Assembly (NCBI RefSeq): GCF_900129615.1
Contig: NZ_FQWI01000008.1
Location: 62,001 to 126,000 of the forward strand
DNA from: Pectobacterium carotovorum
GTDB lineage: Bacteria > Pseudomonadota > Gammaproteobacteria > Enterobacterales > Enterobacteriaceae
Direction of reading: 5' to 3'
Length of the DNA stretch: 64,000 nt
Positions 1 through 64,000 of the stretch are shown here, one piece after another. The notes under the pieces are model-generated. The model searched no databases and had not been told where the DNA came from. It saw only the letters and a program-made list of their open reading frames with translations. Every line of letters starts with the position of its first letter. Within the stretch, counting starts at the first letter, position 1. Position numbers and translations under genes: made by a program.

Positions 1-2115
1 ATCCGTATTGAGCAGTTGCTGACCAAGGATGAAATCCTTGAGCTCTATCTGAACAAGATTTACCTCGGCTATCGCGCCTATGGCGTTGGCGCGTCGGCAC
101 AGGTTTACTTTGGCCGCCCAGTTGACCAGTTGACGCTAAGCGAAATGGCGATGATCGCCGGTCTGCCGAAGGCGCCATCGACGTTCAACCCGCTCTATTC
201 CTACGACCGTGCCGTTGCCCGTCGCAACGTCGTCCTTGCGCGTATGAAGGATGAAAACTACATCACGCAGTCGCAATACGATGCAGCACGTAACGAAAAA
301 CTGGTCGCGAATTACCACGCGCCGGATATTTCGTTCTCCGCACCGTATGTCGCAGAAATGGCACGACAGGAGATGGTCAAACGCTACGGCGAAGATGCTT
401 ATAACGACGGTTATAAGGTCTACACGACGGTCACCAAAAAATTGCAAACCGCCGCACAGGATGCGCTGCGTAATAACATCCTCGCCTATGACATGCGCCA
501 CGGTTACCGCGGCCCGAGCAAAGTGCTATGGAAAGTAGGCGAAGGCGTCTGGGATCAGGCGAAGATGATTGCCGCCCTGAAAGCGTTGCCGGTCTACGGC
601 CCGCTATCTCCGGCCATCGTCACCAGCACCACGGCGGACAACGCGATTGCGATCCTGTCTGACGGCAGCAATATTGCCTTGCCGATGGCGGGCATGCGCT
701 GGGCACGTGCATACCGTTCCGATACGCAGCAAGGGCCAACGCCGAAGCGCGTCACGGACGTAGTACAGGCAGGCCAGCAGGTCTGGGTACGTAAAGTGAA
801 CGATGATTGGTGGCTGGCACAGGTGCCGGACGTCAACTCTGCGATTGTCTCGCTTAACCCGAAAAACGGTGCGATAGAAGCACTGGTTGGCGGTTTTGAC
901 TTTAACCAAAGCAAATTCAACCGTGCGACGCAGGCACTTCGCCAGATTGGCTCCAACATCAAACCGTTCCTGTACACCGCGGCGATGGACAAAGGTTTAA
1001 CGCTGGCAACGATTCTGAACGACGTCCCAATCACCCGTTGGGATGCTGGTGCAGGATCTGACTGGCGGCCGAAAAACTCACCGGCAACCTACGATGGTCC
1101 GATCCGTTTGCGTCAGGGACTGGGTCAATCCAAAAACGTAGTGATGGTACGTGCCATGCGTGCGATGGGCGTGGACTATGCGGCGGATTACCTGCAACGC
1201 TTCGGTTTCCCGGCGCAGAATATCGTCCATACCGAATCGCTGGCGCTGGGTGCGGCCTCATTTACGCCGCTACAGGTTGTACGTGGTTATGCCGTCATGG
1301 CAAACGGCGGCTATCTGGTCGACCCTTATCTGATCAGTAAGATAGAGAGCGAGGCAGGCGGCACGGTATTTACCGCGACGCCGAAAGTGGTCTGCGATAC
1401 CTGTAATCTACCGCTGGTCTACGGTGACACGCCACGTTCTCCGGTGTTAGCGACCACTAACGTTGAAGATGTTGCCACGTCAAACGAAGCACCGCCGGTA
1501 GGCTTGCCACAACCCGAGCTGGAGCCTGTCACACCAGAAGCCGCACAGCAAAACGCCGCACAACCTTATGCACCGCACGTGATCAGCACGCCGTTGGCGT
1601 TCCTGATTAAAGACGCGCTGAACAGCAACGTCTTTGGCGAACCGGGCTGGATGGGGACGGGCTGGCGTGCGGGCCGTGAGTTGAAACGTCGTGATATCGG
1701 CGGTAAAACCGGTACAACGAACAGTTCCAAAGACGCCTGGTTCTCCGGCTATGGCCCGAATCTGGTGACGTCGGTCTGGATTGGCTTCGACGATCACCGT
1801 CGCGATCTGGGTGCCAGCAGCGCATCTGGCGTCATCAAAGATCAAATCTCCGGCTATGAAGGCGGTGCGAAATCAGCGCAGCCTGCGTGGGATGATTTCA
1901 TGAAAGCCGCGCTGGATGGCGTACCGGAACAACCGTTGACGCCGCCGCCAGGCATCGTCAGTGTGGTCATTGACCGCAGCAGCGGCAAGCTGTCTAACGG
2001 TGGCGGGAACAGCCGTTCCGAATACTTCATTGATGGGACGCAGCCGAAAGAATACGAAGTGCATGAAGTCGGCACCACGCTGATGGATAACGGACAAAGC
2101 GAAGAGCTATTCTGA
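1..2115 (+). CDS. mrcA: Penicillin-binding protein 1A, 3' part (5' end outside window)
   Basis: Bifunctional class A PBP of the inner membrane that polymerises glycan strands and cross-links peptidoglycan in the periplasm. The reading frame is open from base 1, so the start lies upstream. What remains covers the end of the GT51 glycosyltransferase domain (helical segment with LNKIYLG and a GRP/LPKAPS region) and the whole transpeptidase domain. The penicillin-binding motifs are visible: SNIK (SxxK) near 952-963, a SKN triad, and KTGT at 1705-1716. Most of the protein of about 850 residues is here. In enterobacteria mrcA sits beside nudE and igaA, as here, with the DUF1593 gene inserted between. 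Identification is firm from motifs and synteny. Confidence 0.95.
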   Translation: MRIEQLLTKDEILELYLNKIYLGYRAYGVGASAQVYFGRPVDQLTLSEMAMIAGLPKAPSTFNPLYSYDRAVARRNVVLARMKDENYITQSQYDAARNEKLVANYHAPDISFSAPYVAEMARQEMVKRYGEDAYNDGYKVYTTVTKKLQTAAQDALRNNILAYDMRHGYRGPSKVLWKVGEGVWDQAKMIAALKALPVYGPLSPAIVTSTTADNAIAILSDGSNIALPMAGMRWARAYRSDTQQGPTPKRVTDVVQAGQQVWVRKVNDDWWLAQVPDVNSAIVSLNPKNGAIEALVGGFDFNQSKFNRATQALRQIGSNIKPFLYTAAMDKGLTLATILNDVPITRWDAGAGSDWRPKNSPATYDGPIRLRQGLGQSKNVVMVRAMRAMGVDYAADYLQRFGFPAQNIVHTESLALGAASFTPLQVVRGYAVMANGGYLVDPYLISKIESEAGGTVFTATPKVVCDTCNLPLVYGDTPRSPVLATTNVEDVATSNEAPPVGLPQPELEPVTPEAAQQNAAQPYAPHVISTPLAFLIKDALNSNVFGEPGWMGTGWRAGRELKRRDIGGKTGTTNSSKDAWFSGYGPNLVTSVWIGFDDHRRDLGASSASGVIKDQISGYEGGAKSAQPAWDDFMKAALDGVPEQPLTPPPGIVSVVIDRSSGKLSNGGGNSRSEYFIDGTQPKEYEVHEVGTTLMDNGQSEELF

Positions 2116-2135
2116 TATCCGGCACCACGTTCATT

Positions 2136-2166
2136 AATGGCCTTCCTGACGGAAGGCCATTTTTTA
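2136..2166 (+). terminator. Intrinsic terminator after mrcA
   Basis: A 10-bp perfect stem (ATGGCCTTCC / GGAAGGCCAT) with a 4-nt TGAC loop is followed directly by TTTTTT. It lies about 20 nt after the mrcA stop and between convergent genes. Confidence 0.9.
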
Positions 2167-2235
2167 TTGAAAACTCAACACAATTCCCTGTTGGCAGGGC
2201 TGTCGGCAATCAATCCCCAATCCTTTCACACCACA

Positions 2236-3660
2236 TCACTTCGGCATCACGGTGACAATCGCCCGGCGATAGGAAAACAGGTTCGGCGTTCCCTCATCTT
2301 TCGCCTGCAAAATGATATGGAAAGGCGTCGGTGCTTTAACGTCCGGTGCGACAAACTGTGTTTGCATGCCTGATGCGTTAGCCAACTTCACCTCTGGCGC
2401 AAAATGCAGGCCTATCGCGGTAGCCGTCGGTTCCTTATATTGCCACCAGGAATAGTTCACCTTATCACCATCGCGATCGTGGGAACCGTCGGCAGACAGC
2501 GTCACGGTTTCTCCAGACTTCACGCTGATCGCCACAATGGAACGCCCGGCCTGACCATTCAGCACGAGGTCAGGATTATGATTGGCCTTTTTACTATCTT
2601 TCGTCAGCGTCCAGTCCATGCGGGCAGCAAAATCATTCTGGAATGCTTCGCGCCAGCGCCAGATAGTGGCTGATGCAGTACGGTACATTTTGCCATTATT
2701 GCTCATGACCTGATCGGACGTGCTGACGCGAAGCCCGCTGGTATCACCCGGCACAATGCTCGCATAGCGTCCTCCCCAACTGCCGTATTCCGCGTGTTCT
2801 GGATCGCCAAGCCCGTTTTGAATCAGGTAGAGGAACGAGGGCGTATCCCCTTCCATCGTATATTCAATCGCAGGGTAGGCTGCGCCAAGCGGACCTTTGC
2901 TACGGATATGCTTGCTTAACCAGTCGTTATTCACCTGGCTCATGTCGCTGCCTTCGGCAAACGACGAGGACATGCCAATCCAGGTGGAGATAAAGTAATC
3001 ATTCCAGGCGTGGATACTGGTGATGTAACGCAACGTCGGGAAGTTTGCCCGAATCCAGGCACCAGTATTATCCTGATCGGAGATCGCATAGACGCGAATC
3101 TTGCTGACAAACACCGCTACCTGCTCCGGCGTGCGAGTCGCGCGTACGTCATGGAGAGCCTGCGCTAAATCTACCGCCCCGCCCCATACCGTAATCCACA
3201 GCGGGCGGGCGTCCTGTTTGTCCACCGCCTGAATAATCAAATCAGACGCCTCTGTCGCTTTATTGTCACCAACAAAGTCCATACCAAATCCGGCACGACC
3301 AGACCTGACAACCTGACGTAGCGCCTCTGCTGAAGGGTAGCCAGACGCATGCTGATGCAGGTTAGGAAGCACCTTTTCGTAGGCATCAAGGCGCTGCATA
3401 ATCATCCCTGGATTGACCTTATCCCTCAGCCAGGTTGACGTCGTCGCCACAATCCCTTCAACATCGAATTCATTACTGTATAGCAGGAAACGAACCAAAG
3501 ACTGCGAATCATCCGGCTCATTGCCAATATCCGTCAGGATAAGTATTCGGGTTTTCTCCGGCACAGCGTCAGCGGCCTGACCCAGCGCAGGAAATAGCAG
3601 CGCGCTCATCAGCGCCAGCAACATCAACGGTGTACGTATAATCCCCTTCGGTATATTCAT
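2236..3660 (-). CDS. Secreted DUF1593 protein with nucleoside-hydrolase-like fold
   Basis: 474 residues with a clear Sec signal peptide (hydrophobic residues 10-25, cleavage near GQA-AD about residue 30). The N-terminal half opens with LTDIGNEPDDSQSL, which resembles the calcium-binding aspartate motif of inosine-uridine nucleoside hydrolases; this region belongs to the DUF1593 family. The last 100 residues contain an SADGSHDRDGDKVNYSWW stretch typical of a small Ig/PKD-like beta domain. It is predicted periplasmic or secreted. The substrate is unknown; in a plant pathogen a glycoside or nucleoside substrate is plausible but only inferred. It is monocistronic, with an AGAGGGG ribosome-binding site just before the ATG, and lies between mrcA and nudE, which are normally adjacent, so it is accessory. 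Confidence 0.75.
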   Translation of the reverse strand: MNIPKGIIRTPLMLLALMSALLFPALGQAADAVPEKTRILILTDIGNEPDDSQSLVRFLLYSNEFDVEGIVATTSTWLRDKVNPGMIMQRLDAYEKVLPNLHQHASGYPSAEALRQVVRSGRAGFGMDFVGDNKATEASDLIIQAVDKQDARPLWITVWGGAVDLAQALHDVRATRTPEQVAVFVSKIRVYAISDQDNTGAWIRANFPTLRYITSIHAWNDYFISTWIGMSSSFAEGSDMSQVNNDWLSKHIRSKGPLGAAYPAIEYTMEGDTPSFLYLIQNGLGDPEHAEYGSWGGRYASIVPGDTSGLRVSTSDQVMSNNGKMYRTASATIWRWREAFQNDFAARMDWTLTKDSKKANHNPDLVLNGQAGRSIVAISVKSGETVTLSADGSHDRDGDKVNYSWWQYKEPTATAIGLHFAPEVKLANASGMQTQFVAPDVKAPTPFHIILQAKDEGTPNLFSYRRAIVTVMPK

Positions 3661-3710
3661 CTTTTGCCCCTCTTTAGTCGGTGTCTTTTGACAGATTTAT
3701 CAGGGCTGAA

Positions 3711-3762
3711 AAACAAAAAAACCCGCCGTGAATAGCAGGTTTTGCTATCCACGGCAGGTTCG
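3711..3762 (-). terminator. Strong intrinsic terminator, minus strand (nudE side)
   Basis: On the minus strand a long hairpin (arms AACCTGCCGTGGATAGCA and TGCTATTCACGGCGGGTT, with mismatches and a short loop) ends in TTTTTTTGTTTTT. It lies downstream of nudE and only 50 nt before the DUF1593 start codon, so it either ends nudE transcripts or works as a leader attenuator for the DUF1593 gene. Confidence 0.85.
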
Positions 3763-3839
3763 CCTTAATTTATCAGTCACGCCCTGTGCAAATGTTATAG
3801 ACGCCTGTACTTATCACGACAACGAGCTAAAAAAGGATG

Positions 3840-3855
3840 TGTGACCAACATCACC
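3840..3855. promoter_or_regulatory. Candidate CRP site
   Basis: TGTGA-N6-TCACC matches 9 of 10 conserved positions of the CRP consensus (TGTGA-N6-TCACA). It sits between nudE and the terminator upstream of the DUF1593 gene. It overlaps an imperfect inverted repeat (ACATCACCGGAAA, 3848-3860; TTTCCGTGATGT, 3871-3882). Function is not proven; the spacing suggests control of the minus-strand DUF1593 gene. Confidence 0.4.
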
Positions 3856-3891
3856 GGAAAAGATGTACGCTTTCCGTGATGTCACAGAAAA

Positions 3892-4449
3892 TTAGCGGGG
3901 TGTACGACGCAGCCAGTCGTGGGCCAGAAACAGCGCACTGACGTTACGAGCTTCACGGAAGTCAGGTTCTTGCAGCAGCGACATCATGTTATCTACCGGC
4001 CAGCGGACTTGTGGCATCGGCTCCGGCTCATCGCCTTCCAGACTCTGCGGATACAATCCGCGTGCCACCACGATATTCATCGTGCTGGAAAAATAGGACG
4101 GCGCCATCGTTAACGTTGCCAGCAATTCCAGCTTTTCCGCGCCAAAGCCGACTTCTTCCATCAGTTCGCGGTTAGCGGCTTCAAAGACCGTTTCGCCGGG
4201 ATCGATCAGCCCTTTGGGAAAACCCAGTTCGTATTCCTCAATGCCGACGGCGTATTCACGGATCAGCAGCAGTTCGTCATCAATGATCGGGACAACCATC
4301 ACCGCCTGTCGGCCGCTTGAACGCATCCGTTCATAAACCCGACGTACCCCGTTGCTAAATTCAAGATCGACGGATTCCACATTGAACAAGCGCGAACGCG
4401 CTATCGTTTCCACCTTGAGGATTTTAGGTTTTTTCAGGTTATGACTCAT
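3892..4449 (-). CDS. nudE: ADP compounds hydrolase NudE
   Basis: 185-residue Nudix hydrolase that splits ADP-ribose, NADH, Ap2A/Ap3A-type dinucleotides to nucleoside monophosphates in the cytosol. The Nudix box is clear: GFPKGLIDPGETVFEAANRE followed by LMEEVGFGA (residues about 76-104), with the catalytic EE pair. Length equals that of the family (about 186 residues). The ATG at 4449 is followed by SHNLKKPKILKVE as in enterobacterial NudE. It is transcribed away from igaA, and the order mrcA-nudE-igaA is conserved in enterobacteria. Confidence 0.95.
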   Translation of the reverse strand: MSHNLKKPKILKVETIARSRLFNVESVDLEFSNGVRRVYERMRSSGRQAVMVVPIIDDELLLIREYAVGIEEYELGFPKGLIDPGETVFEAANRELMEEVGFGAEKLELLATLTMAPSYFSSTMNIVVARGLYPQSLEGDEPEPMPQVRWPVDNMMSLLQEPDFREARNVSALFLAHDWLRRTPR

Positions 4450-4886
4450 TGATGCCCCCCAGAGAGTTACGACCAGAACGGCACCTTAGCCCAACGTGCA
4501 TGAGAGACCGCGTTTATCGCAACCTGAACATGGCATGCTGTTGAATAAGAAGAGATCGTAAATATTCTTTTTTGATTCTGTTCACATTGTGCGTTAACAG
4601 TCACCTTCGCTGCAACTATCGTGACGATGAATTTACGTGTGGGCAACATGAAGAATACATCCTGTATGAGAAACCACCAGAAAAAGTCAATAACTTAAAA
4701 AAAATAGGAATATCCTCATTTAAGAGGCATTTTTTGCTTGTTACTATCGTCGCCTTATGCGATTAATTCTGCTCACAATTACGTTATTAATCTAAGAAAA
4801 CAATGCCATACGGGTTATCATCGATTGTATAATTTTGTTAAACTCAGACGAGAACAAGGAGCATCGCGTTTTGGAATGGAGATGAC
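4450..4886. other. Divergent intergenic region nudE/igaA
   Basis: 437 bases without a credible gene: the short frames here lack ribosome-binding sites and similarity. The right half (4640-4850) is AT-rich with several A and T tracts, as expected for promoters of igaA (plus) and nudE (minus). No repeat or RNA gene was recognised. Confidence 0.6.
4805..4833 (+). promoter_or_regulatory. Candidate igaA promoter
   Basis: A perfect TATAAT at 4828-4833 preceded by a weak -35 (GCCATA at 4805-4810, 17-nt spacer), about 50 nt upstream of the igaA ATG. Only the -10 element is convincing. Confidence 0.45.
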
Positions 4887-7034
4887 ATGAGCACAATATT
4901 TACCCTATTGGCGATATTGCTTGCCTGTCTGATCGTTGTCGGAGGTCTTGTGGCCTACCGTATGCGACACCGTTTCTTCTCCGCTCCGCCGTTACCCGTT
5001 TCGCAATCGCTTCCCCGACGGTTAACTGAAGATGAACGGATCGCCATTGAGCGTTATCTGGCTCAGGAAAACAGTCAGCAAACCACGCCGCTTGATACGC
5101 CCAATGCACAGCCTAAACTGCCGCGTTCGCTGCAAAGTAATCGGGTTTACCCCATCACCCATACGATTACGCGCTACGGCCTGAGCACTGATTCTCAGAA
5201 TAAGTGGCGCTACTATATTGATACACAAGAAATCCATCTGCCGCCCAGTTGGGAACCGTTCATTACCGAAAATAACACCGTCGAACTAATTAAGACGCGC
5301 TCGATCCCGCTGGTCATTTCCTTGAATGGACACTCGCTAACCGAGTGTCTCGACGATCGTCCACTCTCCCCACTGCCGAGCGAAATCCCGGTTCCGAATG
5401 CCTCCATCCGACAGGAAGGCAGTGAGCATGCCGAACTGGTCACCATCCGTAAGGAAACGCGTGAAGAACACGCCATGCACCACTCTGGAGGCTTGAAGGA
5501 AACGGCCGTGCTTTGCGTGTCTTTTCTACTGTTGTTCATTAGCCTGAATAGCCCTATCGCCCTGCTCCCCTGGCTGATCGGTACCGCAGCATTATTAGCA
5601 GGCTGGAGCCTGTGGCAGCTTTTCCGATCGCCGTCCGCTCAGGAACTGCGCGATGTGCACTGCCTTCACGGCACGCCGCAAGGCTTGGGTCTGTTTGGCG
5701 AATCCAATCAGGGGCCGCTCGGCAACATCTCTCTCGGTAATATCGATCTGATTTACCCACCGCACTGGCAGCCCTATATCACGCAGGATCTCGGGCGAAA
5801 AACAGATGTCGATATCTATCTCAACCGACAGGTGATTCGTCAGGGAGAGCACCTGTCGCTGCATGATGAAGTGAAACATTTCCCGCTACAGCGCTGGAGC
5901 AGGAATCTGCTGCTGGCCGTGGGTTCACTGCTCAGCCTGATTTTGCTCGTCACTAACGTGCCGCTTGAACTGCCGCTCAAGCTCAGCTTGGCCTGGCTTC
6001 AGGGCGCACAGCGTATCCAGGTCACGCAGGTCAGCGATCTGGAAACTGCTCAGCTGCGCATTGGCGACACGCTGGCTGTCCGTGGCAACGGCATGTGCTA
6101 TGTGCCCGCAGGCATTCATCCCGTCTCCGCACCGTCGCCCTATGCGTTCAGCCCTTTCGACTGTTCCGCTATTTACTGGAATAAAGCCGCGCCGCTGCCA
6201 TTACCAGAATCTGAGACGATTGAGAAAGCGTCTGCCTTGCTGAAATCCGTCAACAGCCAGCTCCACCCGCAAGCGGACAAAGAAGGTCAGGTTAACTCTC
6301 AATTAGCGTCTACGATTCAGAAATCAGGATTGATTTTGATGAAAAACTTCGCTGAAGTTGTCCTGAGAACACAAGATTTGTGCAGGCAGGAAAACGATTG
6401 CTCCCGCCTGAAAAATGCGCTGGTGAACCTGAGCGACGTCAAGAACTGGAATACGCTGGTAAAAGACGCCAATTCCGGCACGCTGAAAGGCATGAATGTG
6501 GTGCTGCCCGCCGTCAGCGCAGAAACGCTGGAGTCATTGGTCAACAGTTCTACCGACCAATTCTTCTATCAGGAAATCAATAACGCGGCAGATTCACTGA
6601 ACAGCCCGCCGCCGGGTGGGTTCCTGATTCGCAGCGACGAAGGCCGACAATTCGTTAGCCACCCGCTCCCGCCGATGCCGCTGAATGAATATCGTCCTTC
6701 GGATCAGTGGCAGGAGCTCCAGCGGCTTTCCGCGATGCTATTGCATACGCCGTTTAATGCCACGGGCGTTATCACACAGCTTAATACCGATGCCAACGGG
6801 ACCCAGCACATCAGCTTGCACAGTGAACCCGACGTCATTACCGTCTGGCGCTATCTCGGCACGTGTCTGCTGCTACTGCTCTTTTCCGCGACGTTTATCG
6901 TTAATGCGGTTCTGACCGGCATTAAGATGCGTAAAAGCCAGAAGCGAGTGACCGATATTCAGCGCTATTACGCTTCACGGTTCAATATGATGACGAATTC
7001 GTTCCCGGACAGTCGTCCCCAGCTCCCCCGCTAA
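4887..7034 (+). CDS. igaA: IgaA, inner-membrane brake on Rcs envelope-stress signalling
   Basis: 715 residues, matching the roughly 710-residue family (also YrfF/MucM). IgaA is an essential multi-pass inner-membrane protein that restrains the RcsCDB phosphorelay through RcsD; loss is lethal because capsule and stress regulons are switched on. Visible topology: one N-terminal membrane helix (about 5-23), a cytoplasmic domain, paired helices near 205-245, one near 340-360, a large periplasmic domain with several cysteines, and a final helix near 655-680. The ATG at 4887 lies after an AATGGAGATGAC ribosome-binding region. It sits directly upstream of yrfG-hslR-hslO, the standard enterobacterial order. 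Confidence 0.95.
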   Translation: MSTIFTLLAILLACLIVVGGLVAYRMRHRFFSAPPLPVSQSLPRRLTEDERIAIERYLAQENSQQTTPLDTPNAQPKLPRSLQSNRVYPITHTITRYGLSTDSQNKWRYYIDTQEIHLPPSWEPFITENNTVELIKTRSIPLVISLNGHSLTECLDDRPLSPLPSEIPVPNASIRQEGSEHAELVTIRKETREEHAMHHSGGLKETAVLCVSFLLLFISLNSPIALLPWLIGTAALLAGWSLWQLFRSPSAQELRDVHCLHGTPQGLGLFGESNQGPLGNISLGNIDLIYPPHWQPYITQDLGRKTDVDIYLNRQVIRQGEHLSLHDEVKHFPLQRWSRNLLLAVGSLLSLILLVTNVPLELPLKLSLAWLQGAQRIQVTQVSDLETAQLRIGDTLAVRGNGMCYVPAGIHPVSAPSPYAFSPFDCSAIYWNKAAPLPLPESETIEKASALLKSVNSQLHPQADKEGQVNSQLASTIQKSGLILMKNFAEVVLRTQDLCRQENDCSRLKNALVNLSDVKNWNTLVKDANSGTLKGMNVVLPAVSAETLESLVNSSTDQFFYQEINNAADSLNSPPPGGFLIRSDEGRQFVSHPLPPMPLNEYRPSDQWQELQRLSAMLLHTPFNATGVITQLNTDANGTQHISLHSEPDVITVWRYLGTCLLLLLFSATFIVNAVLTGIKMRKSQKRVTDIQRYYASRFNMMTNSFPDSRPQLPR

Positions 7035-7151
7035 CGGCATCGTGCCCGCTCTGCGGTTATGCTAACCTAGCGGCCGTCACTCTTGTCACAATTGCATTGC
7101 GCGTCTTCTGCTGCATCACCCCTATAGCACGGCGCGACATCTGGAGTCGTT

Positions 7152-7838
7152 ATGAATCCCCACGTGAACTGGCACGACATCGACACCGTGATACTGGATA
7201 TGGATGGCACGCTGCTCGATCTGGCGTTTGACAGCTATTTCTGGCTTCAGCTGGTGCCGCAGTCGCTCAGTGAAAAACGTCGCATTAGCCTTGAACAGGC
7301 GCACCAGCTTATCGAACAGGAGTACCGAGCCGTTCAGCACACGCTAAACTGGTACTGTTTCGATTACTGGTCAGAACGTCTCGATCTGGATATCTATCAA
7401 ATGACGACGGATATCGGCACGCAAGCCCGATTGCGCGATGACACTACGCCGTTTTTAGCGGCACTGCGCGAATGCGGTAAAGAGACAATTCTGCTGACCA
7501 ACGCCCACCCACACAGTCTGGCGGTAAAAATCGAACACACGGGGCTGGATCAGCACCTTGATTTATTACTTTCCACCCATACTTATGGGTATCCGAAAGA
7601 GAATCAGCGCTTGTGGCAGGCCGTACAGCAGCAGACTGGCTTCGACCCCGCCAGAACGTTATTCGTGGATGACAGCGAACCGATTCTGGATGCCGCGAAA
7701 ACATTCGGCATTCATTACTGTCTGGGTGTGCGTAATCCCGATTCCGGCCAGCAGGAAAAGGCATTCCTGCAACATCCGTCAATGAATGACTACCTTGCGT
7801 TGCTACCAGCCCTGCGTCACTCCGTTAATGCAGGGTAA
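7152..7838 (+). CDS. yrfG: GMP/IMP nucleotidase, HAD family
   Basis: 228-residue haloacid-dehalogenase-type phosphatase. The HAD motifs are in order: DMDGTLLD (motif I, nucleophile and acid aspartates, residues 17-24), LLTNAHPHS (motif II), a lysine in YPKENQ (motif III) and LFVDDSEPIL (motif IV). E. coli YrfG hydrolyses GMP and IMP, so a role in purine nucleotide turnover is assigned by homology. It lies between igaA and hslR, 12 nt before hslR, so it is probably in the same transcript as the heat-shock genes. Confidence 0.92.
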   Translation: MNPHVNWHDIDTVILDMDGTLLDLAFDSYFWLQLVPQSLSEKRRISLEQAHQLIEQEYRAVQHTLNWYCFDYWSERLDLDIYQMTTDIGTQARLRDDTTPFLAALRECGKETILLTNAHPHSLAVKIEHTGLDQHLDLLLSTHTYGYPKENQRLWQAVQQQTGFDPARTLFVDDSEPILDAAKTFGIHYCLGVRNPDSGQQEKAFLQHPSMNDYLALLPALRHSVNAG

Positions 7839-7850
7839 TCAGGGGGATTT

Positions 7851-8261
7851 ATGGTGAAAGCTACCGAGCAAGCCGACGACGCCGTTCGTCTGGACAAATG
7901 GCTTTGGGCTGCCCGTTTCTATAAAACCCGGGCGATGGCTCGCGAGATGATCGACGGCGGCAAAGTCCACTATAACGGGCAACGCGGTAAGCCGAGCAAA
8001 CAGGTCGAACTGAATGCCGAGATAAAACTGCGTCAGGGTAATGAGGAACGCACCGTGGTCATTTTAGCCGTCAGCGGCCAGCGCAGAAGCGCGACAGAGG
8101 CACAGGCGCTGTATCAGGAAACGGCCACAAGCATTGAGAAACGAGAAAAGCTGGCGCAGGCGCGGAAAATGAATGCGCTGACGATGCCACACCCCGATCG
8201 CCGCCCTGATAAAAAAGAGCGACGCGATCTGATTAAATTTAAATACAGCGATCAGGAATAG
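7851..8261 (+). CDS. hslR: Heat-shock protein 15 (ribosome-associated quality control)
   Basis: 136-residue S4-domain RNA-binding protein. The S4 motif spans about residues 12-60 ([20 protein letters not shown] and the GGKVHYNGQ loop), followed by a basic tail. Hsp15 binds 50S subunits that carry a stalled nascent chain and helps recycle them. A strong AGGGGGAT ribosome-binding site precedes the ATG. It sits between yrfG and hslO as in E. coli. Confidence 0.95.
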
Positions 8262-8337
8262 CACTCCGCCCTTCAGAGAAAACCCAGCGATCGCCATTCG
8301 CTGTACCACTCATCGCGCACTACAACGAGAAAACATT

Positions 8338-9207
8338 ATGGCTCACGACCAACTACATCGTTATCTGTTTGAAAATTATGCCGTTCGTGGCGAATTGGTG
8401 ACAGTTAACGAAACGTATCAACGTATTTTGACCAACCACGACTACCCAGCGGCGGTACAAACGCTGCTAGGCGAAATGCTGGTTGCCACCAGCCTGTTGA
8501 CGGCCACGCTGAAATTCAGCGGCGATATTACCGTTCAGCTTCAGGGCGATGGCCCACTGAAACTGGCGGTGATTAACGGTAATCACCAGCAGCAGATGCG
8601 CGGCGTTGCCCGTCTGCAAGGGGATATCGCACCGGGGAGTTTGCTGAAAGAGATGGTGGGCAATGGCTATCTGGTCATTACCATTACACCGACTGACGGC
8701 GAGCGTTATCAGGGCGTCGTCGGTTTAGAAGGTGAAACCGTGGCCGAATGTCTGGAGAGCTATTTCCAGCAGTCCGAGCAGTTGCCAACACGGTTGTTTA
8801 TCCGTACCGGACAGCACGAGGGCAAGCAGGCCGCCGCTGGCATGCTGCTACAGGTGCTGCCCGCACAGGACGCCGATCGTAATGATTTTGATCATCTGGC
8901 TCAGCTCACCACGACGGTCAAAGCCGACGAGCTGTTTACCCTGCCTGCCACCGAGGTGCTGTACCGCCTGTACCATCAGGAAGAGGTAACCGTGTATGAG
9001 CCGCAGGATGTCGAGTTCCGCTGTCACTGTTCGCGCGATCGTTGCGCAGATGCATTAATGACGCTGTCCGATCAGGACGTGAATGAAATGATCGAGCAGG
9101 ACGGTGAAATCGATATGCACTGTGATTATTGCGGTACGCACTACCTGTTTAATTCGCTGGACATTCGCGCCATACGGCACGATTCATCAGGGAATCTGTT
9201 GCATTAA
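8338..9207 (+). CDS. hslO: Hsp33, redox-regulated holdase chaperone
   Basis: 289 residues. Hsp33 is a cytoplasmic chaperone that is inactive while reduced with zinc bound and becomes a holdase upon oxidation. The zinc/redox switch near the C terminus is intact: CHC (about 232-234) and CDYC (about 262-265), the CXC...CXXC pattern. The N-terminal chaperone domain carries [12 protein letters not shown]-type repeats. It follows hslR by 76 nt. Confidence 0.95.
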
Positions 9208-9214
9208 TTTTTCT

Positions 9215-9244
9215 AACGGGTACGAAAGTACCCGTTTTATTTTG
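9215..9244 (+). terminator. Intrinsic terminator after hslO
   Basis: A 9-bp perfect stem (AACGGGTAC / GTACCCGTT) with a GAAA tetraloop, followed by TTATTTT, starting 8 nt after the hslO stop. Confidence 0.9.
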
Positions 9245-9405
9245 CTTATTTTCTCCACCAGTAAACCACCGTGATTATTTTTCAAACACCCTAAATAAGC
9301 AAAGTTATTAATGAATTTATTTAATTTTATGATTGTTATCGCGGTTAAAATAAGCTCACTCCCTACAATGTTTAGTAGTACGACTATAACTTGAGGAGTA
9401 GCAAC

Positions 9406-11025
9406 ATGCAGATCAACGGTATTACCCCGCAAGCCCTGGCTGCTTATGGAATCCATGATGTCCGCGATATTGTCTACAATCCCAGCTATGAACTGCTTTT
9501 TAAAGAAGAACTCTCCCCTACCCTACAAGGCTATGAACGCGGCATCGAAACCCAGCTGGGTGCGGTAGCCGTCGATACTGGCATCTTTACCGGCCGTTCC
9601 CCGAAAGACAAATACATCGTGCGCGATGACGTGACCCGCGACACCGTGTGGTGGTCCGATCAAGGCAAAGGTAAGAACGATAACCACCCGTTGAGCCAGG
9701 AAACCTGGACGCACCTGAAACAACTCGTCACCACGCAGTTGTCCGGCAAGCGGTTGTTCATCATCGATGCTTTCTGCGGTGCCAACCCAGATAGCCGCCT
9801 CAGCGTACGTTTTGTGACTGAAGTGGCCTGGCAGGCGCATTTCGTCAAAAACATGTTTATCCGCCCGAGCGATGAAGAACTGGAAGGCTTTGAGCCGGAT
9901 TTCATCGTGATGAACGGCGCAAAATGCACCAACCCGAACTGGCAGGAACAGGGGCTGAACTCTGAGAACTTTGTTGCGTTTAACCTGACAGAGCGCATTC
10001 AGCTGATTGGCGGCACCTGGTACGGCGGCGAAATGAAGAAAGGGATGTTCTCCATCATGAACTACCTGCTGCCGCTGAAAGGCATCGCCTCCATGCACTG
10101 TTCGGCAAACGTCGGTGAAAAAGGCGATGTGGCGGTCTTCTTCGGCCTGTCCGGTACGGGTAAAACCACGCTGTCCACCGATCCGAAACGCCAGTTGATT
10201 GGCGATGACGAGCACGGCTGGGACGACGACGGCGTCTTCAACTTTGAAGGCGGCTGCTATGCCAAAACCATCAAGCTGTCTAAGGAAGCAGAACCGGATA
10301 TCTTTGGTGCCATCAAACGCGATGCGCTGCTGGAGAACGTCACCGTGCTGGCAGACGGCAACGTGGACTTCAACGACGGTTCCAAAACCGAGAACACCCG
10401 CGTCTCTTATCCGATCTACCACATTCACAACATCGTTAAACCGGTATCCAAAGCGGGCCATGCCACGAAAGTGATCTTCCTGACGGCGGACGCGTTCGGT
10501 GTATTGCCACCGGTTTCCCGCCTGACGTCCGATCAGACGCAGTATCACTTCCTGTCCGGCTTTACCGCCAAGCTAGCGGGAACCGAGCGCGGCGTGACGG
10601 AACCCACACCGACGTTCTCAGCCTGCTTTGGCGCGGCATTCCTGATGCTGCACCCGACGCAGTACGCTGAAGTGCTGGTGAAACGCATGAAGGCGGCTGG
10701 CGCACAGGCCTATCTGGTGAACACTGGCTGGAACGGCAGCGGCAAACGTATCTCGATTAAGGATACGCGCGGGATTATTGACGCCATTCTGAACGGCAGT
10801 ATTGATGATGCAGAAATGCAGACGCTGCCTGTCTTCGACTTGGCAATCCCAACCTCGCTGCCCGGCGTCAATCCTGACATTCTCGACCCACGTGATACCT
10901 ACGCGAGCGTCAAACAGTGGCAGGAAAAAGCGGACGATCTGGCACAGCGCTTTATCACCAACTTCGATAAATACACCGATGCTCCGGCAGGCGCAGCGCT
11001 GGTGAAAGCAGGGCCGAAGCGGTAA
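9406..11025 (+). CDS. pckA: Phosphoenolpyruvate carboxykinase (ATP)
   Basis: 539 residues as in E. coli Pck. It converts oxaloacetate plus ATP to phosphoenolpyruvate, CO2 and ADP, the first committed step of gluconeogenesis. The kinase-1a loop [11 protein letters not shown] (P-loop) and kinase-2-like GDDEHGWDD are present, as are the substrate-binding RSPKDKYIV and [11 protein letters not shown] segments. The frame stays open from 9391, but the TTGAGGAGTAGCAAC stretch there is the ribosome-binding site, so the ATG at 9406 is the start. It is followed by a shared terminator facing envZ. Confidence 0.97.
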
Positions 11026-11047
11026 ACGCGGAAGAGTATCAATCACG

Positions 11048-11080
11048 AAAAAGGCGCGGATTCCGCGCCTTTCTTTTATT
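11048..11080 (+). terminator. Intrinsic terminator between pckA and envZ
   Basis: An 11-bp stem (AAAGGCGCGGA / TCCGCGCCTTT) with a single-base loop as written, followed by CTTTTATT on the plus strand. The A-run on the left makes it likely to serve the convergent envZ transcript too. Confidence 0.88.
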
Positions 11081-11120
11081 CATACCTGAACAGCTTTAAT
11101 GCCAGTGCTGCCCAACATGC

Positions 11121-13198
<2,078 letters not shown>

Positions 13199-13530
13199 TC
13201 TCTTTCTCCAAAGGCGTAATAGCGCCGACGCTGCTATTGTTCAGAAACATACGAATTACTGACAGTCGTTTCTGGTATACATTCTAGGCAAAATTGTTAC
13301 AAAGCATATTAAAATTCGTGTAATCAATCATTTCCTGTGCAGTCAGGCATAAAATAATCAGCGATTAATGGCGATTGCGGTTAGCGAAGATTGTCGTTTA
13401 CGAAGATTATAGTAACGCAGTCGCCAATAAAAAGACGCGGTAGCAGCAAAAGCAGGAGAAAAGCGAAGAGAGAGAACGTTGCCGCCTGAATTCAGGGCGA
13501 CAACGTGAAGTGGTTAACGCATCGCAGTGA
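13199..13530. other. Intergenic region upstream of ompR
   Basis: 332 bases with no credible gene. It holds the ompR promoter area (AT-rich, about 13290-13370) and, near the siderophore operon end, one hairpin (listed separately). This is the left junction of the accessory block, since greB would be expected here from E. coli gene order. Confidence 0.6.
13476..13506 (-). terminator. Hairpin at the end of the siderophore operon
   Basis: A long stem centred on GAATTC (outer arms ACGTTG / CAACGT, inner TGAA / TTCA, one bulged base) 25 nt after the stop of the ParB-like gene. On the minus strand the tail is CTCTCTCTTCGCTTTTCTCC, pyrimidine-rich but not a clean T-run, so it is a moderate terminator candidate. 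Confidence 0.5.
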
Positions 13531-13941
13531 TTAGCGCATAAGCTCATCCAGCACAACACGTACCGACGGCAGCGCGGGCTGGAAAAAATGGCGCGTGGTC
13601 TTGTAGGGAAACAGGCTCTTTTCCGCCACAATCGTCTTCATAATTAGACTCTTGCAAAAAGGCTGCCCGGTCTTCCAATGGTAAACGGATACGCGGGGGT
13701 CGTCATAGTCGAGCAGCGCACAAGGGATATGCTTTAACCCCAGCTCGGTGGCCGCGCGTAACCGGTGATTGCCGTCCATAATAATCCCCGTCTCTTTTTC
13801 TATCGGTATTGGTGTCGTCCAGCAGCCACAGCGACAAATATCCTCCATCAAACATTCCACGTTCGACATATCGACATTTTCAGAGGGAAGCAGGAACTGC
13901 ACGGGCGTAAGAGCAATCTGGTAAGTCATACTTTCAAACAC
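13531..13941 (-). CDS. ParB/Srx-fold protein, SbnI-like putative free serine kinase
   Basis: 136 residues with a ParB-type nuclease/sulfiredoxin fold: an N-terminal strand TYQIALTPVQFLLPSE, then IIMDGNHRLRAATELG (the G-x-HRL nucleotide-binding loop, about 55-70). It is much shorter than plasmid ParB and has no helix-turn-helix. In Staphylococcus, SbnI of the staphyloferrin B locus has this fold and makes O-phospho-L-serine, the substrate of SbnA; archaeal SerK is similar. A SbnA-like enzyme four genes upstream in the same operon supports that role here by inference. The GTG at 13941 is chosen because a perfect AGGAGG lies 6 nt before it; an in-frame ATG at 13929 is the alternative. It is the last gene of the operon. 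Confidence 0.65.
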   Translation of the reverse strand: MFESMTYQIALTPVQFLLPSENVDMSNVECLMEDICRCGCWTTPIPIEKETGIIMDGNHRLRAATELGLKHIPCALLDYDDPRVSVYHWKTGQPFCKSLIMKTIVAEKSLFPYKTTRHFFQPALPSVRVVLDELMR

Positions 13942-14009
13942 GCTCTACCTCCTGACGTAAACAATCTCGTATCGCTCCGGCCAGTGCACCGGAGCCGACT
14001 GTGAGTGAC

Positions 14010-15170
14010 TTACTGCGCAAGACTGACGAAATAGCCCGGTTGATAGTCAACCGGTAGAAACTGCTGATGAAGCTGGCGGAAGGTGTCATCCGCGTTGAGA
14101 TCGCGGAATAAGTCTGGGTGGAACCACTCGGCCAGTTGTTGAATGGCGATAAAATCATACGGGCCGTTGTAAAACTGATGCCAGATGGCATGAAATGCGC
14201 GCTTCTGCTTGGCGATGCTGTTGGTGTAGGCGGGACGCCCCAGAAACCATTCGAGACGCTTGCGCCCTTCCGTCATATCCTGCCCCGGCCCCAAACCAAT
14301 CCAGCGTCCGCCGGGCACGAAGGCCTCAAAGTTGCCGCTGGTGATCACCACAATTTCCGGGTTTTCCACAATCACCTGTTCAGGATGCATCTGCATAAAG
14401 GTGCTCGGCGCATTCTTCGCCGCGACGTTATCGCCACCGGCCAGTTGCACGAATTTCCCGAAGTTATCCGGGCCGAACGTCAAGCAGCATTCATCGGTAT
14501 AGCCCCCCAGCCGTTCAATGAACACGCGCGGTGAGCGCGGCTTTTTCGCCGCCAGCACGTCGGAAACGCGTTTTAGCTGCGCCTCGCGGAATGCGAGAAA
14601 CGCTTCGGCACGCGCTTCCTGATTAAACAGCTTGCCGAACAGGCGCATGGTCGGCGCGGTGTTTTCCAACGGGTGATAACGAAAATCGACATACACAATC
14701 GGAATGCCGACGCTGTCCAATATCCGATCGTAGCCCGCATCGACAATCGCCCGCTGCGCCTCAATGTTCATAATGATGACGTCCGGCTTCAGCGACACCG
14801 CCTGCTCTACGTCAAACGTGCCCTTTTCCGTGCCGTCAAACGTCGGGATTTTCGTCAGCTGAGGAAAACGATCGCGATACTGGTGCCACGTTGCCGGATC
14901 GGACTGAATCAGATCGCGCCGCCAGGCGACAATCCTTTTCGCCGGATCTTCGCGATCGAGCATCGCGACCAGATAAAGCTGACGCCCTTCTCCCAGCATG
15001 ACGCGCTGCACCGGCGTGTTGACTCTCACTTCACGCCCCAACACATCCTTGATGACGGTTGAGGTTTGCGCGGTTTGTTCGGCCTGCCCTGCCAGCGGCG
15101 ACAGGCCTACCATCAACAGCGCACTCAGCAATAACCGACGGCAATATTGCCGCGTCCAACGATTACACAT
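14010..15170 (-). CDS. Periplasmic ferric-siderophore binding protein
   Basis: About 386 residues with a basic N terminus and hydrophobic signal (RRLLLSALLMVGLSPLAGQA), then a class III periplasmic binding domain of the FepB/BtuF type (VIKDVLGREVRVNTPVQRVML is the typical opening, followed by KPDVIIMN). It should deliver a ferric chelate to an inner-membrane ABC importer, but no permease or ATPase gene lies in the cluster. The frame is open from 15203; the ATG at 15170 is preferred because it directly precedes the signal peptide. It then overlaps the MFS gene end by 8 bp, a sign of translational coupling. Confidence 0.8.
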   Translation of the reverse strand: MCNRWTRQYCRRLLLSALLMVGLSPLAGQAEQTAQTSTVIKDVLGREVRVNTPVQRVMLGEGRQLYLVAMLDREDPAKRIVAWRRDLIQSDPATWHQYRDRFPQLTKIPTFDGTEKGTFDVEQAVSLKPDVIIMNIEAQRAIVDAGYDRILDSVGIPIVYVDFRYHPLENTAPTMRLFGKLFNQEARAEAFLAFREAQLKRVSDVLAAKKPRSPRVFIERLGGYTDECCLTFGPDNFGKFVQLAGGDNVAAKNAPSTFMQMHPEQVIVENPEIVVITSGNFEAFVPGGRWIGLGPGQDMTEGRKRLEWFLGRPAYTNSIAKQKRAFHAIWHQFYNGPYDFIAIQQLAEWFHPDLFRDLNADDTFRQLHQQFLPVDYQPGYFVSLAQ

Positions 15171-16413
15171 TTTCGATATTTCCCTTCGTCGAGAGAGAGT
15201 CATGTTTTTCCGCCTGTATCCGCAGGCGTCGTAGCAGCATCAACGAGACCAGGAAGGTCACCAGATAAGCGGCACCAACGCAGAAGAACAGCGAACGTAG
15301 TCCGGGGGAGTAGAGCACCACTCCGCCCAAAGAAATGCCCAGAATTGAGGCAAACTGGCTGACGCTTTGCGCCACACCGAGTATGTAACCCTGCTGCCCG
15401 GCTCCAGCCGCACGGGAAATCAGCGCCATCAGAACCGGCGTCGTCGCCCCCAGCAGCACGCCCCACAGGAAGTACAGCGGGATGAAAATCGCAATATTCA
15501 AGATCGTGGCAGCCGTCAATGTCACGATGGCGCAGGCCAGCATCACCACACACAGACGGCTCAGCGTCTGCGACAGCGAAAGGTTTTCAAAATAGCGCGC
15601 CCACAGCGACGCAGAGACAATCACGCCCGTCGCCTGCAAGCCATAACACAGCCCGATAATCCACTTATCCACCTGAAAGAAGCCGTCCATATAGAGGGAA
15701 AACGGCGTTTGCGGGATCATTCGGCTGGTCAGCAACAGGCCGGAAATCAGCAGCAAACCGGGAATCGGCGACAGCGCCCAAAGCCGTCTGCGGGGAATGT
15801 CTTTCGCCTGCGCGTCCGCAGGCGGAGCAGCAGAAGCCTCAGGGGCAACATGCGGCAAAAATAGCGCTACGGTGATGCCACACAGCGCGCACAGGATCGC
15901 CGCACTCAGGTTGATCCAGAAGAAGTTCAGGTAATCGAGGATCAGCCCGCCGACAATCGCCCCCAGCAGCGATCCCACGTTGGTGGAGACCTGAAGCCAG
16001 GCGAACAGCCGCGTGCGCTGTAACGGGCTGACCACCGCGACGCCATAGGCCTGCGCGGGTGCGATATAGCCCGCACAGGCACCCTGAATAAAACGCAGCG
16101 CGACTATCGTCCAGATATCATTTGCCCATGCCAGCCCGAGCTGGGTTAACGCCAGCCCAAACAGCGCGCGGATCATCATGGCTTTGTTGCCCAGCCGATC
16201 GCCCATCCGTCCCCAGAAGGCGCTGGTCAGCATAATGCCCAGCATCGGCCCGACATACACGGCAATCCCCGCGATGCTCAGTTCCGCACCAGACGACATA
16301 CTTTCCAGATGCAGCGGCCAAAACGGCCCGCTCATCTCCATCGCCCCCATCGCGACCAGCTGTACGACAAACATAAAGTGGATGATGAACGCCACCTGCC
16401 CGCTCAAGCGCAT
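15163..16413 (-). CDS. MFS transporter, probable siderophore exporter
   Basis: 416 residues with about 12 predicted membrane helices and a charged central loop (about 195-215). The MFS signature GRMGDRLGNKAMM lies between helices 2 and 3. Its place between siderophore biosynthesis and uptake genes suggests export of the finished siderophore, like SbnD or EntS in other systems. The transport substrate is inferred from context. It is coupled to the downstream binding-protein gene. Confidence 0.8.
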   Translation of the reverse strand: MRLSGQVAFIIHFMFVVQLVAMGAMEMSGPFWPLHLESMSSGAELSIAGIAVYVGPMLGIMLTSAFWGRMGDRLGNKAMMIRALFGLALTQLGLAWANDIWTIVALRFIQGACAGYIAPAQAYGVAVVSPLQRTRLFAWLQVSTNVGSLLGAIVGGLILDYLNFFWINLSAAILCALCGITVALFLPHVAPEASAAPPADAQAKDIPRRRLWALSPIPGLLLISGLLLTSRMIPQTPFSLYMDGFFQVDKWIIGLCYGLQATGVIVSASLWARYFENLSLSQTLSRLCVVMLACAIVTLTAATILNIAIFIPLYFLWGVLLGATTPVLMALISRAAGAGQQGYILGVAQSVSQFASILGISLGGVVLYSPGLRSLFFCVGAAYLVTFLVSLMLLRRLRIQAEKHDSLSTKGNIENV

Positions 16414-16473
16414 GCGTCAGCTCCTTCTGATTCCACGGCGTCACCCGCCCTCATTCCCGCTACGGTCATCACG

Positions 16474-17643
16474 TCAACCCATCCCATCCGTCAGCCAGTG
16501 CGGCGGGAAATAGCCGGGGCGATCCTGCGTAGACACGCCCATGTAATCGCTGCACCATCGGTAAACTTCCTCAATGTATGGCACGCTAACGGCCAGATTC
16601 TCCGCAATCGTCACCAGCAGGCTCAGGCCGTAGGCAATATCCTCCTGAAACACCCGATGCTGCGTATCAAACACGTATCCGCCAGCATCATACTTTCGCA
16701 GCGGCAGGCCGATGCCGTGGTAAGCCTGATTGGTTCGCAGTACGGAGAGCATCGTGTGCGCATCGGCAATCTGATCGCCATAGGCATCGATAATCTCCTG
16801 TTTGAGCGGCAGCACGGAATCCAGCCGCACGCCAAGCCGCGTCTCCAGCGCCGCACACAGTTGCTGGTTCTCTTCGTCCATGCGCTCCAGATAATAGGCG
16901 CCGAGTTCCGGGCAATCATTCCACCAGCATAGCGGCTGCGAGAACGGCCTGGCATGCCATTGTCCGTAGGGACCAATCAGGCCATAAATCACCGCACTGT
17001 GCATAATCGGGTTACCCGGCGTCAGCGTGATCTCCAGATAATCCGGCAATAACACCACGGGCGCGGAATAGAGCCGTTGCAGCAGCACCATTAGTGCCTG
17101 CTGGCTCGCAGCCGTTTCGCGCCGATGCGTAGCGACATACAGCGTGGCCTTTTCGCCGCCCATTTTGATCGACTGGCCTGGCAGTAAATCAAACGCAATA
17201 TGCGCGACGTCCTTCATTCCCCAAATCACCGCGTTTGGACGAGCGGCCAGCTCACGTTCGGCCAGCCAGTCAAAGCCGCAAAAACCGGGGATCGCGCCAA
17301 CGTAAACCGGCTTGCCGACGGGCAAATGGGGAACGATCCGCGCCAGAAGATCGGCGCGGAAGTTGGCGGGAACGGTGATGATAACCACATCGGCATCGCG
17401 GCAGGCTTCCGCCGGGTCGCAGGTCACACAGTCCGGCGTGGCCGTCAGCGTCTCGCCATCTGGCAGCAGCGCGTGTAGCCGTTTACCGTGCTGCTGATAG
17501 GCTTCCGGCAGACGAGGATGACTACCCAGTAACGTCACCTTGACGTCTGGCCGTTGTTTAAACAGCACCGTGGTGAGATGGCCGGTCTTGCCGGCCCCGC
17601 AAATCACCACGTTAAGCGGCTGCCCGCTTAGCGTTTCAGCCAT
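16474..17643 (-). CDS. Opine/octopine-type NAD(P)-dependent dehydrogenase
   Basis: 389 residues. The N terminus is a Rossmann domain (VVICGAGKTGHLTTVLF, a GxGxxG variant, residues 12-28), and the C-terminal half is an octopine-dehydrogenase domain with the NPIMH segment where the catalytic histidine of this family lies. Family members join or split a 2-keto acid and an amino acid through reductive N-alkylation. In staphyloferrin B synthesis the SbnA product (an N-linked glutamate adduct of diaminopropionate) must be oxidatively split to L-2,3-diaminopropionate and 2-oxoglutarate, normally by SbnB, an ornithine-cyclodeaminase-fold enzyme. Running in reverse, an opine dehydrogenase could do the same. 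That assignment is inference from chemistry and position, 11 nt after the SbnA-like gene. Confidence 0.75.
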   Translation of the reverse strand: MAETLSGQPLNVVICGAGKTGHLTTVLFKQRPDVKVTLLGSHPRLPEAYQQHGKRLHALLPDGETLTATPDCVTCDPAEACRDADVVIITVPANFRADLLARIVPHLPVGKPVYVGAIPGFCGFDWLAERELAARPNAVIWGMKDVAHIAFDLLPGQSIKMGGEKATLYVATHRRETAASQQALMVLLQRLYSAPVVLLPDYLEITLTPGNPIMHSAVIYGLIGPYGQWHARPFSQPLCWWNDCPELGAYYLERMDEENQQLCAALETRLGVRLDSVLPLKQEIIDAYGDQIADAHTMLSVLRTNQAYHGIGLPLRKYDAGGYVFDTQHRVFQEDIAYGLSLLVTIAENLAVSVPYIEEVYRWCSDYMGVSTQDRPGYFPPHWLTDGMG

Positions 17644-17653
17644 CCTTAACTCC

Positions 17654-18670
17654 TTAGCTTGCCTGCTCCAGAGAAATCGCGTTGCCCAGCCAGCGATCCA
17701 GATCGTGCCACACGCCGCTATCTATCAGGTTACGCGCCGCCAGCCACTCTTCGTTAAACACCGTGTGCAGGTACTTTTCACCGCCGTCGGCAATCGCCAG
17801 CACCACGTTGCCGCCGATGCGATCCTGATAGATCAGCTCCAGCGCTTTATAGATCACCCCGCCCGTCGAACCGCCGACCAGCAGACCGTAGTGCCGTGCG
17901 ATATAGCGTGCCGTTTCAAACGCCTGCGTATCCGACACCTGCTCACCACAGTCGATGCAGCTGTAATCCAGCACTAGCCCCACGGTATCTCCCGCAGGCG
18001 TACCGGTGCCGGACTGATAATAAGGTTTGCCGGGGTGACCGAAGACAATAGAGCCAACCGGTTCAACCGCAATGGTCGTGATATCCGGGTTATGGACTTT
18101 GAGGCCGTGTGAAATGCCAGTCATCGATCCGCCAGTGCCCACGCAGCCGACAAACGCATCGATCTTGCCAATCTGGCTAAACAGCTCGCGGACAAAATCG
18201 GCATAGCCGCCCGCATTCGCCGCGTTATCCGACTGGTTCATAAACACCGCGCCGGGTATTTCCTGCGCCAGCTGTGCCGCCATGCGCTGGCGTTCCACCA
18301 CCGCAACCTCATCTTCGCCGTAGTCGCCGGAGACGTAGCGAATTTCCGCGCCGAGCGCGCGCATGATGGCAATTTTGTCCTGCGCCGCGTGATGATCGAC
18401 CACGGCGATAAAGCGCAGGCCGTATTCAATCGACGCCAGCGCCAGCCCGATACCGGTATTCCCCGAGGACGATTCGACAATGGTGCCGCCGGGACGGATT
18501 TTGCCTGACTTCAGTCCAGCGACAATCATGTTTCGCGCCATGCGATCCTTCATGCTGCCGCCGGGATTGTTCTTCTCCACTTTTAAAAACAAACGCGTAT
18601 CCCTATAAGGGACAGGAATTTGTATAACGGGTGTATTACCAATCAAATCAGTTACTTTATTCAGGATCAT
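17654..18670 (-). CDS. SbnA-like PLP synthase (cysteine synthase fold)
   Basis: 338-residue fold-type II PLP enzyme. The PLP lysine is K41 in NNPGGSMKDR, the substrate loop is ESSSGNTGIGLA, and the phosphate-binding loop is VGTGGSMTG. It resembles SbnA, which condenses O-phosphoserine with glutamate to begin L-2,3-diaminopropionate synthesis, more than housekeeping CysK; the siderophore operon context decides. The start is taken at the ATG at 18670, 7 nt after GGAG, rather than 18694 where the frame opens. It is followed closely by the opine dehydrogenase gene. Confidence 0.78.
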   Translation of the reverse strand: MILNKVTDLIGNTPVIQIPVPYRDTRLFLKVEKNNPGGSMKDRMARNMIVAGLKSGKIRPGGTIVESSSGNTGIGLALASIEYGLRFIAVVDHHAAQDKIAIMRALGAEIRYVSGDYGEDEVAVVERQRMAAQLAQEIPGAVFMNQSDNAANAGGYADFVRELFSQIGKIDAFVGCVGTGGSMTGISHGLKVHNPDITTIAVEPVGSIVFGHPGKPYYQSGTGTPAGDTVGLVLDYSCIDCGEQVSDTQAFETARYIARHYGLLVGGSTGGVIYKALELIYQDRIGGNVVLAIADGGEKYLHTVFNEEWLAARNLIDSGVWHDLDRWLGNAISLEQAS

Positions 18671-18683
18671 GGTTCTGCTCCAT

Positions 18684-20087
18684 TCAGTTATCACTGGAAA
18701 AAATCAGCTCACCTTTCTTACCTTTGAACGCACACAGGCGCGCAGGCAGCGGATGCCGATGAAACGCGTTTTCCAGCAGGTCCATCTGGTATCCCGCCGT
18801 ATTCGCGTAAATCAGTAAATCGCCAGGCTGCGGCACGGTTCGAAAATGAATCAATCGGTTCGTAATGACATCGTCGTCCAGACAGCTGTGTCCGGCGATC
18901 CAGGCTTTACCCGGCGTCGGACGTGTGTCTTTTTTGACGGAAAAAACATGCAGAGGATCAATCAAAAACTCAGAGTTAAACCAGGTTTCACACGCGCTGA
19001 AGCTGCTGCCTTCGACAAACACGACGTGGTTGCCATCCGGCTGGCGGCGCGTGCGCGTGACGCGAAACACGGTAATCGCACTTTGGTCGGCTAGACTGCG
19101 TCCCGGCTCAATCGCCAGAATCAGGCCGTACTGTTTTAGTACGTCCGCTACATGGTTCTGCCCAATTGAAGCTGACAGGAAGGCGTCAAGATAGTCGGCA
19201 GCCGAACGCTCACCGCCGTACGGATAAAACGAGGTCGGCACCTGACCGTGGCGATAATCCGCCCCATTCTGCTTCGCTAAATACTCCTGATAGTGTGAAG
19301 CCGGAAGATATTGAATCGGCAATCCCCCGCCGATATCAATAATGGCGGGCTGCAATCCCTTTGACCGCGCCCGCTCCAGTAATGGCAACACCTCAGCCAA
19401 TGCGGCTACGCGAGTATCAGGCTCATAACCGCCTAGATGAAAATGGAAGCCTTCCAGATGAAGTGCATCCAGTCTGGTACTCAACGTTTCCAGGCAGATA
19501 GCAATCTCATCGGCCAGCATGCCAAACCGGCTGTTTTGTGCGAACGACGGGCGATAGCGCAGCAGAACTCGCACCGGCTCCGTCACACGTAACAACTCAG
19601 CCAGCGCGAGCACCTCATCGAACTCTTCCGGCGAATCCAGCACGATAAGCGCGCGGTGATGAACCAGTTCCGTCAGGAACTCGCGCGTTTTGGCTGGGCC
19701 GGTGGCGCACAGCCGCGCGCCGTCGCAGCCTGCCCGCAGCGCATCTTTCAGCTCCTGTAAACTGGAAACATCCACACCAACGCCAGCGTTAACCGCCGCC
19801 TGTACCAGCCCCGGTGATTTATTCACCTTCGCGCCGTAGTACAGGCGACAGTCCACATCGTGACGCTGCAACACCGTTCGCAATGCCGCGATATTGTTGG
19901 CCACGGTGTGCGGCCAGACAATATTCAGCGGCGACCCATACTGCTCAACCAGCCATGACAGCCTTTGCGGCGAGTTGAAAAGAAACTGCTCAATCTCACT
20001 ATCCAGATAAGGTGTCAGTCTCTCAGGCCAGTGGGCCTGCGCGACAGGGAGGGAAGACACTGCGGCAAAGCTAAACAGGTTGCTCAT
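18684..20087 (-). CDS. PLP-dependent decarboxylase, SbnH-like
   Basis: 467-residue fold-type III (alanine racemase/diaminopimelate decarboxylase fold) enzyme. The PLP lysine is K87 in YYGAKVNKSP; the glycine-rich phosphate site is IDIGGGLPIQY; the C-terminal domain carries SSFSACE and the conserved YANTAGYQMD. In staphyloferrin B and related NIS pathways such enzymes remove the carboxylate of a citryl-diaminopropionate intermediate, leaving an ethylenediamine unit. A strong AGGAGAT ribosome-binding site precedes the ATG. Family is certain; substrate is inferred from neighbours. Confidence 0.8.
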   Translation of the reverse strand: MSNLFSFAAVSSLPVAQAHWPERLTPYLDSEIEQFLFNSPQRLSWLVEQYGSPLNIVWPHTVANNIAALRTVLQRHDVDCRLYYGAKVNKSPGLVQAAVNAGVGVDVSSLQELKDALRAGCDGARLCATGPAKTREFLTELVHHRALIVLDSPEEFDEVLALAELLRVTEPVRVLLRYRPSFAQNSRFGMLADEIAICLETLSTRLDALHLEGFHFHLGGYEPDTRVAALAEVLPLLERARSKGLQPAIIDIGGGLPIQYLPASHYQEYLAKQNGADYRHGQVPTSFYPYGGERSAADYLDAFLSASIGQNHVADVLKQYGLILAIEPGRSLADQSAITVFRVTRTRRQPDGNHVVFVEGSSFSACETWFNSEFLIDPLHVFSVKKDTRPTPGKAWIAGHSCLDDDVITNRLIHFRTVPQPGDLLIYANTAGYQMDLLENAFHRHPLPARLCAFKGKKGELIFSSDN

Positions 20088-20128
20088 CGCTATCTCCTTA
20101 ACGTTCGGTTCCTGAAAAATGCCTATCC

Positions 20129-22318
20129 TTAGAAATCAACCGCGACGGACAGCATCAGCGTCCGCGGCGTTCCTTGCGATACCGTGCTGAACGACGTCAC
20201 GCCAGACCAGTAGTTGCGGTCAAAGGCGTTAAGCACATCGGCACGGAACGTGGTGGGTGCGTTAGAGATTCGTGTCTTGTAACGCGCGCCGAAATCAACG
20301 GTGGTCCAGGAAGGAATAGACTGAGTATTGATGGTGTTGACGTTCTGCTTCCCGTTATGAGTGACGTTGGCATTGAGCGTCAGATCGCGCAGAAACGGCA
20401 GGTCATATTCCACGCCAGCGTTAGCCTGAAAACGCGACGTACCCGGTGCGCGCTTGCCCTGTGCCCCCGGCGTCACGCTTTTGGTCAGCTCGGCATCCAA
20501 CAGCATCACGCCACCGGTCAGACGCAGATCTTCCAGCGGTGAACCGACGACATCCAGCTCGATACCCCGATTGCGCTGCTCGTTGGCATCAACAAACGCG
20601 CCGTTAACCAGCGCGCCACTCGGCTTGGTGATCTGGAAAACGCTCAGCGTGGAGATCGTCCCCAGTGCATCCACTTTCACGCCGGCCTCGTACTGTTTGC
20701 TCTTATACGGCGACAATACCTGCCCCGCATTGCTCGCATTCGCAGGCGCAATATCCCCTTTGCTCAGCCCCTCAATGTAGTTGGCATAGAGTGAGACGTG
20801 CTGCCAGGGCTTAACCACGACGCCCGCCATCGGCGTTATCGCATTTTTGTCGTAGGACGATGATGGCGCACTATTGCCGGGAACAAAGTTATCCGACTTG
20901 ATCTGCTGATAACGCAGACCGCCCGTCACTTGCAGCGCGTCGTTCCAGAAGCCAAGCGTATCCGCTAATGCGATACCCGATAGCGCAGTGGAAGAACGTT
21001 TGCTAATCGTTGCAGGTGCGGCGACATTCTGTGCAGGTGAAGAAACTGGATTGTAAATATTCGAGTTAATCGTTGTTCCGCTGCCGATACCGGTCGCCTG
21101 ACGATCGCGGTAGTAGCTGGTCTGTGCCGACAGCTTGTGCGTCACCGAGCCGGTTTCCACATCCGCGCGAACACCGGTCGCCAGCGTGTAGCGACTGGTA
21201 GTAAAGCGATAATTGCCCACAGCGGAACTCACATCGCCATTGTTATTCGTGACCTGCGGCACCTGCTCTGACAACCGGCTCACGTGTGCGCTGGAACCAC
21301 CCAGATCGGTAAACCAGGTGACGTTATCCGCCAAATCGTATTCGGTATGCAGCAGCACCGACTGATCTTTGGAGTGCCAGAATCCCCACGGCTGGGAAAT
21401 GTTGGTGTTGCCGTCCGGTGCATCGGGCACGGTCACACCAGCGGCAAACGAATAAGGGCGCGACGGCGCACGCGTTTTCAGGTGCTGGGTAATGAGATCC
21501 AGCGTGGCGCGGAAACGCTCTGAGGAGAAATCCAGCCCGAGCGAGCCGACCTGTGTACGTTTATCGCTGCCATCCCACACCGTGTCGCCGTAGCCGTAAT
21601 TGCCGTTAAAACGCACGCCGAGCAGATTATTATTGTCCAGCGCATAGACGCGGGAGATATCCGCATGCTGTGTGAGTTGGGAATCAGACTGCCAGCTGGT
21701 GGTGAGACGGGTCAGATTGCCTACGGTGGTCGGACGTTTGGTGACGGCATTAATCACGCCACCCACGCTGCTGTTAGGCGACAGCCCATACAACAGCGCC
21801 GATGGTCCTTTCAGCACTTCTACTCGTTCGATGTAGTCGGTCATCAGCTGATAGTTGGGCGCAACACCATAGACGCCGTTCATGGCGATATCGCTAAGGT
21901 TGCCCTCATTAAGTGGAAAACCTCGGATGTAGTAAGAATCCAGCAGACCGCCCTGAGAACTGCTCACCCGCACCGAGGCGTCATGCGCGACCACCTGCCC
22001 CAGCGTCTGGGCCTGTTTATTTTCAATAAACGATGAGGTCATGTTGCTGACGTTAAACGGCGTATCCATAACGTCCTTTTTACCCAGCAGCCCGGTACTG
22101 GACGACCGCGCCGACATGCCGCCCGCGACCAGTCCCTGCACGGCTTCCGCGTCTTTGGCTTCCACCACGATCGTGGAATCATCACGCTCGCCCGTAGCAG
22201 CCTGCGCGGGTATCGCGATGCCGCCTAGCACAGCCGTTACGGCGATGGCTAACGCAGAGGGAATAGGAAAACGAGTCTTCCCAGTAGTAGGTGGAGTGAA
22301 GTTCTTCCTGGCGTTCAT
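20129..22318 (-). CDS. TonB-dependent outer-membrane siderophore receptor
   Basis: About 729 residues: signal peptide (SALAIAVTAVLGGIAIPAQAA), TonB-box-like DDSTIVVEA just after it, a plug domain with YYIRGFP and the ERVEVLKGPSALLYG motif, and a 22-strand barrel ending in a terminal aromatic residue (VAVDF), the BAM recognition signal. It belongs to the FhuE/FoxA-like siderophore receptor group. It probably imports the ferric form of the locus's own siderophore. The frame is open from a TTG at 22339, but the ATG at 22318 directly before NARKNF gives a normal signal peptide. Confidence 0.9.
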   Translation of the reverse strand: MNARKNFTPPTTGKTRFPIPSALAIAVTAVLGGIAIPAQAATGERDDSTIVVEAKDAEAVQGLVAGGMSARSSSTGLLGKKDVMDTPFNVSNMTSSFIENKQAQTLGQVVAHDASVRVSSSQGGLLDSYYIRGFPLNEGNLSDIAMNGVYGVAPNYQLMTDYIERVEVLKGPSALLYGLSPNSSVGGVINAVTKRPTTVGNLTRLTTSWQSDSQLTQHADISRVYALDNNNLLGVRFNGNYGYGDTVWDGSDKRTQVGSLGLDFSSERFRATLDLITQHLKTRAPSRPYSFAAGVTVPDAPDGNTNISQPWGFWHSKDQSVLLHTEYDLADNVTWFTDLGGSSAHVSRLSEQVPQVTNNNGDVSSAVGNYRFTTSRYTLATGVRADVETGSVTHKLSAQTSYYRDRQATGIGSGTTINSNIYNPVSSPAQNVAAPATISKRSSTALSGIALADTLGFWNDALQVTGGLRYQQIKSDNFVPGNSAPSSSYDKNAITPMAGVVVKPWQHVSLYANYIEGLSKGDIAPANASNAGQVLSPYKSKQYEAGVKVDALGTISTLSVFQITKPSGALVNGAFVDANEQRNRGIELDVVGSPLEDLRLTGGVMLLDAELTKSVTPGAQGKRAPGTSRFQANAGVEYDLPFLRDLTLNANVTHNGKQNVNTINTQSIPSWTTVDFGARYKTRISNAPTTFRADVLNAFDRNYWSGVTSFSTVSQGTPRTLMLSVAVDF

Positions 22319-22400
22319 CAACAAAGTTATCCATCTCAAAATGAGGAGTGAAAAAGATGCTCCCGTTTTTCAGCCGGTAAGGCAGGAGCATCGCCATACA

Positions 22401-24302
22401 TCACGGCTCGACGCGAGTTTTCTCCCCTTCCGTGAGGAAAGGATTGCTCAGGCCGTGCTGAATTCGGTAGTCGCGATATTCCTGGATGTGCATTCGCAGC
22501 AGCGAACGCGTATACCAGGGCTGGGTCAGAAACATGTCGCGTTCGGTCTGCCATAGCTCGCCATCAACGCGCGACTTCACCGCATCAAACGCTGCGGCCG
22601 TTTCTTCTTTCATCACCCGCCACAACCGCGCATCGGCAAAGCCGTATTCCGCACTCAGCGCCAGCGCCAATTCGTGCAGATGGCTTACAAAACAGGCATC
22701 GACGACAAACATCCGCACGGGTTCGATGTCGTCTTCAAAGACCGTAGGCAGAATGCCGGGCCAGACGTAGGGTTGCAGATGATGGCCACGCTGACGCAGC
22801 AGGGGCGCGTAGGTGCGCCCATCACCGAAATCGCGGATTAATAGCCCCTGCGCGACGCCTTCGGGCGAAAAGAGGATCTGGCTGTTCTGCTGATGCGCTT
22901 CCAGCCCGATGCCGTACAGCAGATAGATAGCGATGACAGGGCGGGTAACCGCACGAACGTATTGACGGAACCACGCCTCTGCGCCAAGCCCGGACAGCGT
23001 TACCAGCTCGGTGAACAGCGGCTGGTCGCGGTGCGGCAGCGCCGTAAACAGCGTCGCGACGGTCACAGGCAGCGCGCCGTCGGTACGTTCATAAACGCGG
23101 GCATCGCGGAAGACGACAGAAAGATGCTTACCCGGCGCATCATCCTGATGAACCGCGTGCTTGTAGTGGAACGCGGTCTCTTCGCGGAAAAACGCCAGCC
23201 GCTGTTCGAACCCGCCTTCCTGCGCCAGAATCGCTTCGATAATGGTGCTGATACGTGGCCCCATCTGGATGGATTTCGCCTGTAGGCTGCGCATTTCGCT
23301 GGTCATCCAGATGGCGACGGGCAATTTGATGAAGGGAGAAGAAGATGGCTCAACGGGCAATACGGTACGGAACGACATCCCCGGCAGCGTGATGAGATCC
23401 GGGCCGTCGGTGAGCAGAATCCCTTCGGCGATCTCATCCGCGTAGTGGGATTTCACCCAGTTTTCCAGATGCCAGCTATGGATGGGCAGCGGGAGCCACT
23501 GTGTCTCATCCAGCCCTTGCTGATTCAGGCGCTGCTTCCAGTCCAGCCAGAGCGCAGGAAATGCCTGAGCAAACCACGGGTGAAAATCATCAACGTGCGG
23601 CATGCATTCCACATACGCCATATCACGGCGCAGCGCGGTAATACGCAACGGCACGCGGGCGTTGAATTCGGGTGACAGTTGCTGGACGTCTTCATCGCTC
23701 AGGCCGGGGCGGGATTTCCAGGTCGGGTAGTAAGGGTGGCCTTCCAGCGATCCCCACTGATCGAGAAACATGGCGGCATCGCGAATGCTTAGCTGCCGAC
23801 GCAGCCACGGCGTGAAAGCGTTCTGCCCATCCTGCTGCATGGCATCAGCCACCTCAGCACGCCACTGGCACCGATAGCGCCGGGCGTTGGTATCATTACG
23901 GATGCTGTTACCGACATCTTTTTTCAGGCCATTAATGCCGCTGTCTTCAGGATGGAAATCAAAACTATCGCGAAGTAAATCAATCAATCGCTCGTGGCTG
24001 GTAACGGGAAAAGACGCGCCATCTGAATTAATATGATAAATATTTCCATTATTAATATAAGTGTTTGCCGGTGATGGGGAAATATCGTCGAATTTCAATA
24101 TACCTTTGCCACCCTGCAACGTCAGCGTTGCTTTCCGGGAATTATCCTTAATAAATATCAGGTCATTTTTATTCAAAATCCCTTCTGCAAAAAAACAGCG
24201 AATCAATCGCCTTAGCGCATTTTTATTTGAATAATCAGAAAGAAAATCATCTACATCCTGATGTATATCCCTGTGTTTAACATCGTCAGCCTTGATATTC
24301 AT
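22401..24302 (-). CDS. NIS siderophore synthetase (IucA/IucC family)
   Basis: 633 residues. NIS synthetases adenylate a carboxylate of citrate (or a derivative) and pass it to an amine. Motifs: HPYYPTWKSRPG (about 195-207), LPIHSWHLENW, SFRTVLPV with the following SS-FIKLPV, HQQNSQILF and RDFGDGRTY, covering the ATP and substrate sites and the FhuF-like C-terminal part. It is the only NIS synthetase in the cluster, whereas staphyloferrin B needs three. The ATG at 24302 is 5 nt after AGGAG. Its first 100 codons are AT-rich compared with the rest. It is the first gene of the minus-strand operon, with the promoter in the region shared with the CitE-like gene. Confidence 0.9.
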   Translation of the reverse strand: MNIKADDVKHRDIHQDVDDFLSDYSNKNALRRLIRCFFAEGILNKNDLIFIKDNSRKATLTLQGGKGILKFDDISPSPANTYINNGNIYHINSDGASFPVTSHERLIDLLRDSFDFHPEDSGINGLKKDVGNSIRNDTNARRYRCQWRAEVADAMQQDGQNAFTPWLRRQLSIRDAAMFLDQWGSLEGHPYYPTWKSRPGLSDEDVQQLSPEFNARVPLRITALRRDMAYVECMPHVDDFHPWFAQAFPALWLDWKQRLNQQGLDETQWLPLPIHSWHLENWVKSHYADEIAEGILLTDGPDLITLPGMSFRTVLPVEPSSSPFIKLPVAIWMTSEMRSLQAKSIQMGPRISTIIEAILAQEGGFEQRLAFFREETAFHYKHAVHQDDAPGKHLSVVFRDARVYERTDGALPVTVATLFTALPHRDQPLFTELVTLSGLGAEAWFRQYVRAVTRPVIAIYLLYGIGLEAHQQNSQILFSPEGVAQGLLIRDFGDGRTYAPLLRQRGHHLQPYVWPGILPTVFEDDIEPVRMFVVDACFVSHLHELALALSAEYGFADARLWRVMKEETAAAFDAVKSRVDGELWQTERDMFLTQPWYTRSLLRMHIQEYRDYRIQHGLSNPFLTEGEKTRVEP

Positions 24303-24464
24303 AACCACTCCTCATACCGATAAAACAAGTAAAAACCGATTGCAGTAACGTATAAAAGGGTGTCATTAAGTCTCGGGTTAACACGTCCCGAAAATTAATA
24401 AAAATGTCGTAATGGATAGATTGAAAAATAATGAACGGAAAGCTAGCATATTAACCACGACAAT

Positions 24465-24483
24465 GTAAATAGGTATCATTCTT
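24465..24483. promoter_or_regulatory. Candidate Fur box between the divergent siderophore transcripts
   Basis: The minus-strand reading AAGAATGATACCTATTTAC matches 12 of 19 positions of the Fur consensus, including a full AATGATA. It lies in the AT-rich 250-bp region between the synthetase and CitE-like genes, where iron control of both would be expected. Confidence 0.5.
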
Positions 24484-24552
24484 ATTCGCAATTAATTAGT
24501 TACATTTTAATAAAATATCTTTTAATCAATGAATTAACAGAAGGAGAGCAGC

Positions 24553-25434
24553 ATGGAACACGCTAAAACCTATCTCTTTGTGCCTGGTAATGCGCCCCAC
24601 CGCTTTCAACAAGCCGTCTGCTGCGGTGCCGATGCCGTGATATTTTATTTAGAAGATGCTGTTCATCCTGATGAAAAAAACCAGGCTAGAGAAAATATTA
24701 TCCAGTGGGATAAAAACGATACGGCCGTCTCTGAAATAAATTGCAAAAGATATATACGTTTAAACAAATTTGGTTCAATGGAATTCAGTGAGGATATTGA
24801 GTTTCTGAATAAACTTAATAATAAAGAAAAATTAAGAAATAACGTCCCATCCAAACATAAAACAGCCAAATGGGAAATTGTTTTACCTAAAATAGAATCC
24901 GCAGAAATGCTGCATGACGCGCGGAAAATGATAAATCGTAATAGCTCGGAAGCGGTTAATATTATAGCGATAATTGAAACCGCGCAGGGGTTGCATCATG
25001 CGGAAGAGATTTGTGCCGCAGGGGTAGAAAGAGTGGCATTTGGCTCATTAGATTTCTCGCTCGATATGCATTGCGATCAATCCCTGTACGCCTTGCTGTA
25101 TGCCAGAAGCCGCATTGTATTAGCGTCCAGACTGGCCGACTTGCCGCCGCCAATAGATTGCGTCAATCCTGACTTCACGCATCACGATCGGGTGTTAGCT
25201 GACGCACTACATGCACGCTCGCTCGGTTTCTCAGCCAAGCTCTGTATCCATCCTTCGCAGATCGATGCCGTTCAGCAGGCATTCGCGACGGATCGCAGCA
25301 AAATAGACTGGGCAAAGCAGGTTCTAAAAGCGGCCGAACACAGCTACGCTTTCCAGATAAACGGCGAGATGGTGGATTTACCCGTGATTGAGCAGGCCAG
25401 GCAGCTGTTGCGGGCACAAAATGTAGATGACTAA
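24553..25434 (+). CDS. CitE-like aldolase/lyase (HpcH/HpaI superfamily) of the siderophore locus
   Basis: 293-residue TIM-barrel protein of the citrate-lyase-beta group: KTYLFVPGNAPHRF (start of the barrel), ADAVIFYLEDAV with the metal-binding acidic residues, IIAIIETAQG, and GFSAKLCIHPSQI. Staphylococcal SbnG, in the related HpcH/HpaI family, is a citrate synthase dedicated to siderophore synthesis, so this protein may supply citrate or a citrate-like acid here; that is inference. A strong AAGGAGAG ribosome-binding site precedes the ATG. The first 450 bp are clearly AT-rich and the rest is not. It is transcribed divergently from the synthetase operon. Confidence 0.7.
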   Translation: MEHAKTYLFVPGNAPHRFQQAVCCGADAVIFYLEDAVHPDEKNQARENIIQWDKNDTAVSEINCKRYIRLNKFGSMEFSEDIEFLNKLNNKEKLRNNVPSKHKTAKWEIVLPKIESAEMLHDARKMINRNSSEAVNIIAIIETAQGLHHAEEICAAGVERVAFGSLDFSLDMHCDQSLYALLYARSRIVLASRLADLPPPIDCVNPDFTHHDRVLADALHARSLGFSAKLCIHPSQIDAVQQAFATDRSKIDWAKQVLKAAEHSYAFQINGEMVDLPVIEQARQLLRAQNVDD

Positions 25435-25479
25435 ACCTGTTTTCAGGAGAAGTCGCGCTTTTTACGTCAGCGATGAATC

Positions 25480-25499
25480 CGCCCGGCATAAGCCGGGCG
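25480..25499. terminator. Hairpin between the CitE-like gene and greB
   Basis: A perfect 8-bp GC-rich stem (CGCCCGGC / GCCGGGCG) with an ATAA loop between the convergent genes. No T-run follows on either strand, so it may be a transcript-end hairpin rather than a classical terminator. Confidence 0.5.
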
Positions 25500-25503
25500 A
25501 CGT

Positions 25504-25980
25504 TCATTTAACGTACTCAATCGAGTTGACGAACCACTCACGCGGGCCGTCTGGTGTGTTCACGGTGAATTCCTCATCAACCGCTTTTTTCAGCATGGCG
25601 CGCGCCATCGGGGAATCGATCGAAATATAGTCTTTATTGTCACCGTAGATCTCGTCCGGACCGACAATCCGCAAGCGCTTCACATCACCTTGTTCATTCT
25701 CGATCTCGACCCAGGCGCCAAAGAATACGCTGCCATCCTGCTGCGGCGAGTAATCAACGATTTTCAACTCCGTCAGGCATTTTCTCAGGTAGCGCACACG
25801 CCTGTCGATCTGGCGCAATAAACGCTTGTTATAGGTGTAGTCCGCATTTTCTGAGCGATCCCCCAGGCTGGCCGCCCAGGAGACAATTTTGGTAATTTCC
25901 GGGCGCTTTACATTCCAGAGATGATCATGCTCTGCCCGCAGTTTGTCATACCCTTCGCGGGTAATCAGATTGGTTTTCAA
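25504..25980 (-). CDS. greB: Transcription elongation factor GreB
   Basis: 158 residues as in E. coli. It binds the RNA polymerase secondary channel and stimulates cleavage of backtracked RNA. It has the N-terminal coiled coil with the acidic tip (SLGDRSENADYTYNKRLLRQID) and the C-terminal FKBP-like domain (RIVGPDE, ISIDSPMARAML). In E. coli greB is beside ompR and reads in the same direction as tex; here it is 12 kb from ompR and points away from tex. Confidence 0.97.
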   Translation of the reverse strand: MKTNLITREGYDKLRAEHDHLWNVKRPEITKIVSWAASLGDRSENADYTYNKRLLRQIDRRVRYLRKCLTELKIVDYSPQQDGSVFFGAWVEIENEQGDVKRLRIVGPDEIYGDNKDYISIDSPMARAMLKKAVDEEFTVNTPDGPREWFVNSIEYVK

Positions 25981-26154
25981 GTCGTTAACCCCGTTAGGCG
26001 CTTAGCGCGTACCACGTTCTTCACTATCCCTACACGCAAAAAATCGCGCGTTCATTACACAGATTTACAGTTTTGGCTAATAATCTATCGACAGACATAA
26101 ATATGTCATTTCTATCCCGTACTTTTAGCCACGGAGAGCTACGGAGAACGATTT

Positions 26155-27870
26155 ATGTTTAGCTTAGACGCCATTCTGCAAGATCTTGTCCCGCATCGCC
26201 ATACGCCACCCTGGCAGAAAACGGTTTTGCGTTCTCTGCTATTTGAAAATGAAATGCAGCAATTTGCGCGGCGTTACCCACATTTGAAAGGATTGGATCT
26301 GGTCGAACAGATTCTTGATTACTTCAACTTCAATTGTGAAATGGTCGAAGGGGATTTAGAAAATATCCCCAGTCAGGGGCCGGTGGTGTTGGTTGCCAAC
26401 CACCCTATTGGCTCACTGGACGGTCTGGCGCTACTGCGTACCGTCGCCAGCGTCAGGCCCGACGTCCGCATCGTCGCCAGCCAGCTACTCTCTTATGTCG
26501 CCCCGCTCAAGAATCTGTTTTTTTCCGTCGATAACTTCAATAACCGCACCAAACGCCAGCAAATCAGCGCCATCCAGCAGCATCTGGAAGGCGACGGCGC
26601 GATCATTGTCTTCCCTGCGGGCGAGGTTTCACGCGTCAGCCTGCAAGGGATTCGCGACGGTCACTGGCATAATGGTTTTATCCGCATGGCAAGCAAAGCC
26701 CGCGCGCCTGTGGTTCCGATTCATATCGGCGGACGCAACAGCGCGCTGTTCTATCTCTCCTCCATGGTTTATCGCCCGCTGTCCACCCTCCTGCTGGTGA
26801 GAGAAATGTTCGGCCAACGCGACCAAACCCTCAAGCTACGCATCGGTGCCAGAATTCCCTATACGTCCTGGAGTCAGGGCGAGTGGAACGCCAACGATCT
26901 GGCGGCCCGTTTCCGGCGTCACGTTTATCGGTTGGGACAAGGAAAGCCCGGCTGTTTTGCCGGTGAAAAGCCCATTGCGCTGGCCGAAGACCGCGTGCTG
27001 CTGAAGCGCGCGCTGTCTGAGTGTGAAACGCTGGGCACCACGCCGGATGGCAAGATTGTATATCTCTATCGTCGCGGCGAAGAAGATTACGTGCCGCTGC
27101 TGCGTGAACTCGGGCGCCTGCGCGAAATCGCCTTCCGCGCGGTGGGCGAAGGATCCGGCCAACGCCGCGATCTGGACAGCTATGACGATGACTATCTTCA
27201 CCTGATCCTGTGGGATGACCGTGAACTGGAGATTGTCGGTGCCTATCGCTTTGTCTCGACGGCCAGTTTGATCACAGAAAAAGGGAAAAGCGGCCTCTAC
27301 AGCCACAGTCTGTTTCAGTACGGCGACGAAATGGATCCGATACTGGCATCAGGTATTGAGCTGGGACGCAGTTTTATTCAGCCCAAATACTGGGGTAAAC
27401 GCGGACTGGATTATCTCTGGCTGGGTATCGGTGCCTATCTGGCGCGTTATCCGGAACACCGCTACCTGTTTGGCCCGGTGTCGCTGTCCGGCACCTTGCC
27501 GCCGCATGCACGCGACTTGCTGGTTGCATTTTATCGTCTGCATTTCACGCCCGATCAGCCGCTGGCTACGTCGCGTCGCCCTTATCCGGCCTCGCTGCCT
27601 GACGTGCTGAAACAGTTTGAGGGAACAGACTACCAGCAGGATCTCACGCGGTTGAAAAGCATGCTCAGCAACATGGGGTGTGCGATCCCCACGCTCTACA
27701 AGCAGTATTCAGAGCTGTGTGAGCCGGGAGGTGTGCGGTTTATCGACTTCGGCATCGATCCCGATTTCAATAACTGCATCGACGGCCTGGTGCTCGTCGA
27801 TCTGAAGCAGTTGAAAGAATCACGCTATCAGCGCTATATCGCCCCTTTTACCAGCGATAGCGCTTCTTGA
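26155..27870 (+). CDS. olsF: Bifunctional ornithine-lipid synthase, OlsF type
   Basis: 571 residues made of two acyltransferase domains. The N-terminal half is PlsC/OlsA-like: NHPIGSLDG (residues 82-90, histidine and aspartate of the acyltransferase motif), FPAGEVSR (153-160) and a VVPIHIGGRNS segment. The C-terminal half is OlsB-like (GNAT/acyl-homoserine-lactone-synthase fold): RREIAFRAVGEG-type opening, then YDDDYLHLILWDD and IVGAYRF. This order matches OlsF of Serratia and Flavobacterium, which N-acylates ornithine and then O-acylates the product to make phosphorus-free ornithine lipids in the inner membrane. A 14-bp palindrome (GACATA-AA-TATGTC, 26094-26107) lies upstream. Assignment is from domain order; substrate not tested. 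Confidence 0.75.
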   Translation: MFSLDAILQDLVPHRHTPPWQKTVLRSLLFENEMQQFARRYPHLKGLDLVEQILDYFNFNCEMVEGDLENIPSQGPVVLVANHPIGSLDGLALLRTVASVRPDVRIVASQLLSYVAPLKNLFFSVDNFNNRTKRQQISAIQQHLEGDGAIIVFPAGEVSRVSLQGIRDGHWHNGFIRMASKARAPVVPIHIGGRNSALFYLSSMVYRPLSTLLLVREMFGQRDQTLKLRIGARIPYTSWSQGEWNANDLAARFRRHVYRLGQGKPGCFAGEKPIALAEDRVLLKRALSECETLGTTPDGKIVYLYRRGEEDYVPLLRELGRLREIAFRAVGEGSGQRRDLDSYDDDYLHLILWDDRELEIVGAYRFVSTASLITEKGKSGLYSHSLFQYGDEMDPILASGIELGRSFIQPKYWGKRGLDYLWLGIGAYLARYPEHRYLFGPVSLSGTLPPHARDLLVAFYRLHFTPDQPLATSRRPYPASLPDVLKQFEGTDYQQDLTRLKSMLSNMGCAIPTLYKQYSELCEPGGVRFIDFGIDPDFNNCIDGLVLVDLKQLKESRYQRYIAPFTSDSAS

Positions 27871-27878
27871 TTGACCAG

Positions 27879-27906
27879 TGCGTTAGCCTCTAAAGGGGCT
27901 AACGCA
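27879..27906 (+). terminator. Hairpin after the ornithine-lipid synthase gene
   Basis: A perfect 10-bp stem (TGCGTTAGCC / GGCTAACGCA) 9 nt after the stop, with an 8-nt loop. A TTTTT tract follows only after 15 nt, so termination strength is uncertain. Confidence 0.6.
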
Positions 27907-28205
27907 CCACTCTCCCACGTTTTTCTCATTATTCCCATTAGCCAACGCCATAACCGCCCGCATTTTGTCTCTCAGATCACACATTTCATACGAAATCCCA
28001 TTTGCCGTAATTTACGTGATCAACTGAACGCTTTTCCTGCCGATATTAAAGATATTCTTATCTATATGTTTTTGAGGACGGGAGTTAACGATGTATCCCG
28101 AAAATGCGAAACATAGCTATAATTCCTTGTCATTACTTGCATCGATTACGATAGCAAGCCCCCTCCGTTATGCCTTCATAGCATGTCAAAAAATTAAGGA
28201 TGTTT
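27907..28205. other. Upstream region of the chemoreceptor gene
   Basis: About 300 bases with no credible gene. It contains a possible flagellar (FliA) promoter, listed separately, and an AT-rich leader before the chemoreceptor start. Confidence 0.5.
28020..28046 (+). promoter_or_regulatory. Possible sigma-28 (FliA) promoter of the chemoreceptor gene
   Basis: GCCGATAT (28039-28046) matches 7 of 8 bases of the FliA -10 element; the -35 at the standard 11-nt spacing (TCAACTGA) matches only 4 of 8. Chemoreceptor genes are usually FliA-dependent, which is the main support. Confidence 0.3.
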
Positions 28206-29873
28206 ATGAATATGCTGAACAGAATCAAACTCGGCAAGATGCTGGGTATGGGATTTTCTCTGGTTATCATCATCAGCCTGATGGTGGCATTCTTCGGACG
28301 GCTCCAACTGGTTGGGCTGGGTAACGACATCAACCGGCTTTCCGGTACCACGTTAGCGAATATGTTATTGATTCAGGAAGTTAAAGCCGGTTTTGACGCC
28401 AATGCCCGTCTGATCCGTAACATGGCACTCAGCACCGATCCTGCGCAAATCAGGCAGGAAAAGCAGTTCGTCGACGAGCAAATCGCCCGCAATACCGCCA
28501 ATCTGAAAAAGCTGGGGCAACAACTCGATACCGAAGGCACCAGCGCACTGCTGAAACAGTTTCAGGACACCCGTCCGCCGTACCTTGCGGCCTTTTTGAA
28601 AGCCATGGAGCTGGTGCAATCCACCGATCCACAGCAGCGCCTACAGGGTAATACCATTATTCTCAATGAGATGCAGACCGCGCAAAACGCGCTGTTCAAA
28701 GTGCTGGATGCGATGATGGCCTCGCAGCAGCAGGATACCAACGAGATTGTCAGCCACGCCCAGCAGGGTGCGCAGTCCGGCAGCGTCATCATGCTGATTC
28801 TCGCGCTTGCCGCCGCTGCCATGGCTGCGGTCGTGGCCTGGTTGATTACCCGCACGCTGAAAAACCAGCTGGGGGGAGAACCGCTCTACGCCACCCACGT
28901 TGCCCGACAGGTGGCCGATGGCGATCTGGCTGTCGATATCAACATCAAGCCGAACGACCATAGCAGCCTGCTAGCGACCATGCGTCACATGAGTAATAAC
29001 CTGGGCGATATCGTCGAACAGGTGCGGCAAAGCAGCGAAGCTATCGCTTCCGGTTCTAGCCAAATCGCCGCGGGCAGTGAAAACCTGAGCCAGCGTACGG
29101 AAGAGCAAGCTGCCAGCCTGCAACAAACGGCCGCCTCAATGGAACAGATGAGTCAGGCAATTCGTCAGAATGCGCATACCGTACGCAGCGTCACTCAACT
29201 TGCTAGCCAGGCCAGCGAAACGGCGACCAAGGGCGGTGATGCGATCGGCGATATGGTGATTACCATGAAAGAGATCTCCGACAGCTCACACAAAATCCGC
29301 GATATCATCAGCGTGATTGATGGCATCGCCTTCCAGACCAACATTCTGGCGCTGAATGCGGCGGTCGAAGCGGCACGCGCGGGTGAGCAAGGTCGCGGTT
29401 TCGCCGTGGTGGCTGGAGAAGTGCGTTCACTGGCGCAGCGTTCCGCCTCCGCAGCGAAAGAGATCGCGGTATTGATCAACACTAGCGTCGAAAAAGTGGA
29501 AGCGGGGAATCGTCTGGTTGAAGACACTGGCAGCACCATTGATGAGCTGGTACGTCAGGCGCGCAGCGTGGCAGATTTAATCAGCGAGATCGGGACGACC
29601 ACGCAGGAGCAGGAGTCCGGTATTTCGCAAATTCATGATGCCGTGAACCAGCTCGATCAGGTCACCCAGCAGAACGCCACGCTGGTAGAAGAGTCCGCGA
29701 ATGCGGCAACCAGCCTGCGCGAACAGTCATCTCATCTGGTTACGCTCATGAACCATTTCCACCTGCGCGGCACGCCAGCAGCCCGCCCAGCGCCGATGGC
29801 GAAAAAATCCCAACCGACTCGTTTAGCGCTCGCGCCGGTCGGCAACGCACAGGACAACTGGGAAAAATTCTAG
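28206..29873 (+). CDS. Methyl-accepting chemotaxis protein with NWEKF tail
   Basis: 555-residue chemoreceptor: N-terminal membrane helix (about 14-36), a four-helix-bundle-size periplasmic sensor, second helix (about 190-215), HAMP, and a long cytoplasmic coiled coil whose conserved tip is [20 protein letters not shown] followed by [21 protein letters not shown]. Adaptation-site regions rich in Glu/Gln flank the tip. The C terminus is NWEKF, close to the NWETF pentapeptide that tethers CheR and CheB to major receptors, so it should be a high-abundance, self-adapting receptor. Ligand unknown. ATG 28206 is 6 nt after AAGGA; the frame also offers 28200. Confidence 0.92.
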
Positions 29874-29889
29874 GCTTATCCTGCCTGCA

Positions 29890-30010
<121 letters not shown>

Positions 30011-30014
30011 GATT

Positions 30015-30052
30015 CACCATGCTGCCTATGCCGCGACATAGGCAGCATGGTG
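30015..30052. terminator. Perfect 16-bp hairpin between convergent genes
   Basis: CACCATGCTGCCTATG and its exact complement are separated by a 6-nt loop. It lies 9 nt after the end of the citrate synthase paralogue gene and downstream of the chemoreceptor. No T-run follows on either strand; a bidirectional transcript end is the likely role. Confidence 0.6.
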
Positions 30053-30061
30053 ACAATCGCA

Positions 30062-31348
30062 TCAATCTTTCAACGAGGAAACATAGTCACGACGCGGCTG
30101 CCCGGTATAAATCTGGCGCGGACGGTAGATGCTGATGTCTTCCTGCTTATGCATCTCATCCCAATGCGCAACCCAGCCGATCGTTCTGCCAACGGTGGAG
30201 ATAACCGTAAACATCGACGACGGCAGCCCCATCGCTTTGAGAATGACCGAGGTATAGAAATCGACGCTCGGGTAGAGTTTATTCTCCAGAAAATAGGCAT
30301 CGGTCATGGCGATATGTTCCAGCTCCATCGCCACCTGCAACAGGCTGTCTTCCGTGCCAAGTTCATTGAGCACTTCATAACAGGTTTTACGCAGAATCGC
30401 CGCGCGTGGGTCGAAATGCTGGTAGACCGAGTTACCGAATCCCATCAGGCGGAATGAATCACAGCGGTCTTTCGCACGTCGTACGAATTCAGGGACGCGA
30501 TCGACCGTTTTAATCTCTTCCAGCATGCGCATACAGGCTTCGTTCGCCCCACCGTGTAACGGCCCCCACATCGATGCCAGCCCAGCCGCAATGCAGGCAA
30601 ACGGGTTCGCACCGGAAGAACCTGACGCTCTGACTGCCATCGTAGACGGACACTGACCATGATCGGCATGCAAAATCAGGATGCGGTTCATCGCCCGTTC
30701 CAGCACCGGATTCACTTCATACTTCTCTGCCGGAATTGAAAACAGCATGTGCAGGAAGTTGCCCGTATAGGAAAGCGAATTACGGGGGTACACGGACGGC
30801 TGTTCGATGGAATATTTGTAGCACATCGCCGCCAGCGTCGGCATTTTCGACAACAGTCGCACGGCCGCCAGCTCACGGTGTTCCGCATTATGGATATCCA
30901 AGACATCGTGATAGAACGCGGCCAGCGCACCCACCACCGCGCACATCAGCGCCATCGGGTGGGAATCGCGACGAAAGCCGCTGAACATCCGGGTAATTTG
31001 CTCATGAACCAGCGTGTGGCGAGTGATGTTGTCGGCAAATTTCGCATACGCTTCCGCCGAAGGCGCTTCGCCATGCAGCAGGATGTAACAGACTTCAGTA
31101 AAGTCACACTGCTCGGCGAGCTGTTCAACAGGGAAGCCCCGATGCAGCAGCACGCTATTCACCGCATCAATATAGGTAATCGCCGACTCGCACCCTGCCG
31201 TATTGGCAAAACCGGGGTCATAACTGCACAGCCCATGTTCACCGAGTGGACGAATATCCACCGCCGTTTTCCCCAGTACGCCGGAGCGCATATCCAGCGT
31301 GATATCCACCTGCCCTTCTGCCGTCAACGTGGACGTTCTGACTGTCAT
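30062..31348 (-). CDS. Citrate synthase paralogue with altered active site
   Basis: 428 residues, aligning along its full length with hexameric type II citrate synthase GltA. Numbering is one ahead of E. coli. Kept: His265 ([10 protein letters not shown], the acetyl-CoA enolising base), His230 in HADHGQ, Asp363 (SVDFY, general base) and Arg388 (VGRTIGW). Changed: the GFGHRVY segment reads GFGNSVY, so catalytic His305 is Asn306 and its neighbouring Arg is Ser307; I confirmed this in the bases at 30430-30445. That histidine polarises the oxaloacetate carbonyl, so activity or substrate is probably altered. The ATG at 31348 follows AGGAGA by 8 nt; the frame is open from 31396. It stands alone, divergent from tex and 4.6 kb from the siderophore locus. 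A normal gltA is expected elsewhere in the genome. Confidence 0.85.
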
Positions 31349-31662
31349 GAACCGTTCTCCTGCCCGAATAATGATGTTGTTCCCGTCCGCTCTCACGGGC
31401 TTCTGGATAGGTCATCCCGTGCGGCACTCAATGTAAAGTAATACTCGATTTACAACGGCATAAAGCCAACGTATGTCATACGCTAAAATCGTGAGTGGGT
31501 TGCAAGAATCTGACGGAAAATTGATGTAGGTAAATTTTGTTGCACTGAACAACGCGAGATCATCCGCGTTTTCCAGACGGCAGCGGCTGGCATTTTGCAC
31601 GCTCAATCCGTATAACTGTCCCCACTTATTTAATTCACTTGATGACGATTGATATCAGACCC
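31349..31662. other. Divergent intergenic region, citrate synthase paralogue / tex
   Basis: 314 bases with no credible gene. It contains a 13-bp palindrome (CGTATG-T-CATACG, 31470-31482) that might be an operator, and AT-rich segments suited to promoters on both sides. Confidence 0.5.
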
Positions 31663-33996
31663 ATGAATGATTCATTAAGCCACATTATCGCCAGCGAATT
31701 GCAGGCGCGTACGGAGCAGGTAGACGCGGCAGTCCGCCTGCTGGACGAAGGAAACACCGTCCCTTTTATCGCCCGTTACCGTAAAGAAGTGACCGGCGGG
31801 CTGGATGACACCCAACTGCGCCAGCTCGAAACGCGCCTCGGTTACCTGCGTGAACTGGAAGACCGACGCCAGACTATTCTGAAATCCATCGACGATCAGG
31901 GAAAGTTAACCGCGCAGCTCGCTACCGCCATAAAAGGCACGCTGAGCAAAACCGAGCTGGAAGACCTCTACCTGCCGTACAAACCTAAACGCCGCACGCG
32001 TGGACAAATCGCGATTGAAGCCGGTCTGGAACCGCTGGCCGATAGCCTGTGGCAAGACCCGAGCCAGGAGCCGGAGCTGACGGCACAGGCTTATGTCGAT
32101 GCAGAGAAAGGCGTCGCGGACGTGAAAGCCGCGCTGGACGGCGCACGTTACATCCTGATGGAACGCTTTGCCGAAGACGCCACGCTGCTGGCAAAAGTGC
32201 GTAACTATCTGTGGAAAAACGCCCATCTGGTTTCCCGCGTCGTGGAAGGGAAAGAGGAAGAAGGCGCGAAGTTCCGTGACTATTTTGATCACCATGAACC
32301 GATTGCTCAGGTGCCTTCACATCGCGCGCTGGCGATGTTCCGTGGCCGTAACGAAGGCGTGCTGCAACTGGCGTTGAACGCCGATCCGCAGCACGAAGAA
32401 GCGCCGCGCGAGAGCTACTGCGAACAGATTATTATCGACCACCTGAACCTGCGTTTAGGGAATGCCGCAGCAGACAGCTGGCGACGCGCCGTCATTAGCT
32501 GGACGTGGCGCATTAAAGTGCTGCTGCACCTTGAAACCGAGCTGATGGGCAGCGTGCGTGAAAAGGCTGAAGACGAAGCGATCAACGTTTTCGCCCGCAA
32601 CATGCACGACCTGCTGATGGCCGCTCCGGCGGGCATGCGCGCCACGATGGGTCTCGATCCCGGCCTGCGTACTGGCGTGAAAGTTGCTGTGGTGGACGCT
32701 ACCGGCAAGCTGGTCGCAACCGACACGATTTATCCGCATACCGGTCAGGCGGCCAAATCAGCACCAATCATCGCCGCACTATGCCTCAAATATCAGGTTG
32801 AGCTGGTGGCGATTGGTAACGGAACTGCCTCACGTGAAACCGAGCGTTTCTTCCTCGACACGCAGAAGCAGTTCCCGGATATCAAAGCACAGAAAGTGAT
32901 CGTCAGCGAAGCAGGCGCATCGGTGTACTCCGCGTCCGAGCTGGCTGCGCTGGAATTCCCCGATCTGGATGTCTCTCTGCGCGGTGCGGTGTCTATCGCC
33001 CGTCGTTTGCAGGATCCGCTGGCGGAACTGGTGAAGATCGACCCGAAATCCATCGGCGTGGGTCAGTATCAGCATGACGTAAGCCAAAGCCTGCTGGCGA
33101 AGAAGCTGGATGCAGTGGTCGAAGACTGTGTAAACGCCGTGGGTGTTGATCTGAACACCGCGTCCGTGGCGCTGTTAACGCGTGTCGCCGGGCTGACGCG
33201 CATGATGGCGCAGAATATTGTGACCTGGCGTGATGAGAATGGCCGCTTCCATAACCGCGAACAGCTGCTGAAAGTCAGCCGTCTGGGGCCAAAAGCCTTT
33301 GAACAGTGTGCAGGCTTCCTGCGCATCAACCACGGCAATAACCCACTGGATGCCTCTACCGTTCACCCGGAAGCCTATCCGATTGTGGAGCGTATTCTGG
33401 CTGCGACGGAACAGGCGTTGCAGGAGCTAATGGGGAACCCTAACGCGCTGCGTAACCTGAAACCCTCGGATTTCACCGACGAGCGTTTCGGCGTACCAAC
33501 AGTGACCGACATCATCAAAGAGCTGGAAAAACCGGGTCGCGATCCGCGCCCTGAGTTCAAAACTGCCAGCTTCGCCGACGGCGTGGAAACCTTAAACGAT
33601 CTGCTGCCGGGCATGATTCTGGAAGGCGCAGTCACCAACGTCACCAACTTTGGCGCGTTTGTGGATATCGGCGTCCATCAGGATGGCTTAGTACATATTT
33701 CGTCACTGGCCGACCATTTCGTCGACGATCCGCACAAGGTCGTGAAAGCAGGCGATATCGTCAAAGTGAAAGTGATGGAAGTGGATCTGCAACGTAAGCG
33801 TATCGCGTTGACCATGCGCCTTGATGAGCAGCCGGGCGACACCGCATCACGTCGTGGCGGTGGCAGTGCGCGTGGCGATAGCAATACGTCATCACGTCAG
33901 CCAGCCGGTAAATCACGTCCTCGTCCCGCTAGCGCCCCTGTCGCAGGCAACAGCGCGATGGGCGACGCTCTGGCCGCCGCCTTTAAAAAGCGTTAA
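31663..33996 (+). CDS. tex: Tex, RNA-binding transcription accessory protein
   Basis: 777 residues (E. coli YhgF/Tex is 773). Domain order: N-terminal helical Tex domain, YqgF/RuvC-like fold ([17 protein letters not shown]), helix-hairpin-helix motifs ([19 protein letters not shown]), and an S1 RNA-binding domain near residues 650-720 ([22 protein letters not shown]), then a basic, low-complexity tail. It is a cytoplasmic nucleic-acid-binding factor linked to transcription and stress. The frame opens at 31639, but the [12 protein letters not shown] start at 31663 matches the family. Confidence 0.95.
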
Positions 33997-34017
33997 CGCA
34001 ACCCCCACTATTATTTA

Positions 34018-34057
34018 AAAGATGCCTGACCTCGTTTTCATAAGGTCAGGCATCTTT
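34018..34057 (+). terminator. Intrinsic terminator after tex
   Basis: A 13-14-bp perfect stem (AAAGATGCCTGACC / GGTCAGGCATCTTT) 20 nt after the tex stop, with a short pyrimidine tail (TTTCC). Confidence 0.88.
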
Positions 34058-34183
34058 CCTGCCAAAATATCGCTATTCTGTTTCCCTAATAAAACTACGT
34101 TTCATTTATATTGAAATACTCAACCACTTCACGAGTGTTTTGTGATCTGCATCTAGGTAAATAAATTACCGTTGCGTTATTAT

Positions 34184-34221
34184 TGTTCTATATAGGAAAC
34201 CATAGTTTTATATATAGAACA
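34184..34221. promoter_or_regulatory. Inverted repeat over the IclR regulator start: probable autoregulatory operator
   Basis: A perfect 11-bp inverted repeat (TGTTCTATATA / TATATAGAACA) encloses an inner GAAAC-CATA-GTTTT dyad resembling the KdgR-type operator. It ends 2 nt before the regulator ATG and covers the place where a Shine-Dalgarno sequence should be, so it can act on DNA or as an RNA hairpin. Confidence 0.6.
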
Positions 34222-34223
34222 CC

Positions 34224-35012
34224 ATGAATATATTCCAACAGCTCGAACACAGTAAAGCGCCGGCAGCCGTCCGTTTAGTGATGATTATTGACTACATCGC
34301 CAAACATGACGAAGCCAGCTTCACTGAGATTTGCACTGATTTGTCTATACCTAAAAGCAGCGTACATCATCTACTGGAAGTGCTGGTGGTGACGCAATTG
34401 TTACGTCAGCGCGCTGACGGTCGTTATGTTTTGGGGTTAAGACTGTTTGAGCTTGGCGGTTTGGTAATAAAGAATATTGATCTGCGTAAAGACACGATTA
34501 ACTTTATGCATGAATTAGTCAAAGAGACGGAGTTGACCTGCCATCTTGGTATTATGGACGGCGATAACGGTTTCTTCCTGAGTAAAGTGGAATCTCCCAA
34601 GGCCATTGTAAAAACATCCTGGGAAGGTAAGAAAATTGTATTTAACCGTATGTCTCTGGGGAAAGTGCTCGTCGCCTGGCTGCCACAGGAAAGAATTGAA
34701 TCATTGATTGCCGATTGCACCTTTGAGTATTTGACGCCCCGGACGATTACCAACAAAGAAGATTTCCTACAACATCTGAAAATCGTCAAGGAACAGGGCT
34801 GGGCAATAGACGACGGCGAAGATATAGAAGAGATCTGCTGCATGGCCGCGCCAATCTTTAACCAAAATGGTGAAGTCATCGCCGCTATCGGCGTTAACGG
34901 TATGCAGTCGCAATATGCTAATGGAAAAAAAGAAAAGCATCTGGCAAGCCTGATTAAAACCAGCAAAGCGATTACCGCTCATATTAACAGTCGGAATATT
35001 GATAGTAGATAA
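34224..35012 (+). CDS. IclR-family regulator next to kdgT-kduI
   Basis: 262 residues: N-terminal winged helix-turn-helix (about 12-70, with SFTEICTDLSIPKSSVHHLLEVL as the recognition region) and a C-terminal effector domain (about 85-255, CHLGIMDGDNGFFLSKVE, RMSLGKVLVAW, CCMAAPIFNQNGEVIAAIGV). It is the same family as KdgR, the pectinolysis repressor, but it differs clearly from E. coli KdgR and is probably a paralogue. Its place upstream of kdgT and kduI suggests local control by a pectin-derived keto acid. No good Shine-Dalgarno is seen; the start codon abuts a long inverted repeat. Confidence 0.8.
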   Translation: MNIFQQLEHSKAPAAVRLVMIIDYIAKHDEASFTEICTDLSIPKSSVHHLLEVLVVTQLLRQRADGRYVLGLRLFELGGLVIKNIDLRKDTINFMHELVKETELTCHLGIMDGDNGFFLSKVESPKAIVKTSWEGKKIVFNRMSLGKVLVAWLPQERIESLIADCTFEYLTPRTITNKEDFLQHLKIVKEQGWAIDDGEDIEEICCMAAPIFNQNGEVIAAIGVNGMQSQYANGKKEKHLASLIKTSKAITAHINSRNIDSR

Positions 35013-35353
35013 TATATTTATCGAAAATAATCAGAGTGAATTTTAACTTGTGAATAAAGTCATGCACAAATCAGCGTGACGAATATTTCACGACATAAAT
35101 ACCTGTAAACGCTAATCAAGTGTTACGGGAAGGCCACCTATAACTAAAAATAGGGGAATGGCCATAAATATCAAAACAACGAAGAATAGTAATTATCAAT
35201 TTTATAATGGGGACAACCATCTTCACTAGTTAATGAAATCGGGTAATAACCCCTTGGGTTTTATTTCCCCCTATTTATTACTGAATACCAATACTCCATC
35301 TGCTTTCACTGAAAGCGGGCTGAACATGCTTTTATCTTTTAATGAGGTCTTTT
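35013..35353. other. Upstream region of kdgT
   Basis: 341 AT-rich bases without a gene. It holds a CRP-like site (35049-35064) and a short imperfect dyad (AATAACCC / GGGTT, 35245-35260). No second copy of the TGTTCTATATA operator arm was found. A long leader before kdgT is likely. Confidence 0.55.
35049..35064. promoter_or_regulatory. Candidate CRP site upstream of kdgT
   Basis: TGTGA-N6-TCATG matches 8 of 10 conserved CRP positions. Pectin catabolism genes are generally CRP-activated, which supports it; position relative to the true promoter is unknown. Confidence 0.4.
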
Positions 35354-36310
35354 ATGAAAATCAAACAAGCTATTGATAAAATCCCTGGGGGATTAATGCT
35401 AGTGCCGCTCTTTTTGGGCGCACTCTGTAATACCTTTACGCCAGGAGCCGGAAAATACTTAGGTTCTTTCAGTAACGGGCTGATTACTGGCACAATCCCG
35501 ATTCTGGCGGTATGGTTTTTCTGCATGGGTGCATCCATTGAATTTAAAGCAACGGGAACGATGCTGAGAAAATCAGGCGTTCTGGTGGTCACCAAAATCG
35601 CTACCGCCTGGATTGTGGCGCTGATCGCTGGCACATTCTTGCCGGGAGACGGCATCCAAAACGGCATGCTGGCTGGGATCTCCGTGCTGGCACTGGTCGC
35701 GGCAATGGACATGACTAACGGTGGTTTGTACGCTGCATTGATGAACCAATACGGTTCTAAAGAAGAAGCGGGCGCCTTCGTACTGATGTCTCTGGAATCC
35801 GGCCCGTTGATGACCATGGTCATTCTGGGTGCCAGCGGTATCGCGACCTTTGAACCTCAGTTATTTGTCGGTGCCGTACTGCCTTTCCTGATTGGTTTTG
35901 CATTGGGCAACCTGGACCCGGACTTGAGAAAGCTGTTCGGTAATTCAGTACAAACGCTGATTCCTTTCTTTGCCTTTGCGTTAGGTAACACCATTAATTT
36001 ATCAGTGATCCTCCAGACCGGCTTCGCAGGACTCTTCCTCGGCCTGTTGGTGATTGTTGTTACAGGCATCCCGTTAATTCTGGCGGATAAATTTATCGGC
36101 GGTGGTAATGGCACCGCAGGCGTGGCCGCATCCAGCAGCGCCGGTGCCGCCGTCGCCACTCCCCTGTTGATCGCGAATATGGCTCCGGAATTCGCTCCGG
36201 TCGCTCAACAGGCAACAGCGTTAGTCGCCACCAGTGTGATCGTGACATCAGTACTGGTACCCATCCTTACGGCAGTATGGGCAAAACGCTTTTCACCTAA
36301 AACCGCATAA
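35354..36310 (+). CDS. kdgT: 2-keto-3-deoxygluconate permease
   Basis: 318-residue polytopic inner-membrane transporter, about ten hydrophobic helices, of the KDGT family; it imports 2-keto-3-deoxygluconate and related pectin breakdown products with protons. Family features include [16 protein letters not shown] at the N terminus and the glycine/alanine-rich [16 protein letters not shown] segment near residue 255. The ATG at 35354 follows AATGAGGTC; an in-frame ATG at 35342 overlaps that site and is less likely. It is 12 nt upstream of kduI. Confidence 0.93.
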
Positions 36311-36322
36311 GAAGGTAGCAAA

Positions 36323-37159
36323 ATGGACGTACGACAAAGTGTACACAGTGAACATGCGAAAACGCTTGATACCACTGAGCTGAGAAAGAAATTTCTTATT
36401 GAGCAGATATTTACGCCAAACCAATACACCATGACCTACAGCCACATTGACCGTATTGTGGTCGGCGGGATCATGCCGGTGGACGGCGAGATAACGTTTG
36501 ATGATGGCATCGGCAAACAATTTGGCGTGAACTATTTTCTTGAGCGTCGCGAGCTGGGGCTTATCAATATCGGTGGCCCGGCAAAAATTGTCATCGACGG
36601 TACAAGCTACGAGGTTGGCAATGAGGAAGCGCTCTATGTCGGAAAGGGAGCCAAAGCCTTAGCGTTCAGCAGCCTGGACAGCGCCAAGCCAGCGAAACTG
36701 TATTATAACAGCGCACCAGCGCATGCCGTTTTCCCGACACGCATCATTACACAGGATGACGCGATAAAAGCACCACTGGGCGATGTCAAAACCTGTAACA
36801 AGCGGACGATTTGCAAATATCTGGTGCCGGAAGTGGTGGAAACCTGCCAACTGAGCATGGGATTAACGCGTCTGGCGGAAGGCAGCAACTGGAATTCCAT
36901 GCCGACGCATACCCATGAACGCAGAATGGAGGTTTACTTCTATTTTGACATGGCGGAAGACACCATTATTTTCCACATGATGGGTGAACCACATGAAACG
37001 CGTCATCTGGTGATGCATAACGAACAGGCGGTGATCTCCCCGAGCTGGTCGATTCACACCGGCGTCGGCACCAAAAACTATGCCTTTATCTGGGGTATGA
37101 TCGGCGAAAACCTGACGTTTGACGATATGGACCATATCGCGATGTTGGATTTACGCTAA
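36323..37159 (+). CDS. kduI: 4-deoxy-L-threo-5-hexosulose-uronate ketol-isomerase
   Basis: 278 residues, exactly the family length. It isomerises 5-keto-4-deoxyuronate (from pectin oligomers) to 2,5-diketo-3-deoxygluconate in the cytosol. The cupin zinc site is visible: [13 protein letters not shown] (two histidines and a glutamate) plus a later histidine in [14 protein letters not shown] strong AGAAGGT ribosome-binding site lies 8 nt before the ATG. It forms an operon with kdgT and ends at a terminator. Confidence 0.96.
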
Positions 37160-37194
37160 TCCCCTCTGGCATCACGCCAAGAGAGTAAAATGCA

Positions 37195-37226
37195 GCAGGG
37201 TGAACGATGTTCACCCTGTTTTTTTA
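37195..37226 (+). terminator. Intrinsic terminator after kduI
   Basis: A 9-bp stem (CAGGGTGAA / TTCACCCTG) with a 5-nt loop, followed by TTTTTTT. It lies between the convergent kduI and carH ends. Confidence 0.92.
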
Positions 37227-37233
37227 TGTCACG

Positions 37234-37788
37234 TCAGTAATCCAGCTCTACCGGCACGGGATAGTCCTGCAATTTGGCGGCTCCGCCCAACGTCTCACGA
37301 ATCGTAGCCGAATAGCGTGTGGTTTCCATTCCACCGACAAGATTATCCAACTCGCTAAAAGCAAAGCGTAGCGAGCGGTTATACGCCCAACTTTCCAATG
37401 GTGACAAACGATACGTGAAGTACACCACCACCAGTTCCTGATTCACACGATCAATTTTCTCGATGCTACTCACCTGCATACGGCCGTAACACAGGTCGCC
37501 GTACTGACGCCAATTCTGCTCACCCACTGGCGATAAACGGTACACTTTGCCTGTTCCTTCCGGCGTGGCCTGTGCCAACCCAGCCTCCACTAGCGAGTGC
37601 AAACGTCCACGATTCCAAGGGGCGTCACCTTTAGGGCTGTGTATCGGCCACTGCTTCTCACCCAGACACAGCGGCGACTCCGCATCAAAAAAATCTTGCA
37701 CGCGTTGCTGATAATCCAGTTCGCTAAGTTGTGCCACTGTAGCGAGGGGAAACAGTAGCCCTAATGTGATTAGTGAGGACATTTTCAT
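37234..37788 (-). CDS. carH: CarH, carbapenem-cluster protein of unknown role
   Basis: 184 residues with a hydrophobic N-terminal signal (SLITLGLLFPLATVAQ), so it is probably periplasmic. No known catalytic motif was seen; two cysteines (SPLCLGE, GDLCYGR) could pair. It is last in the carABCDEFGH order and its start overlaps the carG stop by 4 bp. In published work on the Pectobacterium cluster CarH had no essential role in biosynthesis or resistance. The name rests on position and protein size. Confidence 0.8.
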   Translation of the reverse strand: MKMSSLITLGLLFPLATVAQLSELDYQQRVQDFFDAESPLCLGEKQWPIHSPKGDAPWNRGRLHSLVEAGLAQATPEGTGKVYRLSPVGEQNWRQYGDLCYGRMQVSSIEKIDRVNQELVVVYFTYRLSPLESWAYNRSLRFAFSELDNLVGGMETTRYSATIRETLGGAAKLQDYPVPVELDY

Positions 37789-38321
37789 TTTGCCAACATC
37801 ACCTCATCCACTTCCTTGTAAGCTTCATCAACCGATTGGTAGGTATCTTGTGTTATCACTCGCTTTCGTTCTGACCATTCATAGAGCGGTACACCCGGAT
37901 CGTCCCGCGAGGCTTTAAAGTCGTAAATCGTTAAAAGGACTTTCGTGGGATCAAAGACGTTTTCCCCTTGCTTCTTTGCCGTCACCAGAAAGTAATGCTT
38001 TCCAGACAGGAACAACCGATTATCCTGCACTAAAAAATCCGCCGCAGCGGATAGCCGATAATCAAACCAGGTAAACGTATTGCTGTTGGCGACTGGCATA
38101 ATGCTATGTCCGCCGTCCGGGCGTCGTACAAAGAAAGTCATCCCGAGATTGGGGTGTGAGGTATTATTGTCAAACTGTGCGACGATGACATAATCCTTCC
38201 CGCCGTCCTGATTGAGATCTACCCGATTGATGCCGTCTTTCAATGCCACTGGAGATAGTGCAGTAGCCGTGCTGCTGATAGCACAGAGCGCCAGCCACCC
38301 TACAAATTTATTTACCATCAA
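37785..38321 (-). CDS. carG: CarG, carbapenem self-resistance protein
   Basis: 178-residue protein with a signal peptide (FVGWLALCAISSTATA), expected in the periplasm. CarF and CarG together protect the producer from its own carbapenem by a mechanism that is not a beta-lactamase; no serine or zinc lactamase motif is visible. Features include DLNQDGGKDYVIVAQFDNNT, resembling a calcium-binding FG-GAP-type loop. It overlaps carF by 14 bp and carH by 4 bp, so translation is coupled. Confidence 0.87.
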   Translation of the reverse strand: MMVNKFVGWLALCAISSTATALSPVALKDGINRVDLNQDGGKDYVIVAQFDNNTSHPNLGMTFFVRRPDGGHSIMPVANSNTFTWFDYRLSAAADFLVQDNRLFLSGKHYFLVTAKKQGENVFDPTKVLLTIYDFKASRDDPGVPLYEWSERKRVITQDTYQSVDEAYKEVDEVMLAK

Positions 38322-39174
38322 GCATCCTTACTAATCGAAAACCAATATCCGGCATGAAGAAACCGGGCGTATGCAAATCGCAGCTTGCCAGACTGTGCGT
38401 CCGCTCCAGATAACTTCCACCGCAAAAGTAGTACATGGTTTTGCCCCCCTCCACCGCATAAGACTCATTCAGCCACTCGGATACGTTGCCGCTCATGTCG
38501 TAAATCCCCAGTGAATTGGGGCGCTTCGACGCCACAGGCACCGTGCCGAACGACGGTGAATCAGAGGGAAAGTGCGCCACGCGCTCCGGCTGTTCGCTGC
38601 CCGCATAGCGCTGGCCGTAGGTGGCTTCCGCCAGCCCCTTATGTCCGCCTCTGGCTGCAACCTGCCATTCAGCCAGCGTTGGCAAGCGGTAACCCAAAGC
38701 TTGTGGGTTCTCGCGTATGAGTTTGTCGTTATCGTCCTCTGGCACACGCTTCAACGTCTTACCGTCAATCGTGAGGTAATAGGGTTGCAACTGCTGTCGT
38801 TCGCTAAGCGCATTGGCAAAAATCACCGCATCCCACCACGACACATTCGTGACAGGATGAAGGCCGCCATCCTGCTCAGGCGGTAAGCAATCTTCAAAGG
38901 TAGCGCCATTGCAACCACCGCTTAACTGATAACCGTGCGCATCCGCCCATTCTTGCAACGCATGGTACTGTCGATAGGTAATTTCCGTTTTCGTCATGGC
39001 AAAAGACGCGACAGACGTATTAGCATGGGCGGCATAATCTTCCGCACCAAAGACAGAGCCCACATAGAAATTACCGCCGTTGACGATAACGTCATCAGAG
39101 GCAGAGTTCGCCCCCTGAGCGGCTAAAATGGGAAAGAGGCAGCATATTACAGCGATAAAATTCGTCTTCAGCAT
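38308..39174 (-). CDS. carF: CarF, carbapenem self-resistance protein with FGE-like fold
   Basis: 288 residues: signal peptide (FIAVICCLFPILAAQGANS) then a formylglycine-generating-enzyme/sulfatase-modifying-factor fold: VNGGNFYVGS, MTKTEITYRQY, NVSWWDAVIFANAL, YRLPTLAEWQVAARGG, GIYDMSGNVSEWLNE and GFRLVR in the standard order. It acts with CarG in periplasmic self-resistance. The fold is read from the sequence; formylglycine chemistry is not implied. It overlaps carE by 7 bp. Confidence 0.88.
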   Translation of the reverse strand: MLKTNFIAVICCLFPILAAQGANSASDDVIVNGGNFYVGSVFGAEDYAAHANTSVASFAMTKTEITYRQYHALQEWADAHGYQLSGGCNGATFEDCLPPEQDGGLHPVTNVSWWDAVIFANALSERQQLQPYYLTIDGKTLKRVPEDDNDKLIRENPQALGYRLPTLAEWQVAARGGHKGLAEATYGQRYAGSEQPERVAHFPSDSPSFGTVPVASKRPNSLGIYDMSGNVSEWLNESYAVEGGKTMYYFCGGSYLERTHSLASCDLHTPGFFMPDIGFRLVRMLDGK

Positions 39175-39446
39175 GGCGATACAGGTTCAATTTCGAGGTT
39201 AGAGAGTGGAACTGAGCAGCAAGGCAGAATATAGCCGTCAGCAATATCGCGACGCGAAATTCCACCGGAATGATCCATACTGACGCTGCCGGACGCCAGA
39301 CGCACTTTGCACACACCGCAGTAACCAGAGGCACAGCGATAAGGCAGCTCGACACCAGCTTCATACGCGGCACTCAGGACGCTTTCATCCTCAGACACCG
39401 GAAAACCGATAGTGGTATCACGAATATGGCAGTGAAATTTTGACAT
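39168..39446 (-). CDS. carE: CarE, 2Fe-2S ferredoxin of the carbapenem cluster
   Basis: 92 residues. The plant-type 2Fe-2S motif is complete: CASGYCGVC plus a distal cysteine (PCCSVP). It probably passes electrons to CarD or CarC; it raises carbapenem yield rather than being strictly required. Its start codon overlaps the last base of carD's stop. Confidence 0.92.
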   Translation of the reverse strand: MSKFHCHIRDTTIGFPVSEDESVLSAAYEAGVELPYRCASGYCGVCKVRLASGSVSMDHSGGISRRDIADGYILPCCSVPLSNLEIEPVSPC

Positions 39447-40576
39447 TACATCCCTCCCACAAGACGTCGCAGTAACTCCTTCTGCAAGAGTTTATTTTCC
39501 TTTTTGAATGTTGCTGAGGCAACCGCGTTCTCTTCGATCCGGCGGAGTAAATAGGGCAACGACTTGTCGAGTGGACCGTAAGGCAGGTATTTGCAGACGC
39601 GAAAACCGGTTTTCAGTAGTGAATAAGTGATATGATCGCCTAGTCCATAAAGCTGCCCTACCCAGATATGCTTCGCACGTAACGGCTCGCTCTTCATAAT
39701 CAATGCGAGGCTTTCCTCATTGTGCGTGGCAAAAAACGGCGCGATTCGATCTAAGCGTTGTGCAATATAGTCCACTGCAGCGTTATAACTACGGTCAGTT
39801 TCCTGCTTGGTTGAAAAACAACAAGTCCCGCCGTTCACTCTTTTCTCTTCTTCCAGATAAGCACCACGCACAACTTTCACCCCAAGCAGGAAGCCATCGT
39901 TGCATGCACGTTGATAACACTCGTCCAGGAAACGCAGTTGGTCCTTAAGATAAAATTGCAGTGTCAGCGTGATAACCGCACTATCGCGGTTAAACTCGCG
40001 CATCATGTCCAGAACCAAGCTGTCTACCGCAGGCTGAATCGCGGTCTGCTCCGCGTCAACCATCACACGCACGCCATGAGAACGGGCATAGTCGAATAGG
40101 TGTGAGAAACGCGCAACGATCCGTGACCACGCGCTAGCGGATACTTCATCCAGCGCGAATCCTTCGCTTTGTCGGGCATATACAGCTACGCTGCCTAGGG
40201 ACGATGGCTTGATTACAACAAAAGGCAAGCTATCCGTTTGTTGCGACATCTCGATAAGGCGTAGCGTGTTCTCCATCGCATTATCGAATTGCACTTCATC
40301 ATTTTCCCCTTCAACGGCATAATCCAATACGCAGGCAATGCCAGAGCGCGCCAAAAAGGTTGCCGTGCTCTGAACTTCTTCCAAAGTTTCCCCACCAAAG
40401 TAAATACTGTTCACTAGCGAAAAAAGGCGTCCTCTAGGCCGCGCGAGGAATTTTTTCAACGTAAAAAGTGACAGTCTGCGTGTCAGCCTGTGCGTCAGCG
40501 TTGCTGTCGCACAGTATTTGAAAAACAGTGTCCTTGACGTGTAACGGTTATAGATAGCGTAAAGATCGTTATGCAT
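39446..40576 (-). CDS. carD: CarD, proline-dehydrogenase-like enzyme
   Basis: 376-residue FAD enzyme of the PutA proline-dehydrogenase TIM-barrel type: VMVDAEQTAIQPAVDSLVL, GVKVVRGAYLEEEKR and the C-terminal FRVCKYLPYGPLD with the substrate-binding arginine/lysine region of the family (RR in LPYLLRRIEENA). It oxidises proline to pyrroline-5-carboxylate, the precursor for the CarB reaction. It lies between carC and carE in the usual order. Confidence 0.93.
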   Translation of the reverse strand: MHNDLYAIYNRYTSRTLFFKYCATATLTHRLTRRLSLFTLKKFLARPRGRLFSLVNSIYFGGETLEEVQSTATFLARSGIACVLDYAVEGENDEVQFDNAMENTLRLIEMSQQTDSLPFVVIKPSSLGSVAVYARQSEGFALDEVSASAWSRIVARFSHLFDYARSHGVRVMVDAEQTAIQPAVDSLVLDMMREFNRDSAVITLTLQFYLKDQLRFLDECYQRACNDGFLLGVKVVRGAYLEEEKRVNGGTCCFSTKQETDRSYNAAVDYIAQRLDRIAPFFATHNEESLALIMKSEPLRAKHIWVGQLYGLGDHITYSLLKTGFRVCKYLPYGPLDKSLPYLLRRIEENAVASATFKKENKLLQKELLRRLVGGM

Positions 40577-40630
40577 GATGGTTCCAGATCCATATCAATC
40601 CGGCACGTTTTCGCGCCGGAATCATGAGAG

Positions 40631-42219
<1,589 letters not shown>

Positions 42220-42221
42220 AG

Positions 42222-43733
42222 TTAGTCCTTTTTAATCAGTTCTTTAAGCTGAGATGGCGTCACATCTGTAATGGAGAGGTGGCCACGGAGGAAGGCTTGA
42301 TAAACACGGTAGGTAAAGCGACTTTTGGTCTGGTAGTTATCAACCGTTGACCCGAGAACATTAGCGAATGCCTGATTAACGGAGGAACCTTCGTGAATGC
42401 CGATTTTCTTGCGCCAAACAATGTCTTTCGGCAGCAATTGCAGAGAATCGGCGTATTCACGCAGGATGTTTTTGACTTCGTTGTCGTAAATCTTGTAATC
42501 AGGATTTAGCGAATGGCATAGCGTGATTAAGGAATGGCTCCAGAAGGGGTGGCGAATATCAATACCGTAATGGGAAGCCCCTTGAGTGGAAAATTCACCT
42601 GTCCAACGCGTACGATACACTTGCTCGGCAAGAAGCTGATTCGGGTTTTCATAATGTGTTCCCGGTTTCAGTATGCCGCCAAAGAGCAAGTCGGAACCGT
42701 AACCGGTGAGCATACAAGACACCTGTCCCTCAGCCTGACGATACACATTGAACAATCCCGATTGAATTTCAGCAGATAAGCCGTCAAATATTTCGTTGTA
42801 ATAGATGGATTCAATGATGCCGTTGATCACTTCGGCTTCAGACAGAATTTTCACCTGATGACGTGTACCGAGCGCATCGGCAACCTGCTGAGAAAATTCA
42901 AACTCGTTGCTGAGTTCCGTGCCAATCGAATACGTATTTAAGTGCTTGAAATGACGGCTAGCAAGTGCCGTCACCAAACTTGAATCCAGCCCGCCGGATA
43001 AGGGAATACCTACGGTATCAAAGCGGGGCGCCAAATCCTCAAGCGGCGCATTAAGGTAGCGCTCAATCAATGCCAGCAGCGGTTCACGCGGAAGCGCTAA
43101 CAATTGGTTGCTGGCGGGTGTGGTCAGCGTGCGGCTTTCAACGAAAGAATACCCTTCGCTATCGTGCGTAAGGACGTGCACCGCACCCGGTTTAAGACGC
43201 TGCGCATTTTTCACCGGCGTATAGGTATCCGCCCGCATCAGCGACTGACACACCAACGCCTCCTCTTCAAACCACAGCGTATTCTCACCTTCTGCCGCAG
43301 TCACCAGCTTCAAGCTGTTGGTCACCCAGGTTTTTTTTCCCTGTACAACATGAACCGGCGAGAAACCACGCGACTCGGTGATCACCGTCAATTCGCCGTT
43401 TGGTTCATCAATGAAAAAGCAGAAATCACCTTCAGCCAGCGCCAGTGCATTCGCTCCCAGACGCGTGAACAGCAACGCTAACAGCTCGGCATCATTTGCC
43501 AGATAAGCCTCGCCTTCCCACACGCCGGCCAATCCGCTCAGAAACGTCCGATTGTACAGCGAGCCTATTAGGTAGGCCGATCCTCTTTCCATCTCACACT
43601 TCTGATAATGGCCATTCTGTTCGATAAAAAGATAGCCATTAGATAATGCTTCGCCCTTTCCGTCGAAGTCGCGTTGGATATTATTTATATCGGCATCGGA
43701 ACCTTTATAAACAACGCAAAAACTATTGCTCAC
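42222..43733 (-). CDS. carA: CarA, carbapenam synthetase
   Basis: 503 residues with a GTG start at 43733, matching the known CarA start ([10 protein letters not shown]) and placing an AAGGTAAGG ribosome-binding site upstream; the frame itself is open from 43790. It resembles asparagine synthetase B but uses the ATP-binding PP-loop [16 protein letters not shown] (about 244-259) to adenylate carboxymethylproline and close the beta-lactam ring. The N-terminal glutaminase-like domain lacks the catalytic Cys1. It is first of the car biosynthetic operon. Confidence 0.97.
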
Positions 43734-43846
43734 AGTAATAACCCTTACCTTAATAACGACATGAGAGAAAATAATGTTTAAATCCGTCACATATCATAGA
43801 AAAGGTAAATACAAATATTAACCGTGTAAAAGTTCAGCTAACGAGT

Positions 43847-43883
43847 TTCTTTTAGATAGGGAGTTACTATTCTTTTGGATAGG
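43847..43883. promoter_or_regulatory. Two-turn direct repeat upstream of carA, candidate CarR site
   Basis: TTCTTTTAGATAGG (43847-43860) and TTCTTTTGGATAGG (43870-43883) match at 13 of 14 positions and start 23 nt apart, about two helical turns. They lie 114-150 nt upstream of the carA start. CarR is known to bind the carA upstream region; the repeat is a natural candidate but has no lux-box dyad. Confidence 0.5.
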
Positions 43884-43920
43884 TTCCCATCTCAACAAAG
43901 ATGAATAGAAATTCATCATC

Positions 43921-44655
43921 CTAGCGAGATTCCATATGCTTCATCACTACAGGTTCACAAGGGGAATTGAAAAGATTTAACTCAAGTGCTTTAGTTATAG
44001 CATGGCGGGAATTGATAACGTCCAACTTTCTGACTGAATTGTTAATGTGGAATTTAACGGTAACCTCACTAATACCTAATATACGGGAAACCTCTTTATA
44101 AGTTCGTCCACTACTAACAAGGAAAAGCACTTCGGTTTCACGCGGGGAGAGTAAGGCATTCCTTGAGCTATCGGGGGGCTTGGCTTGATCTTTGATAGCT
44201 CGCTGGTAAGCCATTACTTTTTCATGTACATTCACTAGCAGCATCTGCAAATCATTTTCATGGCTCTTCATACACTTTTCAAAATCTGCATCTTCCAAAT
44301 GGTTAGCTATACTCAGCGTCGCTACATTATTATCATGGTCGTGTAAGACAAAGGTATAACCTGAACTTATATCGTGCTGTACGGAAGAAATAAAAACATC
44401 CTGATTCTTAGCTCTTAGCGTAACAAGATCGTTATCATCCCAGGAAAACGGCGTAATACGCGCTAATGAGGCAACGATTATAGGATCACTTAAGAACATC
44501 TCTTTTTTTAGATATTCATTCATCCACGCTTCTGGATAGTTAGAAATAATATAGGGATGACTGGTAGAGGTTTTGCTCATCATGAAATAAGAAAACCATA
44601 CGTCCCCAACTCCTTTCAACTTCCTTTTTATAAACGAATGGATTTCGTGATCCAT
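43921..44655 (-). CDS. carR: CarR, LuxR-type quorum-sensing activator
   Basis: 244 residues: N-terminal acyl-homoserine-lactone-binding domain (about 20-165, with the conserved Trp and Asp residues in YPEAWMNEYLKKEMFLSDPI) and a C-terminal GerE/LuxR helix-turn-helix (LLSPRETEVLFLVSSGRTYKEVSRILGISEVTVKFH). It activates carA-H when N-(3-oxohexanoyl)-homoserine lactone is bound. No frameshift or stop is seen, unlike the cryptic clusters of some strains. Confidence 0.93.
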   Translation of the reverse strand: MDHEIHSFIKRKLKGVGDVWFSYFMMSKTSTSHPYIISNYPEAWMNEYLKKEMFLSDPIIVASLARITPFSWDDNDLVTLRAKNQDVFISSVQHDISSGYTFVLHDHDNNVATLSIANHLEDADFEKCMKSHENDLQMLLVNVHEKVMAYQRAIKDQAKPPDSSRNALLSPRETEVLFLVSSGRTYKEVSRILGISEVTVKFHINNSVRKLDVINSRHAITKALELNLFNSPCEPVVMKHMESR

Positions 44656-45097
44656 ATTACACCCTCTTACCGACTTTGCTCAATGATAAAAAACTATCTC
44701 CCAAAGAGTAAATGTAATTATTTTTAGTTATACAGAATATAATCATTAATATCTAACAGGGACGAAAAATATCAATTAACACACAAATAGTCAACATTTT
44801 ATACACATATTTTCCGCGATTAATAATTAATATCGTTATTATATATATAATTATTATTTCCCTCAGATGAATAATATTAACACTATTATTGTTCGTTATT
44901 TATCCTATGACATACACAGCTTGATATTGTGCAAAATTCAAACACACAGCCTAAGGAAAGGCTACATACCAATAGACACAGGCATTTTTTCGTGAGGGCA
45001 GCCAGAGCGTGTTCAGAAACGAACAAGAAAGGAAGTGAAAAAATAGCACCGGGCGCAGAAACCACACGCCCGATGCTAATACGGCTATCGTAGAGAC
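44656..45097. other. AT-rich upstream region of carR
   Basis: 442 bases without a credible gene. About 44690-44940 is strongly AT-rich, as in many LuxR-regulator promoters. The part near 45037-45076 is the terminator of the next operon. No lux-box or IS remnant was recognised. Confidence 0.6.
45037..45076 (-). terminator. Intrinsic terminator of the alkaline phosphatase/ABC operon
   Basis: On the minus strand a 10-bp stem (GCATCGGGCG / CGCCCGGTGC with one mismatch) is followed by TATTTTTTC. It lies 22 nt after the permease stop. Confidence 0.85.
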
Positions 45098-46519
45098 TTA
45101 CTCACCACGTAGCGCCGTAGCTGGAGATTGACGGTAAGACAGCATCGCGGGGATGGTGAGTACCACGGCGGCGACCAGCAACAGGAGCAGGACGAAGTGG
45201 ATATCCTCCCATTCCAGCGTCACCGGCAGGACGAAGCCGCTTTTCTCGCTCATCACCACTGCAATTGCACGGGCAGCAAGATAACCCAGACCGACGCCCA
45301 GCAGCACGCCGACGCTCACCAGCGACATCAACCCGCTCCAAATCAGCGTGAAAATACCGTAGCGCGGTGCGCCAAAGGCACGGAGTGCGCCAATCTGTTT
45401 CTGCCGCTGCCGCAGGTGGATAACCGCCACCATCGCCACCGCGACACCGACTAACCCCTGCGTACCCAGCGAGATATAGGTCAGTAGTTCACGAATATCG
45501 CCCAGCATCGAGTAAAGCTTCACCAGCACTTCGCCGGGGAACACCGCCAGCGTCGTGTTGCTGCGGTACAGCGAACGCAGTTGATAAGCGCCAGCGATCG
45601 TTTTCGGTTTAACGACAATCGCGGGCAAACCAGCCTGATGCGCGTGCCCGTGAGCTTCTGCTTCGCCGTGCTCGTCATCGTGTGGAGCCGTTACCGGTTG
45701 AGCGACAGCAGCATGATGATCATCACTTTCCGCGCCTTCCGCTGGATGCACGTCGTTGTGATGCTCATCGGCATGCGCGGTTTCATCATGCGCATGGTCG
45801 CCATGTTCACTTTCATGATCATGTTCTCCCTCATGCTCATGCGCGCCATGATCATGATCGGCATGCTCATTATGGTCGTGATCATCGTCCGCACCATGCG
45901 GTGGATGGATACCGTGTACTCGCCACACCGCGTTCACTGGTACCAGAATCGCTTTATCCCACGCGCTGCCGTCAGCAGGCAAAACACCGACTACGGTGTA
46001 GGTGACGTCATCGTGCGCGTGCGCCCCTTCCGTCCCCACCTGACCATGAATTGGGCTAAATGTACTCCCAACCGTCAGCCCCGTTTGCGCCCCCACCACG
46101 GCTTCAAAGCCGTCGTTGAACACACGTCCGGCGGTGAGTTGTCGCTTACCGTTATCCGTGACCAGTGGCGGCGTGGTGCCGACAATCGGCATCCCCTGAT
46201 AAAAATCACCAAACGCAACCGGTGCCGCCCAGGCGACCAGCGGGTTCTTCTCCAGATCGGTCAACACCTGCGCGGGAACCAACGTCAGCGCCGACGGTTG
46301 CAGAAACACGGACGACAGCACCAACTGGGTTTCACTCCCCGGCGCACCGATCACCAGATCGAAACGGTCAGCTGCTTTGGCGCTGCCCATGCGCAGCGCC
46401 CTTTCCTGCAAGCTCACTGAAATACTTAACGCTGTCGCCGTCGCGATCAGCAACACCACGACCAGCACACCCGGCCAGAGCCGACGCCAGTCGACCCAGA
46501 TAAGACGCCAAGGAATCAT
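45098..46519 (-). CDS. MacB/FtsX-type ABC permease with a histidine-rich loop
   Basis: 473 residues. A membrane helix near 14-35, a MacB-like periplasmic domain, then an insertion at about 202-294 with roughly 26 histidines mixed with Asp and Glu, then three helices of the FtsX domain (about 345-370, 395-415, 440-460). The His/Asp/Glu block suggests zinc or nickel binding outside the membrane. It is translationally coupled (4-bp overlap) with the ATPase gene. Related Zur-regulated MacB-like operons exist in Pseudomonas (recollection, to be checked). The transported substrate is unknown. Confidence 0.8.
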   Translation of the reverse strand: MIPWRLIWVDWRRLWPGVLVVVLLIATATALSISVSLQERALRMGSAKAADRFDLVIGAPGSETQLVLSSVFLQPSALTLVPAQVLTDLEKNPLVAWAAPVAFGDFYQGMPIVGTTPPLVTDNGKRQLTAGRVFNDGFEAVVGAQTGLTVGSTFSPIHGQVGTEGAHAHDDVTYTVVGVLPADGSAWDKAILVPVNAVWRVHGIHPPHGADDDHDHNEHADHDHGAHEHEGEHDHESEHGDHAHDETAHADEHHNDVHPAEGAESDDHHAAVAQPVTAPHDDEHGEAEAHGHAHQAGLPAIVVKPKTIAGAYQLRSLYRSNTTLAVFPGEVLVKLYSMLGDIRELLTYISLGTQGLVGVAVAMVAVIHLRQRQKQIGALRAFGAPRYGIFTLIWSGLMSLVSVGVLLGVGLGYLAARAIAVVMSEKSGFVLPVTLEWEDIHFVLLLLLVAAVVLTIPAMLSYRQSPATALRGE

Positions 46520-47208
46520 GCGCGATCCTCCTGATACTGCGTGTCCGCCATGAGGCGTCCTTTTTCCAGTTGAATACGGCGCGACATCTGCGATGCCAGA
46601 CGTGCATCGTGCGTAATGGCAATAAGCGTCGCACGGCTATCGCGCGCCAGCGTCACCAGCAGATCGGCAATCTGTTCACCGCTCTGCGCGTCCAGACTGG
46701 CCGTCGGCTCATCGGCGACGATGATGTCCGGCTTGCTGAGCAAGGCTCTCGCGACGGCCACCCGCTGCTTCTCGCCGCGTGATAGCACTTCAATCGGACG
46801 TTTCGCGGTATCCAGCCCGACCTGCGCCAGCAGATCTGCCGCCCGCTGCCTGAGCGCTGCGGGGATCCGCCAGTGGTGAAACTGCGCGGGCAGTAAGACG
46901 TTCTCTATCGCACTCAGGCCGGGGAAAAGATGGAAATCCTGCATCACCAACCCGATGTGTTGTGCCCGCCAGCGGTCACGCTCCGCTTCGTTCATCTGCC
47001 AGATATCCTGCTTTTCCCACTGCACACAGCCCGTTCCGCTGTGATCCATCCCGGTGATGGCATTCACCAGCGTGGTCTTACCGGAGCCGGAAGGCCCCAT
47101 CACCGCGACCCGCTCGCCAGAACGAATAGACAACGCGGGAATATCCAGCACCGCCTCGGACGTATCGGGAAAGGTCACACTCAGGTGTTGAATCAATAAC
47201 TCAGCCAT
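46516..47208 (-). CDS. ABC transporter ATP-binding protein (MacB/LolD class)
   Basis: 230 residues with a complete ATPase: Walker A GPSGSGKTT, Q-loop VMQDFHLFPGL, the signature EVLSRGEKQRVAVARAL, Walker B IIVADEPTASLD and the H-loop ITHD. It is the LolD/MacB-like class that drives mechanotransmission rather than bulk uptake. It pairs with the His-rich permease downstream. Confidence 0.9.
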   Translation of the reverse strand: MAELLIQHLSVTFPDTSEAVLDIPALSIRSGERVAVMGPSGSGKTTLVNAITGMDHSGTGCVQWEKQDIWQMNEAERDRWRAQHIGLVMQDFHLFPGLSAIENVLLPAQFHHWRIPAALRQRAADLLAQVGLDTAKRPIEVLSRGEKQRVAVARALLSKPDIIVADEPTASLDAQSGEQIADLLVTLARDSRATLIAITHDARLASQMSRRIQLEKGRLMADTQYQEDRA

Positions 47209-47216
47209 CGGCGCTC

Positions 47217-47696
47217 CTAAAGGGTATCGAACGTGGCTTCACGCAGTCGCAGCAGGCTGACAAAACCCGTTTCAGGGTCGGTCCACGATCCGTGCTCCAG
47301 CACGCCTTCCACCTCAATCATGGTGTTGTTCTGTACGAAGGTCTGACGTTTGGCGAGGTAAACGACGAGGATATCTTCAGGCCAGTCCGCATCCGACGAA
47401 CAGAAGGGGCACAGCGCCATCGGCATTTTGGTTAATACAAAGAATTGTGACTCCGCCTTGAGCGGCGGTGCCATAAAGCCGCGCATCTTGACCCGTTTAC
47501 CGGAGAGCGCTTTGACGTCATTGGAGAATTCCAGACCCAGCACGCCATAAGAGGCGTACAGCTTATCGAAGGAGAGTTCAGACTGCGCGGCGTTTACCGG
47601 GGTGATGCCACCAAGGAGGAGGAGCACCAGCACCGCACGCAACCAAGAGAATAAAAGCGGGGTTACCCCCGCTTTGCTGCATTTCGCATTATTCAT
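47217..47696 (-). CDS. DUF3299-like secreted protein
   Basis: 159 residues with a signal peptide (LLFSWLRAVLVLLLLGGITPVNAA) and then a small domain containing LSGKRVKMRGFMAPP, LTKMPMALCPFCSSDADWPED and a CPFC motif that could bind metal or form a disulfide. It is probably periplasmic. The function is unknown; it lies between the alkaline phosphatase and the ABC genes in one operon, so a role in metal handling is plausible. Confidence 0.65.
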   Translation of the reverse strand: MNNAKCSKAGVTPLLFSWLRAVLVLLLLGGITPVNAAQSELSFDKLYASYGVLGLEFSNDVKALSGKRVKMRGFMAPPLKAESQFFVLTKMPMALCPFCSSDADWPEDILVVYLAKRQTFVQNNTMIEVEGVLEHGSWTDPETGFVSLLRLREATFDTL

Positions 47697-47708
47697 AGCG
47701 TCGTAGGA

Positions 47709-49454
47709 TTACTTTTTGTCCTGCGGTTTCACCGCCAGTGCATCAACAATCACCCGGAACAGATCGGTGTTTTCCATGTAACCACGGATACGCTCTGCGC
47801 CTGGGCCGCTTGCCTGGATCACCATATCGTCAACGGCATGAACGCCCGTATCGGAAGAGCGTGGCAGAATCCCTTCGCGGAATACCGCACCCTGCACTTT
47901 CTCGTAGGCTTTGTTGGCAACGTATTCATCTTTTTCGTTCTTGATAGCAGGAACGAACTGACCATCCAGTTTCGGACGGAACGTCTCGTAATAGTCAGGG
48001 AAGTTGTTGAAGAAAACGGCCAGACGTTTAGAAACGTTCAGGTCATCCGGATAGCCGTCTTTGTTGGCATCCTTATAGTTCGGGTAGCCCGCATCTTCAT
48101 ACACGCCAACCTTCTCACGCATCTCGGTGCCAGGCTTGTTGTCATCTACCGTACCGATGATAGACAGACCGTGCGTATGGTCGCCCGTCACGATAATCAT
48201 CGTATCCGGATTTTTCTCGGCAAATTTCTTGGCGATAGCGACAGACTGATCCAGCATGATGGTGTTAGTGAAGGCGCGTTCCCAATCAAGCGGGTGAGAC
48301 GCTTTGTCGATCAGTGCAGATTCCACCATCAGGAAGAAGCCGTCTTGGTTTTTGGACAGCACATCCAGCGCCGCCTGCGTCATGTCCGTCAGGTCAGGCT
48401 GGTTCGGGAATTTCTTGGCAACATCGTTTTTCAGGAAACGACGATCTATCACGCCATCCATGTTGCCAGTGTGGAACAGCCCCAGCAGCTTGGTGGCCTG
48501 TGCCGCGTTTTTCTTCAGTGAATCAGCATCGGTGACCAGTGAATAACCCGCCTGCTGGAATTTCTCAACGTAGTTGGTTTCGTCTTTACGCTTCGAGCCC
48601 GGTGTGCTTTTCGGCAGGAAGTAAGCAGAACCGCCGCCCAGCATGACGGTAGGCTGCACGTTGTAGAACATCTCGACGATTTCAGCTTTATCCGCACGGC
48701 GACGCGTGTGAGAGACAACTGCCGCTGGCGTGGCGTCCTGAAGTTCAGCATCGCTGACTACACCGACAGACATCTTGGTAGAACGGGTCAGCAGTTCACC
48801 CAGCGTTTCCTGCTTCGGGTGTTCCAGTGAATTTTTGCTACGGCTGACGTACACACCCAGTGCGTTCACACCGGATTTGTGGCCGGTCATGTAGGCGCTC
48901 ATGGTGTTGGCGCTGTCGGCCGCGATAGAGTCGGTACTGGACGTACCGGCAAACGCCATATATTGCAGGTCATCAATTGCCAGACGACCGTCGGCTTTCC
49001 CTTCCGTCACCCCTTTGGACAGGATGCGTGCGCCAGTACGGTGCGCAACGGACAGGCCATCGCCGATAAACAGAATCACGTTTTTGGCTTTACGCGTACC
49101 GGACGCCGAATAAACGTCCCAGTTCACCTGCGTCTTTTTGCCTTTGGCTTCCGCCTCTACCACATACTTGCCGGCTTCAGGCAGGCTTACGTCTCGCAGC
49201 CAGATCGTGGACGCGTTGCCGCCGTCTTCACGCTCAACAAACGAGGCCGTTTTGCCCAGCACCTGCTGGTAATCTTTGCCGTTGATCAGAATACGGATAT
49301 CTTCCGGCTTAAGAACTTCATCAAACTCGACTTTAAAATCGAATTTTCCGCCTGCCAGCATGGTGGCGCGGTCAATGGGATAAATAGCCTGAGCCTGCAC
49401 CATCCCCGGCAAAGCAGCAGAAATCAGTAAAGGCAGTAACCAGCGAGCTTTCAT
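47709..49454 (-). CDS. Alkaline phosphatase, secreted
   Basis: 581 residues: signal peptide (LLPLLISAALPGMVQAQ), an Ig-like N-terminal domain of about 100 residues, then an alkaline phosphatase domain: LFIGDGLSVAHR (metal-binding Asp), DSIAADSANTMSAYMTGHKS with the nucleophilic serine in DSANT, and IIVTGDHTHG metal ligands. It releases phosphate from organic phosphates in the periplasm and needs zinc. It is first gene of the operon with the ABC system. Its ribosome-binding site is inside a 10-bp hairpin (separate entry). Confidence 0.87.
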   Translation of the reverse strand: MKARWLLPLLISAALPGMVQAQAIYPIDRATMLAGGKFDFKVEFDEVLKPEDIRILINGKDYQQVLGKTASFVEREDGGNASTIWLRDVSLPEAGKYVVEAEAKGKKTQVNWDVYSASGTRKAKNVILFIGDGLSVAHRTGARILSKGVTEGKADGRLAIDDLQYMAFAGTSSTDSIAADSANTMSAYMTGHKSGVNALGVYVSRSKNSLEHPKQETLGELLTRSTKMSVGVVSDAELQDATPAAVVSHTRRRADKAEIVEMFYNVQPTVMLGGGSAYFLPKSTPGSKRKDETNYVEKFQQAGYSLVTDADSLKKNAAQATKLLGLFHTGNMDGVIDRRFLKNDVAKKFPNQPDLTDMTQAALDVLSKNQDGFFLMVESALIDKASHPLDWERAFTNTIMLDQSVAIAKKFAEKNPDTMIIVTGDHTHGLSIIGTVDDNKPGTEMREKVGVYEDAGYPNYKDANKDGYPDDLNVSKRLAVFFNNFPDYYETFRPKLDGQFVPAIKNEKDEYVANKAYEKVQGAVFREGILPRSSDTGVHAVDDMVIQASGPGAERIRGYMENTDLFRVIVDALAVKPQDKK

Positions 49455-49455
49455 T

Positions 49456-49492
49456 GTTATGTCCTTGGTTGCGTCATTTAGCAGGACATAAC
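49456..49492 (-). promoter_or_regulatory. Hairpin enclosing the ribosome-binding site of the alkaline phosphatase gene
   Basis: A perfect 10-bp inverted repeat, GTTATGTCCT and AGGACATAAC, separated by 17 nt and ending one base before the ATG at 49454. The Shine-Dalgarno AGGA is the start of the second arm, 7 nt from the start codon, so folding would hide it. The GTTATGT/ACATAAC halves also resemble a Zur operator half-site. Confidence 0.6.
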
Positions 49493-49555
49493 GTAGTTAC
49501 CTTTTTTTACAGTTTGATGAATTTCACCATAAATTATTTCACTTATAGCTAACCT

Positions 49556-49660
49556 ACTCCGCTCTTTCCTTTAACGAAAAGCGGCGGCTAGCATGCCACC
49601 GATCACGCCCGTTCCTACAGCATGCTGGCTGAGCCCGCACCACTGCTGGTCGCCATCTCG
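49556..49660 (-). pseudogene. Degenerate 3' fragment of an acrD-like RND pump gene
   Basis: The segment matches the 3' end of acrD (50917-54030) in two blocks: about 32 bases equal to acrD near 50923-50953 with five differences, then after a jump of about 50 bases a block matching acrD near 51000-51077 with few differences and a 3-bp gap. It is in the same orientation, has no intact frame, and is joined to a repeat relic. It is a remnant of a duplication. Confidence 0.75.
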
Positions 49661-49661
49661 C

Positions 49662-49682
49662 AACTTAAATTATTTAGAATAT
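49662..49682. repeat. Truncated end of the dispersed intergenic repeat
   Basis: AACTTAAATTATTTAGAATAT matches 18 of 21 bases of the terminal part of the repeat at 29890-30010 (reverse orientation). It abuts the acrD relic. Confidence 0.5.
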
Positions 49683-49816
49683 AGGGTAAGCAGGAAAACC
49701 CAGAGAACCTACAACTTCACGTTTGACGGGGTAATGAACATTAATGCTGGCCATAAGTCATCTCAAAAGGTCGTATTGCACACCTATTTCAACTAATGTG
49801 GTGCACCACCGTTTTA

Positions 49817-50473
49817 TTAAACACCATAGTCTACATTTATTTTTTCAATATCAGAGTAACTTGAACGTTGTTTTATTAAAGCAGGTATTTTTGCCACAAA
49901 CCTATTGTCGGTCTGTAATTTTTTCCACAAAATATCCAAACAATAAAAATGAGACAATTGCTTTCTGAGATCAAGCTCATAATTGCTGAATTTATTTAGG
50001 TTAACTACAGAATCAAAAAAAACCTTAATTAATTCAGGCGCAAATTCCCTTTTTACTATATACCCTGATGCTGTTTGCGAATTTACCACCCTGTAGCAAT
50101 CACTTATCGCTGTGGTTTCAATAGCAACAGCTAGATTATGAGATAATAGAAAAACATCCCAACATTGATCTTTCTCCAGGATAGCACCGATTTCTAGTAA
50201 GAAATTTTCTTTGTCAGCAATTTCAAAGTCATCTTCTAAAATCATTGCATAAGGTGCTGTCGATGTTGATAAATATTTTGCCAAAACATTAGCATGGCTA
50301 ATGCTTGCACCTAATGCACCGAAATTTTCAACATATACCGCATCAAAGAAAACATCGTTTCCAACAAGAATAGATGATGAAGATAATTCAGTTAACGATT
50401 CATTTCGACGATCTTCTCTATGTTTAAGGTTTATGATACCGACAAAAAGATCTGTAACACCGTTATTTTCCAT
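49817..50473 (-). CDS. GT25-family glycosyltransferase, AT-rich (probable horizontal acquisition)
   Basis: About 218 residues of the GT25 (LOS/LPS galactosyltransferase-like) family: FVGIINLKHREDRR at the start, GALGASISHANVLAKYL, YAMILEDDFEI (the metal-binding acidic residues), WDVFLLSHN and TASGYIVKR. Such enzymes add sugars to lipooligosaccharide or other glycans in the cytosol. The base composition is much more AT-rich than its neighbours and it lies between acrD and the acrD relic. The ATG at 50473 is preferred over the upstream TTG because it follows a GAGGA ribosome-binding site. Acceptor unknown. Confidence 0.75.
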   Translation of the reverse strand: MENNGVTDLFVGIINLKHREDRRNESLTELSSSSILVGNDVFFDAVYVENFGALGASISHANVLAKYLSTSTAPYAMILEDDFEIADKENFLLEIGAILEKDQCWDVFLLSHNLAVAIETTAISDCYRVVNSQTASGYIVKREFAPELIKVFFDSVVNLNKFSNYELDLRKQLSHFYCLDILWKKLQTDNRFVAKIPALIKQRSSYSDIEKINVDYGV

Positions 50474-50916
50474 GATATTAAATATCCTCAAGCATAAAAA
50501 TTACTTTTTAATGAAATATGGATTCAACTTTCCAGAAATCTTAAAATCAGCGGAAACCTATATGATGACATTGTAACAGTAGTATCGTTCATTGAAAAAG
50601 CCATGCTGTATTAAAGATGTCCATCTGAGCAGCAGAGCAGGATTTTACTTTGCTTGTAAATCAACCAAAGATAACCTCACTACGAAAACTTCCTGACCAT
50701 CTGGAACATTGCTGCTTACTCGCTATGCTATCTTTTTCCTTCATGTTGTTTCAGCACGCTTAGCTCCATCCGATTAGATTACGATGGTCCTTAGGTTAGC
50801 CAAAGCGAAATCGCTATATAATACCGCAAAAGACTTTGCCTGAACCGAAGGGCATTGATAGTGTAAAAATATAAAACACTTATTAATCAAACTAATAAAT
50901 ACTCTACTAATTTGAA
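50474..50916. other. Intergenic region between the GT25 gene and acrD
   Basis: 443 bases without a credible gene. It is AT-rich near the acrD end. No promoter, repeat or further acrD relic could be recognised, so its content is unexplained. Confidence 0.5.
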
Positions 50917-53900
50917 TCACTCCACCCTTTCCTTCAGCGGAAAGCGGCGGCGCACGACGACAAAGAACAGCGGCACGAAGAAGATGGCGAGGAAGGTCGC
51001 GGCTAACATGCCACCGATCACGCCCGTTCCCACAGCATGCTGACTGGCTGAGCCAGCACCGCTGCTGGTCGCCATCGGCAGGACGCCGAAGATAAACGCC
51101 AGTGACGTCATCAAGATCGGCCGCAGGCGCTGACGGGAGGCTTCCAGCGTGGCTTCAACCAGATCCTTCCCTTTCTGGTTCATCTCGTTGGCGAATTCCA
51201 CGATCAGGATGGCGTTCTTCGCCGATAGCCCGACGACCGTCAGTAGCCCAACCTGAAAATAGACATCGTTTTCCAGACCGCGCGCCCAGGTCGCTACCAG
51301 CGCCCCCAGCACGCCCATCGGCACCACCAGCATGACGGAGAACGGCACCGTCCAGCTTTCATATAGCGCGGCCAGACACAGGAACACCACCAGCAGCGAA
51401 ATGGCATACAGCGCCGGTGCCTGCGCCCCGCTCAACCGCTCCTGCAACGACATGCCCGTCCATTGCAATCCAAAACCTTCCGGCAGTTGCGCCACCAGCG
51501 ATTCCATAATATTCATCGCCGTACCGGTACTGACGCCCGGCGTCGCCTCGCCAACAATCTCCAGCGAGGAATAACCGTTGTAACGCTCAAGGCGCGGCGA
51601 TCCGGTTTCCCAAACGGTTTGCGCAAAAGCGCTGAACGGCACCATGCCGCCGCTGTTGTTACGCACATACCATTTACTGATGTCGTCCGGCAGCATGCGG
51701 AACTTCGCCGCCGCCTGAACGTAAACTTTTTTCACACGACCACGGTCAAGGAAATCATTCACATACGTCGATCCCCAGCCCGTTTTCAACGTACTGTTGA
51801 TATCATCCACCGACACGCCCAGCGCCTGTGCTTTGCGCTGATCGATATGAATCCGCAACTGCGAGCTGTCGTCCAGACCATTGTGACGCACGCGCGTCAG
51901 CTCGGGGTTGCTGTCAGCCATGTTCAGCAGTTGATCCCGCGCCGCCATCAGCGCATCGTGCCCCAACCCACCGCGATCCTGTAACCGCATGGCGAAACCT
52001 GCGGCACTCCCCAAGCCGTTAATCGACGGCGGGCTGCTGGCGAACACGCGCGCTTCCTGAATATGACGAAAGGCTTTAGTCGCGCGTTCGATCACGGCAA
52101 ACGAGCTGCTCTCCGGCGTCGTGCGTTCATTCCAGTCTTTAAGGCGCACAAACAGCCGCGCCACGTTTTGCCCGTTTCCACCTGGCCCCGAACCAATGGT
52201 GGAAAACACAGACGTCACGGTGTCTTTTTCCTGCGTGAGATAGTACTGCTCGATCTTGTTAACCACCTGTAAGGTCTGCTGCTGCGTCGAGCCCGGTGGG
52301 AGCTGTACTTGTGTCGTGAACACGCCCCGATCTTCCTGCGGCAGAAACGAAGTCGGCAGCCGAAAAAACAGGAAGGCCATAATCCCGATGATGCCCATAT
52401 ACAGCAACAGCCAGCGCCCGCTGCTGATCAATATCTTGCCGACACCGCGTTCATACTTCAGCGACGTGCGGGTAAAGCTCCGGTTAAACCAGCCGAAGAA
52501 CCCTTTGCGGCCGTGGTGTTGACCCTTAGCGAGCGGCTTGAGCAGCGTCGCGCATAGCGCGGGCGTCAAAGTCATCGCCACCAGCACTGACAGGATCATT
52601 GAGGTCACAATCGTGATGGAGAACTGGCGGTAGATCGCTCCCGTGGTGCCGCCAAAGAAGGCCATCGGCACAAATACGGCGGACAGCACCAGCGCAATCC
52701 CGACCAACGCCCCTTGCACCTGCCCCATCGATTTTCGCGTCGCGTCCCGTGGTGAGAGCCCTTCCTCGCTCATCACTCGCTCTACGTTTTCCACCACCAC
52801 AATGGCATCGTCAACCAGCAGGCCAATCGCCAGCACCATCGCGAACATCGTCAGGGTGTTCAGGCTAAAGCCGAAGGCATACAGCACGGCAAACGTGCCA
52901 AGCAACACCACCGGCACCGCAATCGTGGGAATCAGGGTGGCGCGGAAATTCTGCAAAAACAGGTACATCACCAGAAAGACCAGCAGCACCGCTTCAAACA
53001 GGGTTTTCACCACATCGGTAATCGAAGCTTTTACAAAGGGGGAGGTTTCGAAGGCAATTTTGGCTTCTAGCCCGTGCGGGAAGTACTGCGACAGCTCCTC
53101 GATACGTTCTCTGACGCGCTTATCCGTTTCCAGCTCATTCGCGCCAGACGCCAGCGTCACCCCCAGACCGGAGGCGGACTGACCGTTGAAACGGCTGAGA
53201 AAATCGTAGCGTTCGGCACCAAGCTCGACTTCTGCGACATTGCCGAGCGTCACGGCAGAGCCGTCTTGATTGACGCGCAGCGTGATATCACGAAACTGCT
53301 GTGGCGTCTCTAACAGCGATTGTGCGTTGATCGTAGCGTTCAGCGCCTGATTATCCACCGACGGTACACCGCCGACCTGCCCTACCGAGACCTGGCTGTT
53401 CTGCGATTCGATGGCCCGTACCACGTCGCTGGTGGTCAGCGCATAATCCATCAGTTTGGCCGGATCCAGCCAGATGCGCATCGCATACTGCGACCCATAG
53501 GCAGAAACTTCACCCACCCCGCTGATGCGGCTGATCGGCTCCTGAATATTTGTTGCGACGTAATCGGCGATGTCCTGTTTGTCCATGCTGCCATCGGTAG
53601 AGACAAACGCGACCATCAGGATATTGGTATCGCCGGTTTTACTGACGGTGACGCCCTGCTGCTGGACTTCCTGCGGCAGTTTGCGGATGGCGGACTGAAG
53701 CTGGTTTTGCACCTGCTGGCGGGCTTCATCGGGATCCGTGCCAGCCTCGAAGGTCAGCATAATTCGGGACTGACCGGTGTTGCTGCTGTCCGAGGACATG
53801 TACATCAGGTTATCCAGCCCAGTCATGCTCTGTTCGATAACCTGTGTAACGGTATTTTCCAGCGTCTGCGCCGATGCACCGGGGTAGCTCGCCGTGATCC

Positions 53901-54030
53901 GCACGCTGGGCGGTGCCAGATCGGGATACTGTTCTAGCGGCAATGACTTGATGGCCAACATACCGCACAGGCTGAGAAGGATAGCCAGCACCCACGCGAA
54001 AATGGGACGGTCGACAAAAAAGTTCGCCAT
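50917..54030 (-). CDS. acrD: RND multidrug efflux pump AcrD
   Basis: 1037 residues, the exact length of E. coli AcrD and closely similar throughout. It is an inner-membrane proton-driven trimer that exports aminoglycosides and other compounds via AcrA and TolC. Seen: [18 protein letters not shown] start, a proton-relay region [19 protein letters not shown] with the paired aspartates in TM4, two large periplasmic loops and [17 protein letters not shown] near TM10. No membrane-fusion-protein gene is adjacent, as with E. coli acrD. Its location next to bioH differs from E. coli. Confidence 0.9.
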
Positions 54031-54117
54031 CTCTCCTACACTCCTCAGCCCTATTTTGACGTGGCTGCTTCACGAACAGCCTACTTATTATCAACCGGAA
54101 TAGATTCACTCAACCCA

Positions 54118-54140
54118 GAGAAAAACCCTGCGCACAGGGT
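54118..54140 (-). terminator. Intrinsic terminator after bioH
   Basis: On the minus strand ACCCTG-TGCG-CAGGGT is followed by TTTTTCTC. It lies between the bioH stop and acrD. Confidence 0.85.
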
Positions 54141-54212
54141 GCCAAGTTACCTTAACTGCCGACGTCAGCTAAATCGTGGAGAAATTGAGGAGAAAATGTA
54201 AATTATCGTCGG

Positions 54213-54980
54213 CTACGCCTGAGCAAACGCGATCACCTGCTCGGTAAAAGCATCAGGATGCGAGATAAACGGTGCATGCGCAGCCTTTGGAATCACTACC
54301 GAAGTTGAGTCCGACCACTCATCATCCAGCAATCCGGCAACCTTGCGCGGCACCAGCCCATCTAACGCACCATAGAGCCGCAGGAACGGCACGGCCAAGT
54401 CGGCTAACGGCTGGCGTAAATCTGCTTCACGCAAAATGGCCAACCCGCCGTTTAATACCTCGACTGACGGCATCGGTTGTTCCAGCACCACGCTTTTTAA
54501 CAGTCGGGCATCCTGCCGTGCGCTTTCCGTTCCCAGTGTTTGCAGCGCCAGAAACCGTTCGACCGTACGCTGGAAATCTTCACTAAGCTGCTGTTGAACC
54601 CCCTGCAAGACGTCTGGCTTGATTCCCGGCCAGCCGTCCTGTGCGCTGAAACAGGGCGATGACGCCACGGTAATCAGCTTTTCCACCCGCGCAGGGGCGC
54701 TCAGCGCAATCTGGCTGGCAACCAGTCCGCCCAGCGACCACCCCAGCCAGACGGCACGCTCCGGTGCCTGCGCCAGCACGTAGTCCGCCATGTCACTCAG
54801 CGACATCGGCCCAAATCCCTGACTTCTGCCATAGCCCGGCAGATCGACCAGATGCAGACGAAAATGCGGAGCGAGTCGCGCAATAATGCTTTGCCATACC
54901 TGCGCATTCAATCCCCATCCGTGCAGCAACACAAGATCCGTGTTTCCTGCACCTTCGGTCTGCCAATACAACGCCGCCAT
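54213..54980 (-). CDS. bioH: Pimeloyl-ACP methyl ester esterase BioH
   Basis: 255-residue alpha/beta hydrolase. It cuts the methyl ester of pimeloyl-ACP to release the biotin precursor. Catalytic triad: Ser in GWSLGG (about residue 82), Asp in YGALDGLVP, His in PKAAHAPF; the oxyanion [10 protein letters not shown] is at the start. It diverges from gntX as in E. coli. Confidence 0.95.
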
Positions 54981-55079
54981 CAGTTATCTTCCTTTCTCAG
55001 GGAACCCCTTAACGCTTGCATGGGGTCAATATATTTCAGGGAAAACCGTATTTAGGAAAAACGATCTTTAAGGAAAACA

Positions 55080-55781
55080 ATGTTAACCATCTCCGCACGC
55101 TGCTGGCTATGCTTATTGCCGCTTCATCACAGCCAGCAGGGTATTTGCTCGTACTGCCAGCGCCATTTGCCCCGCTTGCCTCTCTGCTGCCCGCGCTGTG
55201 GCTTGCCCTCAGCCGACACCACGCATCAGTGCGGACGCTGCCTACAGACCCCACCGCCCTGGCAGTCGATGACCTTTATCAGCGACTACGCGCCACCGTT
55301 CAACACGCTGCTGAAGCATTTCAAGTTTCACGGTAAAACCGAACTGGCAGCGGTACTCGCCCGACAGCTGTTATTGCGCTGGCAGATGACCTACCGCGAA
55401 CGAAAGCTCACCGGACACGTTCCCCTGTTTCGCCCTGACCGCCTGTTTACCGTTCCCTTGCACCGGAACCGCCAGTGGCGGCGTGGCTTCAACCAGACCG
55501 AGCTGCTCGCTCGGCCTCTCGCCCGCTGGCTGAACTGTACTTACGAGCCACGCGAATTGCAGCGCACCCGACGCACACCGCTACAGCAAACGCTCAGCGC
55601 CAGCGCGCGGCGGCGAAACCTGCGGGGTGCGTTTTCCTGTGATGTCTCGCTGTCTGGGCAACAGGTGGTTTTACTGGATGATGTGGTTACGACGGGTAGT
55701 ACCGCAGCCGAAATCAGCAGGCTGCTGCTGGGCCAAGGTGCAGCGGGTGTTCAGGTCTGGTGTTTGTGCCGCACCTTGTAG
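55080..55781 (+). CDS. gntX: GntX/ComF-type phosphoribosyltransferase-like protein
   Basis: 233 residues (E. coli 227). The N terminus has a cysteine-rich zinc-finger-like region (CWLC, CSYC, CPRC, CGRC), then a PRTase domain with VVLLDDVVTTGSTAAEIS. In E. coli it is linked to use of extracellular DNA as nutrient. It diverges from bioH and precedes nfuA. Confidence 0.93.
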   Translation: MLTISARCWLCLLPLHHSQQGICSYCQRHLPRLPLCCPRCGLPSADTTHQCGRCLQTPPPWQSMTFISDYAPPFNTLLKHFKFHGKTELAAVLARQLLLRWQMTYRERKLTGHVPLFRPDRLFTVPLHRNRQWRRGFNQTELLARPLARWLNCTYEPRELQRTRRTPLQQTLSASARRRNLRGAFSCDVSLSGQQVVLLDDVVTTGSTAAEISRLLLGQGAAGVQVWCLCRTL

Positions 55782-55841
55782 TCGGGGGGAGGATGGGCGT
55801 ATTATAACCGATAAGTGCAGTCAACTATCGAGCTTACTATT

Positions 55842-56417
55842 ATGATCCGTATTACCGATGCTGCTCAGGAGCATTTCCTGAAACTGTTGGCAAAACAGGA
55901 AGAAGGCACACAGATTCGCGTATTTGTTATCAATCCAGGTACGCCAAACGCCGAGTGTGGCGTGTCGTATTGCCCGCCGGATGCCGTAGAAGCCAGCGAT
56001 ACCGTACTGAAGTTTGAAAAAATTTCCGCTTACGTGGACGAACTCAGCGCGCCTTATCTGGAAGACGCTGAAATCGACTTCGTGACTGACCAGTTAGGTT
56101 CTCAGCTCACGCTGAAAGCGCCAAATGCTAAAATGCGTAAAGTGGACGACAGCGCCCCGCTGATGGAACGCGTGGAGTATGTGCTGCAATCGCAGATCAA
56201 CCCACAGCTGGCGGGCCACGGCGGCCGTGTGACGCTGATGGAAATTACCGATGACGGCTTGGCGATTCTGCAATTTGGCGGCGGCTGTAACGGCTGTTCT
56301 ATGGTTGACGTCACGCTGAAAGAAGGGATTGAGAAAGAGCTACTGGAAAAATTCCCCGATCTGAAAGGCGTGAGAGATCTCACCGAACACCAGCGCGGCG
56401 AGCATTCCTACTATTAA
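55842..56417 (+). CDS. nfuA: Fe-S biogenesis protein NfuA
   Basis: 191 residues: an N-terminal A-type-like domain (degenerate) and a C-terminal Nfu domain with GGGCNGCSM (CXXC, C149/C152). It carries a 4Fe-4S cluster to clients under stress. The ATG at 55842 ([19 protein letters not shown]) is standard; the frame is open from 55815. Confidence 0.97.
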
Positions 56418-56448
56418 TCGTCTCCCCTGCTGATTTCTCTGTGCTTTT

Positions 56449-56468
56449 CCTCCCCAATTCAGGGGAGG
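56449..56468. terminator. Hairpin between nfuA and malQ
   Basis: A 7-bp stem (CCTCCCC / GGGGAGG) with a 6-nt loop. Tails are not T-rich on either side, so it is weak support for a bidirectional terminator. Confidence 0.4.
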
Positions 56469-56487
56469 AAGAGTATTCGTTCTGTTG

Positions 56488-58572
56488 TCAGGCTTTCTGC
56501 GCTTTCATCGGCGCGCCACGACGCAAATCCATATCCCGAACCAATCGTTCAAGGCAGCGGTCAGCGAAGATCGACTCCAGCGGACGCGTGAGCTTGCGCC
56601 GCCAGTTGGGGTATTCACGATTGGTGCCCGGCACATTGACCGGTGTCGCCATATCCAGCCAGTCTTCCAGTTGGAATCCCACCAGTGCGCTTGCGCTGTC
56701 GGCGACGTAGCGATGAACGCCACGGCTTAGCGGTGCGCCCATTGTCGTCAGCGCCGAGTTGCGGCCAACCCGCTGCGGCAATAGCCCGAATTCGTGCAAC
56801 GCGTTGAGCAGCCCCTGTTTCGCTTTCTCACGCTGCTGCATTTGTTCTTGCAGTAACGCTTCCGTCGGATACAGCCCCAACTCCCGCCCCAGTGATAAAT
56901 CCACGGTTTGCCAGTAGCCGCGCAGCGTTGGGAGATCGTGCGTGGTAATGGTTGTCATCGCCTGACGCGGATAGTCTTCCGGTGCACGGAAGTGGTTCTC
57001 GTCGTCTTTTTCAAAGAACAGCACCTTGTAAGAATAAATACCGAAGTCATGTAGTTTACTGATAATTTCCGGCGGCACCGTGCCTAAATCCTCGCCGATA
57101 ATCAGGCATCGATGACGCTGACTTTCCAACGCCAGCACGGCCAGCAGGTCGTCGACCGGATAATGCACGTAAGCCCCGTTGCCCGCCGATTCCGCCTTGG
57201 GTATCCACCACAGGCGCAAGAGCGCCATCACATGATCGATACGCAGGGCACCACAATGCGCCATGTTGCTGCGCAGTACGTCGATAAACGGTTGATAGCC
57301 ACGCAGTTGCAGCATGGTGGGGTTCATCGGTGCAAGCTGCCAGTCTTGTCCCTGCGGCCCAAGCGGATCCGGTGGTGCGCCGATAGACGCATCAAGGCAA
57401 TAGAGCTGACGTTCGTCCCAGGTTTCCGCACCACCCTGTGCGACCCCAACGGCTAAATCGCGATACAGGCCGAGCGGCAGACCAAGCTGTTTACTGTGCG
57501 CGTAGCACTCCGCAAGTTGCTCGTGCGCCACCCATTGCAGCCAGCTGTAGAACGTAATTTCCTCGCTGTTTTCACGGCGGAATGACTTCACAGTTTCACT
57601 GTGCACATCATGATAACTGGCAGGCCATTGGTGCCAGTCCGCGTAATTCTCACCCTGTTTTTTCAGGTAAGCCTGTAACGCATCAAACGTCGCCTGAAGT
57701 TGCAAGCTCTGCCCACCGCTAACAACAAACTGGCGAAAGGCGCTAATGCGCGGATCCAGCGCACTGCGCGTCGTAAAGTAGCGGAAAGCCAGCCGCAAAG
57801 CGGTCAGCTTAAGTGACGTCACCGGTTCATAATCGACCCAGCGCCCTGCCCGCAGCGCAGAAACCGCGCTTTGCGTATCCTCACGATGCCACCATGCCTG
57901 CGCTTCACTGCTCTGCTGGAAATCATCGATCCGATTCACATCGATATAAATAATGTTCAGCCAGTGCCGGGAGGAAGGGCTGTAAGGGCTCGCAGCCTCT
58001 GGCAGCGCGGGATACAGCGAATGCAGCGGGTTCAGCCCCACAAAGGCACCACCGCGCCGGGCAATCTGTTCTACCAGTTGGCGCAGATCGCCAAAATCCC
58101 CGACGCCCCAGTTATTCTGCGAGCGCAAGGTGTAAAGCTGGACGGTCACGCCCCACCAGCGTTTACCCTGTAGTAAGGCTTCGGGTTCATAGCAGCGGTG
58201 CGGTGCGACAATAATCCGGCAGCTCCAGCGCTGGTCGGCTTGCGTCAACGTCAGGTAGTGGTAACCCAGCGGCAGCACACCCGGCAGAGCCAGCGTTGAA
58301 CCGCCTGTGATCTGTCCTTGAATTTGACCGCCGTTTTCATACATCAGCGTCCAGAGGAATTCACCGTGACCAGCAAGCTCGATGACCGCATCCCGGCCTT
58401 GCAAAAAGACCCGAACGGGCGGCAAGGGTGCATTACCGCTATCAGAAACGTCCATCATTGCCTGAATTTGGTTTCTGATTGCGGCCGCAACCATGTGCTC
58501 TTTGCCATACGCATCGGTGTAGCTTTCCGCGATGCCTGTCTGCTGGCTTGCCAGTTTATCCACCTTGAACAC
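56488..58572 (-). CDS. malQ: 4-alpha-glucanotransferase (amylomaltase)
   Basis: 694 residues, GH77 type. It transfers glucan segments between maltodextrins and releases glucose in the cytosol. Motifs: GLNPLHSLYP, the nucleophile region GALRIDHVMALLRLWWIP, the acid/base region IGEDLGTVPPEI, and TTITTHDLPTL near the third catalytic aspartate. It follows malP by 12 nt as the second gene of malPQ. Confidence 0.95.
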   Translation of the reverse strand: MFKVDKLASQQTGIAESYTDAYGKEHMVAAAIRNQIQAMMDVSDSGNAPLPPVRVFLQGRDAVIELAGHGEFLWTLMYENGGQIQGQITGGSTLALPGVLPLGYHYLTLTQADQRWSCRIIVAPHRCYEPEALLQGKRWWGVTVQLYTLRSQNNWGVGDFGDLRQLVEQIARRGGAFVGLNPLHSLYPALPEAASPYSPSSRHWLNIIYIDVNRIDDFQQSSEAQAWWHREDTQSAVSALRAGRWVDYEPVTSLKLTALRLAFRYFTTRSALDPRISAFRQFVVSGGQSLQLQATFDALQAYLKKQGENYADWHQWPASYHDVHSETVKSFRRENSEEITFYSWLQWVAHEQLAECYAHSKQLGLPLGLYRDLAVGVAQGGAETWDERQLYCLDASIGAPPDPLGPQGQDWQLAPMNPTMLQLRGYQPFIDVLRSNMAHCGALRIDHVMALLRLWWIPKAESAGNGAYVHYPVDDLLAVLALESQRHRCLIIGEDLGTVPPEIISKLHDFGIYSYKVLFFEKDDENHFRAPEDYPRQAMTTITTHDLPTLRGYWQTVDLSLGRELGLYPTEALLQEQMQQREKAKQGLLNALHEFGLLPQRVGRNSALTTMGAPLSRGVHRYVADSASALVGFQLEDWLDMATPVNVPGTNREYPNWRRKLTRPLESIFADRCLERLVRDMDLRRGAPMKAQKA

Positions 58573-58584
58573 CCTCTCCTTTTC

Positions 58585-61131
58585 CTAACGATGCGCCTGC
58601 CAAATGCGCGTCTGGTAATCATGAATCGCCCGGTCCGAACTGAACATCCCCATTCTGGCGGTATTCAGCACACAGCGGCGCGTCCATTCATCCGGCTCAC
58701 GGTAAAGCGCATCAACACGCTGCTGCACCTCACAATACGGTGCAAAATCGGCCATTAACATATAGGGATCGCCCAGCTTCAGCAGGCTATCCAACAGCGG
58801 GGCAAACGCGTTTTTATCCCCCTGACTGAACGCACCGCTCGCTAGCTCGTTCAGTACTTCACGTAGCAGCGGCGTCACGGCGAGGTAGTCAGACGGCTCA
58901 TAGCCCTGCGTCTGTAGCGCTTTTACCTGTTCGACGGTGTGACCAAAAATGAACAGATTGTCTTCACCGACCTGCTGCGCCATTTCTACATTCGCCCCGT
59001 CCAGCGTGCCGACAGTCAGCGCGCCGTTCAGCGCCAGCTTCATATTGCCCGTACCGGACGCTTCTTTACCTGCCGTCGAAATTTGCTCAGAGACATCCGC
59101 AGCAGGAATCATCCGTTCAGCCAGCGAGACGCGATAGTCCGACGGGAAGACAACCCTCAGGCGATCGTTAACGCGACGATCCTGATTAATGACCGCGGCG
59201 ACCCGGTTAATGGCATAAATGATATTTTTCGCTAATACATAGCCCGGTGCTGCTTTGGCACCGAACAAAAAGACGTGCGGCACTATATCCAGATGCGGAT
59301 TGTCACGCAATTGACGATATAGCGCGAGGATATGCAGCAGATTCAAATGCTGGCGTTTGTACTCATGCAATCGCTTGATTTGCACATCAAACAGCGCCTG
59401 CGGATCGATGACGATGTCGTACTGCTGGCGGAGATAGGTCGCCAACTGCGTTTTATTATCGGCCTTGATTTGTCGATAGCGCTCACGAAAGCCAGCATCG
59501 TCAGCGTAAGGTTCCAGCCCTTGCAGCGCAGGCAGATCATTCACCCACGGCGTGTGCAGCGTGTCGTCGATCAGCGCGGACAGCGCCGGGTTACACTGTT
59601 TTAGCCAGCGGCGTGGCGTAATGCCGTTGGTGACATTATGGAATTTGGTCGGCCACAACTGGTGGTATTCCGGGAACAGATCTTTCACCACCAGTTCCGA
59701 GTGCAGCGCCGCCACGCCGTTGACCGCAAAGCAACTGACGACGCACAGATTTGCCATGCGAATCTGGCGCTGATGGCGAATTGCGAGCTTCTCCCATACC
59801 TGCCGATCGCTGGGCCATTTCTGCTCAACCTGCGCCTTAAACTGCGTATCAATTTGCCGGATGATAGACAGGTGGCGAGGAAGCAGGCGGCTAAACAGTC
59901 GTTCGTCCCAGCGCTCAAGCGCTTCCGGCATCAGCGTATGATTGGTATAGGCAAAGGTGCGTCCGGTTATCGACCAGGCTTCATCCCACGGTATCTGGTG
60001 TTCATCCAGCAGCAGACGCATCAGTTCAGGGATCGCCAACGTCGGGTGGGTGTCATTAAGCTGGATGACTTCATAATCCGGCAGCGTGGACAGCGCGCGC
60101 CCCGCGTTGAGATGACGACGCAGAATGTCGGCCACCGAACAGGCGCAGTGGAAATACTGCTGCATCAGGCGCAGGCGTTTGCCCGCCGCGTGATTGTCAT
60201 TCGGATACAGCACGCTGGTCAGGCTGGAGGCGGAAATCCCCTCCTGTGCCGCACGCAGATAGTGCCCTTCGTTGAATAGCGTCAAATCAAACGGATCGCG
60301 ATGCGTCGCACGCCACAAACGCAGCGGCTGCGCAGCGCCGTTGTGATAGCCAATCACCGGCAGGTCACAGGCTTCACCTCTGAAAACGGTATCCGGCAGC
60401 CAGCGCAGGGTTCCGTCAGTTTGAGGTTGCAGACGCCCGCCAAACCCGACATCCACCGCCAGCTCCGCGCGTGGTAAAAACCACGGATAGGTATCGCGCT
60501 GCCAGTCATCGGCCGTTTCCTGCTGCTTTTCCTGCGCAAAGTGCTGGCGGAACAGGCCATACTGGTAGTTGAGGCCGTAACCCGTTGCGGGCTGCCCCAC
60601 CGTCGCCATCGAATCCAAAAAGCAGGACGCCAGCCGACCTAACCCACCGTTGCCTAACCCCGGATCGGTTTCCTGCTCCAGAATATCACTCAGGTTCAGC
60701 CCTTGCTCGGCCAGCACGGCGGCAACCGCGTCATACCAGCCCAAATTCAACAGATTGTTGCCCGTCAAACGACCGGGCAGAAATTCCATCGACAGGTAGT
60801 TCACATGGCGCTGAGGCGTATGGGTATTGGCAACAGGAGACGTTGGAGAGTCGGAGTGCATCAGCAACTGTTCAGACACCGCAAGGCTGACAGCACGCCA
60901 GCACTGCACTGGCGTCATCGCGTTAAGCGAGGCGACGCCACCGAGCCGCTGTTGGCGGCGCAGCGCAGCGGTAAATTCTGATACATCAAAGGCGATGACG
61001 GGATGGGCGGAGGAAACGGGCTGCGTTAACGCATCTGGTTTTTTTGCAGCCGCTGAACGTTTTGGCGATCCTGATACTTTTGACGATTCTGATCGCGTTG
61101 CAGAACCCAGCTTTCTTGAAGAATCTGACAT
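58585..61131 (-). CDS. malP: Maltodextrin phosphorylase with N-terminal extension
   Basis: 848 residues, about 50 more than E. coli MalP (797). It releases glucose-1-phosphate from maltodextrins. The PLP lysine is in [19 protein letters not shown]; the N-terminal catalytic part begins near RVAALRRQ-like residues at 60. The extra N terminus is Ser/Lys/Ala-rich low-complexity sequence ([20 protein letters not shown]). ATG 61131 is chosen by AGGAGGAGG before it; the frame opens at 61155. No malT precedes it; it is 42 nt after glpR. Confidence 0.92.
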
Positions 61132-61173
61132 CGTGCCTCCTCCTTTGTCCATCATGGAAAAGGCACATCGGGT

Positions 61174-61932
61174 TCAACACAACTCCAACTGTACCTTATG
61201 TTGTTCAATGATTTTCAGTACGCTGGGTGGTGGTGACTGATCGGTAAAAAGATAGTCGATCAAATCCATGTTGCCCAAATTCACCATCGCATTACGACCA
61301 AACTTGGAATGGTCCGTCACCAGCATGACGCAGCGAGAGTTTTCAATAATCGCCCGTTTTGTGCGCACTTCATGGTAATCAAACTCCAGTAATGACCCAT
61401 CCATGTCAATACCACTGATGCCCAAAATGCCGAAATCCAGACGGAACTGAGAGATAAAATCCAGCGTCGCCTCACCCATGATACCGCCATCGCGGGTACG
61501 CACTTCACCACCGGCCAAAATCAGGCGGAAATCCTCTTTTGCCGTCAGCAGCGTTGCCACGTTCAGATTATTGGTGACCACACGCAGATCCTTATGCTGC
61601 ATCAGCGCATAGGCCACGGCTTCGGGCGTGGTACCGATATCGATAAACAAGGTGGCGCCGTCTGGAATCTGGCTCGCTACCCGACGGGCAATGCGCGCTT
61701 TTTCATCCGACCACATCATTTTACGGTCATGGTAGGCCGTGTTAACCGAACTGGACGGCAATGCTGCACCACCGTGGTGGCGATGGATTTTATTCTGCTC
61801 GGCCAGCTCGTTCAGATCGCGACGAATGGTCTGCGGGCTCACCGCAAAATGCTCCACTAGCTCTTCAGTACTGACATAGCCCTGCTGGCGCACCAGCTCA
61901 ATAATGGCGTCATGCCGTTGTGTCTGCTTCAC
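61174..61932 (-). CDS. glpR: Glycerol-3-phosphate regulon repressor GlpR
   Basis: 252-residue DeoR-family repressor: N-terminal helix-turn-helix (IIELVRQQGYVSTEELVEHF...VSPQTIRRDLNELA) and a sugar-phosphate sensor domain (IFIDIGTTPEAVAYAL, GGEVRTRDGG). It represses glp genes without glycerol-3-phosphate. It is 24 nt downstream of glpG; in E. coli it follows glpG in glpEGR. Confidence 0.95.
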   Translation of the reverse strand: MKQTQRHDAIIELVRQQGYVSTEELVEHFAVSPQTIRRDLNELAEQNKIHRHHGGAALPSSSVNTAYHDRKMMWSDEKARIARRVASQIPDGATLFIDIGTTPEAVAYALMQHKDLRVVTNNLNVATLLTAKEDFRLILAGGEVRTRDGGIMGEATLDFISQFRLDFGILGISGIDMDGSLLEFDYHEVRTKRAIIENSRCVMLVTDHSKFGRNAMVNLGNMDLIDYLFTDQSPPPSVLKIIEQHKVQLELC

Positions 61933-61956
61933 ATTTATCCCCTAAGACGCCCCGAT

Positions 61957-62790
61957 TTACCGGGGGTTTGTTTTATTATACGTGTCCCAAAAGGCCATCA
62001 ATAGCCCGACAACCAGCCCAGCTACATGCGCCGCATTCGCAATCGACATGCCTAAAATATCGAAATATCCGGCGATCAGCCACAGTAAAGCGAAGGCCAT
62101 CAGACTGCGCGGCATGGATAAATAACCGTCAGGCTCTCGTTCCCCTCGCAGCCAGACATAGCCCATCAGGGCATAAACCACGCCAGACAGGCCACCAAAA
62201 TGGGTGCCGCTAAACCAGGACTGCGCCCAGCCGCTAACCAGCGCGGAAACCAGCGTGATGACCAGCAATTTTCCGGTTCCCAGCACTTTTTCAACCGGGC
62301 CGCCCAGATACCACCACCACATCAGATTGAACAAAATATGCAGCAGGGAAAAGTGCAACAAAACATGACTAAACCAGCGCCACACCTCGACCTGTTGCCC
62401 TTCAGCCGGGAACGCCAGCCATACCATCACGCTCTCATAGCCCGAAATCTGCATCAGGATGAACACCGCAATCGTCACGACCATCAGGGATAGCGTCAGT
62501 GGACCTGCCTTTTGCTTCAGCATTTGCAGGTAAGAGTAGCGCTGGTATTGAATACCGGTATCCATCGATCCCGTTTGCCAACTGGCCGCCAGATAGCGCG
62601 GGTTTGTCGGGTCGCGCAGAAAAATCTCCAGCGCTTCCTGAACCTTGCTCAGTTGGGTTTCATCCTCCAGCCACAGTTCAGCTTCATGCCCCTGAGGCCG
62701 CATTTCCAGATGGACCTGCTGTGTACGCATGTAATCAACAAATGCCTGAGCCAGACGCGGGTTGGAGAGAGCAATAACGCGAGTCATCAT
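61957..62790 (-). CDS. glpG: Rhomboid intramembrane protease GlpG
   Basis: 277 residues (E. coli 276): a small cytosolic domain, then six membrane helices. Catalytic Ser is in [13 protein letters not shown] and catalytic His in [16 protein letters not shown]; the LRGEREPD loop follows as in E. coli. It cleaves single-span membrane proteins. It is cotranscribed with glpR; glpE is absent upstream. Confidence 0.96.
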
Positions 62791-63011
62791 AGCGGGAAGC
62801 GCCAGTGAGTAGGTTGAGTTAGGAACATGATAATAAAGATTCTACTGAATAGGCAGGACTATTGAATAGGCAGGGCTATTTCGGTGAAGTCAGTCAATCG
62901 TCACATTTCCGTCACAAAATATTTTTCGGTTCACAAAAAAAAAGCATGATGTGAAATCGTGTACTTCTACGCATTCACTATACGTGCCACTCACTGACCA
63001 GGAGCATGACC

Positions 63012-64000
63012 ATGTCTTTACAACGAAAAGCGCTGTTTTGCCTCCCTTTACTATTGCCAGCCACCCTCTCTTTCCAAGCCGTTGCCAAAGAGGGCTATAC
63101 GCTCGAACAGGTTGTGGTGTTTAGCCGCCACGGGTTGCGCGCGCCGTTAGCCAGTCCAAGTAGCGCACTCGGCAAGGTCACACCCGATGCCTGGCCGCAG
63201 TGGGATACGCCCAGCAGTTACCTGACCACACGCGGCGGCGTGTTGGAGGCCTACTTCGGTCACTATTTTAGCGAATGGTTGGTGGATAACCACCTGCTGG
63301 CTGCCGATACCTGCCCCACAGAGAAAGACGTCTCTTTCTACGCCAACAGCCTGCAACGCACTATCGCTACCGCACAATATTTCTCAGCGGGAGCATTCCC
63401 CGGCTGTCTGGTGCCGGTGTTACACAAAGAAAAACTGGGCACAATGGATGCCACCTTTAACCCGATCATCCGCGACAACAGCGCGACGTTTAAGCAGCAG
63501 GCCATCGATTCGATCAACCAAAAAGCAGGCGCTGGCGGGGTAAAAGGGCTCAATGAGCGATTGAAACCTGTGTATCAGCAGATGGCGGAGATTATTCGTT
63601 ATACAGATTCTGCTAACTGTAAACAGGATAAACAGTGCGATCTGATGGCACAGGAAACAAACGTGCAGATTGAAGCAGGAAAAGAGCCTAGCGTGGTTGG
63701 CCCACTGAGAACGGGTACCGCCATTGCCGATGCCTTTATCTTGCAGTACTACGAGGGAACACCGATTAACAAGATCGGCTGGGGGCGCATTAAAGATGAG
63801 AAGCAGCTTGCCGATTTGGTGTCGATTAAGGAGTACTACAACAGCGTAGTGTTTAGCGCACCGGTTGTGGCCAAGGCTGTCTCTGCCAATCTGGTCGGCG
63901 CACTCGCGGGATCGTTTGGCACACAGCAACCCAAATTCACTTTTTTGGTCGGCCATGACTCAAACGTCGCATCGCTGTTCTCTGCGTTGGGCGTGAAGCC
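63012..64000 (+). CDS. agp: Periplasmic glucose-1-phosphatase, 5' part (3' end outside window)
   Basis: The first 329 codons. Signal peptide (ALFCLPLLLPATLSFQAVA) and the histidine-acid-phosphatase motif RHGLRAPL near residue 39; the distal HD motif (VGHDSNVASL) is also inside the window. It hydrolyses glucose-1-phosphate and other sugar phosphates in the periplasm. The ATG at 63012 is 7 nt after AGGAG; the ATG at 63006 is too close to it. The frame is open to the window end. Confidence 0.93.
   Translation, partial: MSLQRKALFCLPLLLPATLSFQAVAKEGYTLEQVVVFSRHGLRAPLASPSSALGKVTPDAWPQWDTPSSYLTTRGGVLEAYFGHYFSEWLVDNHLLAADTCPTEKDVSFYANSLQRTIATAQYFSAGAFPGCLVPVLHKEKLGTMDATFNPIIRDNSATFKQQAIDSINQKAGAGGVKGLNERLKPVYQQMAEIIRYTDSANCKQDKQCDLMAQETNVQIEAGKEPSVVGPLRTGTAIADAFILQYYEGTPINKIGWGRIKDEKQLADLVSIKEYYNSVVFSAPVVAKAVSANLVGALAGSFGTQQPKFTFLVGHDSNVASLFSALGVK

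Follow-up and report, generated by a model that had tools for sequence, protein, structure and literature searches.

The structure of the siderophore rhizobactin has been known since 1985, and the species of the original, malate-containing compound was S. meliloti (PMC7676072). Rhizobactin and a more abundant rhizobactin B were identified in Pseudomonas sp. FEN, in a study that also deals with Ensifer meliloti DM4, and their building blocks are lysine, ethylenediamine, alanine and either malate or citramalate (PMC7676072). In the FEN study, the compound was partly purified and its tabulated NMR signals are limited to the citramalate and alanine portions, the lysine and ethylenediamine parts are based on MS/MS and the formula, and homologues of rhbAB were the authors' own gene candidates (PMC7676072). 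The genes rhbABCDEF belong to rhizobactin 1021, a different, hydroxamate molecule, and its likeness to the system described here is confined to the name and the NIS class. When the opine dehydrogenase was used to search a collection that includes pSymA and pSymB of S. meliloti 1021, these two plasmids were not among the 46 matching records. A genome paper on Pseudomonas corrugata lists "rhizobactin siderophores", with the genes unnamed in the relevant passages (PMC5679145).

Several gene sets have been described from the other side. The pbt genes of the proteobactin locus of Proteus mirabilis are iron-repressed, and iron chelation was lost only in an nrp pbt double mutant (PMC11026637). The same review states that the closest homologue of PbtA belongs to an uncharacterised siderophore system of Pectobacterium, which was noted in 2010 (PMC11026637). 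The role of y4yB-y4xM in S. fredii has been termed enigmatic (PMC3973906), and an IucA/IucC-family gene was found among the temperature-responsive loci of Pectobacterium atrosepticum (PMC8125463). In the openly licensed papers searched, no assignment of the genes described below to rhizobactin was found, and neither were any rhizobactin genes or a structure for the product of the proteobactin locus. The tie to rhizobactin, as opposed to the Pectobacterium system itself, appears to be new.

Gene content and related loci

The window, i.e., the whole stretch of 64,000 nucleotides of Pectobacterium carotovorum DNA that was analysed, contains a siderophore locus at positions 13531-25434. A preliminary description had proposed such a locus, and the content and families of its nine genes bear this out. 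All eight open reading frames in its parts list were found in place with the expected families. The list omitted a ninth gene, that of an opine dehydrogenase, which a domain search of the locus placed between the MFS and SbnA-like genes and which changes the chemistry to be inferred. The features are as follows:

13531..13941, minus strand: small PbtH-like protein resembling free serine kinases (mini SerK/SbnI), predicted O-phospho-L-serine maker (AlphaFold, Foldseek)
14010..15203, minus strand: periplasmic iron-siderophore binding protein, PbtG-like (PF01497, E 7e-12)
15163..16413, minus strand: MFS transporter, PbtF-like (PF07690), for export, import or both
16474..17643, minus strand: octopine/opine dehydrogenase, PbtE-like (PF02317, E 3.8e-30; octopine dehydrogenase, E 9.3e-21)
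17654..18694, minus strand: SbnA-like PLP beta-replacement synthase, PbtD-like (PF00291, E 8.4e-66)
18684..20087, minus strand: PLP decarboxylase of the PbtC/Y4yA family (PF02784, E 3.1e-23)
20129..22339, minus strand: TonB-dependent siderophore receptor, PbtB-like (TIGR01783, 333 bits, cut-off 223.5)
22401..24308, minus strand: single IucA/IucC NIS synthetase of the PbtA/Y4xN clade (PF04183 and PF06276)
24459..24477, plus strand: candidate Fur box, 13/19 positions, no better than shuffles
24553..25434, plus strand: divergent CitE-like enzyme, PbtI-like and RipC related (PF03328), predicted to supply citramalate

The nine genes have the same order and orientation as the proteobactin genes pbtABCDEFGHI of Proteus mirabilis and as the Proteus loci L023 and L077, including the divergent CitE-like gene, and the identity was 51-79% over the five proteins compared. 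Genes for an ABC permease and an ATPase adjoin both Proteus loci, whereas the stretch of the window from ompR to greB is devoid of them. In S. fredii NGR234 the row y4yB-y4yA-y4xP-y4xO-y4xN-y4xM, which is located between nopX and nopL, encodes a kinase-like protein, a decarboxylase, an SbnA-like protein, an opine dehydrogenase, a synthetase and an MFS protein. No match to the CitE-like enzyme, the receptor or the binding protein was found within 9 kb of this row.

The locus also shares parts with other siderophore systems. In staphyloferrin B formation, in which the genes sbnA-I have assigned roles, an SbnA-like synthase, a PLP decarboxylase and an SbnI-like kinase are found as in the window. 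However, the sbn system has three synthetases instead of one, and the locus has an opine dehydrogenase and no SbnB-family gene. Compared with rhizoferrin systems of the fslA type, FslA and FslB were the best matches of the synthetase and the MFS protein, all below the curated cut-offs, while the SbnA-like enzyme and the opine dehydrogenase are additional in the window. Neither a nicotianamine-like synthase nor a dehydrogenase of the staphylopine-type family, as in opine metallophores, was present among the nine proteins.

Core enzymes

The supply of phosphoserine from serine had been proposed from the outset, and it is plausible in light of the predicted fold of the small protein. The match to the SerK model was weak (40 bits, NCBIfam cut-off 380), and the AlphaFold model, which had a pLDDT of 90.6, found SerK (5x0b, E 2.3e-9) and SbnI (6nr6, E 3.4e-7) as best Foldseek hits. 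D56, H59 and R60 were conserved in 82/82 sequences, and E21, which aligned with E30 of SerK, in 81/82. The proposed SbnA-type and decarboxylase chemistry was supported by matches to PF00291 and the SbnA family on the one hand and to PF02784 on the other. The best NCBIfam match of the SbnA-like protein was the SbnA family TIGR03945 with 238 bits, below the cut-off of 350, and Lys49 of the PLP motif was present in 85/85 sequences. Among the NCBIfam models, LysA was the best match of the decarboxylase, also below the cut-off.

The opine dehydrogenase clearly exceeded the PF02317 cut-off (105 bits versus 30). A Foldseek search with its model yielded octopine dehydrogenase first and CENDH next, and staphylopine dehydrogenase ranked below octopine dehydrogenase. 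H215, R330 and D335 were invariant (85/85) and aligned with H212, R324 and D329 of the octopine dehydrogenase of Pecten, the last of which we take to be a catalytic residue. His212 and Arg324 have been named as catalytic in that enzyme (PMC2924402).

The synthetase was the only match to PF04183 in the whole Pectobacterium genome. Its best NCBIfam match was FslA (269 bits, cut-off 1000), the score with FslC was 29 (cut-off 500), and the match to AcsD was restricted to the C-terminal part of the latter. As had been concluded earlier from the single synthetase, staphyloferrin B is not the product; in addition, the only PF02423 match of the genome was on another contig.

Link to rhizobactin and alternative products

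All nine genes were found together in Pseudomonas sp. FEN, in a different order and with an additional class-V PLP enzyme. A strain whose rhizobactins have been identified thus carries the gene set, and in its draft assembly the single PF04183 match is located in this locus, with no second NIS synthetase found. By inference, it may be linked to rhizobactin with this one sequenced producer as anchor. The enzyme families would cover each bond of rhizobactin through predicted beta-replacement, decarboxylation, reductive alkylation with pyruvate and acylation.

We infer the single reactions and their order, lysine as the nucleophile and the product in Pectobacterium as follows. The small serine kinase would form O-phospho-L-serine, which the SbnA-like enzyme would convert to PLP-aminoacrylate for the addition of the N2 amine of L-lysine. 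The decarboxylase would strip the serine-derived carboxylate, yielding N2-(2-aminoethyl)lysine and thereby the ethylenediamine bridge. The opine dehydrogenase would join the new amine with pyruvate and reduce the product to the 1-carboxyethyl ("alanine") end. The NIS synthetase would activate citramalate (or malate) and couple the acid to N6 of lysine, and the CitE-like enzyme may make citramalate from pyruvate and acetyl-CoA. The receptor, the binding protein and the MFS protein would carry the siderophore. For the malate form these steps give a computed [M+H]+ of 378.1871, and for the citramalate form one of 392.2027. The masses reported for FEN are 378.1866 and 392.2020, and the formulas are equal to the enzyme-derived ones (PMC7676072).

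Taken together, the locus probably makes and takes up an aminopolycarboxylate siderophore of the rhizobactin class, most likely rhizobactin B, and we hold this reading with good confidence. It would match a characterised siderophore, with building blocks other than those proposed in the preliminary description, which had rightly set the locus apart from achromobactin, aerobactin and enterobactin. A broader reading is somewhat favoured by us, in which the pathway to rhizobactin would combine an SbnA-type reaction with a decarboxylase, an opine dehydrogenase and a single NIS synthetase. The proteobactin made by P. mirabilis would then be identical to rhizobactin B, and y4yB-y4xM of S. fredii would lead to rhizobactin. 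Whether citramalate or malate forms the acyl end would depend on the CitE-like gene having been gained or lost, and this would differ even among Pectobacterium species. The reading joins three loose ends, i.e., rhizobactin and the proteobactin locus, for which the open papers searched gave no genes and no structure, respectively, and the enigmatic y4yB-y4xM, each of which becomes testable by one predicted mass. If true, this siderophore pathway would unite opine chemistry with NIS chemistry.

Other products were considered as well. An analogue of rhizobactin with one block changed is unlikely, be it citrate at the position of the citramalate or malate, or a diamino acid other than lysine. The synthetase is distantly akin to IucC and AsbB, which are citrate-using synthetases, and with 59% identity to the FEN enzyme its specificity may have shifted. 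However, this identity is higher than that between the synthetases of FEN and of the S. meliloti locus L021, which is 51%, so that the window is the nearer relative of the FEN producer. The same was true for the opine dehydrogenase (61% versus 55%), the SbnA-like protein (74% versus 68%) and the decarboxylase (53% versus 50%), and the relation of the CitE-like enzyme to RipC also argues against a changed block.

A replacement of SbnB by the opine dehydrogenase is improbable. The SbnA-like enzyme would use glutamate to form ACEGA, the dehydrogenase running in reverse would free 2,3-diaminopropionate, the synthetase would add citrate, and the decarboxylase would trim the product to a rhizoferrin-like citryl- or bis-citryl-ethylenediamine. 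ACEGA is opine-like, so that the reversed reaction is conceivable, the only gene of the ornithine cyclodeaminase family that was found is on another contig, and the best NCBIfam matches of the PALP protein and the synthetase were, below the cut-offs, the SbnA family and the rhizoferrin synthetase FslA. Yet FEN, with the same genes and its sole PF04183 match among them, makes products with lysine, alanine and malate or citramalate, and the closest folds of the dehydrogenase were octopine dehydrogenase and CENDH. Citryl-ethylenediamine or a bis-citryl diamine had been suggested initially as a likely product; the rhizobactin and rhizobactin B of FEN speak against it, and with either compound the opine dehydrogenase would have no role other than that of replacing SbnB. 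The review relates proteobactin as a hydroxycarboxylate siderophore of its own, with oxaloacetate as a building block; that this holds and that the window specifies the same product is scarcely credible. The gene order is that of pbt and PbtI is said to make oxaloacetate as the likely PbtA substrate, but the review's pbt section lists the opine dehydrogenase and the PLP enzyme without a role, and it gives no product structure (PMC11026637).

Distribution, acyl end and transport genes

In a sample of the class, the dehydrogenase was found at E 1e-30 in only 1/369 genomes, which was the window genome itself, and the search for homologues was therefore extended to plasmids and to contigs of genomes. 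Of the 94 stretches confirmed in the genome scan, the best 80 were taken; the short loci L001-L020 and L028, a distant dehydrogenase of Rhizobium sp. 007 with 36% identity and without the other locus genes, were excluded from the counts. In 80/80 of these best dehydrogenase loci (of 94) a synthetase match was encoded on the strand of the dehydrogenase, with no more than 6.7 kb separating the two starts, showing that the gene set is not a chance assembly. The preliminary description had suggested a search for it in other genomes, and it was found in Proteus, in Pseudomonas species including FEN and on plasmids of the nodule bacteria S. meliloti and S. fredii.

The plasmids of S. meliloti and S. 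fredii carry the same core without the CitE-like gene, which was present in 22/22 Pseudomonas loci. E142, D167 and D275 of the CitE-like enzyme were invariant (34/34). Its best NCBIfam match was RipC, presumably a citramalyl-CoA lyase, with about 147-148 bits, below the cut-off of 375. Another gene of the same Pectobacterium genome, outside the locus, scored slightly higher with RipC, at 155 bits versus about 147. The enzyme would fit a supply of citramalate, and the product was therefore read as rhizobactin B. The putative link between the gene and citramalate rests on few events, i.e., three changes on the synthetase tree, and the product of the enzyme could instead be malate or another acid.

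In three Pectobacterium genomes the genes for the synthetase, decarboxylase, SbnA-like enzyme, opine dehydrogenase, CitE-like enzyme and kinase were absent or present as remnants only, while the receptor, MFS and binding protein genes were intact; the binding protein had a low dN/dS. If the proposed reading is true, it would explain how soft-rot bacteria share an iron resource, which some of them seem to use without producing the siderophore. The MFS protein had been named an exporter. Its family was confirmed, and the rhizoferrin exporter FslB was the best named NCBIfam match, but with 183.6 bits it was far below the cut-off of 600, and the gene is kept in the relatives without biosynthesis. 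Fur-like sites, scored with a consensus that we assume to be correct, were prominent in the loci of Serratia, Providencia, Proteus and Pseudomonas. Shuffled sequences gave equally good sites in 0/200 cases for Serratia, 2/200 for Providencia and 1/200 for FEN, versus 83/500 for the site in the window.

The dehydrogenase gene and the predicted product

The locus at 13531-25434 is flanked by ompR and greB (window 13199-25503). The eight genes named in the preliminary description were all confirmed, and a ninth gene, which had been missed, was found among them:

16474-17643, octopine/nopaline dehydrogenase (PF02317, score 105 bits, cut-off 30; octopine dehydrogenase in the PDB, E 9.3e-21)

H215, R330 and D335 of this dehydrogenase, the counterparts in the alignment of H212, R324 and D329 in the Pecten octopine dehydrogenase, were invariant in 85 of 85 sequences. 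Its AlphaFold model (pLDDT 84.4) matched octopine dehydrogenase best, followed by N-(1-D-carboxylethyl)-L-norvaline dehydrogenase and the staphylopine type. In several related loci (L029, L033, L010, L152 and L153) an in-frame stop is present at codon 386 of 389, by which only the last few residues are lost.

The model of the small "ParB-like" protein (pLDDT 90.6) matched the free serine kinase SerK and SbnI. The alignment with SerK fell into two pieces, the second of them weak, with the middle of SerK seemingly missing, and the residue at SerK E30 was conserved in 81 of 82 small proteins. The CitE-like protein was nearest to RipC, a lyase of itaconate degradation, at a score below the cut-off of the RipC model, and the SbnA-like protein also fell short of its model's cut-off. 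A second RipC/CitE-like gene of the window genome (contig C15, 72197-73033) had a slightly better RipC match than the locus gene. The window genome contains a single IucA/IucC match. As judged from sequence the window derives from a Pectobacterium, because the nearest named relative of this synthetase, from Pectobacterium sp. CFBP8739, is 96% identical.

Going by the reactions of their enzyme families, each of the core enzymes (SbnA-like protein, decarboxylase, dehydrogenase and synthetase) can supply one bond of rhizobactin. Lysine would be joined to dehydroalanine and CO2 would then be removed, pyruvate would be added reductively, and a hydroxy acid, malate or citramalate, would be added. 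From this sum of steps we derived C15H27N3O8 ([M+H]+ 378.1871) with malate and C16H29N3O8 ([M+H]+ 392.2027) with citramalate. Values of 378.1866 and 392.2020 have been measured, with formulas identical to the derived ones, and the malic acid of rhizobactin is citramalic acid in rhizobactin B; the NMR of that study is limited to the citramalate and alanine parts (PMC7676072). The locus most likely encodes the rhizobactin B pathway together with uptake genes. A rhizobactin-class product is probable, and citramalate is somewhat favoured as its acid.

The known producer and the spread of the gene set

An alignment of eight dehydrogenases (Pectobacterium, Serratia, Proteus and five alphaproteobacteria) was used to scan a genome collection with one genome per species, and the best 80 of 94 confirmed stretches were kept. 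They included one known producer, the rhizobactin B strain Pseudomonas sp. FEN, in which all nine genes are present and the locus holds the only PF04183 match of the draft assembly. The authors of the FEN study instead pointed to homologues of the rhbAB genes of rhizobactin 1021, a compound structurally different from rhizobactin (PMC7676072), and the accessible part of the FEN genome announcement names no cluster.

Among these best 80 of 94 loci, eight were shorter than 21 kb and ended by contig ends, and gene counts are tblastn matches at E 1e-5, which do not imply intact genes.

Loci with a match among the best 80 of 94
Synthetase: 80
Decarboxylase: 79
SbnA-like: 79
MFS: 79
Receptor: 75
Kinase-like: 74
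Binding protein: 68
CitE: 33
All nine genes: 31

The locus lacking the decarboxylase and SbnA-like matches (L088) begins at a contig edge. CitE was matched in 22/22 loci of Pseudomonas, 10/11 of Enterobacterales (one, L057, a partial match) and 1/47 of the others, a Bosea. Three changes are needed to place the CitE label on a tree of the synthetases (86 rows, quick method); the pattern is therefore clear but rests on few events.

An extra class-V PLP enzyme, SufS/EgtE-like with some PvdN similarity (FEN locus L052, 13855-15519; L022, 12787-13971), was found in 24 of the best 80 of 94 loci, FEN among them, and none within the window stretch. It occurs in clusters of Pseudomonas, Serratia, Arsenophonus and some others and has no role in the proposed pathway. 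The core cluster is kept by two Arsenophonus insect symbionts (L042 and L057), citE being unmatched in one and partially matched in the other. On a Serratia marcescens plasmid (L022, 6094-8250) IS903B and the annotated decarboxylase gene overlap at the 5′ end of the latter, whose protein is shorter than that of the window.

Gene losses within Pectobacterium

Among 25 Pectobacterium genomes, 17 had a synthetase match, and the same 17 had a dehydrogenase match. Five of the eight genomes without synthetase have ompR at most 1.5 kb from greB, with no citE or kinase match at this site, and in three a decayed citE adjoins greB.

Ten of the 25 genomes were compared across this region. In G001, G014 and G015 (L150, L149 and L151) the synthetase, decarboxylase, SbnA-like, dehydrogenase, CitE and kinase genes were absent or remnants, and the receptor, MFS and binding protein genes were full-length and stop-free. 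Between G001 and G015 dN/dS was 0.05 for the receptor, 0.13 for the MFS and 0.08 for the binding protein. Both share a receptor-MFS junction of 109 bases (85%), and therefore the biosynthetic genes were probably lost before these genomes split. The loss of these six genes with the transport genes intact suggests that the six form a single biosynthetic unit and that the kept genes serve uptake. Retention of the MFS speaks for involvement in uptake or for an additional function, without settling the point. The three genomes are candidate siderophore users that have abandoned production.

In G012, G013 and G020 (L145, L146 and L147) no kinase match was found. Their citE is truncated or broken and the four core enzymes are intact, and therefore malate rhizobactin is predicted as their product. 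The dehydrogenase is broken in G018, as are the synthetase, receptor and kinase genes in G021; thus presence of the locus does not equal production in every case.

Plasmid relatives, the proteobactin locus and iron regulation

The dehydrogenase was matched by 46 plasmid-collection records, 22 of them from Sinorhizobium. On the USDA1021 plasmid accessoryA and on pNGR234a the kinase-like, decarboxylase, SbnA-like, dehydrogenase, synthetase and MFS genes are contiguous, and no CitE match accompanies them. The positions of the pNGR234a genes identify them as y4yB to y4xM, which have been termed enigmatic (PMC3973906).

The gene order of the window is that of Proteus mirabilis (L023 and L077), the pbtABCDEFGHI locus of PMC11026637, and the tested gene content and order place the window locus in the proteobactin (pbt) gene family. 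According to this review, pbt is iron-repressed, iron chelation was lost only in an nrp pbt double mutant, and the closest PbtA homologue belongs to an uncharacterised siderophore system of Pectobacterium; no structure of the pbt product is shown in its sections 27 and 29 (PMC11026637). The Fur-like site in the window was weak (13 of 19 positions; 83 of 500 shuffles were as good), and those in seven Pectobacterium and Samsonia loci had 12 to 14 of 19. A Fur-like site stood out in the Serratia, Providencia, Proteus and three Pseudomonas loci.
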